Origin: Actinomycetes bacterium
GTDB lineage: Bacteria; Actinomycetota; Acidimicrobiia; Spongiisociales; UBA5794
DNA length: 38,831 nt
NCBI GenBank assembly: GCA_023336815.1
Contig: JAMBLJ010000061.1
Coordinates: forward strand, 1 to 38,831
Direction: 5' to 3'
Under the pieces are notes generated by a model. That model did no database searches. It had not been told where the DNA came from and worked only from the letters and a program-made list of their open reading frames with translations. Shown here one piece after another: positions 1-38,831 of the stretch (its first letter is position 1; each line of letters begins with the position of its first letter). The position numbers and the translations under genes were made by a program.

Positions 1-83
1 AAGTCTGTCAAACCTGCGAAGACGAAGTCTGTCAAACCTGCGAAGACGAAGTCTGTCAAACCTGCGAAGACGAAGTCTGTCAA
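1..83 (+). repeat. 24-bp tandem repeat coding KSVKPAKT
   Basis: Three identical 24-bp units occupy 1-24, 25-48 and 49-72. A fourth unit begins at 73 and keeps about 11 bases before diverging. The repeat is in frame with the Lys-rich gene and is cut by the window edge, so the true copy number is unknown. Confidence 0.95.
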
Positions 84-459
84 GACAACTGCGAAGGTCT
101 CGCGGTCAGCCTCGAAGAAGGGCGGGAAGGCTACTCAAGGGAAGAGCAACACAACCGGTGAAACTACGAACAAGGTGAGCGCTGCCAGGACGTCGATTGG
201 GGTGATCGCATCAGCGGTAGCCAAGGCGCCAGCCAGACGAAAGCGTTCAAAGATCGCTGCATCCGGTGAGACGAAGACCAGCATGTGGATCCGAACGCTC
301 GATACCGCACGTCGCCATGGATTCTTCGGTCTCGATCGTGTGCAGGTCAACGAGGACCTCAGGGGTCAGGTGCACGAACACTCGTGGGATCACCGTGTTG
401 CCCCGAAGGCCGGGCCAGGCAAACACATCTGCACCATCTGTGGGCGTATCAGACGCTAG
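1..459 (+). CDS. Lys/Ala/Pro-rich repeat protein, 3' end only, with C-terminal CxxC tail
   Basis: The reading frame is open from base 1 and stops with TAG at 457-459, so the start lies outside the window. The first 72 bases are three perfect copies of a 24-bp unit encoding KSVKPAKT, followed by a fourth, diverging copy. Such Lys/Ala/Pro repeats resemble histone-H1-like or HU-tail DNA-binding regions, so a nucleoid-associated role is likely but inferred. After the repeats comes a further basic stretch, then a non-repetitive C-terminus of about 65 residues with an EHSWDH segment and a terminal HICTICGRIRR. The CxxC with nearby His residues could be a small zinc site. The 152 visible residues are only part of the protein. 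The stop overlaps the stop of the next, convergent gene by 4 bp (CTAG). I do not recognise a named family for the C-terminus. Confidence 0.8.
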   Translation, partial: KSVKPAKTKSVKPAKTKSVKPAKTKSVKTTAKVSRSASKKGGKATQGKSNTTGETTNKVSAARTSIGVIASAVAKAPARRKRSKIAASGETKTSMWIRTLDTARRHGFFGLDRVQVNEDLRGQVHEHSWDHRVAPKAGPGKHICTICGRIRR

Positions 460-686
460 CCAGCAAGCCGATCCTCATCGGCCAGCGTGAACCATTCCGC
501 TTCGTCCGTCTCGATGACTGGATGGGCTGCTGAGGCCTTTCGGTCTGTGAGATCGGCGATCCTGGTGGGCCGATGATGCTGCTCGATGTGCCTCCGGGCC
601 GCGGAGTAGATGTTCCAGCCGACGTACGTAGCGTATCCTGCAACGACCATCCAGAACAGAGCGGTCGTCAGTTCGTGTGCGGTCAT
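456..686 (-). CDS. Small single-pass membrane protein
   Basis: A 76-residue protein starting MTAHELTTALFWMVVAGY, with one hydrophobic segment at about residues 6-24 and then a basic, polar tail (SAARRHIEQHHRP) ending in an acidic C-terminus. I chose the ATG at 684-686 because GAAGGGAG lies just upstream at normal spacing; a longer reading to 761 would run through an inverted repeat. It lies downstream of the minus-strand two-domain ectodomain gene and could be co-transcribed with it, although the hairpin at 734-776 may separate them. Its stop shares CTAG with the convergent Lys-rich gene. No family is recognised and the function is unknown. Confidence 0.6.
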   Translation of the reverse strand: MTAHELTTALFWMVVAGYATYVGWNIYSAARRHIEQHHRPTRIADLTDRKASAAHPVIETDEAEWFTLADEDRLAG

Positions 687-733
687 GATGCTCCCTTCTG
701 GTTCCACCGTATCTGGCGACACTGACACAAACG

Positions 734-776
734 CGATTCTCCGGTAGAACGAGCGTGTCATTCCACCGGAGAATCG
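734..776. terminator. 12-bp perfect inverted repeat, probable terminator
   Basis: CGATTCTCCGGT at 734-745 pairs exactly with ACCGGAGAATCG at 765-776, with a 19-nt loop. It lies 14 bp past the stop of the minus-strand ectodomain gene. On the minus strand the stem is followed by GCGTTTGTG, a weak T-rich tail. The loop is long for a classical terminator, so an operator or RNA processing site is possible. Confidence 0.55.
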
Positions 777-790
777 ATCACCCCCTCGTG

Positions 791-1705
791 CTACTCACCC
801 TTCGCTGGTGTCCGCGTGTTCGTAAACGAGAACTGATGGCTCCCCCCAGAGCTGGCCTTGATCGTGACGGTGAATGGTTTCTCAGAGGGCGCCTCAGGGA
901 ATTCCACCTTCATCTCCCACTTGCCGTTCTCGTTGGCGACCACACTGTTGCCCCCGTACTCTGACTGCGCCTTGACGGTGGCGCCAGGCTGGGCGGTGCC
1001 GTAGAAGACGTCGTAGGGGATCTCTTCAGCACACGAGCCGTAGGTCTGGAAGGCTGTGAACGCTACGGTCTCTTTCTCCCTGGCCGGCTTCTCTGTTTCC
1101 GCTTCCTTGGGTGCGTCGTAGTACACGGTCACTGCAGCCCTACTCACCTGACCGTCGGCGCTGATGGCCTCGAACGTGACACGGTTCTTGCCAGGTGACA
1201 GGACGAGTTCTATCCGCCACTCACCGCCACCCTGCTTTGCTGTGTACTTGCCGCGATGGACCGTCGCACCATCCGAGACGAGACCGCCAAAGACGACGAC
1301 CTTGTTCTCGACCCGTGCGCCGTCGACAGGGTGGGTGATCTTCAGCTCCGGTGCGGGCTGGTCGGTCTTCTTCGGCTCTTCCGATTCCTTGGCTGGAGCA
1401 GGTTCCTTCTTAGCCGGAGCCTCCTTGGGTTGTGTCTCGGTGAGTGTCCCCTTCGGCTTGTCTTCCTTTGCCGCAGGCTGTTCCTTGACTGATGGCGCCT
1501 GTGTGGCCGACTCGGCATGAGTTGTGGTGGACGACTCGATGCGCGCAACCGTTGTTGTCGGGCTCTCTTTGCTGGTGAACGAACCCTGGGACGACGTGGC
1601 CTCCGAGTCGTTCGTGAGTCCCGCACCGACGCCAGCGATCGCGGCTCCTCCGAGGAGAACGAGAACGAAGACTGAGATCGCCACGAGGAATGGTTTCCCC
1701 TTCAT
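791..1705 (-). CDS. Membrane-anchored protein with two beta-sandwich-like ectodomains
   Basis: A protein of about 304 residues. It begins MKGKPFLVAISVF with one hydrophobic anchor or signal segment (about residues 6-27), then a low-complexity Thr/Ser/Lys/Glu/Pro linker to about residue 115. Domain A (from PELKITHPVDGARV) resembles an Ig-like or bacterial adhesin fold. Domain B (from QTYGSC) carries YGSCxExIxYDxFxGxAxPG, SEYG and GxWxxKVxFP. Both domains match those in the protein encoded at 2437-3384, so the two are paralogs. This copy lacks the cytoplasmic N-terminus of the other. The ATG at 1705 has AAAGGA upstream; an ATG at 1726 is the alternative. The gene is divergent from the ECF sigma gene and has the same promoter motif. 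The domain fold is inferred, and the ligand is unknown. Confidence 0.75.
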   Translation of the reverse strand: MKGKPFLVAISVFVLVLLGGAAIAGVGAGLTNDSEATSSQGSFTSKESPTTTVARIESSTTTHAESATQAPSVKEQPAAKEDKPKGTLTETQPKEAPAKKEPAPAKESEEPKKTDQPAPELKITHPVDGARVENKVVVFGGLVSDGATVHRGKYTAKQGGGEWRIELVLSPGKNRVTFEAISADGQVSRAAVTVYYDAPKEAETEKPAREKETVAFTAFQTYGSCAEEIPYDVFYGTAQPGATVKAQSEYGGNSVVANENGKWEMKVEFPEAPSEKPFTVTIKASSGGSHQFSFTNTRTPAKGE

Positions 1706-1759
1706 GGATGATGGTCCTTTCATCATTGCTGGTGTGCCTTCGATCCCGATGCCCTACCT

Positions 1760-1789
1760 GTTACACGCTTGAGTCAATGCTCGGGTTTA
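1760..1789 (-). promoter_or_regulatory. Predicted ECF promoter for the divergent ectodomain gene
   Basis: Read on the minus strand, TAAACC (1789-1784), a 16-bp spacer and CGTGTAAC (1767-1760). The AAC in the -35 element, the CGT in the -10 element and the 16-bp spacing fit the general ECF sigma promoter pattern. The same arrangement occurs upstream of the sigma gene. The following bases (AGGTAGGG) are also shared with the other promoter (GGGTAAGG). Confidence 0.65.
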
Positions 1790-1831
1790 CCAAAATCCTT
1801 CGTTTGTGATCTCTCGCTGCCGATATCGAGA

Positions 1832-1861
1832 TAAACCTCGACGGCCGTCGACACGTGTAAC
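1832..1861 (+). promoter_or_regulatory. Predicted autoregulatory ECF promoter of the sigma gene
   Basis: TAAACC (1832-1837), 16-bp spacer, CGTGTAAC (1854-1861), matching the divergent promoter at the same spacing. Transcription would be expected to start around 1866-1868, only a few bases before the ATG at 1871, so the message would be nearly leaderless unless translation begins at the GTG at 1937. Confidence 0.65.
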
Positions 1862-1870
1862 GGGTAAGGG

Positions 1871-2440
1871 ATGACAGTACGACCACGATCGCGCGGCAGG
1901 TCCGCACTACAGACGACACGCCTGTCGTCGAGCGTCGTGCGCGCACGAGAGCCGTTCGAAACGTTCTACGAGCGGGAGTTTCGCCTGGTCGTGGGGCTTG
2001 CATACGCACTGTCGGGCAGTAGATCAGCCGCCGAGGATCTCGCACAGGAAGCCTTCATCGCGGCACACAGCAACTGGGACAAGATCGGTTCGTATGACAA
2101 GCCGGAGGCCTGGGTTCGGCGTGTTGTGTCAAATCTTTCCGTGTCACGTTTCCGCAGGGGCCTCACCGAGGCGAAGGCAATGACGAGGCTCGGAGGATTT
2201 CGTGCCGAAACCGCTGCTCTGCCAGACCTTCCAGCCGAGGCTGAGGAGTTCTGGGCGCATGTGCGCAAGTTGCCAAAACGACAGGCTCAGACACTGGCGC
2301 TGCACTACCTGGAGGACAAACCGGTGGCGGAGATCGCCGTCATCCTCGAATGTTCCGCAAGCACCGTGAAAGTCCATCTACACAAGGGTCGCCAGCGTCT
2401 TGCCTCGCGACTCGGTGTCAACCTTGGAGAAGATCGATGA
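1871..2440 (+). CDS. ECF-family RNA polymerase sigma factor
   Basis: A 189-residue protein with the two ECF regions. Region 2 (about residues 27-95) includes FYEREFRLVVGLAYALSGS, AEDLAQEAFIAA and WVRRVVSNLSVSRFRR. Region 4 (about 125-180) has LPKRQAQTLALHYLEDKPVAEIAVIL and a recognition-helix stretch STVKVHLHKGRQRL. It directs RNA polymerase to alternative promoters. Its own upstream region and that of the divergent gene carry a shared ECF-like promoter, so autoregulation is likely. Its stop overlaps the start of the next gene (ATGA, 2437-2440), the usual arrangement for a sigma/anti-sigma pair. The first 22 residues are basic and unlike region 2; a GTG at 1937 is an alternative start without a convincing ribosome site. 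Confidence 0.9.
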   Translation: MTVRPRSRGRSALQTTRLSSSVVRAREPFETFYEREFRLVVGLAYALSGSRSAAEDLAQEAFIAAHSNWDKIGSYDKPEAWVRRVVSNLSVSRFRRGLTEAKAMTRLGGFRAETAALPDLPAEAEEFWAHVRKLPKRQAQTLALHYLEDKPVAEIAVILECSASTVKVHLHKGRQRLASRLGVNLGEDR

Positions 2441-3384
2441 CAACGCTCGACACCCTCGCCCGATCATCCGCTGAAGCGATCCATCACAGTGTTGCGTTCG
2501 TGCCGGTTCGCCCTGCAAGCGTTGGAACCGCGGCGGGGGTAGCAGCGCTGTGGAAGTTCGGGAGCTACGCCGTTGCAGGAGCGCTTGCCGGTGTCGCTGT
2601 GGTCGGGGCGCTCATCATCGCGGGACCCGACGAGGCAGAAGTGTCCCGTGACCCTGTTCCTTCGACCACCGTGGCGCCTACGACGATCCCGATCGAGGAG
2701 GCCGTGCCGCCCACCACCGCTCCCGTACCTTCAGCGAAGACGCCAGCGCCTGTTGTGCCGCCGAGCAGCGCTATAGCACCGACCACCACGACCGTATCGG
2801 ACGCTGAGCCACCCATGCTCGAGATCCTGTCGCCATCTGATGGTGAGCGCGTGAAGACGAAGATCACCACCTTCGTGGGAAGAACCGAGCCGGATGCGAC
2901 CGTTGTCGCAAGCGGAAAATTCGAAGCCACGGTTGCAGCAGACGGGTCGTGGTCGATCGATCTCGTGCTAGCGCCCGGTGCAAACGGTGTCGTGTTCGTT
3001 GCAACAGACCCTGCTGGCAATGCAACGTCGAGACGGATGACCATCACTCTCGACGTTGAGGAACCCAAAGTGACGACCACTACCACCATCAAGGAGACGA
3101 CAACCACGACCATCGCTGCATGGGAATTCGTTGCCAACCAGAAGTACGGGTCGTGTGTTGAGCCGATTGCCTACGACATCTTCAGCGGGAAGGCCACACC
3201 AGGGACAACGGTGTCGATCTCGAGCGAATACGGTTCCGGGACGACGACCGCGAACGGTGACGGAACGTGGAATCTCAAGGTTCTGTTCCCTTCTGCGCCT
3301 TACAACAAGGTGTTCCTTGTAACGGCAAAGGACCACACGGGTGCCAAGCGGACCTTCGAGATGGTGAGCCTCTACCAGGGGTGA
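2437..3384 (+). CDS. Candidate membrane anti-sigma factor with two-domain ectodomain
   Basis: A 315-residue protein translationally coupled to the ECF sigma gene. Residues 1-42 are predicted cytoplasmic (MTTLDTLARSSAEAIHHSV), residues 43-62 form a transmembrane helix, then a Thr/Pro/Ser-rich linker leads to an Ig-like domain at about 128-208 (LEILSPSDGERVKTKIT). A second Thr-rich linker precedes domain B (about 228-315, QKYGSCVEPIAYDIFSGKATPG). The overlap with sigma and the inside-out topology suggest that it holds the sigma factor at the membrane and releases it on an outside signal. The cytoplasmic part is too short for, and lacks the Cys/His pattern of, a ZAS anti-sigma domain. The role is therefore inferred from context. 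The ectodomains are paralogous to those encoded at 791-1705. Confidence 0.7.
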   Translation: MTTLDTLARSSAEAIHHSVAFVPVRPASVGTAAGVAALWKFGSYAVAGALAGVAVVGALIIAGPDEAEVSRDPVPSTTVAPTTIPIEEAVPPTTAPVPSAKTPAPVVPPSSAIAPTTTTVSDAEPPMLEILSPSDGERVKTKITTFVGRTEPDATVVASGKFEATVAADGSWSIDLVLAPGANGVVFVATDPAGNATSRRMTITLDVEEPKVTTTTTIKETTTTTIAAWEFVANQKYGSCVEPIAYDIFSGKATPGTTVSISSEYGSGTTTANGDGTWNLKVLFPSAPYNKVFLVTAKDHTGAKRTFEMVSLYQG

Positions 3385-3452
3385 CCCGGATTCGCGACGC
3401 TGTATCTGGGCCGGTAGCATCGAAGCGTTCCTCGTGGAAAGGTGACCTTACG

Positions 3453-4529
3453 ATGCGACCCAACGAATTGATGCAGCGGTTGTCGCTACAACACCCGATA
3501 ATCCAGGCACCAATGGCGGGAGGGATCGACACTCCTCTGCTCGTGTCGACGGTCGGTGAACGTGGAGGTATCGGCTTCATCGGTGCCGCGTACCTGTCGC
3601 CCGACCGGTTGTCCTCAGCAGTTGCTGAGGTCCGCTCACTCACGGAGCGACCGTTCGGCGTGAACCTCTTCGGACCGGTCTTTCGACCCGGGCTGCCAGC
3701 CGATATCGGCAGAGCCATCGCCGCTGTCACCCCTGCCTACGCCTCGCTCGGACTCCAGGACCCAACGGGGCCAGGTGTGCCGGACGATCTGTTCGATGCG
3801 AGGCTTGAAGTCGCGCTCAACAGCGGTGCTACAGCATTGAGTTTCATCCTCAGTCCACCGACCGATACCGCGGTCGATGAGACGAGACGCCGTGGTATGA
3901 CCCTCATCGGGACAGCCACGACCGTTGCGGAGGGCAGACACCTCGAGGAGCTGGGCGTCGATGCCGTCGTGGCTCAGGGGGCGGAGGCCGGGGGCCATCG
4001 TGGAACGTTCGCTGCCGACGTTTCGCTGAGCCTTGTTGGAACTATGGCACTCGTACCCCAGATGGTCGACGCTCTCGAGATACCGGTGATCGCTGCTGGA
4101 GGGATCATGGATGGAAGAGGGATCGCGGCGGCGCTGGCGCTCGGTGCACAAGCGGTCCAGATGGGAACAGTGTTCCTCGCCACGGAGGAATCCGGTGCGG
4201 ACGCCACGTATACACGTTCCGTGCTCGCTGCAGCCGACGGCGATCCCGTGGTGACAACGGTGTTCACGGGCAAACCTGCACGGGCTATCCGGAACCGGTT
4301 CATAGTCGAAATTGAGGATGCGGGTGAAGCAGCTGTGCTCCCCTTCCCATATCAGGGAGAACTCACAGGACCGATTCGGTCTGCAGCGAAGAGACAACAC
4401 CAGGCCGGTTACCAGGCACACTGGGCCGGCCAGGGTGTGGGAATGGCGAGATCGCTCTCGACACGGGACCTGATGTCTCGGCTGGTAGAGGAAACTGACG
4501 AAGCGATCCGGCGGCTGAGTGGCCGGTAG
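3453..4529 (+). CDS. Nitronate monooxygenase family flavoprotein
   Basis: A 358-residue TIM-barrel FMN enzyme of the nitronate monooxygenase / 2-nitropropane dioxygenase family. These enzymes oxidise alkyl nitronates such as propionate 3-nitronate; some relatives are enoyl reductases. Diagnostic stretches are HPIIQAPMAGG at the N-terminus, QGAEAGGHRGTF at about residue 174 and AAGGIMDGRGIAAALALGAQAVQMGTVFL, which holds the phosphate-binding end of the barrel. The ATG at 3453 is preceded by GGAAAGGTGA; the frame is open further upstream into the preceding gene but without family similarity. It ends 6 bp from the stop of the convergent his operon. The substrate cannot be told from sequence. Confidence 0.85.
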   Translation: MRPNELMQRLSLQHPIIQAPMAGGIDTPLLVSTVGERGGIGFIGAAYLSPDRLSSAVAEVRSLTERPFGVNLFGPVFRPGLPADIGRAIAAVTPAYASLGLQDPTGPGVPDDLFDARLEVALNSGATALSFILSPPTDTAVDETRRRGMTLIGTATTVAEGRHLEELGVDAVVAQGAEAGGHRGTFAADVSLSLVGTMALVPQMVDALEIPVIAAGGIMDGRGIAAALALGAQAVQMGTVFLATEESGADATYTRSVLAAADGDPVVTTVFTGKPARAIRNRFIVEIEDAGEAAVLPFPYQGELTGPIRSAAKRQHQAGYQAHWAGQGVGMARSLSTRDLMSRLVEETDEAIRRLSGR

Positions 4530-4543
4530 GCAATCTCATTGCC
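4529..4543. terminator. Short bidirectional hairpin between convergent genes
   Basis: GGCAAT, loop CTC, ATTGCC: a perfect 6-bp stem that can extend by flanking GG/CC pairs (25-26 with 45-46 of the 45xx block). It spans the 6-bp gap between the nitronate monooxygenase stop and the hisIE stop and could serve both strands. There is no T-tract. Confidence 0.45.
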
Positions 4544-5144
4544 GCCGATCGTCAAGTTCCCGTTCGACATCCTCAAGGTCGACGCCCCGTTCTGCGAGAA
4601 GGACCAGGAGGTGGTAGATCAGGTCAGCAGATTCCTCGACCACGCGTTGACGATCTCCACCGAATTGGTGGTTCTTCGCTGCGATGACAACCTCCGAAGC
4701 CTCTTCCGTGACCTTGCGTGCAACGTCGTCGGTACCTGCCGACAAAAGCGATGCCGTATATGAGCCCTCAGGAAGATCGCGCGACCGTGCAGCGATCGTG
4801 TCCCATAGAGCGGTGATTCCGGAGGTTTCTCGCGGTCCAAAGCAGGAATAGTCACCGGTATGGCATGTGGGACCTGCCGGTCGTGCGGTTATCAGAAGTG
4901 CATCGCTGTCGCAATCGACTGCGATCGCTCCCAGGGTGAGCGTGTTCCCGCTGGTCTCGCCTTTGAGCCACTGCTGCTGTCGGCTTCGACTCCAAAAATG
5001 AACCAGACCGGTGTCGAGGGTCTCAGACAGGGCCGCTCTGTCCATGTATGCCATCATGAGAATCGCTCGTGTTCGACCATCCTGGACGATCGCGGGGACG
5101 AGTCCGTCCTCGTCCCATACGATCGCATCGATATCTAGGGCCAT
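4536..5144 (-). CDS. hisI: Bifunctional phosphoribosyl-AMP cyclohydrolase / phosphoribosyl-ATP pyrophosphatase (HisIE)
   Basis: A 202-residue fusion for steps 2 and 3 of histidine synthesis. The N-terminal HisI part shows the metal-binding DCDSD at 77-81 and zinc cysteines C94 and C101 in [12 protein letters not shown]. The C-terminal HisE part (about 110-200) has [13 protein letters not shown] and [14 protein letters not shown], the acidic helices that bind Mg and pyrophosphate. It is the last gene of the his operon and its start overlaps the end of hisF by 10 bp, implying coupled translation. Many actinobacteria have hisE and hisI as separate genes, so the fusion is notable but not unique. 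Confidence 0.95.
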
Positions 5145-5914
5145 GTGACGCTCGATTCCTCGCGAACCGCGATGCCCGCACGTGAGAGCTCCTGCTTGAG
5201 GGTCCCCACCGTGTACTCGCCGTGGTGGAAGATCGAGGCCGCGAGGACGGCATCAGCGTGTCCTTTCGAGAGTGCGTCGACCATGTCAGCCGCACCCCCT
5301 GCGCCTCCCGAAGCGATCAGCGGTACATCGACGACACGACGGATGGCGGAGAGCAAATCGAGATCGTATCCGTCCTTCGTTCCGTCGCGATCCATCGATG
5401 TCACGAGGAGTTCGCCGGCTCCTAGCGAGGCACCCAGTTCGGCCCAACCGACCGCATCGACTGCTGCATCTCTGCGCCCGCCGTGTGTGTAGACCGACCA
5501 CGACTGGGGGCTGACCGTTCGTGCATCGATGGCGAGAACAACACATTGTCTCCCGAATGTCGTGGCACACTCTTTGAGAAGGTCCGGTCGTCGAACGGCG
5601 GCGGTGTTCACCGCAACCTTGTCTGCGCCTGCCCTCAGAACTGCCCTCATGTCCTCCACCGATCGCACGCCACCTCCGACCGTGAGCGGCACGTTGACCC
5701 TGGCAGCTGTTCGGGCCACAACGTCCAGGAGTGTTCGGCGTTCGTCGCTCGAGGCTGTGATATCGAGAAAGCAGATCTCGTCTGCACCCTGCGCCGCGTA
5801 TCGGCTTGCGAGTTCGACAGGGTCCCCGGCATCGACGATGTCGACGAACTGTATGCCTTTGACGACCCGCCCATCGGCGACGTCAAGACACGGGATGATC
5901 CGTTTACGCAACAC
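5135..5914 (-). CDS. hisF: Imidazole glycerol phosphate synthase cyclase subunit HisF
   Basis: A 259-residue beta/alpha barrel that, with HisH, turns PRFAR and ammonia into imidazole glycerol phosphate and AICAR. It has [18 protein letters not shown] with the catalytic Asp (the D of CLDV), [31 protein letters not shown] with the second catalytic Asp, [13 protein letters not shown] and [10 protein letters not shown] chose the GTG at 5914 because it gives V-L-R-K-R, aligned with the usual M-L-x-K-R start. It overlaps the 3' end of hisH by 11 bp. Upstream in-frame sequence belongs to hisH in another frame. Confidence 0.95.
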
Positions 5915-6509
5915 GACGACTCGTCCGTACCATCGATACGAAGTTGGCGAGCAGCCGCGTCCCCGATGCTCCGCTGCGCTCCGGGTGAAACTGAACGCCG
6001 ATCCGATTCCTGTCGCGAGCCGCTGCAACGAAGGTGTCCCCATGGTGTGTGGTCGCGATCACGATCTCGTCATCTCTCGGAACCGGAGCAAAGGAATGCA
6101 CGAAGTAGAACGTTTCTCCCGAGGGGATTCCTGAGAACAACGGATCACCCGTGTGATCGACGTCGTTCCAGCCCGTGTGGGGGAGAGGACGGCCAGCGAT
6201 CTCGCTCACGTTCCCCTGCATCACGCCGAGACAAGGGCGGTGGTCCTCATCGGATCGATCGAACAGCAACTGAAATCCGACACAGATACCGAGCAGAGGA
6301 CCACTCCAGGACCTGAGGGCCATATCAAGACCGGTTTCCTGCAGGCGTGCCATTGCAGGGCCCGTTGCGCCAACTCCTGGGAGCACGATCGCATCAACAT
6401 CCGCGAGTTCCTGAGATGATGAGACGAGCGTGGAATCTTCGCCAACGGTGGTGAGGGCGTTGGTTATGGATACAAGGTTTCCAGCCCCGTGGTCGATGAC
6501 GCCGATCAC
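5904..6509 (-). CDS. hisH: Imidazole glycerol phosphate synthase glutaminase subunit HisH
   Basis: A 201-residue class I glutamine amidotransferase supplying ammonia to HisF. The oxyanion and nucleophile region reads [11 protein letters not shown] and [13 protein letters not shown] (nucleophile Cys in GICVG). The His/Glu pair is in [10 protein letters not shown]. The start is a GTG at 6507-6509 that forms GTGA with the stop of hisB, giving [12 protein letters not shown], the usual N-terminus. Confidence 0.95.
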
Positions 6510-7096
6510 AGCGTGCCCTTCGTCGACGGAATCCCTGTGCGTCTCGGATCGATCTCGCAAGCGAGTCGGGTCGCGCGGGCCAGCGCCTTGAACGCGGCCT
6601 CGGCGATGTGATGGTCATTGCGTCCTACAGCCGAAAGGTGAACGTTGAAACGCGCGTGCGTGATGAAAGACTCGAGGGCGTGGGGAATCATCTGGGTACC
6701 GAGAGCTCCCATGCTCGGCGCACCGAAGGCGATATCGAGGACGCTGTACGGTCTGCCACCCGCATCGAGCGCCACGTTTGCGAGCGTCTCGTCCATAGGC
6801 AGAGAAACATCCGCGAATCGTGTGATGCCGGATCGATCCCCGAGAGCCGCATCGAATGCCTCGCCGAGGACGATCGCCGTGTCCTCCACGGTGTGGTGTT
6901 CATCGATATGCAGGTCACCAACCGTGGTGATCTCCAAATCGAACAATCCATGGTGGCCAAAGGCGGTCAGCAGATGGTCGAACATCCCGATGCCGGTGTT
7001 GATGGCGGTTGCACCGGATCCATCGATGACGAGATGCATCCGAATATCCGTCTCCGAGGTCTTCCGTTCGATCATCGCTTGTCTTGTACTACTCAT
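6506..7096 (-). CDS. hisB: Imidazoleglycerol-phosphate dehydratase HisB
   Basis: A 196-residue monofunctional dehydratase (no phosphatase domain) producing imidazole acetol phosphate. The duplicated Mn-binding motifs are clear: FDHLLTAFGHHG and DEHHTVEDTAIVLG in the first half, and FITHARFNVHL plus NDHHIAEAAFKALA in the second. The C-terminus, GIPSTKGTL, is typical. Its ATG overlaps the hisD stop (ATGA, 7093-7096). hisC, often between hisD and hisB in actinobacteria, is not there. A second Met at residue 8 is a possible start. Confidence 0.95.
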   Translation of the reverse strand: MSSTRQAMIERKTSETDIRMHLVIDGSGATAINTGIGMFDHLLTAFGHHGLFDLEITTVGDLHIDEHHTVEDTAIVLGEAFDAALGDRSGITRFADVSLPMDETLANVALDAGGRPYSVLDIAFGAPSMGALGTQMIPHALESFITHARFNVHLSAVGRNDHHIAEAAFKALARATRLACEIDPRRTGIPSTKGTL

Positions 7097-8418
7097 GGAT
7101 GTGACCTTTCCGAGACCATCCGGTTGATGCGCACGTCAACACAGGCAGCGTGAGCTGTGAGACCCTCGCGGGACGCGATCGTTCGAATGGTTGGGGCGAG
7201 CTCCATCAACCCCGCTTGCGAGAGCTCCTGGATCTGTCTCCACGATCCGAAGTCTTCTGTGGAGAGGGGACCGTACGCCCTTGCAAGACCACCGGTGGGT
7301 AGAACATGGTTAGCCCCTGTTGCATAGTCCCCAGCTGATTCGGGTGTCCACTGCCCGAGTAGTACGGAACCAGCAGACGGGATCGATCGTGCATCCGACG
7401 CTGGATCGACCGTCAACAGCGATACGTGTTCGGGTGCCCAGTCGTTGACGAATCTGAGGGCGGCGGGATGGGATTCGGCGAACACGACGATGCCGTTGCG
7501 CGCCAACGCTTCAGTGATCGTGGACCGCCGCTCGAGGTCCTCGAGCTGGGCGGAAGCCTCGTCGAGCACGTCATCGAGCAGCCTTCGGTCGGTGCCGACC
7601 AACATGACAACGGAGTCCGGTCCGTGTTCGGCCTGGCATAGAAGATCTGAAGCTGCGACGACAGGATCGGTCGTGGAATCGATGACGATGGCTGCCTCAC
7701 TCGGACCCGCGGGGAGATCGATCCCAACTGTCCCGTACACCGCGAGCTTGGCCGCTGTCACCCAAGCACCTCCAGGACCAACGATCTTGTCCACCCGTGG
7801 AATGGTCTCTGTGCCGTACGCAAGGGCTCCGATCGCCTGGGCTCCGCCCATGGTGTAGACCTCTGAGACCCCGAGCACATGGGCTGCACAGAGCACGGAA
7901 GTGTCGATGGCTCCGCTATCTGAAGCGGGGCAGGCCACAGCTATCTCCGGAACGCCTGCTACCTGAGCGGGGACAACCGACATCAACAGCGACGATGGGT
8001 AGGCAGCGGCGCCACCAGGGACGTACACGCCGACTCGCCTCAGAGGCGACCAGGTGCGCTCGATGGTGACTCCCCTCACAGGCTCGGTCGTGAGTCCGCG
8101 GGGGATTTGAGGTTCATGGACGGCCCGGATCGTGGCCACAGCTTTCTCAATCGCATCGACGAAGTCCCGTGAGGCATCTGCGTGGGCCTGTCGCATCTCG
8201 TCGCGCGTAGCGATGATGTCGCCCGATTTCGGACCGCCACCAAATCGGGTGGAGTATGCATCGAGTGCGGCGTCGCCGCCTTCTCTGACTGCAGAAACGA
8301 TGTCGGCAGCATCGCGTCTGATGCTCTCATCCGGAATCGCCGAGCGAACGATGACGGCGGCGAGCTCGGATCGGGAGGCTGAAGCGAGATCGATGCGTGT
8401 AGCGATGGGGACTGTCAT
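7093..8418 (-). CDS. hisD: Histidinol dehydrogenase HisD
   Basis: A 441-residue zinc enzyme that oxidises histidinol to histidine in two NAD-dependent steps. Visible family stretches are RVGVYVPGGAAAYPSSLLM, GGAQAIGALAYGTETI, KIVGPGGAWVTAAK, GIDLPAGPSEAAIV, DLLCQAEHGPDS (metal and catalytic ligands), NDWAPEHVSL and GANHVLPTGGLAR. The length is normal. The ATG at 8416-8418 overlaps the hisG stop as ATGA; in-frame residues upstream of it lie within hisG and have no similarity to the family. Confidence 0.96.
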   Translation of the reverse strand: MTVPIATRIDLASASRSELAAVIVRSAIPDESIRRDAADIVSAVREGGDAALDAYSTRFGGGPKSGDIIATRDEMRQAHADASRDFVDAIEKAVATIRAVHEPQIPRGLTTEPVRGVTIERTWSPLRRVGVYVPGGAAAYPSSLLMSVVPAQVAGVPEIAVACPASDSGAIDTSVLCAAHVLGVSEVYTMGGAQAIGALAYGTETIPRVDKIVGPGGAWVTAAKLAVYGTVGIDLPAGPSEAAIVIDSTTDPVVAASDLLCQAEHGPDSVVMLVGTDRRLLDDVLDEASAQLEDLERRSTITEALARNGIVVFAESHPAALRFVNDWAPEHVSLLTVDPASDARSIPSAGSVLLGQWTPESAGDYATGANHVLPTGGLARAYGPLSTEDFGSWRQIQELSQAGLMELAPTIRTIASREGLTAHAACVDVRINRMVSERSHP

Positions 8419-9257
8419 GGGATCATCTGGTTGATCGGGAGAACAAGGATCGCCGATGCGCCGGCCGATTCGAGTCGCGGGAGGACGTTCCACAGTTCGT
8501 CAGCCTCAACAACGGAATGCACCGCGTACTTGTCGGTCTGGCTCAGAGGAACGATCGTTGGCGCATCGGCACCGGGGATGATCCGCTCGATCTCGTCGAG
8601 AGCCTCGATGGGCGCATTCATGAGTACATACCGCTTGCGTCGTGCGGCAACAACAGCCTTAACCATCGTCGGAATCGGTGAGTCGACGTCAGGACCGCTC
8701 GCGATCAACGCAGCCTGCGACTCGAGTACCGTAGCTATCGGTCTCAACCCGTTCATCATCAACGTTGATCCGCTCGAGACGAGATCGACGATCGCGTCGG
8801 CGATCCCGAGCTTTGGTGCGACCTCAACGGATCCTTTGAGAGGGATGGTCGTGACGTCGATGTTCTTGTCTGTGAAGAAGCGACCAACGATTTCGGGGTG
8901 TGATGTGGCAACCCGCAATCCTGAGAATTCGTCGATCGCTTCGATCGTTGAGGCGTTGTCGACGGCAACGGTCAGGTCACATCTTCCGTAGCCGAGTTCA
9001 GCGATGAGCGACACATCAAAACATGCCTCTGCTACGAGGTCGAGTCCGGTGATGCCGTAGTGCACCACATTGTCGTGAACCAATTCCGGAATGTCGTCTG
9101 CCCGTACGAAGAGCACCTCGACGGGCATATTGCGTACGGGCACAGCGAGAGCCCGTGACGAACTCTCGAATACGAGGCCTGCTTGTCGCAGGAGGTCTAT
9201 CGACGGCTGTGAGAGGCGCCCCTTGTTCGGGATTGCAATCCTGGTCGTCTGTGTCAC
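8415..9257 (-). CDS. hisG: ATP phosphoribosyltransferase HisG (long form)
   Basis: A 280-residue first enzyme of the pathway, joining ATP and PRPP, normally feedback-inhibited by histidine. Visible are IPNKGRLSQPSIDLLRQAG at the N-terminus, RADDIPELVHDNVVHYGITGLDL, and the PRPP-binding region DAIVDLVSSGSTLMMNGL. The last 75 or so residues (RRKRYVLMNAPIEALDEIERIIPG) are the ACT-like regulatory domain, so this is the long, HisZ-independent form. The GTG at 9255-9257 has AGAAGGGG upstream and forms GTGA with the yerC stop. Confidence 0.95.
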   Translation of the reverse strand: MTQTTRIAIPNKGRLSQPSIDLLRQAGLVFESSSRALAVPVRNMPVEVLFVRADDIPELVHDNVVHYGITGLDLVAEACFDVSLIAELGYGRCDLTVAVDNASTIEAIDEFSGLRVATSHPEIVGRFFTDKNIDVTTIPLKGSVEVAPKLGIADAIVDLVSSGSTLMMNGLRPIATVLESQAALIASGPDVDSPIPTMVKAVVAARRKRYVLMNAPIEALDEIERIIPGADAPTIVPLSQTDKYAVHSVVEADELWNVLPRLESAGASAILVLPINQMIP

Positions 9258-9568
9258 GACGGCCCCTTCTCGCCGATACGTGTCATCGCCTCGTCGTATC
9301 CGCCAGTCCCGTTGCGGACCCAGTCGTTGATCCGGGTGATGGTCGCAGTTGAGACACCTGTGTCTTCGTGGATGGCGCGATACGACGTTCCGGTTGCCAG
9401 CCGCCGGACCACTGCCCATCGTGACACCATCTCCTCGAGCTCACGTCGGGTGCACAGATCTCTCAGAAACCGCATTGCCTGATCCGTTGTATTGAGCGTG
9501 ATGACCGCCTCGACGAGTGAGGCAGCATCATCGGAATCGGCCCACTGGTTGTCTGTCAACGTCGGCAC
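9254..9568 (-). CDS. YerC/TrpR-like repressor, likely his regulator
   Basis: A 104-residue protein of the YerC/YecD branch of the TrpR superfamily. The helix-turn-helix lies at about residues 60-85 (GTSYRAIHEDTGVSTATITRINDWV), preceded by the characteristic RRELEEMVSRWAVVRRLA. I chose the GTG at 9566-9568 because GGGAGGA stands six bases upstream and the resulting length is that usual for the family; starts farther upstream would lie in the promoter. It is the first gene of the his operon and its stop overlaps hisG. Together with the palindrome at 9591-9610 this suggests an autoregulated histidine repressor. I recall comparative-genomic proposals of this role for YerC-like proteins but could not check them. 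Confidence 0.85.
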   Translation of the reverse strand: MPTLTDNQWADSDDAASLVEAVITLNTTDQAMRFLRDLCTRRELEEMVSRWAVVRRLATGTSYRAIHEDTGVSTATITRINDWVRNGTGGYDEAMTRIGEKGPS

Positions 9569-9583
9569 GTTTGGTCCTCCCGT

Positions 9584-9611
9584 GTCATACTGTGCTATCA
9601 TGCTAACACAA
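9584..9611 (-). promoter_or_regulatory. Candidate promoter of the yerC-his operon
   Basis: On the minus strand TTGTGT (9611-9606), 16 bp, TATGAC (9589-9584), followed by the ribosome site and GTG start of yerC. The match to a housekeeping promoter is moderate. The palindrome at 9591-9610 fills the spacer, a natural place for a repressor. Confidence 0.4.
9591..9610. promoter_or_regulatory. 20-bp imperfect palindrome, candidate YerC/His operator
   Basis: TGTGCTATCA / TGCTAACACA: eight of ten base pairs are symmetric around a central CATG (mismatches at 9595/9606 and 9598/9603). It sits between yerC-hisG and the divergent hisA. TrpR-like dimers bind palindromes of about this size. Confidence 0.55.
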
Positions 9612-9644
9612 TAGTACATCTATCCACCCGAGAGCAACGTCGTT

Positions 9645-10364
9645 ATGAACATCATCCCTGCCGTGGACGTCCTCGACGGCCGCGTTGTCCGTCTCCTCAA
9701 AGGTGATTTCGACGCGGTCACCACGTACGATGAGGACCCGGTTGGTGTTGCCGCACACTGGATCGCACTTGGTGCACCGATTGTCCATGTGGTCGATCTC
9801 GATGCCGCCCGCACGGGTACGGCCGACCCACGACTGTGGGCTGCGTTCGCCGCCGAGGGGATTCCGTTCCAGTTGGGCGGAGGTATACGTGATGCACCGT
9901 CGGCCACACACGCGATCGAGTCCGGTGTTGCCAGGGTCGTCGTTGGTTCTGCCATCGTGCACCATCCCGACACGCTCAAGTGTGTGGTGGCCGCAGTTGG
10001 GAGTGAACGTGTTGTCGCTGCCGTGGACGTGCGGGACGGCCGAGCACGAGGATCAGGCTGGGAAGACCGAGGTATCGCTTGGGAAGATGCGATAGACCGT
10101 GTCGTATCTTCTGGCGCAGGTGCGTTGCTCGTGACGGGCATCGAAACCGACGGTACGTTGGCAGGGCCTGACCTGTCCCTCCTGAGTCGGGTCCGAGCAG
10201 TCGCAGCCAATGTGCCGCTCATCGCGAGTGGTGGTGTTGCTGCTATCGACGATCTCCGCGCGCTCGAGGACATCGGATGTGTCAGCGCGATCGTTGGCCG
10301 CGCTTTGTACGACAGAACGATCACCTTCGAGGATGTCGTGGCCCACGGCTTCTTCTCTTCATAG
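9645..10364 (+). CDS. hisA: Phosphoribosylformimino-AICAR isomerase HisA (possibly PriA)
   Basis: A 239-residue beta/alpha barrel for the fourth step of histidine synthesis. It has IPAVDVLDGRVVRL with the catalytic Asp, VHVVDLDAA, FQLGGGIRD, ARVVVGSAIVHHP, VAAVDVRDGRA with the second Asp, VTGIETDGTLAGPD and PLIASGGVA. In many actinobacteria this protein (PriA) also performs the TrpF isomerisation in tryptophan synthesis; sequence inspection here cannot decide. It is divergent from the rest of the his genes and shares their control region. Confidence 0.94.
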   Translation: MNIIPAVDVLDGRVVRLLKGDFDAVTTYDEDPVGVAAHWIALGAPIVHVVDLDAARTGTADPRLWAAFAAEGIPFQLGGGIRDAPSATHAIESGVARVVVGSAIVHHPDTLKCVVAAVGSERVVAAVDVRDGRARGSGWEDRGIAWEDAIDRVVSSGAGALLVTGIETDGTLAGPDLSLLSRVRAVAANVPLIASGGVAAIDDLRALEDIGCVSAIVGRALYDRTITFEDVVAHGFFSS

Positions 10365-10398
10365 AACTCAAGTCTGAGCGCTTACTACCCTCAGTGTC

Positions 10399-10962
10399 AT
10401 GGCGGATCAGGCGACATTCGAAGACGATGCAATGCAGTACGCGTCCCAGCTGTACTCAGCTGCGCTTCGTATGACCCGCAATCCTGCTGATGCTGAGGAT
10501 GTTGTGCAGGAGACGTTCCTCAAGGCGTATCGGGCCTACGGATCGTTCCAGGAAGGGACCAACCTCAAAGCCTGGCTGTACCGCATCCTGACGAACACGT
10601 ACATCAACAAGTATCGAAAGGCCCAGCGTCGTCCGAACGAGGTTGAGCTTGGGGAACTGCAGGATCTGTATCTCTTCAAACGTCTCGGTGAACCCTCGGG
10701 AGCATCCGAGTCTGCCGAGTCTCAGGCTCTTGACATGTTCGTCGACGAGGACATCGTTGCCGCGATCGAATCGCTTCCCGAGAACTTCCGGTTGCCTGTT
10801 CTGTACGCCGATGTGGATGGATTTTCCTACAAGGAGATCGCCGAGATCCTCGATGTTCCGATCGGAACTGTGATGTCTCGACTACATCGGGGAAGAAAAG
10901 CGCTGCAAAGGAAGTTATGGAACGTGGCAGTTGACCGCGGACTAGTGGAGCCAACAGGATGA
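10399..10962 (+). CDS. SigR/SigH-like ECF sigma factor (redox stress type)
   Basis: A 187-residue ECF sigma factor. Region 2 reads [59 protein letters not shown], very like the actinobacterial SigR/SigH group. Region 4 has [42 protein letters not shown]. That group controls the thiol-oxidative stress response through a zinc anti-sigma factor. The next gene, overlapping by ATGA at 10959-10962, fits this. It begins 34 bp after hisA. No convincing SigR-type autoregulatory promoter was seen upstream. Confidence 0.93.
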
Positions 10963-11207
10963 GCGGTTGCAATGAAGCAGTCGAATACGTATATCAATAC
11001 ATCGATGACGAGTTGACGACGACTCGAAAAGCGCGCATCAAGTGGCACCTCAAACGGTGTGGACACTGTATGGATGCCTTTACGTTCGAGACAGAACTCA
11101 AGGAGAGAATCGCATCTGGCGGAAAAACTGAGCCAGGTCCGGAACTTTTTGACTCCCTCCGAGCGTTACTACAACAAGAACGCAAGAACGAGGACCCGGA
11201 CTGCTGA
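10959..11207 (+). CDS. RsrA-like zinc anti-sigma factor
   Basis: An 82-residue protein with C4, H30, C34 and C37. The C-x25-H-x3-C-x2-C spacing is that of the RsrA/RshA ZAS anti-sigma factors, which bind zinc and their sigma when reduced and let go upon disulfide formation. The segment [28 protein letters not shown] is diagnostic. It overlaps the sigma gene by ATGA, so it is co-translated. It has no transmembrane segment and should be cytoplasmic. Confidence 0.9.
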
Positions 11208-11237
11208 CGTCTGGGTTCGTTACTCAGGGAGATCAGC

Positions 11238-11435
11238 ATGCAAGAGACCTCACTCAAGGGTCGTAAGTTCACCGGGGCGACCAGACCCCCGAAGACATAC
11301 TCGCAATCCAGGACCTGCACCCAGAAGGGGTGTGAGACACGGTTGAGCCAGTACAACCGGAGAGAGTGGTGTTACACCCACGCTCCCACCAAGTACCCAC
11401 GTCTGCGCGGCCGCATCGTCAAAGCAGACGCATAG
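11238..11435 (+). CDS. Small basic Cys3His zinc-finger-like protein
   Basis: A 65-residue basic protein. C27, C32, C45 and H48 form a C-x4-C-x12-C-x2-H set in CTQKGCETRLSQYN...WCYTH, which looks like one zinc site. Similar short CxxxGCxTxLSxYNxxxxCxxH segments are, as I recall, found in many actinobacterial small proteins of unknown role. GGGAGAT lies upstream of the ATG. It starts 30 bp after the RsrA-like gene and is followed by a strong hairpin, so it probably belongs to the sigma/anti-sigma transcript. The function is unknown; DNA or RNA binding is a guess from charge. Confidence 0.75.
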   Translation: MQETSLKGRKFTGATRPPKTYSQSRTCTQKGCETRLSQYNRREWCYTHAPTKYPRLRGRIVKADA

Positions 11436-11447
11436 AACAACAGCGAA

Positions 11448-11482
11448 GAAGGGGGACACCAGATTCACTGGTGTCCCCCTTC
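11448..11482. terminator. Strong hairpin terminator after the SigR-like operon
   Basis: A perfect 15-bp stem (GAAGGGGGACACCAG with its complement) and a 5-nt ATTCA loop. There is no T-tract, as is common in high-GC actinobacteria. Confidence 0.8.
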
Positions 11483-11494
11483 GCCGCGCCGTCG

Positions 11495-11536
11495 TCCGTT
11501 GTCTGTCATCTGTCATCTGTTATCTGCCGTCTGACC
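11495..11536. repeat. Degenerate 7-bp tandem array
   Basis: Six heptamers in a row: TCCGTTG, TCTGTCA, TCTGTCA, TCTGTTA, TCTGCCG, TCTGACC. The array lies between the terminator and the next gene. A related array in inverted orientation lies at 11922-11942. Confidence 0.75.
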
Positions 11537-11560
11537 CCGTCTTCGTCTATCCTGACGGCC

Positions 11561-11872
11561 ATGACGCGCATGAACCGACTGATACTTCTCGCTGTGACAG
11601 CCTTTCTTGTGATGGCCATTACAGCACCCGCCATGGCAACGGAGGAGTCGACCGGTGATGCGACCACAGAGACGACTGTTGCCCCCGAGGTGATTTTCGA
11701 AGGCGAGGGCCCAGCGGTCGTCGTGCCCCCGGCTGAGGAAGCCGAGGTCGAACAACCCTGGACCGCACGGTTTATCTATCCGGTGATCGTTCTCGTCACG
11801 GTCCTGTTGATTATCGGTCTTGCGATCGGCTACAACCGTTCCATTCGCACGCGTTACCGCGTTGTGAGCTGA
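11561..11872 (+). CDS. Small exported membrane protein
   Basis: A 103-residue protein with a signal-peptide-like N-terminus (LILLAVTAFLVMAITAPAMA), an acidic Thr/Glu/Pro-rich segment of about 45 residues outside the membrane, and a C-terminal transmembrane helix (FIYPVIVLVTVLLIIGLAIGY) with a short basic tail. The start may be the ATG at 11561 or at 11570; neither has a strong ribosome site. I recognise no family. It is flanked by inverted heptamer arrays and may be transcribed alone. Confidence 0.65.
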   Translation: MTRMNRLILLAVTAFLVMAITAPAMATEESTGDATTETTVAPEVIFEGEGPAVVVPPAEEAEVEQPWTARFIYPVIVLVTVLLIIGLAIGYNRSIRTRYRVVS

Positions 11873-11921
11873 CGTCGTCCGATCGGGCCCGTCGTATCTG
11901 GTATCCCTTTTCGTCGGTGAA

Positions 11922-11942
11922 CGGCAAACGGCAGACGGAGAT
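11922..11942. repeat. Short 7-bp tandem array, inverted relative of 11495-11536
   Basis: CGGCAAA, CGGCAGA, CGGAGAT in succession. The middle unit is the exact reverse complement of TCTGCCG in the other array. Confidence 0.6.
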
Positions 11943-11966
11943 CGCCACCGGTCGTAGGCTGGCGAC

Positions 11967-13001
11967 ATGACTTCTATCGATTGGGCTACAGCGGCATCCG
12001 TCGCCCGCAAGTTCTCAGGTGAGTATCCACTGGCTGATACCTATCACGAACGAAAGTTCGCGCTGCAGGCGCCTGGCTACGTCATGCGTGCGTCGGACCT
12101 CGTAGCGACAGAGACGGGTCTTGAACTTCCTGGATCTCCTGTGGTTGATGTGATCAGCCGCGACGACTGGGTGGCGACGAACATCGCCTCGTTCACTGCA
12201 CTGCTTGCACCGCTCGAAGAGAAACTGGGAAAGTCAGAGCCAGGGTCGCGATCGATTTCGGGAAGGGTCATGGGCGCCGAACTTGGCGCGGTGCTTGGAT
12301 TCATGTCGAAACGTGTCCTCGGGCAGTACGAACTCGTGCTTCCCACCGGTGACAGCGACACCGGAGACACGGTGTTGTTCGTGGGTGCCAATATCCTTTC
12401 GATGGAGCGACAGCACGAGTTCCGACCTTCGCACTTTCGATTCTGGGTTGCCCTGCACGAGTGCGCTCATCGCGCCCAATTCACAGGTGTTCCGTGGCTC
12501 CGAGGATATTTTCTTTCGCTCGTCGAGGAACTCGTCGATTCATCCAAGACGGAGAAGGGTCGTTTGTCGCGTCTGGCGTCGGAACTCGTGGCGAATGGAG
12601 GGGACCAGGACGACCTGCTCGGTGATGCTGGCTTGCTCGGACTGTTCGCCTCCCCTGAACAGCGCGACGTCCTCGACAAGGTGCAGGCGCTGATGTCGTT
12701 GCTCGAAGGCCACGGCCACGTCGTGATGGATCGGATCGGAGAGCGAGAGATCGTCGACGTCGGGCGTATGTCCCAGGTCTTGAAGGCTCGACGCAAGGAT
12801 CCGAAATCTGCTGCGTTCATGAAGCTGATCGGTATCGAGATGAAGATGAAGCAATACGAGATGGGTGCGAAGTTCATCACTGATGTCGAAAGCAGAGCCT
12901 CATGGGAGGCTCTGTCCATGGCGTGGGAATCGCCACAAGCATTGCCGACCCTCTCCGAGATCTCGGATGCCCAATCCTGGCTTGATCGGGTATCCGGGTG
13001 A
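11967..13001 (+). CDS. DUF2342 zinc-dependent metalloprotease-like, F420-associated protein
   Basis: A 344-residue protein of the DUF2342 family, annotated elsewhere as zincin-like metallopeptidase or as associated with coenzyme F420 biosynthesis. The zinc-binding HEXXH is in ALHECAHRAQF, and the downstream LLEGHGHVVMD supplies the usual second motif. The N-terminal DWATAASVARKFSG and the ASFTALLAPLEEK region are typical. The actual substrate is unknown. Its stop and the GTG start of tilS overlap (GTGA), and tilS-hpt-ftsH follow, an order I recall from other actinobacteria. Confidence 0.88.
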   Translation: MTSIDWATAASVARKFSGEYPLADTYHERKFALQAPGYVMRASDLVATETGLELPGSPVVDVISRDDWVATNIASFTALLAPLEEKLGKSEPGSRSISGRVMGAELGAVLGFMSKRVLGQYELVLPTGDSDTGDTVLFVGANILSMERQHEFRPSHFRFWVALHECAHRAQFTGVPWLRGYFLSLVEELVDSSKTEKGRLSRLASELVANGGDQDDLLGDAGLLGLFASPEQRDVLDKVQALMSLLEGHGHVVMDRIGEREIVDVGRMSQVLKARRKDPKSAAFMKLIGIEMKMKQYEMGAKFITDVESRASWEALSMAWESPQALPTLSEISDAQSWLDRVSG

Positions 13002-14302
13002 CGAGCCGATTCGCGGCGGCCGTTGGAGCTGCTGTCGACGGGCGTCCCTGTGTCGTGGCACTTGGTGGGGGCGCGGACTCAGCGCTATTGCTCGATGCGT
13101 CTGTTCAAGCGGTGGGCGTCGACAACGTTCGAGCAGTTTTTGTCTTTCACGGTCTGGAGAGCTCGCTACTCCTCAAGGAGTCAGCAACGAAAGCCGCTGA
13201 ACATACCGGTGTCGCTCTCACCGTGCTTGAGGGCCTCATCGATGGTGGCGCCGGGATTGAGGACCGTGCGAGGGCCATACGATACGAAACCATCGAAGCG
13301 AACCTGGCGTCGGATGAGATTGCGCTGACGGGTCACACGATGACAGACCAGGCCGAGACCGTGCTCATGAGGCTGGCCCGCGGGTCGGGTGCTGGCGGGC
13401 TTGCAGGTATTCCGTTTGAGCGCGGTTCCTGGCGCCGGCCTTTCCTGGATTTTGAACGTGAGGTCATCAACGCCGAGGCGACGAGGCGGAATCTCCCGTT
13501 CGTCGAAGACCCGGCCAATAGAGACGAACGACACTTTCGGTCGTTCGTTCGCCATCACATCATCCCGGATCTCGAGCGTGATCACGCACCAGGGTTGACA
13601 TTCAACATCGCGAGAAGTGCATCCCTTCTTCGAGAAGATGACGTTTTGCTTGATTCGCTTGCCGACATGATCCCGGTGATCGAAACCGGTGATCGTGTCA
13701 TGATCGCTGTCCCGCCGCTCCTCACCGCCGATCGTCCGGTCGCAACGCGGGCGATCAGATCAGCACTTCGAAAGCTCGGAGACCAGTATCCGGGCTCGAT
13801 GAACGATGTTGATCGGGTCATGAACGTAGCTATGACCGGAAGAACCGGATTCGTATCTGGCCACGTCGAGGTCCGCCTCGAGTCACCTCTCTTGATCCTG
13901 GAGCACCCCATCGTTCACCAGGGACATGAGTCCAAAGCGATCGATGCGCCAGGCGCATTCACATGGAGCGGTGACCGCTACCGGGTTTTCACGTCGACGT
14001 ATCCGACGGCCATGAGAACAGCCGGACGCTTCAGCGTTCTGTACCTCGATGACCCAGCGGAATCACTCGAGGTACGCGGGATATGCGATGGTGATACGCT
14101 CGACATCGGGACCGGATCGGCTCGGGTCGTGGAGCTGTTGAGAGAACAGGGTGTTCCTGCCAGCGCACGCTCGCGTTCGCTGCTCGTTGTCTCAGGTGGC
14201 AAGGTTGCGGCGGTGCATGGCGTGCGAACGGCATCGTGGGCACAGCCGAGGACCGGTGAAGAAGTGACGATCGTCGAACGGGAAGTGGATTCGTGGACAT
14301 AG
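12998..14302 (+). CDS. tilS: tRNA(Ile)-lysidine synthase TilS, altered P-loop
   Basis: A 434-residue enzyme that puts lysidine at the wobble position of the AUA-reading tRNA-Ile. The PP-loop normally reads SGGxDS; here it is G-G-G-A-D-S at residues 23-28, the first Ser being Gly. The next motif is VFHGLESS rather than the common HVNHGLR. The strongest match is GHTMTDQAETVLMRLARGSGAGGLAGIP, followed by RRPFLDFEREVI, FVEDPANRDERHFRSFVRHHIIP and the C-terminal substrate-binding domain. It overlaps DUF2342 upstream and hpt downstream. Confidence 0.88.
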   Translation: MTSRFAAAVGAAVDGRPCVVALGGGADSALLLDASVQAVGVDNVRAVFVFHGLESSLLLKESATKAAEHTGVALTVLEGLIDGGAGIEDRARAIRYETIEANLASDEIALTGHTMTDQAETVLMRLARGSGAGGLAGIPFERGSWRRPFLDFEREVINAEATRRNLPFVEDPANRDERHFRSFVRHHIIPDLERDHAPGLTFNIARSASLLREDDVLLDSLADMIPVIETGDRVMIAVPPLLTADRPVATRAIRSALRKLGDQYPGSMNDVDRVMNVAMTGRTGFVSGHVEVRLESPLLILEHPIVHQGHESKAIDAPGAFTWSGDRYRVFTSTYPTAMRTAGRFSVLYLDDPAESLEVRGICDGDTLDIGTGSARVVELLREQGVPASARSRSLLVVSGGKVAAVHGVRTASWAQPRTGEEVTIVEREVDSWT

Positions 14303-14817
14303 GAAAGGTGTTGATCTCCGCCGATGAGATCGACGAGAAACTCACAGAGATGGGTGCAGCGATCACCAGGGACTACGAGGGAAAGGACTTGCTCCTGATT
14401 GGGATTCTCAAGGGCGCCTTCGTGGTGATGGCCGACCTTGCCAGGCACATAGACCTCCCTGTCGAGTTCGACTTCATGGCCATCTCATCGTACGGATCAG
14501 CGACGAAGAGTTCGGGGGTCGTTCGTATTCTCAAAGACCTCGATCAGGAGATCGCTGATCGTCACGTGCTGATAGTCGAGGACATCGTCGATACGGGGCT
14601 CACACTGCATTACCTCCTCAAGAATCTCCAGGTACGAAAGCCTGCAAGTTTGGAGCTGGCCGCACTGTTGATCAAGGACGGTGTCGAACGGCCACCGCTT
14701 GAGGTGAGGTACGAAGGTTTCCATATTCCGCCCAAGTTCGTTGTTGGCTACGGGCTGGATCTCGACGGGAAGTTCAGGAACCTCCCGTATGTTGCCGAAG
14801 TAGAAGGTGCCGACTAA
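14293..14817 (+). CDS. hpt: Hypoxanthine phosphoribosyltransferase
   Basis: A 174-residue purine salvage enzyme making IMP or GMP from the base and PRPP. The PRPP motif is VLIVEDIVDTGLTL; the flexible loop contains MAISSYGSATKSSG; PPKFVVGYGLDLDGKFRNLPYV is the purine-binding end. The GTG at 14293 gives the expected N-terminus and overlaps tilS by 10 bp. Such tilS-hpt-ftsH order is widespread in Gram-positive bacteria. Confidence 0.93.
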   Translation: MDIGKVLISADEIDEKLTEMGAAITRDYEGKDLLLIGILKGAFVVMADLARHIDLPVEFDFMAISSYGSATKSSGVVRILKDLDQEIADRHVLIVEDIVDTGLTLHYLLKNLQVRKPASLELAALLIKDGVERPPLEVRYEGFHIPPKFVVGYGLDLDGKFRNLPYVAEVEGAD

Positions 14818-14830
14818 CCGATTGTCGGCA
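14808..14830. terminator. Hairpin over the hpt stop codon
   Basis: TGCCGAC (14808-14814) pairs with GTCGGCA (14824-14830) across a 9-nt loop that includes the hpt stop. It may attenuate read-through into ftsH. A TTGACA at 14834-14839 directly follows and could be the -35 of an ftsH promoter, though no good -10 is seen. Confidence 0.4.
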
Positions 14831-14912
14831 AACTTGACAGGGGTTCGGCGTACCATGTGCGAACCTGCCCGGGAACCCGAGTCCTGGACCAAGAGAACAC
14901 CAGAGGAGCACC

Positions 14913-16823
14913 GTGAATCGTACTGCGAGGACCATTCTCGTATACCTCGCTGTGATCTTCGTCGTGGTGATGGCATTCCAGGTGTTGTTCAACCAGGCGA
15001 CACAGCCAACTGAACTCACACCGGCCGAGTTCTCCGCACATCTCGAAGCTGGCGAGATGGACGGTGAGATCCTGCTGAAGGATCGTTCGAATGAACTCAC
15101 AGGTACGGTCAATTCTGGTGGAGAAACATTCGATTTCCTCGTTCGGTACCCGGCAGAAACGTCACCGGAGGTCACCGCTCAGCTCCAGGAGGCAGGAGTC
15201 GAGTACAGGGTGGACGCGGAGAACCCCACGCTCTTCCAATGGTTCCTCACATCGATCTTGCCGTACATCCTCATCTTCGGACTTTTCATCTTCATCATCA
15301 TGCAGATGCAGGGCGGGGGAAACCGCGTCATGCAGTTCGGAAAGTCCAAAGCAAAGCAGGTATCCAAGGACGCGCCGAAGGTCACGTTCAGCGATGTTGC
15401 TGGTGCTGCTGAGGCCGTCGAGGAACTCGAGGAGATCAAAGACTTTCTCGCGTCACCCCAGAAGTTCCGTGCGATGGGCGCAAAGATCCCCAAGGGTGTC
15501 CTGCTCTATGGGCCTCCTGGTACAGGAAAGACGTTGCTTGCCCGAGCGGTTGCTGGCGAGGCGGGTGTGCCTTTCTATGCGATTTCGGGATCCGACTTCG
15601 TCGAGATGTTCGTCGGTGTTGGTGCCTCGCGTGTACGCGATCTCTTCGATCAAGCGAAACAGAACGCACCAGCGATCGTGTTCATCGATGAGATCGATGC
15701 TGTTGGTCGCCACCGTGGTGCGGGCCTCGGCGGTGGACATGACGAGCGTGAGCAGACGCTCAACCAGTTGCTTGTGGAGCTTGACGGTTTCGAGGTGAAG
15801 GCTGGTGTCATCGTGATCGCATCGACGAACAGGCCAGACATCCTCGATCCAGCGCTGCTTCGCCCTGGCCGATTCGACCGTCAGGTTGTTGTCGATCGAC
15901 CTGATCTGAAGGGTCGCGAGGAGATCCTCGATGTTCACTCGAAGGGCAAACCGATGGCCGACGGGGTCGAACTCAGCGTGCTGGCGAGACAAACACCAGG
16001 GTTCACTGGCGCTGACCTTGCGAACTTGATCAACGAGGCAGCGCTGCTCGCTGCGAGGACAGACAAAGACGAGATCTCGATGGCCGAGCTTGAGGAAGCG
16101 ATCGAGCGTGTCATCGCCGGTCCAGAGCGCAAGTCCAGGATCATGTCCGAGGCAGAAAAGAAGATCACCGCGTACCACGAGGGTGGGCACGCACTCGTGG
16201 GGTACGCCCTCCCGAATGCAGACCCGATACACAAGGTCACCATCATCCCCAGGGGCAGGGCAGGCGGGTATACGATGGCGTTACCTCTCGAGGACAAGTA
16301 CTACGTACGGCGTTCCGAGCTGATCGATCAGCTCGCGATGCTCCTCGGTGGCCGAACCGCAGAAGAGCTGATCTTTATCGATCCCACAACCGGTGCGTCG
16401 AACGACATCGAGAAGGCAACATCGATCGCTCGCAAGATGGTTATGGAGTACGGCATGAGCGAGAAGCTCGGACCTCTCCAGTACGGGAAGCCAGAGGCCG
16501 AGGTGTTCCTCGGACGCGACTACTCGAAGAGTCAGGACCTCTCAAACGAGGTTGCGGCCGCCGTCGATGAGGAGGTCCGCTTCCTCATCACCCAGGCTCA
16601 TGAGGAAGCACGTACGATCCTCTCGACACACGAAGAGGCACTCCATCGGATCGCTGAAAAGCTCTTGGAGGACGAGACGGTGGATGCTGCGGGAATCATC
16701 GAGATTTTCCACGACGTTCCCAAGTGGGAGCACGCTGCCGACGGAACGATCAGATTGAGGGCCCCCGACGGAGTCACCTCGATCACGCCGGGGTATGCCG
16801 CTCGGACCGACGGGTTGTCCTGA
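14913..16823 (+). CDS. ftsH: ATP-dependent zinc metalloprotease FtsH
   Basis: A 636-residue membrane AAA protease that degrades membrane and unstable cytosolic proteins. Order: TM1 (about 8-28), extracytoplasmic domain, TM2 (about 111-132), AAA module with Walker A GPPGTGKT near residue 200, Walker [13 protein letters not shown] near 256, the second-region-of-homology stretch around [20 protein letters not shown], and the zinc site HEGGH near 423. The length is normal for an actinobacterial FtsH. The GTG start at 14913 has AGAGGAG upstream. The C-terminal tail has no unusual extension. Confidence 0.96.
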
Positions 16824-16843
16824 ACATCTGAGTCCGGCAGAAT

Positions 16844-16860
16844 CACAGGCGTGGCCTGTG
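16844..16860. terminator. Hairpin after ftsH
   Basis: CACAGGC, GTG loop, GCCTGTG: a 7-bp stem about 20 bp past the ftsH stop. There is no T-tract. Confidence 0.45.
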
Positions 16861-16945
16861 CCCTTGCTACCGAAAGCATTCGACATTGTTCGCTGTGGGG
16901 TCGATGTAGCGCCAACACCCAACGCTATGGTGCCCGTGGAGGGAT

Positions 16946-17428
16946 ATGATCAAGAAATCGACCGGACTCGAACCAAGAGGCTTCCACTGGGTGATCAAGG
17001 ATCGCCTTGCGGTATCCGAGCGAATTGGGGGCTACGGCTTCCAGCATCGTCGGGTACGCAGAGAGGAAGAGATCGTGTGGTTACAGGACCACGGGATCAA
17101 TTCTGTGCTGAGCCTTCTCGGAGCGAACCAGAACCTCACTGCCTACGAATCGGCTGGAATGGCGTTCTTCTCGTACCCTGTCGAGACCGATCTCGAACCA
17201 GAGGATGCTGTCCCCGCGTTCCAAGCGGTCGCTCGATCGCTCGAAGCACACAACGCAGTGGTGCTTGTGCATCGCGATACGATCGATGACACACTTGCGG
17301 GTCTCCTTGCGGGCTATCTGATCCATGCCGGCATGCTCGACGACCCCATACTCGCCACGGATGTCATCCAGCGAATTCTCGGGAGGGCGATTGGGCCTGA
17401 AGGGCGTCGCCTCATCCCAGCGTCCTGA
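16946..17428 (+). CDS. Dual-specificity-phosphatase-fold protein without catalytic residues
   Basis: A 160-residue protein. The layout resembles a small protein-tyrosine/dual-specificity phosphatase: RLAVSERIGGYGFQHRRVRREEEIVWLQDHGINSVLSLL, then PVETDLEPEDAVPAFQAVARSLEAHNAVVLVH, then an alpha-helical end. In the active-site loop, where HCx5R is expected, residues 109-116 read H-R-D-T-I-D-D-T, so both the nucleophilic Cys and the phosphate-binding Arg are missing. It may be a pseudophosphatase or binding protein, or not a true family member. GGAGGGAT is the ribosome site. Codon use is like its neighbours, so it does not look like a decayed gene. Confidence 0.65.
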   Translation: MIKKSTGLEPRGFHWVIKDRLAVSERIGGYGFQHRRVRREEEIVWLQDHGINSVLSLLGANQNLTAYESAGMAFFSYPVETDLEPEDAVPAFQAVARSLEAHNAVVLVHRDTIDDTLAGLLAGYLIHAGMLDDPILATDVIQRILGRAIGPEGRRLIPAS

Positions 17429-17733
17429 CCCAACATGGCCAGCGATGAGGAACGTCGCGGGTGTGTTACCTCACGGATGGAGATCTGTACCACCTTGGAG
17501 AGGCATCTATCGATCATCGCACAGAGTCGTCGGTGTCGGGAACCGTCGGGGTATGAGGAGCCAGCGGACGCTGTCGAGCGATAGGGCACTCGCAGGGCCT
17601 CCTACGACACCGATCACCAGATGGCTCGTCGTGACGCCTGGACAAGGTTGGTCTGAAACCCAGCACGAGAGTGCACAGGGTTGGCGCTACTGTTCTCGCT
17701 ACGGACCGATACCCGACGATGGATCGGAACCTC
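17429..17733. other. Non-coding stretch before the panC operon
   Basis: About 305 bp without a credible gene: the open frames crossing it are fragments in other frames of neighbours. The one clear structure is a hairpin at 17657-17682 (AACCC and GCAC pairing with GTGC and GGGTT around a GAGA loop), roughly 50 bp before the next start. No tRNA or riboswitch class was recognised. Confidence 0.5.
17657..17682 (+). other. Two-part stem-loop upstream of DUF2520-panC
   Basis: AACCC (17657-17661), GCAC (17663-17666), loop GAGA, GTGC (17671-17674), GGGTT (17678-17682): two stacked stems with a small bulge. It could be a leader RNA structure or a terminator for the gene before it. No T-tract follows. 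Confidence 0.4.
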
Positions 17734-18525
17734 ATGAACATCGCGATACACGGCACTGGCCGAGCTGCTGGAGCGCTGGCGCTTGCATTCACACGTGCAG
17801 GGCACACCATCGTGTCGGTCGAGGGTCGTTCGTCAGAACGAGTCGTTGAGCTTTGTTCGCTTATCCCCGTATCGACGGGATTCCCGGACCTGCGCGTCAT
17901 AGCCGTATCCGACGATGCCATCGCAATGGTGGCAGGCGCGATCGCAGCTACCGGAATTGCGACAGACACGGTTCACGTTTCGGGTGCGGTCGCTGCCTCG
18001 GCCCTCGATACGATCGCGGCGACCGGCGCTCAGGTCGGGGCGTTCCACCCCCTCCAAACATTGCCGGATGCTGTGCGTGGAGCCCAACAGCTCGCTGGCT
18101 CGTATATCGGGATCACCGCGGACGATCCGTTGCGATCGACATTGGTTGATCTTGCGTCGTCGCTTGGATGTGACTCGTTCACGGTCGCTGACGACATGAA
18201 GCCGCTGTATCACGCTGCGGCGGCGGCAGCAGCCAACTTCACGCTCAGTTCCCTCGCGCTGGCAGAGGAACTCTTCGACGCGGCGGACATCCCATTCTCG
18301 GTTGCGCAACCTCTTGTGGATGCGATCGTCGAGAACGCCTTCGCCCTCGGTTCGCAGGCCTCGCTGACCGGACCCATAGCAAGAGGGGACGTCAAGACCG
18401 TCAGGAGCCAGATCGCTGCCCTTCGTGACAACGTACCAGGACGTGTTGACGACTTCGCAGAACTCGCACGCCTCACTGCCAGAACCGCTGGCACACGTGA
18501 CGAGTTCAGAGAGCTGTTCGAGTGA
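17734..18525 (+). CDS. Rossmann-like DUF2520 protein, NADP-dependent reductase-like
   Basis: A 263-residue protein with an N-terminal Rossmann site (MNIAIHGTGRAAGALALAFTRAGH) and the C-terminal DUF2520 helical domain (DDMKPLYHAAAAAAANFTLSSLALAEELF). GAFHPLQTL and HVSGAVAASALD are typical of the family. It resembles ketopantoate reductase and pyrroline-5-carboxylate reductase in fold, but no reaction is established that I know of. I chose ATG 17734, with GGATCGGA upstream; ATG 17719 is close by. The stop forms GTGA with panC, so a role in pantothenate supply is suggested by context only. Confidence 0.88.
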   Translation: MNIAIHGTGRAAGALALAFTRAGHTIVSVEGRSSERVVELCSLIPVSTGFPDLRVIAVSDDAIAMVAGAIAATGIATDTVHVSGAVAASALDTIAATGAQVGAFHPLQTLPDAVRGAQQLAGSYIGITADDPLRSTLVDLASSLGCDSFTVADDMKPLYHAAAAAAANFTLSSLALAEELFDAADIPFSVAQPLVDAIVENAFALGSQASLTGPIARGDVKTVRSQIAALRDNVPGRVDDFAELARLTARTAGTRDEFRELFE

Positions 18526-19421
18526 TCGTCGTCGATACCTTCGCTGGCGTACGAGAACACGGAGACGGTGTCGTCGGTCTGGTACCCACGATGGGATATC
18601 TCCACGAGGGTCACGTATCGGTCATCGCCGCAGCCATGGAACGAACGGACACCGTCGTTGTGTCGCTGTTCGTCAATCCGCTGCAGTTCGATGGTATTAC
18701 CGATCTCAAGACATATCCAGCCGATCTCGAACGGGACGCATCGATTGCCGCTGAAGCGGGTGCACATATCCTCTTCGCCCCCTCCGTCGACGAGATGTAC
18801 CCGGAGCCACAACTGACCATCGTTCACGTAGACGAGGTGGGCGCCGCCATGGAGGGTGAACGCAGACCAGGGCACTTCGATGGTGTCGCGACCGTCGTGG
18901 CGAAATTGTTCTCGGGTATACGACCAGACGTTGCATTCTTTGGTCGCAAAGATGCGCAGCAACTCGCTGTCGTGAGGACCCTGGCTAGGCAACTTTCGAT
19001 GCCGGTCGAGGTCGTTGGGCTTCCGACGGTGCGAGAGTCGGATGGCGTCGCTCTTGGATCGAGGAACACCCGACTTGATCAGGCTGCCAGGAAGTCAGCT
19101 CGGAAACTGTCCGAGTCTTTGTTGGTCGCTGCGGATCAGTTCGTCGCGGGAGAGCGATTGGCGGGACCACTCACGGCGACCGTCCGAGAGATACTCGGTC
19201 AGGACACATCCATCGCTGTGGACTACGTCGAGCTGGCAGATGCGATATCTGCGATGATCGTCGATCTTATCAAAGGTGAGGTGTTCCTTGCCGTGGCTGC
19301 AAGAATCGGTGGTGTGAGGCTCATCGACAACGTCTTTCTCGATGACCGGACGGGCCTCGCCGACACTGGTTCGATGCTGACACACAACAGCATCCTGTAC
19401 GAAAGCAAATCATGCTCCTAG
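18522..19421 (+). CDS. panC: Pantothenate synthetase PanC
   Basis: A 299-residue adenylate-forming ligase joining pantoate and beta-alanine. Motifs: PTMGYLHEGHVSVI with the HxGH nucleotide-binding signature, VSLFVNPLQF, TYPADLERD, GHFDGVATVVAKLF, FFGRKDAQQLAVV and LGSRNTRL. It starts with GTG overlapping the upstream stop and runs 10 bp into coaX. The C-terminus has about 25 residues after RLIDNVFL that are polar and not characteristic of the family. panB and panD are not next to it. Confidence 0.95.
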   Translation: MIVVDTFAGVREHGDGVVGLVPTMGYLHEGHVSVIAAAMERTDTVVVSLFVNPLQFDGITDLKTYPADLERDASIAAEAGAHILFAPSVDEMYPEPQLTIVHVDEVGAAMEGERRPGHFDGVATVVAKLFSGIRPDVAFFGRKDAQQLAVVRTLARQLSMPVEVVGLPTVRESDGVALGSRNTRLDQAARKSARKLSESLLVAADQFVAGERLAGPLTATVREILGQDTSIAVDYVELADAISAMIVDLIKGEVFLAVAARIGGVRLIDNVFLDDRTGLADTGSMLTHNSILYESKSCS

Positions 19422-20185
19422 CTATCGACGTCGGGAACACGCAGGTGGCTCTCGGTATGTTCAACGGTGAGGATCTCATCGGTCACTGGCGGATTTCAAC
19501 CGATCCCGATGCCACTATCGATGAGGTCAGGTGGCAGCTGACAGGGATCCTCGGTGCCGATGGTTTCGCTCAGAGTGACATCCGCGGTGTGGCGATATCG
19601 AGCGTCGTTCCAGCCATCACTGCCTCGCTGAGGCGGGTTGCCCCCCACATCGGTTCAGGAGACGTCGTCGTCGTCGAACCGGGAACCCGCACGGGTATGT
19701 CGATCGATATCGACAACCCGCGTGAGGTTGGTGCCGACAGGATCGTGAACGCCGTCGCCGCCCGCGAGCGTCACGGGCTTCCAGCGATCGTTGTCGACTT
19801 CGGGACGTCGACGAACTTCGACGTGGTCGGCAAGGACGGGGCCTACCTGGGCGGTTCGATCGCTCCCGGTCTCGCGATAGCGACAAACGCTCTTGTCTCT
19901 GGGACTGCGGCTCTGCGCCGGGTGGAATTCGAGGAGCCACGTTCGGTGATCGGGAAGGGGACCGTCGAAGCGATCCAGTCGGGTGCCCTCTACGGTCACG
20001 CCGGGCTGGTCGACGGCATCATGGAGCGTATCGCGGCCGAGCTCGGCGGCGATGTCAAGAGGATCGCAACGGGTGGCCTGGCGCCTACCATCGTTCCTCA
20101 TTGCAGCAGTGTCGATCTGATCGATCCGTACCTGACGCTCGAAGGCCTCCGGATCATCCACGACCTCAACAGGGACCAACCATGA
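19412..20185 (+). CDS. coaX: Type III pantothenate kinase CoaX
   Basis: A 257-residue kinase for the first step of CoA synthesis from pantothenate. MLLAIDVGNTQVALGMF is the phosphate-1 motif; GADRIVNAVAA and VVDFGTSTNFDVV (usually FGTATT) form the substrate and phosphate-2 region; YLGGSIAPGL and GGLAPTI follow. Type III kinases are not feedback-inhibited by CoA. The ATG overlaps panC by 10 bp, and the stop forms ATGA with lysS. Confidence 0.95.
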   Translation: MLLAIDVGNTQVALGMFNGEDLIGHWRISTDPDATIDEVRWQLTGILGADGFAQSDIRGVAISSVVPAITASLRRVAPHIGSGDVVVVEPGTRTGMSIDIDNPREVGADRIVNAVAARERHGLPAIVVDFGTSTNFDVVGKDGAYLGGSIAPGLAIATNALVSGTAALRRVEFEEPRSVIGKGTVEAIQSGALYGHAGLVDGIMERIAAELGGDVKRIATGGLAPTIVPHCSSVDLIDPYLTLEGLRIIHDLNRDQP

Positions 20186-21696
20186 CCGATGAGAACAACG
20201 ACGAACACCCGATCGACGATTCCGCGGATCTCTCATCTCACGCGTTGACGAGAGATCGCCTCGCAAAGTACCGGGAGCACATCGACGCAGGCGGGTTTCC
20301 GTATTCGTACGAACGAACTGACCTGGCTGTGGAGCTGCAAGAACGGCACAGCGATCTTGAACCGGGGGCCGAAACAGGTGAGGTCGTCTCCATTGCTGGA
20401 AGACTGATGAACACCAGGGTCATGGGGAAACTTGCTTTCGGCGTGCTGAGCGATGTTTCGGGGACAATGCAGCTCTTCGTAGACAAACGGACCCTCGGCG
20501 ACCAGGCGTTTGATGCCTTCCTTGCTCTCGACTCCGGAGATTGGATAGGAGCTGCGGGCGAGGTGATCACCACCAAACGTGGCGAGCTCTCCGTACGTAT
20601 CGCCGAGTTCACGTTGCTGCAGAAGTCGCTCAGACCAATGCCGGACAAGTGGCATGGTCTCAAAGATGTCGAGGCACGTTCCCGGCAAAGATACGTCGAC
20701 CTGATCGCCAACCCGGATGCGAGGAGAACGGCTCTTCTGCGGTCCCGGATCATCTCGGAACTCCGCCACCAGTTCGCATCACGCGGGTATGTGGAGGTCG
20801 ACACCCCTGTGCTCATCCCCCAGGCGACCGGAGCCACCGCCCGTCCGTTTCAGACGCACCACAACGCGTTGGATATGGACATGTATCTACGGATCGCCAC
20901 CGAGCTGTATCTCAAGAGGCTTGTCGTTGGTGGGCTTGAGAAGGTGTTCGAGATCGGACGGATCTTTCGCAACGAGGGCGTGGACAACATGCACAACCCG
21001 GAATTCACCATGCTCGAGTCCTACGAAGCGTTCGCCGATTACACAGGCATTATGACGCTCGTTGAGGATGTCTTTGCCGCATGTGCTGAGGTCGCTGCTG
21101 GCTCCTCTCTGATCGAGTTCGATGGACGCCCTCTCGATCTGAGTGGTCCGTACCGTCGTGTCTCGATGCTCGAACTCGTGCAGCAGGAGACGGGACCTGA
21201 GATCGACTACGACACGGACATCGAAACGTTGCGCTCGCTTGCCCATCAGCATGGCATCTCGACTGAGGATCACTGGGGGAGCGGGAAGATCATCGAAGCG
21301 CTATTCGATTCCGTAGCGGAGGACAAGATATGGGAGCCGACGTTCGTCACCGAGCACCCCATCGAGATTTCTCCGCTGTCGCGCCAGCACCGCTCGAAGC
21401 CACACGTGACCGAACGGTTCGAGCTGTTCATAGCTGGCTCCGAGTACGCGAACGCCTTCTCTGAACTCAACGACCCGTTCGAGCAGCGCACCCGGTTCGA
21501 AGCACAGATGGAAGCACGGAACGCTGGCGATGATGAGGCACACCCAATCGACGAGGACTACATACGCGCTCTCGAATACGGGATGCCGCCGACGGGTGGC
21601 CTCGGTATCGGTGTCGATCGTCTCGTGATGTTGCTCACCAACACACATCACATCCGTGAGGTCATTTTGTTCCCCACGATGCGCCCCCTCTCGTAG
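20182..21696 (+). CDS. lysS: Lysyl-tRNA synthetase, class II
   Basis: A 504-residue class II enzyme charging tRNA-Lys. An N-terminal OB-fold anticodon-binding domain (about 60-160, VVSIAGRLMNTRVMGKLAFGVLSD) precedes the catalytic core: motif 1 near EVDTPVLIPQATGATARPF, motif 2 FEIGRIFRNEGVDNMHNPEFTMLESYEA, motif 3 GLGIGVDRLVMLLT. The first 30 residues are acidic and variable. The ATG at 20182 overlaps the coaX stop, so the gene is coupled to CoA synthesis genes, a pairing I recall from other actinobacteria. Confidence 0.96.
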   Translation: MTDENNDEHPIDDSADLSSHALTRDRLAKYREHIDAGGFPYSYERTDLAVELQERHSDLEPGAETGEVVSIAGRLMNTRVMGKLAFGVLSDVSGTMQLFVDKRTLGDQAFDAFLALDSGDWIGAAGEVITTKRGELSVRIAEFTLLQKSLRPMPDKWHGLKDVEARSRQRYVDLIANPDARRTALLRSRIISELRHQFASRGYVEVDTPVLIPQATGATARPFQTHHNALDMDMYLRIATELYLKRLVVGGLEKVFEIGRIFRNEGVDNMHNPEFTMLESYEAFADYTGIMTLVEDVFAACAEVAAGSSLIEFDGRPLDLSGPYRRVSMLELVQQETGPEIDYDTDIETLRSLAHQHGISTEDHWGSGKIIEALFDSVAEDKIWEPTFVTEHPIEISPLSRQHRSKPHVTERFELFIAGSEYANAFSELNDPFEQRTRFEAQMEARNAGDDEAHPIDEDYIRALEYGMPPTGGLGIGVDRLVMLLTNTHHIREVILFPTMRPLS

Positions 21697-21763
21697 CCGC
21701 TGAACGAAGACCGCACAAACACAGGGCGCCAGCGGACTGCTGCGCGCAGCGGCATACCATCCG

Positions 21764-21769
21764 TATAAG
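21764..21769 (+). promoter_or_regulatory. Possible -10 element for the ferritin gene
   Basis: TATAAG lies 19 bp before the ferritin ATG and the ribosome site GCAGGAG. No matching -35 is seen at 17 bp (TGCGCG). The palindrome GCTGCGCGCAGC at about 21740-21751 overlaps that position and could be a protein site or a lysS terminator. Confidence 0.3.
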
Positions 21770-21787
21770 CAGACGCAGGAGATCACC

Positions 21788-22294
21788 ATGCAACTCTCAG
21801 ACACGATGGCAACCGAATTCAACCGCCAGCTCACGATGGAACTTGAGGCGTCCCACGCGTATCTCGCCATGGCGGGTTGGCTGGATCGGGCAGGTTTCCC
21901 CGGAGTTGCTTCCTGGATGCAGATGCAATCAGAAGAAGAACGTCTCCACGGGCTCAAGATCTACCAGTTCATTCTCGACAGGGATACCGAACTCGCCATA
22001 GGGCCCCTCGGCGCCCCCTCGACGACCTTCAACTCAGTCATCGACGTGTTCGAGAGCGCACTTGCTCAGGAGAAGGCGGTTACGGCATCGCTTTCAGCGA
22101 TGTACACACTTGCCACAGCGGAGGGCGACATCGCGAGCCTGCCGGTGCTGCAGTGGTTCGTGAACGAGCAGATCGAGGAGGAGTCGACGATGATGCAGGT
22201 GATCGACGATCTGAAGTTCGCCGATGGGAATCCACAGGCGCTTCTCCTGCTCGACAGGGAACTCGGCGCCAGGGGCGCGCCGCTGCCCGCATGA
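21788..22294 (+). CDS. Ferritin (iron storage)
   Basis: A 168-residue non-haem ferritin. The four-helix ferroxidase ligands are visible: E in MELEASHAYLAMAGW, E and H in SEEERLHGLKIYQF, E in AQEKAVTASL and Q/E in FVNEQIEEESTMM. It oxidises Fe(II) and stores iron in a 24-mer cage. AGGAGATCACC precedes the ATG. The stop overlaps the next gene's start by ATGA, an unusual partner for ferritin. Confidence 0.93.
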   Translation: MQLSDTMATEFNRQLTMELEASHAYLAMAGWLDRAGFPGVASWMQMQSEEERLHGLKIYQFILDRDTELAIGPLGAPSTTFNSVIDVFESALAQEKAVTASLSAMYTLATAEGDIASLPVLQWFVNEQIEEESTMMQVIDDLKFADGNPQALLLLDRELGARGAPLPA

Positions 22295-22620
22295 CCGGCG
22301 AGACCTCTACCGAAGTTCAGATCGATATCACCGCGTCTCTCGAGATACCTGTCGACGGAACGTTGTCGAAGGTCATCTACTCGGACGATCAGATCCGGGT
22401 CGTCGGGTTCGCGTTCGACGCTGGACAGGAATTGACCGAACACACCGCAGGTGTACCTGTGGTAATCCAGGTTGTCTCCGGGCGATTTCGCTTCACGTCG
22501 GACGGCGAATCGTACGAGATTGGACCGTCGTCCTGGACCCATCTCGATGCTTCCGTGCCGCACTCGGTGTACGCGACGGAACCATCGCGGCTTCTGCTGA
22601 CGCTGCTCAAGTCGAGCTGA
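22291..22620 (+). CDS. Small single-domain cupin protein
   Basis: A 109-residue cupin barrel. Cupin motif 1 appears as GFAFDAGQELTEHTAGVPVVIQVVSGRFRF with one clear metal-type His and Glu; motif 2 is WTHLDASVPHSVYATEPSRLL. The function of such stand-alone cupins varies widely and cannot be assigned. It is translationally coupled to ferritin, so an iron- or oxidative-stress-related job is possible. It ends 8 bp from the stop of the convergent amidase. Confidence 0.82.
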   Translation: MTGETSTEVQIDITASLEIPVDGTLSKVIYSDDQIRVVGFAFDAGQELTEHTAGVPVVIQVVSGRFRFTSDGESYEIGPSSWTHLDASVPHSVYATEPSRLLLTLLKSS

Positions 22621-22628
22621 GCCCGATG

Positions 22629-24143
22629 CTAAGTCGATGCTGAGCGGGCGACCAGTTCTGGTCGGCGATTCGCCCATGGTCTCGCCCGCTCGAGCTGACC
22701 GGCGAGCCGGAACAACGTTGTCTCATCACCGAACCTGCCGAGAAAATGGGCACCGATCGGCAGCTGCTGCGGGTTCGTTCCCATGGGAACCGACATCGCA
22801 GGCAGACCTGAGAAGTTGGCGAGCGGTGTGAACGCCACGTAGCGAAAGATCATCTCGACGAACTCGTCCCATGGGCGTGTCTGATCGATAGCGCCCAGAC
22901 GAAGCGGTGGTGAGCCGAGTACCGGCGTGAGAAAAATGTCGGCTGACTCGAGGAACACACCGGTCTCGTGCGAAATCTGCTGCAAGGTCATCCTCGCGTT
23001 GAGTAGATCCCCAGGATTCTGTGCGATCGATCGTTTAGCGAGTGCCCAGGTAAACGGTTCGAGGGCAGGAAGACCAGACTCCCTCGAGTCGATCTTTGCC
23101 ACTGCTTGCATGGTCTTGTAGTCACCCATCACAGCGCGGAGTCGCCGAACGGCAGCTCGCTGGGAGGCTACGTCGAGCACCTGAGCGAACAGCTGGCCTG
23201 CAAGGGCGGCCCAGACGTCGAGAAAAGCATCGGCCATCGCGTACCCATCAACCTCGAGCTGTTTCTCCAGCACTCGGTGGCCGAGGTCCTCGAGTAGTTG
23301 TGCCGTGTCGAGGATGACGGCCTCGACCTGGGGGTGGACGCGGTTGCCACGGAAATCGTGCACGGAGTAGGCGATCGTCAAGGCGTCAGGATCGCGCTCG
23401 CTCGATCGTCGGTAGGACTCATCCGGTTCGGGTGCCCAGTACTCGTCGCCGGGAACAGGCCCCATGACTGCATCGAGCATGACAGCCGAATCCCTGACCG
23501 ATCTACTAACACCGAGCTCAACCGAGAGATAGTCGGTGCTTCCCGCTGGTGTCCTGGGGTTGCGCCCACGCGATGGTTTGAGACCGAACAGCCCACAGTT
23601 CGATGCAGGTATCCGGATAGACCCTCCACCATCGCTCGCCTGGGCGATCGGAACCATTCTGGCGGCCACCGCTGCTGCAGCACCCCCACTCGAACCGCCG
23701 GTTGAATAGTCGAGGTTCCACGGGTTACGGGCAGCACCATTGAGTATCGGTTCCGTTGTCGGGAGGAGTCCGAATTCCGGTGTGTTCGTTCGTCCCAGTT
23801 CGATGAACCCGGCGCCACGAACTCGGTCCATGAACTCGCTCGTCGAATCACCCACATGATCGCGAAAGAGTACAGATCCAAAGCTAACGGGCTGGCCGTC
23901 GTCAACTATGAGATCCTTGATCAGCGTTGGCACGCCCTGGAAGGGTCCTTCGGATGGCGACTGCTGAGCCTGATCTCGTGCTGCATCAAGCTGGAGACGA
24001 ATGACAGCGTTCACCGCTCCGTTCGTTGCCTCTATGCGTTCAGCCGCTGCCTCGACGAGTTCGGCAGGGTGAACCTTCCCGTCCGCCACGAGTTCACCGA
24101 GTCCAACACCGTCGTAGTCGTCATAGTTTTCGAATGCATCCAT
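22629..24143 (-). CDS. Amidase signature family hydrolase
   Basis: A 504-residue Ser-cisSer-Lys amidase. Catalytic residues: K76 in [10 protein letters not shown]151/S152 in [15 protein letters not shown], and nucleophile S175 in [13 protein letters not shown]-terminal [18 protein letters not shown] is typical. The family hydrolyses many amides, and GatA is one relative; without gatB/gatC nearby and with this C-terminus a general amidase is more likely. The ATG at 24143 gives [12 protein letters not shown]; the ribosome site is poor and a longer frame upstream has no family similarity. Confidence 0.9.
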
Positions 24144-24277
24144 GGCGAGGAAGGTACCCGGATCCACGCGATCGGTGCATCCGTGGCGGCTGATGCGACA
24201 ACGGAGGGTCTTCCGAGGGAAGATTCCGATGGGTGGACCGCGCATCCATGAGCTGGACCGCGTGACCGTTGGATTGA

Positions 24278-25651
24278 TCAGGCAGAGATTCCGCCATCAC
24301 CGATGATGCGCCACACACCGGTGAACGGACCGATGACCTCGGTAAGAAAACCATCGACCGACGCGAACGCCATACAGCGCACAGTTCGGTCGCCTTGCTC
24401 GAAAGCGTATGCGCCGAGTCCGAGGGGGAACACATCCACTACAGCTGGTCCGGGAGGAAGGTCATCCAACAGCGGAGCGCATGCGTCTGCGTAGACGGAA
24501 CCTGCGAGGGTCGGCCACGAATCGGTGACTACGTCGACCTCCCCGAGGAACTGGTACGAATGAACAACACCACACGGGGTCGTGTCGGCAGGAAGACCAC
24601 TAGCGATGCAGGAACCGACGGCGGGCTCAAAGGTGAGATCCTCGCCGTCAGCCATCGGGCCTGCAATGAGCTTCGTGCCGTCGTTGGTACGGATGAGCGC
24701 AACACACGCGAGGTAGCGATCACCCCTTGCCCACTCGTCGGCGTCAGGCATGTAGGAAACCAGGCTCGGCGCCTGTGTCAGCTGGCTCCCGAATGCCGAT
24801 TCGTACGCTTCGTCGCACTGGTAGTTTCGATCGTACGTGATCGTCTCCTCGTCGTACGTACCGAGGTCCGTTCCATCCGTTCTGCCGAGAAGAACCTCGG
24901 CATTGTGGGCGCCTTCACACGGCACGATGACATCCGGTGGGAACGGCGCAAAGGGGAGCGATTCACCGTCCTCGAGGTAGAGACACGAGCCGGTCTGCCA
25001 CACCTCGTTCACGGTACTCGTGATAGATCGCTGCTCGAGATATTCGAGAGCATCGTTCGGGTCCATCGCTGATGCCATGAGAAACCCATCGCCGGTTGAC
25101 CACAGGAACAGGTGAGCGCCTGCTGCGGTGACAGTGCCAAAGACTCCGTCGGCGGGCGTGAGCGCATCGTTGCCGGAGATACCCTCGATGAGGTCCTGTA
25201 CGAAGTTCGGGTTACCCCGCCATTGCATCACGGGGATCACCGAGAGAATGGACACAGAGGAATCCGTCGAGGTGCGTACGTAGATCGATGACACCTCGCC
25301 TTCAGCCAGGTCGGGTACAAGCCAGGCCTGCATGGCTATCACAAGGTCTTGCGCAAGTCGCGGAGGATTCCCATCTTGCTGGAATCCCACGACATCGATC
25401 AGCGCCCCGGCCGCGACATCGTCTGCCTCTCCTCGTTCGGGTGGTAGCAGCTCACCCTCAGCACCTACAGGTGGTTCGGTCGAGGATGTTGTTGACGGTT
25501 CGGTCGAGGTCGTTGCAGGCGGCACCGTTGAAGAGGTGGAAGGCCCGGTCGACGTGGTCGATGATGTATCAATGGGGGTCGGGGTACACGCAACGGCGAC
25601 CAGTGCGATGGCGAGACCGAGTGTGAACGTCCTCAGACTTGCGCTGCGCAT
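24278..25651 (-). CDS. Lipoprotein with Septum_form-like repeats
   Basis: A 457-residue protein with a lipoprotein signal (LGLAIALVAVAC, Cys 22) then a Thr/Ser/Pro linker of about 40 residues. The middle half has no recognised fold. Two C-terminal stretches, beginning about CLYLEDGE...PCEGAHNAEVLLG...WARGDRYLACVAL and VGSCIASGLP...GDRTVRCMAF, have paired Cys and the pattern I know from actinobacterial 'septum formation' domains. That link is by eye and uncertain. The ATG at 25651 has GGGGGA upstream. It lies 55 bp after the polyprenyl synthase on the same strand. Confidence 0.7.
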   Translation of the reverse strand: MRSASLRTFTLGLAIALVAVACTPTPIDTSSTTSTGPSTSSTVPPATTSTEPSTTSSTEPPVGAEGELLPPERGEADDVAAGALIDVVGFQQDGNPPRLAQDLVIAMQAWLVPDLAEGEVSSIYVRTSTDSSVSILSVIPVMQWRGNPNFVQDLIEGISGNDALTPADGVFGTVTAAGAHLFLWSTGDGFLMASAMDPNDALEYLEQRSITSTVNEVWQTGSCLYLEDGESLPFAPFPPDVIVPCEGAHNAEVLLGRTDGTDLGTYDEETITYDRNYQCDEAYESAFGSQLTQAPSLVSYMPDADEWARGDRYLACVALIRTNDGTKLIAGPMADGEDLTFEPAVGSCIASGLPADTTPCGVVHSYQFLGEVDVVTDSWPTLAGSVYADACAPLLDDLPPGPAVVDVFPLGLGAYAFEQGDRTVRCMAFASVDGFLTEVIGPFTGVWRIIGDGGISA

Positions 25652-25706
25652 ATCGTCCCCCGCTCGATCCCTGTCGACCCTGGCCGATCCTCCATGCACC
25701 CTGCCC

Positions 25707-26699
25707 CTATCTGCGCGCTGATGCCACTCGGTCGAGAAGGTACTGGTCAAGATCATGGAGTACTGGCATGAGTTCGTTGTCCGGAATCCGACCGGCGGCA
25801 CGTTCTGCTACTCGGATACGTTCGACGGCGTCATCGAGAACGATATCGATATATCCGCCCTTGACGGTGAGGTCGATGACCTGGTCGATGGAGTCCTGAG
25901 CGTACGGGCGCCCCTCATCGAGCAATGTTCTGATCCTGTCGCCGTCGGGGCCTCCCGCCGCGAGGAGAACGGGGAGCGTCATGGTCCCCTCGCCGATATC
26001 GCTGCCCGCTGGTTTTCCGAGGAAGGACTCATCGGCGATGAGATCGAGTACGTCATCGGTGATCTGGAACACCATCCCCATCTCCCAGGCCCACTCGGAG
26101 ATAGCTTCGACGGCGTCCCTGTCTGCGCCTCCGGTTATCGCACCAAGGCGGGCGGATGTGCGTATGAGCGACGCGGTCTTGCCTCCAATGACGGCGTGAT
26201 AACCGTCGGGGCCGTGGGAGACATCACCGGCGAACACGAGCTCAGAAACCTGTCCTTCACAGAGCACCGCATAGGTGCGAGCGATGAGGGCAACAGCCTC
26301 TTCTCCGAGCGGAGCAGCGACCTCTGACGCCCTGGCAAGGAGGAAATCTCCAGCGAGTATCGCAACCGTGTTGGTCCAGTTCGTATTGACGCTTGTCTGA
26401 CCCCGTCTTGAGTCGGCTTCGTCGATTACATCGTCGTGGTACAACGATCCGAGGTGCACCAGTTCGACGGCGACGCCAGCCTCAACAGGCTCATCTCCTG
26501 CGTTGGGACCGAGCTCTGCTGCGACCTGTGCGAGGAGTGGCCTGTACCGCTTGCCTCCGGCAGAGAGGAGGTGTTGGGCGATCTCCGTCAGGAATGGAGT
26601 GTCGGCCTGTGTCACCTCGAGAAGCCGACTTTCGACACGCGCCATGCGGTCCCATACCCGGGGAATAGGAACGAGTTCTTGGAAGATCGGGCGGTCCAC
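25707..26699 (-). CDS. Polyprenyl diphosphate synthase (trans-isoprenyl type)
   Basis: A 330-residue enzyme making long-chain prenyl diphosphates, for example for menaquinone side chains. The two aspartate-rich motifs are DDVID (89-93) and DDVLD (215-219); GGKRYRP near residue 50 and GGKTASLI near 173 are further signatures. The residues before the first motif (GSLYH) suggest a product longer than C15, but chain length cannot be fixed. GTG at 26699 has ACGGAG upstream; a TTG at 26747 would extend it with no ribosome site. Confidence 0.88.
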   Translation of the reverse strand: MDRPIFQELVPIPRVWDRMARVESRLLEVTQADTPFLTEIAQHLLSAGGKRYRPLLAQVAAELGPNAGDEPVEAGVAVELVHLGSLYHDDVIDEADSRRGQTSVNTNWTNTVAILAGDFLLARASEVAAPLGEEAVALIARTYAVLCEGQVSELVFAGDVSHGPDGYHAVIGGKTASLIRTSARLGAITGGADRDAVEAISEWAWEMGMVFQITDDVLDLIADESFLGKPAGSDIGEGTMTLPVLLAAGGPDGDRIRTLLDEGRPYAQDSIDQVIDLTVKGGYIDIVLDDAVERIRVAERAAGRIPDNELMPVLHDLDQYLLDRVASARR

Positions 26700-27050
26700 A
26701 CGGGCTCCGTGAATGGGGAATGCAGATGCTAGGAGCCTGTTGAACAATACATGTCGGCAACATCGACGACCATCTCAGACCACCGACGATGGCAGCACCG
26801 TCGTCCTTCTCCGATGAGGGGAAACGACGCATCGTTCGCTCGTCGCATCCGTTGCTTTTCCCACCGAGGCCGTAACGCAATCGATCGGAACGATGGTTCT
26901 CCGCTTTCGGGTACTGGACACACCGAAAGCTACCGAAGAAGTACCAGGGGGACTCGACGCCGTATCACCGTCGTATCGAGTCCGAGTATCTATACTCCGC
27001 GAGGCGCACCGGCATCCGGAGCGCCAAATATGTATACGAGGTGATGAGCG
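26700..27050. other. Divergent control region between polyprenyl synthase and clpC
   Basis: About 350 bp without a gene. It holds the palindrome at 26984-26997 that contains TATACT, and the ribosome site of clpC. I looked for the ClgR-type CGC-spacer-GCG site and for the HspR inverted repeat and saw neither. Confidence 0.55.
26984..26997 (+). promoter_or_regulatory. Palindrome containing a likely clpC -10 element
   Basis: GAGTAT-CT-ATACTC, perfect 6-bp arms. TATACT at 26991-26996 is a good -10 element about 55 bp before the clpC start; no strong -35 is seen 17 bp upstream. A protein binding here would cover the promoter. Confidence 0.5.
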
Positions 27051-29558
<2,508 letters not shown>

Positions 29559-29721
29559 TTCCAGGTTCCGTCTGAGTCCGGGCGCCCGACCCCTCGGCTA
29601 GCAGTCACAAAGTGCGACCGATGCGTTTCACGGAAGGTTCAGCCGCGACTCCACTACCATTCAGAGGCTCCCGGGACATCTCTGTTCGGGACAAGTACAC
29701 GACAAATGAAAAGGTGCATAC

Positions 29722-30894
29722 ATGCGCTCATTACTCAAGCGACGCGGAGCTCTGTTCTCATTGCTTCTCGTTCTTGCGCTCGTAGCTGCGGCTTGTAGCA
29801 GCAGCAGCGACGACGACACAACCACGACGGCAGCGAGTGGCGGCGATACCGCGACAACGACCGAAGCAAGTGGCGACGACACTCCGACAACAACGGCAGC
29901 TGCCGCTGAGACCACAACGACTGCAGCGGAAGCGATGCCTGGCGAAGGTGTCAGCGTCGGCATGGCGTTTGACATCGGTGGACGTGGCGACCAGTCGTTC
30001 AACGACTCGGCTGCCGCAGGCCTCGAGAAGGCGATCACCGATTACGGTATCGATACAACCGAACTCGAAGCCGATGCTGGTGGAGAGAACCGTGAAGAGA
30101 ACCTCCGTCTTCTCGCAGAGGCTGGTAACCAGTTGCTCATCGCAGTTGGTTTCGCCTTCGCTGAGGGTGTGACGAATGTCGCAACGGACTTCCCAGACAC
30201 GTTCTTCGGCATAATCGATGACGGAAGCATCGATCTACCGAACGTTGCAGGTCTGGTGTTCGCTGAGCATGAGGGTTCCGCCCTCGTCGGCGCAGCGGCA
30301 GCTCTCAAGAGCGAGTCCGGCACCATCGGATTCATCGGTGGTGTATCGGGATTCGGTCTCATCGAGAAGTTCCAGGCTGGTTACGAATTCGGTGCCCAGC
30401 AGATCAATCCTGACATCGAGATCCTCGTCACCTACCTGAGCGCTGCTCCTGACTTCGCTGGATTCAACGATCCTGCAAAGGCAACTGAGTCCGCCCTCGG
30501 TATGTACGACGAAGGTGCTGACGTGATCTACCACGCAGCTGGTGGTTCAGGTGCTGGACTCTTCGAGGCAGCAAAGAGCTTCTCTGAGTCGAGCAGTTCC
30601 AAGGTGTGGGCGATCGGTGTCGACTCCGACCAGTACAACACCGTTGATCCGGCGGTCCAGGAGTTCATCCTGACATCCATGATCAAGCGTGTTGACGTTT
30701 CGGTGTACACCACGATCACCAACTTCCTTGAGGACAACAAGCAGTCCGGTGTCCTGGTCTTCGACCTGGCCGCCGACGGCGTTGGCTACTCGACGTCAGG
30801 TGGTTTCGTTGACGACATCGTCGATCAGCTCGACGCCCTGCGTGAGCAGATCGTCACGGGTGAGCTCGAGGTTCCAACAGAGCCTGCTGGCTGA
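29722..30894 (+). CDS. BMP/PnrA-like substrate-binding lipoprotein
   Basis: A 390-residue lipoprotein (lipobox LVAAAC, Cys 25) with a Ser/Asp/Thr-rich linker to about residue 72. The BMP domain follows: VGMAFDIGGRGDQSFNDSAAAGL, ENLRLLAEAGNQLLIAVGF, GTIGFIGGVSG, VIYHAAGGSGAGLFEAA and AIGVDSDQYN. Family members bind purine nucleosides outside the cell for ABC import. The genes for ATPase and two permeases follow on the same strand. AAAAGGTG precedes the ATG. A strong terminator lies after the gene. Confidence 0.93.
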   Translation: MRSLLKRRGALFSLLLVLALVAAACSSSSDDDTTTTAASGGDTATTTEASGDDTPTTTAAAAETTTTAAEAMPGEGVSVGMAFDIGGRGDQSFNDSAAAGLEKAITDYGIDTTELEADAGGENREENLRLLAEAGNQLLIAVGFAFAEGVTNVATDFPDTFFGIIDDGSIDLPNVAGLVFAEHEGSALVGAAAALKSESGTIGFIGGVSGFGLIEKFQAGYEFGAQQINPDIEILVTYLSAAPDFAGFNDPAKATESALGMYDEGADVIYHAAGGSGAGLFEAAKSFSESSSSKVWAIGVDSDQYNTVDPAVQEFILTSMIKRVDVSVYTTITNFLEDNKQSGVLVFDLAADGVGYSTSGGFVDDIVDQLDALREQIVTGELEVPTEPAG

Positions 30895-30914
30895 GTCAAC
30901 TGACGCGAACACGA

Positions 30915-30949
30915 GTGGCCCCGGGGTTTCGACCCCGGGGCCACTTTTT
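30915..30949 (+). terminator. Strong intrinsic terminator after the BMP gene
   Basis: GTGGCCCCGGGGT, TTCG tetraloop, ACCCCGGGGCCAC, then TTTTT: a perfect 13-bp GC-rich stem with a T-tract. It stands between the binding-protein gene and the ATPase gene of the same transporter. Confidence 0.95.
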
Positions 30950-31045
30950 GGTCTGACGACTACCGCTGCTCCATAGTTTCAACGCTCAAGGCTACGATGC
31001 GGTACGCGGACCTGACGTGCCCGGCTTTCCATTGAGGAGTTGTTG

Positions 31046-32575
31046 GTGACCGAGAACGACCGAGCTGTTGAGCTTGTCGATATCACAAAGACGTTCCCCG
31101 GTGTTATTGCGAATGACAATGTCAACCTATCGGTTGGTCTCGCCGAGATCCACGCCATCGTTGGAGAGAACGGTGCAGGCAAATCCACGCTCATGAACAT
31201 GCTCTACGGCATGATCGTTCCAGACTCTGGTGAGATTCGGGTACGCGGCGAGGTCGAACACTTTCGCTCCCCGAAGGATGCGATCGACCACGGCATCGGC
31301 ATGGTCCACCAGCACTTCATGCTCGCGGACAACTTCACGGTCCTGGAGAATATCGTGCTCGGGTTCGAGCCGCGATCCGGTCTCACGATCGATTTCAAGG
31401 AAGCGAGAGAGAAGATCATCGACCTCGGATCGCGATACGGTATGACGATCGATCCCAACACGTTGGTCGAACACCTATCCGTTGGTCAGCGTCAAAGGGT
31501 GGAGATCCTCAAGGTGTTGTTCAGGGGCGCAAGCATCCTCATCCTCGATGAGCCGACGGCAGTTCTTGTTCCCCAGGAGGTTGACGAGCTATTCGCCAAC
31601 CTCAAGGTTCTCAGGGACAACGGTGTCACGCTGATCTTTATCTCGCACAAACTCGACGAGGTGCTCTCCGTCGCCGACTCGATCACAGTTATGCGTGGCG
31701 GGAAGACCGTTGCCAACGTGCTGCCTTCGGATGTTGACGCAGGCCAGCTGGCGGAACTCATGGTCGGGAGCGAGCTTCCGGTACCGGAGACCACGGACTC
31801 GACCGTTACGGATACTGTTGCGTTACGCGTCGAGGGCATCACCCACAGATCGCCGGATGGCCGGACTCTGCTCGACGATGTCAGTCTCTCGATCCACAAC
31901 GGTGAGATAGTTGGCATCGCTGGGGTCGAGGGAAACGGTCAATCAGAACTCATAGATGCCCTGATGGGTGTCATTCGTCCGGACGCTGGCTCGGTCGAAC
32001 TCGACGGAACGGATATCTCCCAGGATTCGACCATGAAGCGCCACGAGCTTGGTCTTGGCATCATTCCGGAGGATCGGCATCGCCAGGGTCTGCTGTTGAA
32101 CGCCCCGCTCTGGGAAAACGTGATGCTCGGTCATCAGTCCCAGCCACCCTTCGTGAAGGGCCCGTTCATCGACATGAAGGGTGCCAAAAGTGCCACCGAA
32201 GCGGTCGTTGACCGTTTCGACGTGAAAACACCGAACATCAACGTTCCTGCGCTTGCCCTCTCCGGCGGGAACCAGCAGAAGCTCATCGTTGGGAAGGAGA
32301 TGATGGCGAATCCGAACGTGCTGATCGCCGCACACCCGACACGAGGTATCGATGTCGGTGCACAAGCAGCTATTTGGGACGAACTCAGGGATGCCAGAAG
32401 GGCGGGACTTGCCGTGTTGCTCATTTCGGCCGACCTCGATGAGCTCATCGGACTGTCGGACACACTGCTCGTGATATTCGACGGCAAGATCGTCGCTTCG
32501 CTTAATCCTGCCGAGGTCACTCCCGAGATTCTCGGTTCGTACATGACAGGGGTTGGCCAGGAGGTGGCATCGTGA
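31046..32575 (+). CDS. BMP-type nucleoside ABC transporter, double ATPase subunit
   Basis: A 509-residue protein with two ABC domains. The first has Walker A GENGAGKST, signature LSVGQRQRVEILK and Walker B ILILDEPTAVL. The second has a reduced Walker A (GVEGNGQSEL), signature LSGGNQQKLIVGKEM and NVLIAAHPTRGIDVG, as usual for the RbsA/PnrB-type second domain. The GTG at 31046 is six bases from GAGGAG; two TTG codons lie between as other options. GTGA overlap joins it to the first permease. Confidence 0.93.
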   Translation: MTENDRAVELVDITKTFPGVIANDNVNLSVGLAEIHAIVGENGAGKSTLMNMLYGMIVPDSGEIRVRGEVEHFRSPKDAIDHGIGMVHQHFMLADNFTVLENIVLGFEPRSGLTIDFKEAREKIIDLGSRYGMTIDPNTLVEHLSVGQRQRVEILKVLFRGASILILDEPTAVLVPQEVDELFANLKVLRDNGVTLIFISHKLDEVLSVADSITVMRGGKTVANVLPSDVDAGQLAELMVGSELPVPETTDSTVTDTVALRVEGITHRSPDGRTLLDDVSLSIHNGEIVGIAGVEGNGQSELIDALMGVIRPDAGSVELDGTDISQDSTMKRHELGLGIIPEDRHRQGLLLNAPLWENVMLGHQSQPPFVKGPFIDMKGAKSATEAVVDRFDVKTPNINVPALALSGGNQQKLIVGKEMMANPNVLIAAHPTRGIDVGAQAAIWDELRDARRAGLAVLLISADLDELIGLSDTLLVIFDGKIVASLNPAEVTPEILGSYMTGVGQEVAS

Positions 32576-33690
32576 AAGTCGGCAACCTTTTCCTGTCGCT
32601 GCTCGCCCCGATCTCGGCGATCATCTTCAGCCTCGCCGTGGGCGCATTGGTTCTCTTGATCGTTGGTATCGATCCCATTGATGCATTTGGACAGATGGTC
32701 ACGTTCTCCGCGGATTCGACCTCACTCGCATCAAGTATCAACAAAGCGGTACCCCTCTACGTGTCCGCTGTCGCTGTTGCCATCGGCTTCCAGATGAACA
32801 TGTTCAACATCGGTGTCGAAGGGCAATATCTGATCGCTGCAATGTTCGCAGGATGGGTGGGGACGAATGTTGTCCTGTGGGGTCCTCTCCACATCACGGC
32901 GATCATCCTGACGGCTGTTGTTGTCGGGGCGATATGGGCAGGAATTGCCGGAGCGCTCAAGGTCACCAGGGGCGTCAACGAGGTCATCTCGACGATCATG
33001 TTGAACTTCATCGCATTCTCGGTTATTGCTTATCTCCTCGCTAACCGGTTCGCTGTGGAATCCACGAGTCTCAACCTCTCCACAGGCAAACTCCCGGAAT
33101 CGGGTCTTCTGCCCGACCTGAATTTCCTCATCACGATGTTCGGATTCGCCGAACCTCGAGGTATCGCGATCCCCGGGTTCCTTGTCATCGCGGTCTTGCT
33201 CGGCATCGGGTATTACGTTCTCGTGTGGCGAACAAGGTTCGGATTTGACCTGCGGATATCTGGAATGAATCCGGGATCTGCGCGGATGTCGGGTGTTAAC
33301 CCCAAGAAGATGATCTTCTACACGATGCTTATCTCGGGTGGCGTCGCTGGCCTGGTGGGTCTGTCCACGCTGGTAGGGAAGCTTGGTGCGTATACCCAGG
33401 ACTTCCCTCGGGGCATAGGCTTCGCTGGGATTGCCGTAGCTCTCCTCGGACGGAACCATCCGATCGGCATGGCGCTCGGCGCACTGTTGTTCGGTGTCAT
33501 GGATAGAGCAGCCCTCGTGCTCAAGCTCGAGGGGATACCTGAGGAGATCGTTGTGATCATCCAGGGTGTCATCGTGCTTGCCGTTGTTGTGGCCTACGAG
33601 ATCTTCGGTCGCATCATCGCGCGTAGAGAGGTCAGGGCGGCGGCCGATGCCCTTGAGAACCTCGATACGGGTGCCGGGGTGACAGCATGA
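32572..33690 (+). CDS. BMP-type nucleoside ABC transporter permease, first
   Basis: A 372-residue membrane protein with about eight or nine hydrophobic segments of the BPD_transp_2 family. NIGVEGQYLIAAMFAGWVG and GGVAGLVGLSTLVGKLGAY, the latter near the second half, are typical; NPGSARMSGVNPKKMIFY is the cytoplasmic loop contacting the ATPase. The GTG overlaps the ATPase gene and the stop overlaps the second permease (ATGA). Confidence 0.92.
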   Translation: MKVGNLFLSLLAPISAIIFSLAVGALVLLIVGIDPIDAFGQMVTFSADSTSLASSINKAVPLYVSAVAVAIGFQMNMFNIGVEGQYLIAAMFAGWVGTNVVLWGPLHITAIILTAVVVGAIWAGIAGALKVTRGVNEVISTIMLNFIAFSVIAYLLANRFAVESTSLNLSTGKLPESGLLPDLNFLITMFGFAEPRGIAIPGFLVIAVLLGIGYYVLVWRTRFGFDLRISGMNPGSARMSGVNPKKMIFYTMLISGGVAGLVGLSTLVGKLGAYTQDFPRGIGFAGIAVALLGRNHPIGMALGALLFGVMDRAALVLKLEGIPEEIVVIIQGVIVLAVVVAYEIFGRIIARREVRAAADALENLDTGAGVTA

Positions 33691-34946
33691 CAGCGGATCT
33701 CCACGAACCGATGGTCGAAGCGAAGAACGGATCATTCAAGTGGTCCCGATGGGGCCGGTTCCTCGCCATATTCGTTGTAGCGATGATCGCCCTTTCAGCG
33801 ATTCAGGAAGTAGCTGGCACGACCCAATTGACATCGAGTGGTACCTGGGGTGCTGCTCTACGTCTGACGGTGCCGATCCTGCTTGCAGGCCTCGGTGGTC
33901 TGTACTCCGAGCGGGCGGGGGTGGTGAACATCGGTCTTGAGGGCATGATGATCGCTGGAACCTGGTTCGGGGCGTGGGCGGGATGGCAGTACGGGCCGTG
34001 GTGGGGTGTCGTCCTCGGTGTCGTCGGTGGTGCGGGGTTCGGTCTCATCCACGCTATCGCCACGGTCACGTTCGGTGTCGATCAGATCGTTTCCGGTGTG
34101 GCGATCAACCTGCTCGCAGCAGGCGCAATGCGATTCCTTTCGGTCGTGACATACACGATCGGCACCGGCGGGGGAGCAACTCAGTCACCGAGGATCCAGG
34201 ATTTCATCCAGACCTTCGATGTCCCACTCTTGTCACCGTTCTTGCAATCGATCGAGGACAAGAGTTGGTTCTTCTTCTCTGATATCGCTGGCATCCTTGG
34301 TGGCTTCACGACCACGGTGTCCTGGCTGACGGTGATCGGCTTGCTCGCCGTTCCGGTTTCTAGCTGGCTCCTCTGGAGAACAGCGTGGGGTCTCCGTCTC
34401 CGATCTGTTGGCGAGAATCCGTGGGCCGCTGAATCACTTGGTGTTCCCGTTCTCAGGATGAAGTACTGGGGTGTCCTCATCTCAGGTGGACTGGCTGGGC
34501 TCGGTGGTGCATACCTTGTGCTCGTACAGGCAGGTATCTACCGTGAGGGTCAGACAGGTGGACGAGGGTTCATCGGTCTCGGTGCCTTGATCTTCGGCAA
34601 CTGGATTCCGGCCGGAGTGCTTGCTGGCGCGGGGCTATTCGGATACGCGGATGCACTACGCCTCCGACAGGCGACTGCGGTTCACGCTCTGCTGCTTCTC
34701 ATCGCCGTTGGTCTGGTCGCCTTTGCACTGTGGAAGGTGTACAAGAAGAGCTACGGCTCTGCCGGCTCCATGGCCGTGTTCGCGATCCTTTTCTTCCTGT
34801 GGTGGCTCACAACAGATGAGGTACCAACCGAAGTCGTCACCGCAACGCCGTACATCGCAACCTTGCTCGTACTCTCACTTGCTAGCCAGCGTCTGAGAAT
34901 GCCAGCTGCCGACGGAATTCCGTACCGCAAGGGTGAGTCCCACTGA
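33687..34946 (+). CDS. BMP-type nucleoside ABC transporter permease, second
   Basis: A 419-residue membrane protein of the same family. YSERAGVVNIGLEGMMIAG, GVDQIVSGVAINLLAAG and VGENPWAAESLGVPVLRMKYWGVLISGGLAGLGGAYL are typical. It has an extra hydrophobic C-terminal region (about 320-400) with two or three helices, longer than the first permease. It forms the heterodimeric channel with the first permease; the set matches PnrC/PnrD-like partners. Confidence 0.92.
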   Translation: MTADLHEPMVEAKNGSFKWSRWGRFLAIFVVAMIALSAIQEVAGTTQLTSSGTWGAALRLTVPILLAGLGGLYSERAGVVNIGLEGMMIAGTWFGAWAGWQYGPWWGVVLGVVGGAGFGLIHAIATVTFGVDQIVSGVAINLLAAGAMRFLSVVTYTIGTGGGATQSPRIQDFIQTFDVPLLSPFLQSIEDKSWFFFSDIAGILGGFTTTVSWLTVIGLLAVPVSSWLLWRTAWGLRLRSVGENPWAAESLGVPVLRMKYWGVLISGGLAGLGGAYLVLVQAGIYREGQTGGRGFIGLGALIFGNWIPAGVLAGAGLFGYADALRLRQATAVHALLLLIAVGLVAFALWKVYKKSYGSAGSMAVFAILFFLWWLTTDEVPTEVVTATPYIATLLVLSLASQRLRMPAADGIPYRKGESH

Positions 34947-34968
34947 GCGCAGTTGAGCTGCTCCGTGG

Positions 34969-34995
34969 TACGTACTACGTGTGTCGTACTACGTA
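34969..34995. repeat. Pair of 10-bp direct repeats, each palindromic
   Basis: CGTACTACGT at 34971-34980 and at 34985-34994. The first, with the preceding A, is ACGTA-C-TACGT. The two lie between convergent genes, about 25 bp past the second permease stop and 23 bp before the next stop. Confidence 0.6.
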
Positions 34996-35017
34996 ATGCT
35001 GCGGTGCCCTGCGTCGC

Positions 35018-35923
35018 TCACTTCTCGACTCCGAAGAATCGAATTTCCTGTAGCGCGAGTTCGTCGAACGGCGGATTCTCCCCGACCGGCTCGGCGAGGT
35101 GCGTTGTTGTCACGTCGATGCGTAGCGTGATCGTGTCGACGCTTGCAACGCGCACACGCTGTGGCTCGCTCGAGTTCAGGAGCCGGCCGCTGATCGGCAC
35201 GTTCAGATCGTTGACGGTGATCGTGTAGCCCTGGATCTTGTAGTTGCGTCGGAACGCCTCGTTGTCTGTGACGTTCTGGAACTCAAGTTCGGTGATCTGG
35301 ACGGGTGTACCGAATGTGAACTCCAACCAGGCGCCGGCTCCACGAAGCCCGTCATCGTTCCACCGTGTCTCCGGGTCGCCATCGATGAGATTCGCTGCAC
35401 CGAACGCCTCCGATAGTTCGGAACTCGCCTTTGCGGATGTTGGGAAGATCTCAGAGACGATAACCGGTTGGGTCGTCGTTGATGATGTCGAGGATGTGTC
35501 TGGCAGCGCAGCATCGTCGCCGCCTCGGAAGATGTTCATCATGAGCGCAACGAGAGCGACGATGAGCACAACAGCTGCGAGAACACCAAGTGCACGACCT
35601 CCAGCCGACGAACGTCCCGTTGGCGATGCAGCGATCGGCATGGGGTCCTGGCTGAGGCGTGAACCGCACCGTTCGCAGTGGTGGTTGAATGCCGGATTGC
35701 GAACGCCGCATGAGGGACATGCGATGACGTTCGCATCCTCTGACGTCGTGGTGACATGTTGCTGGGTTGGAATCTCTCCAGTCACATGGCCTGCGTCGTC
35801 GACCATCCCGCTCGGTGTTGGTGGCGCAGCTTGCCCGGACATCTCCGACGGAGGTGGTGTTGCGTCGAGTTCGAACGGCTCGAACAGTTCGTCGAATTGG
35901 TCATTGGGATCGTCGCCCTGCAT
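35018..35923 (-). CDS. Zinc-ribbon membrane protein with discoidin-like C-terminal domain
   Basis: A 301-residue protein. An acidic/Pro-rich N-terminus (about 1-65) precedes a four-Cys zinc ribbon (CPSCGVRNPAFNHHCERCGSRL), a transmembrane helix (ALGVLAAVVLIVALVALMMNIF), a Ser/Thr linker and a C-terminal beta domain beginning SSELSEAFGAANLIDGDPETRWNDDGLRGAGAWLEFTF, which is the F5/8C (discoidin) type, possibly glycan binding, and similar to the NADase-type glycan-binding domain. The ribbon would face the cytoplasm and the discoidin domain the outside. GAGGAAGAGC precedes the ATG. The function is unknown. It is divergent from radA. Confidence 0.82.
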   Translation of the reverse strand: MQGDDPNDQFDELFEPFELDATPPPSEMSGQAAPPTPSGMVDDAGHVTGEIPTQQHVTTTSEDANVIACPSCGVRNPAFNHHCERCGSRLSQDPMPIAASPTGRSSAGGRALGVLAAVVLIVALVALMMNIFRGGDDAALPDTSSTSSTTTQPVIVSEIFPTSAKASSELSEAFGAANLIDGDPETRWNDDGLRGAGAWLEFTFGTPVQITELEFQNVTDNEAFRRNYKIQGYTITVNDLNVPISGRLLNSSEPQRVRVASVDTITLRIDVTTTHLAEPVGENPPFDELALQEIRFFGVEK

Positions 35924-35990
35924 GCTCTTCCTCACGCCCGTTCTCTGGGGAACAGATGAATCGTGCCTCGCTCCGGGTATTGTGCCACGA

Positions 35991-36110
35991 ATGGCTGTCT
36001 TGTTGTCGATACGTGTTGCCGAGCAGTGGACCACCCCTTCGGTGGTGGCTGCCATCGTGCTCGGTGTTGCCCTGGTGAGCCTTGTCGTCTGGCTCGTGTA
36101 CCGATCATGA
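35991..36110 (+). CDS. Possible 39-residue single-helix membrane peptide
   Basis: MAVLLSIRVAEQWTTPSVVAAI followed by VLGVALVSLVVWLVYRS: a short N-terminus, one long hydrophobic helix and a basic end. It lies in the 218-bp gap before radA. The ribosome site is poor, and hydrophobic shadows are common in this base composition, so it may not be translated. Confidence 0.3.
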   Translation: MAVLLSIRVAEQWTTPSVVAAIVLGVALVSLVVWLVYRS

Positions 36111-36141
36111 TCTGTCGTACCGGAGTTGTACGGTCGATCAC

Positions 36142-37467
36142 ATGAAAGGTACCAGCAGAATAGAAACACCGTCCTATGTGTGTGGGAACTGTGGCCACCG
36201 TAGCGCGAAGTGGATGGGGTTCTGCGCCCAGTGCAGAAACCAGGAAGCGCTTGTTGAAACCGCGGCGCCGAGACGTTCCCGCCAGACGGTTGTGGTCGAA
36301 TCAGTCACCGCCGCGCCCTCCGCCGTACGTGACCGCCACCCGGTTGGTATCGGTGAGCTCGATCGCGTCCTTGGAGGCGGGATCGTACCCGGTTCGGTTC
36401 TGCTTGTTGGCGGCGAGCCTGGAATCGGAAAGTCAACTCTCATTCTCCAGGCTGCGGACAGAATCGCAGGATCGGATGGTTCGGTTCTCTATACGACCGC
36501 TGAAGAGTCGGTTCATCAGATCCAGTTGAGGGCTCGTCGCATCGGCGTCACCTCCCCAGGCATCGAGGTTGCTTCGGTGTACGACGTCGATGACATCATC
36601 GCAGCAGCCGGTGAGAGGCATCCGGGTGTCCTGATCGTGGATTCGATTCAGATGGTGTCCTCCGCCCAGGTCGGTGGCACAGTCGGTGGGACGGCGCAGG
36701 TGCGAGAATCTGCTGCGAGGCTGATCGCGTTTGCCAAGTCGTCAGGTGTTCCGCTCATCCTGGTCGGGCATGTCACGAAGGACGGTTCGATCGCCGGGCC
36801 TCGGACCCTCGAGCACATGGTGGACGTCGTTCTGTATCTCGAGGGAGACTCAGATCAGGGTCTTCGCTTTCTCAGAGGCATCAAGAACCGTTATGGCTCA
36901 GTTAATGAGATTGGTGTCTTCTCGATGACACAACAAGGACTTGAAGAGGTACCCGATCCCAGTGGTCTGTTGACATCCCAGCGGGACGCCAGCGCACCAG
37001 GGAGCGTTCTGTTCCCGACCGTGGAGGGTAAACGCCCAATGGTCGTGGAGGTCCAGGCCCTCGTTGTCGCAACCGACATGCCTCAGCCCCGCCGTGCAGT
37101 CACGGGTTTGCCAACAGTGAGAGTCCATCAGATCATCGGTGTGCTCGAGCGACATGCGGCTTTACCTCTCCGTTCGTTCGAGGTGTACGTCTCGGTGATG
37201 GGAGGTGTCAAGATCTCAGAGCCCGCTGCTGATCTGCCCGTTGCGCTAGCGATTGCCTCCGCGTTCGGTGAGTACTCGCTCGGACACACAGCGGCGTACG
37301 GAGAAGTGGGCCTCACAGGAGAGATTCGACCAGTCGTGCGCGCTGGTGTACGCAACGCCGAAGCCGAGCGACTTGGCTCGGGACCGATCATCTCACCAGA
37401 GAGACAAGGCCGACTGGTGGATGCCATGATCGCATCGGGCTTTACATCCGCAAGGTCAACGGGCTGA
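36142..37467 (+). CDS. radA: DNA repair protein RadA
   Basis: A 441-residue RecA-like branch-migration protein (also called Sms). A C4 zinc finger (C14, C17, C28, C31), Walker A GGEPGIGKSTL near residue 91, the KNRYGS motif at about 248, and the C-terminal Lon-like domain GGVKISEPAADLPVALAIASAF. The start ATG gives MKGTSRIETPSYVCGNCG. disA follows on the same strand after an 88-bp gap, the usual partnership. Confidence 0.95.
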   Translation: MKGTSRIETPSYVCGNCGHRSAKWMGFCAQCRNQEALVETAAPRRSRQTVVVESVTAAPSAVRDRHPVGIGELDRVLGGGIVPGSVLLVGGEPGIGKSTLILQAADRIAGSDGSVLYTTAEESVHQIQLRARRIGVTSPGIEVASVYDVDDIIAAAGERHPGVLIVDSIQMVSSAQVGGTVGGTAQVRESAARLIAFAKSSGVPLILVGHVTKDGSIAGPRTLEHMVDVVLYLEGDSDQGLRFLRGIKNRYGSVNEIGVFSMTQQGLEEVPDPSGLLTSQRDASAPGSVLFPTVEGKRPMVVEVQALVVATDMPQPRRAVTGLPTVRVHQIIGVLERHAALPLRSFEVYVSVMGGVKISEPAADLPVALAIASAFGEYSLGHTAAYGEVGLTGEIRPVVRAGVRNAEAERLGSGPIISPERQGRLVDAMIASGFTSARSTG

Positions 37468-37555
37468 ACACCCAATGAGGAATGGAATCTGCTCGATCAA
37501 ATGAGACGTGGGCGCTCGCCACGTATTGTTCGCTACTCGCCTAGCCTGCGCACTG

Positions 37556-38614
37556 ATGACACCAAGCGCCGCAGTCCCGATCGAACTCCTCCGACGGTTC
37601 GCACCAGGGACCCCACTTCGAATGGCGGCTGAACTTGCGATGCGACAGGGGACCGGAGCGCTTGTACTGATCGGATCGGGCCCCACCGTTGACGAAGTCA
37701 GTAGCGGCGGATTCACACTCAAGGATGCCGCGTTCACAGCGCAGCGGCTGGCCGAACTCGCAAAGATGGATGGCGGAATCGTCGTCGACGACCGTGCGGG
37801 AACGATCCTTGCAGCGAACGTCCACTTCATTCCCGATCCCTCGTTACACACCGTCGAGACCGGTACGAGGTTCCGAACGGCGGAGCGTCTTGCTCAACAG
37901 ACGGGTTTCCCGGTCCTGGCAGTCTCCGAGGAGGGTCACTCGGTTGCGGTGGTCTACTCGAAGTCCAGCAGGTTCGTGCTTCAGTCAGTGACCGCACTCC
38001 TTGGCGAGGCGAATCAGAGACTTCAGTCGATCGAACGGCTACGCAATCAGTTCGACGAATCCGTTGCAAGGCTCTCTCGATACGAAGCAGACGATCTCGT
38101 CTCGATGCGTGAGGTGGTCGGTGTTATTCAGCGAGCGGCGGTTATCCGTGATCTTGCCTCTGCGCTCGATACGATCGCCGTCGAACTCGGTGACTCGGCA
38201 TCGTTGATCACGCTTCAGGCCGACGACCTCACTCGTGGTGTCGCAGAGATCGCGGAGTTGGTGAACGTCGACTACCAGCGTCGCAAGCCGAGAAAGGGCT
38301 CCTCGGTGTTCAAGAGAATCGATGCGCTCGATCGCGATGATCTCTACGACGCCGAAACTCTCGCCGACGCGCTTGCGTTTGGATCGTTGGACGATCACGC
38401 ACAACCCAGGGGTGTCCGTGCGATTGCCGGTGTGCCGCGCATTCCGGACTCTGTCGCAGATGCGATCCTGCGTAAGTTTTCCTCGTATGACCGCCTCATG
38501 AAGGCCACAATCGATGATCTCGCACAGGTGGACGGTGTAGGTCCCGCCAGGGCACAGACCATTCGTGGCTATCTCAACCAGGTGAGCGATGCTGGAGTGA
38601 TCGCCGACGCATAG
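37556..38614 (+). CDS. disA: DisA-family diadenylate cyclase / DNA-scanning protein with altered active-site motifs
   Basis: A 352-residue protein. N-terminal DAC domain (about 1-145), a helical spine, and a C-terminal helix-hairpin-helix region (IDDLAQVDGVGPARAQTIRGY). DisA proteins make c-di-AMP and scan branched DNA. The DAC signatures DGA and RHR read D-G-G (72-74) and R-F-R (105-107) here, while the flanking residues (MD, VPDPS-like IPDPS, ETGTR, TAERLAQQTG) are standard. The His of RHR contacts ATP phosphates in known structures, so cyclase activity may be reduced or altered. The ATG at 37556 lacks a clear ribosome site. Confidence 0.9.
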   Translation: MTPSAAVPIELLRRFAPGTPLRMAAELAMRQGTGALVLIGSGPTVDEVSSGGFTLKDAAFTAQRLAELAKMDGGIVVDDRAGTILAANVHFIPDPSLHTVETGTRFRTAERLAQQTGFPVLAVSEEGHSVAVVYSKSSRFVLQSVTALLGEANQRLQSIERLRNQFDESVARLSRYEADDLVSMREVVGVIQRAAVIRDLASALDTIAVELGDSASLITLQADDLTRGVAEIAELVNVDYQRRKPRKGSSVFKRIDALDRDDLYDAETLADALAFGSLDDHAQPRGVRAIAGVPRIPDSVADAILRKFSSYDRLMKATIDDLAQVDGVGPARAQTIRGYLNQVSDAGVIADA

Positions 38615-38645
38615 AACCTGGCGGTCACGAAGCCGCGAATATCTG

Positions 38646-38651
38646 TACAAT
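38646..38651 (+). promoter_or_regulatory. Possible -10 element for the Lys-rich gene
   Basis: TACAAT preceded by TG two bases upstream, about 27 bp before the GTG start. The -35 position (GGTCAC) is weak. GAGG at 38671-38674 is the ribosome site. Confidence 0.35.
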
Positions 38652-38678
38652 CTCCTCTCCCATCCGTTCTGAGGTTCC

Positions 38679-38831
38679 GTGGCCACGAAAAAGACCCCCG
38701 CAAAGAAGGCGCCAGCGAAGAAGCCGGCAGCCAAGAAGACTGTAACGAAGAAGACTTCTGTCAAGAAGCCTGTCGCCAAGAAGACTTCTGCGAAGAAGGC
38801 GCCTGCGAAGAAGCCTGTCGCCAAGAAGACT
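38679..38831 (+). CDS. Lys/Ala/Pro-rich histone-H1-like repeat protein, 5' end only
   Basis: From the GTG start at 38679 the frame reads M-A-T-K-K-T-P-A-K-K-A-P-A-K-K and continues to the window edge as alternating KKT/AKK/PVAKK units, 51 codons with no stop. Lys makes up more than a third of the residues. Such proteins are related to histone H1 or HU tails and bind DNA nonspecifically; the exact function is inferred. A 24-bp unit occurs twice (38763-38786 and 38808-38831). It resembles in character, but not in sequence unit, the gene cut at the left end. Confidence 0.75.
   Translation, partial: MATKKTPAKKAPAKKPAAKKTVTKKTSVKKPVAKKTSAKKAPAKKPVAKKT
38763..38831 (+). repeat. 24-bp repeat in the Lys-rich gene, two copies 45 bp apart
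   Basis: An identical 24-bp unit encoding KKPVAKKT starts at 38763 and again at 38808. The second copy runs exactly to the window end, so further copies may follow outside. Confidence 0.9.

Follow-up and report, generated by a model that had tools for sequence, protein, structure and literature searches.

ECF regulons are usually open-ended. In the FecI/FecR/FecA system, the ECF sigma factor is dedicated to very few promoters and the induced protein takes part in sensing; zinc anti-sigma factors of the RsrA/RseA type (ASDI) are membrane or cytoplasmic antagonists encoded right after the sigma gene. Class II anti-sigma domains fall below about 50 residues, and in CnrY two helices bind sigma4 and sigma2 (PMC7406223, PMC4598750). 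The RsgI anti-sigma factors of Clostridium thermocellum display CBM3, PA14 or GH10 modules like those of the sigma-I targets, and sigma-I6 and sigma-I3 recognise their own promoters together with promoters of enzymes (PMC4711584).

Here we analyse a locus in a 38,831-nucleotide stretch of actinomycete DNA (the window), in which an ECF sigma gene is followed by a gene for a putative membrane-bound anti-sigma factor (the sensor) and faced by a divergent partner gene (the target) encoding the same ectodomain. As in SigI/RsgI, a predicted membrane anti-sigma factor has extracellular modules resembling the regulated protein, and the sigma factor is predicted to recognise its own promoter and that of its target (PMC4711584). 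SigI/RsgI differs in its SigI-family sigma, its own RsgI N-terminal domain, its many enzyme targets and its polysaccharide-binding modules, whereas the window combines a sigma of the ECF type with one predicted target and a duplicate of the whole ectodomain. CnrH/CnrY resembles the locus in its very short cytoplasmic anti-sigma segment, the lack of a zinc motif and the single membrane span. CnrY, however, has two helices and works with a separate periplasmic sensor, CnrX; for the window's sensor, one conserved helix and the membrane-proximal end of the TM helix are predicted, and the chain that bears them also carries the Ig-like ectodomain. A sequence match was not found. With FecI/FecR/FecA the locus shares a few-promoter ECF sigma and an induced protein in sensing, but FecA is an outer-membrane receptor unrelated to FecR, and the window lies in Actinobacteriota and has no FecR domain. 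The ASDI factors share the position of the antagonist gene right after the sigma gene; the sensor has neither HxxxCxxC nor a three-helix bundle. Single-target ECF circuits are known from FecI/FecR. Sensors that share outer modules with their targets are known from the clostridial RsgI proteins (PMC4711584), which makes the earlier note's description of the layout as one not known to be described too strong. The novelty lies in how the parts are combined: an ECF sigma whose putative antagonist is a very short helix, a regulon predicted to hold two units, and a product that is probably a secreted duplicate of the whole sensor ectodomain.

Gene layout and the shared ectodomain

The features of the locus are as follows.

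791..1705, minus strand: target (partner) gene, predicted secreted protein of 304 residues from ATG 1705, with signal peptide, charged linker, d1 and d2
815..1060, minus strand: target d2, Ig-like, with the single cysteine C225 at about 1031-1033
1115..1351, minus strand: target d1, Ig-like (Glucodextran_B)
1634..1705, minus strand: predicted target signal peptide, residues 1-24, ending AIA before G
1760..1791, minus strand: predicted sigma-dependent promoter of the target, GGTAAACC-N16-CGTGTAAC
1830..1861, plus strand: predicted autoregulatory promoter of the sigma operon, GATAAACC-N16-CGTGTAAC
1871..2440, plus strand: ECF sigma factor gene, regions 2 and 4
2437..3384, plus strand: sensor gene, putative anti-sigma factor of 315 residues, ATGA overlap with the sigma gene
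2443..2496, plus strand: conserved cytoplasmic helix of the sensor, residues 3-20 (LDxRARxAAxxIxxSV type), proposed sigma-binding element
2560..2622, plus strand: transmembrane segment of the sensor, about residues 42-62 (from the sequence and AlphaFold helix 32-61)
2812..3054, plus strand: sensor d1, residues 126-206, Glucodextran_B Ig-like domain
3121..3372, plus strand: sensor d2, residues 229-312, Ig-like, without a Pfam match, C240 at 3154-3156

The sigma factor is built of sigma-70 regions 2 and 4 only, over about 190 residues, as expected of an ECF sigma, and matches Pfam Sigma70_r2 (2.5e-13) and Sigma70_r4_2 (7.1e-15), both above their cut-offs, as well as TIGR02937 (66 bits, cut-off 42.9). 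Its best NCBIfam model is SigE-fam_strep (TIGR02983), and the score of 121.8 bits falls below the cut-off of 141.55, which leaves it outside the SigE family. Its stop and the sensor start overlap by four nucleotides (ATGA, 2437-2440), the coupling that the earlier note had described. Other than sigma and sensor, the neighbouring genes gave no functional clue. A zinc anti-sigma pair is also present in the same window, at 10399-11207.

From its 42-residue cytoplasmic end, the sensor continues through a membrane span and a linker rich in Pro and Thr to d1 and d2. Its sole cysteine, C240, lies in the ectodomain; there is therefore no HxxxCxxC motif, in line with the earlier reading of a cytoplasmic N-terminus of about 42 residues without zinc motif. 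Class I (zinc) anti-sigma factors combine HxxxCxxC with a domain of more than 50 residues; the sensor falls outside this class, its cysteine-free cytoplasmic part being shorter and having no Pfam match. The length of this part falls within the class II limit of 50 residues. Class II factors clamp sigma2 and sigma4 with two helices; the model of the sensor has one conserved helix (3-20) and a second predicted helix that is continuous with the TM. None of 24 sensors examined has a FecR domain in Pfam, and an RsgI-type N-terminal domain or a SigI partner found no match in Pfam or NCBIfam, the partner being an ECF sigma.

The twin two-domain ectodomains proposed for the divergent genes are real: sensor and target share 41% identity. 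Profile searches recognise d1 in both as Glucodextran_B (PF09136; 2.5e-12 and 3.7e-07, 47 and 30.4 bits against a cut-off of 27), and all 24 sensors examined match this model with E up to 0.01; d2 is found by no Pfam model in either protein. AlphaFold models the sensor with helices at 3-20 and 32-61 and, as the predicted two domains, two beta-sandwiches (pLDDT >90). Foldseek matched the fold to Ig-like repeats from bacterial adhesins, from S-layer and matrix proteins and from glucodextranase; among Ig-like folds such matches are unspecific (TM <0.36). A PDB sequence search returned nothing for the sensor N-terminus and a marginal antibody match alone for the full sensor.

The plain membrane anchor that the earlier note assigned to the divergent protein looks instead like a cleavable signal peptide. 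In the 25 homologues compared, the N-terminus begins with a short basic stretch and continues through a hydrophobic core to an A-x-A motif that stands before Q, G or A; G20, A22 and A24 never vary. Such a start, core and A-x-A form the expected signature of signal peptidase I. Next comes a low-complexity linker, charged and predominantly acidic, which leads into d1 and then d2 in one to three copies; no anchor or sorting signal was seen at the C-terminus. Given this signal-peptidase-like site, the target is quite likely secreted rather than membrane-anchored. Alternative starts of the gene lie at 1723 and 1726, the latter an upstream ATG.

Conserved pairing, shared promoter and duplication

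We surveyed 109 genomes of the window's order, an uncultured order of Acidimicrobiia. The named relatives are all uncultured genomes, most labelled Acidimicrobiia and some evidently mislabelled Acidobacteria or Armatimonadetes. Scores of at least 255 bits defined the orthologous sigma, paralogues scoring at most 240 bits. The ortholog occurs in 38 of the 109 genomes, and in all 38 the sensor adjoins it; the earlier note would have been contradicted by sigma genes standing without either ectodomain protein in most relatives, and none of the 38 orthologous genes lacks a sensor. The exact 4-nt overlap recurs in 26 of the 27 relatives examined first, which puts the gene layout far beyond chance. 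A separate partner gene was found in 27 of the 38 sigma-bearing genomes, where it is divergent, lies at a distance of about 10 kb or sits on a different contig. No separate target was found in the other 11, comprising family f8, two f6 genomes with intact contigs and others that are possibly incomplete. Sensors of family f8 lack d1 and have between four and six d2 copies of their own. Targets hold one to three d2 copies, and sensors of families f1-f5 always one.

The promoters of the sigma and target genes share TAAACC-N16-CGWGTDAC. A matrix trained on 35 distinct sigma-gene promoters alone was used to score 35 partner genes, and it found a site before all 30 partner genes of sigma-bearing genomes, at scores of 22.4-38.6; among 1.43 million positions, the score at rank 71 had already dropped to 9.3. 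The spacer upstream of partner genes is always 16, though 14-22 was allowed in the search. The five partner genes without a site come from f2 genomes lacking the orthologous sigma, the one in G229 being truncated where its contig begins; in four f2 genomes a target-like gene occurs with neither orthologous sigma nor promoter. The matrix scan covered loci selected for their sigma and partner genes, and for this reason statements about whole genomes are based on the strict pattern, together with profile searches.

By the strict pattern, the source genome of the window contains exactly two sites, at 1761-1790 before the target gene and at 1831-1860 before the sigma gene, and relatives in the order nearly always contain one or two per genome; on these counts the regulon is very probably limited to two units, the sigma operon and one further gene. 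Among 296 genomes of the class, site pairs are confined to the window's order, and outside it the pattern gave 3 matches, versus 11 for a reversed control. Extra sites within the order precede other sigma genes in G246 (a paralogue) and G229 (cut by the contig end), precede an unrelated small membrane protein in G050 (C79), or end at the contig edge in G005. Sites with spacers other than 16 (in G019, G020, G042, G048, G058 and one in the source genome) were dismissed as chance, with no sigma, sensor or target downstream. Conservation establishes the two promoters as elements, from which the sigma factor would transcribe both units. In the window the sigma ATG stands 9 nt after the -10 element, and in the window's family an ATG or GTG follows it by about 7-12 nt; the mRNA of the sigma operon is therefore probably leaderless. 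Over about 30 genomes, promoter conservation predicts a closed two-unit circuit that produces a duplicate of the domain serving as its input, so that the logic of the circuit (competition, feedback or direct pairing) is directly testable.

When d1 and the terminal d2 are used to build a tree, 25 sensors and 25 targets fall into two separate clades (support 98/94), showing at the sequence level a split by one ancient duplication, not repeated copying. This duplication and the conserved, almost private promoter strongly support the sensor-and-target interpretation first offered for the pair. Across 23 genomes, sensor and target distances remain correlated once sigma is accounted for (partial r 0.55, fewer than 1 in 2000 permutations), although sigma represents the species tree imperfectly. 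A single d2 cysteine (YGSC) is present in almost all sensors; in almost all targets exactly one d2 has the cysteine, nearly always the last, whatever the copy number. In genus g8 the cysteine is missing from both proteins and the promoters are normal; confined to one clade, this joint loss counts as one event, and it suggests contact or shared chemistry. The G026 sensor also lacks the d2 cysteine, and its partner was not found.

Proposed circuit and competing explanations

We regard a closed, single-purpose sigma circuit as the best explanation, with moderate confidence. The sensor would hold sigma inactive through its N-terminal amphipathic helix, and sigma would be released once the Ig-like tip (d1-d2) of the sensor encounters something different in the extracellular space. 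Freed sigma would then transcribe its own operon (sigma and sensor) and the gene of the secreted d1-d2 protein from the near-identical promoters. Through its terminal d2, the secreted target may bind the sensor's extracellular partner or the sensor itself, the most likely binding partners since it derives from the same ancestral ectodomain by duplication; a shared ligand or direct sensor-target contact is reasonably probable. Binding would either reset the sensor in a negative feedback loop or place further copies of the binding module on the cell surface, and the chance that the feedback is negative is a little short of even. Contact through the unpaired cysteines is doubtful. A bolder version, improbable as a whole, has the sigma devoted to a soluble copy of its own sensor, with sensor and product in contact via their terminal Ig-like domains, possibly in a mixed disulfide formed by the one cysteine of each; the cell would thereby gauge the amount or occupancy of one secreted protein, and the sensor would belong to an undescribed Actinobacteriota anti-sigma class defined by a single short helix before the membrane span and many different ectodomains.

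The same observations can be read otherwise. The target may be a structural component of the cell surface or biofilm, built with Ig-like repeats, and the sensor a captive copy that gauges how much of it is assembled, as part of a surface-layer or matrix homeostat. The adhesin, S-layer and matrix fold matches, the d2 number that varies in targets and stays at one in f1-f5 sensors, and the target's position as the only other predicted regulon member all fit; yet the matches are unspecific and the target C-terminus bears no anchor or sorting signal, and we consider this unlikely. If the lone d2 cysteines instead reacted with an extracytoplasmic oxidant or thiol, the target could serve as a sacrificial scavenger and contact with the sensor would not be needed. 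The periplasmic cysteine of OsrA, which controls sigma EcfF, offers a precedent (PMC4598750), and the cysteine is conserved in both proteins and missing from both in g8. However, the genes persist there with normal promoters, and one sacrificial thiol per protein of 300-450 residues makes a poor scavenger, so that such a redox sensor appears decidedly improbable.

Two further alternatives carry very little weight. As a shield, one of the roles that the earlier note offered beside ligand binder and competitor, the target would be a decoy protecting the sensor against a hostile ligand such as a phage, toxin or protease; a paralogue of the sensor tip that is secreted and controlled by the sensor itself would suit this, but evolution of the pair has been vertical and slow, in two clean clades with no sign of rapid diversification, and no link to defence or mobile genes was seen among the neighbouring genes. 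The sensor might also be no anti-sigma factor at all, the sigma being controlled otherwise and the pair forming a mere operon: its cytoplasmic part has just 42 residues and no known anti-sigma domain. Against this stand the adjacency in every sigma-bearing genome, the constant ATGA overlap, the conserved N-helix and the similar N-termini beside paralogous sigma genes, and CnrY demonstrates that a short two-helix segment suffices (PMC4598750, PMC7406223). An anti-sigma role of the sensor is, on these comparisons, very likely.

The N-terminal helix and partners of paralogous sigma genes

Residues 3-20 are conserved at 2.86 bits per column, close to d1 (2.95) and d2 (2.97), with the juxtamembrane, TM and linker regions near 2.0. 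One face of the helix is formed by L4, A8, S/A11, I15 and V19; its mean hydrophobic moment of 0.37 compares with a shuffled mean of 0.26, a value of 0.37 being reached by a fifth of shuffles. Searching with an N-terminal profile that took no account of sigma yielded weak matches (E 1e-5 to 5e-3) in G010, G012, G038 (two), G004 and G019, every one directly downstream of a paralogous sigma gene found independently. The sensor probably binds sigma through this helix, given that its conservation matches that of the ectodomain and that the proteins encoded just downstream of paralogous sigma genes start with related helices. No relative of solved structure was detected for it in the PDB sequence search, nor was a solved or described anti-sigma relative found in the literature consulted.

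We then compared 22 partners of paralogous sigma genes, picked by position. A 4-nt overlap with the sigma gene is present in 20 of the 22, and all have a membrane span, required for selection, near residue 33-55. A simple helix pattern occurs in 13 of these 22 partners versus 18 of 798 control ORFs, a contrast that is indicative because the pattern was drawn by eye. Three partners show weak N-terminal matches to the NCBIfam CU044_5270 family (NF038083), unlike the window's sensor, which has none. The outer parts of the partners of paralogous sigma genes differ, including beta-propellers, a SnoaL-like domain and unknowns. The helix may thus be a widespread short sigma-binding element, about as long as the class II anti-sigma domains exemplified by CnrY, and its occurrence beside paralogous sigma genes suggests a broad anti-sigma class, as yet lacking a family model, that could help to annotate many orphan sigma partners in Actinobacteriota.

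Other sigma genes and one-span membrane proteins

The window carries a second ECF sigma gene, organized as follows:

10399-11207: second ECF sigma gene and the gene of an 82-aa protein, joined by an ATGA overlap

The 82-aa protein contains HLKRCGHC (HxxxCxxC), and the two genes form a SigR/RsrA-like zinc anti-sigma pair, providing a contrast, inside the same window, to the pair formed by the sensor (the putative anti-sigma protein) and its sigma factor. An ECF sigma gene also immediately follows the sensor gene in two of the compared genomes (G032 and G290), the one in G032 being SigR-like.

Across Acidimicrobiia and other Actinobacteriota, the gene that comes after a paralogous sigma gene encodes a one-span protein (loci L188-L207), and in most cases the two genes overlap by 4 nt. 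These proteins carry a short N-terminal helix similar to that of the sensor, and their outer parts are highly diverse (beta-propellers, SnoaL-like, unknown).

Targets and d1 proteins outside the full proposed circuit

An independent function for the target is possible, because some genomes of family f2 keep a target-like gene encoding both Ig-like domains, d1 and d2, without an orthologous sigma gene (≥255 bits) or the promoter (loci L060, L160, L161, L163). In G005, a promoter site lies ~200 bases from the end of contig C91 (L114:4156), probably followed by a truncated target gene. A further protein from the same genome as the window (L073:2701-3588; G000 contig C174), cut by the contig end, has a d1-like domain and lacks d2; similar d1-only proteins are widespread in the family.

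Family f8 and apparently mislabelled genomes

In family f8 (loci L077, L078, L174, L175, L176), the sensor lacks d1 and contains four to six copies of d2; typically a single promoter site was found, and a separate target gene was not seen. A perfect promoter site in the f8 genome G050 (L113:3988, contig C79) precedes an unrelated small membrane protein gene, possibly a different target. The sigma/sensor locus also occurs in public genomes labelled Acidobacteria or Armatimonadetes (L121, L122, L136, L153), which look mislabelled.
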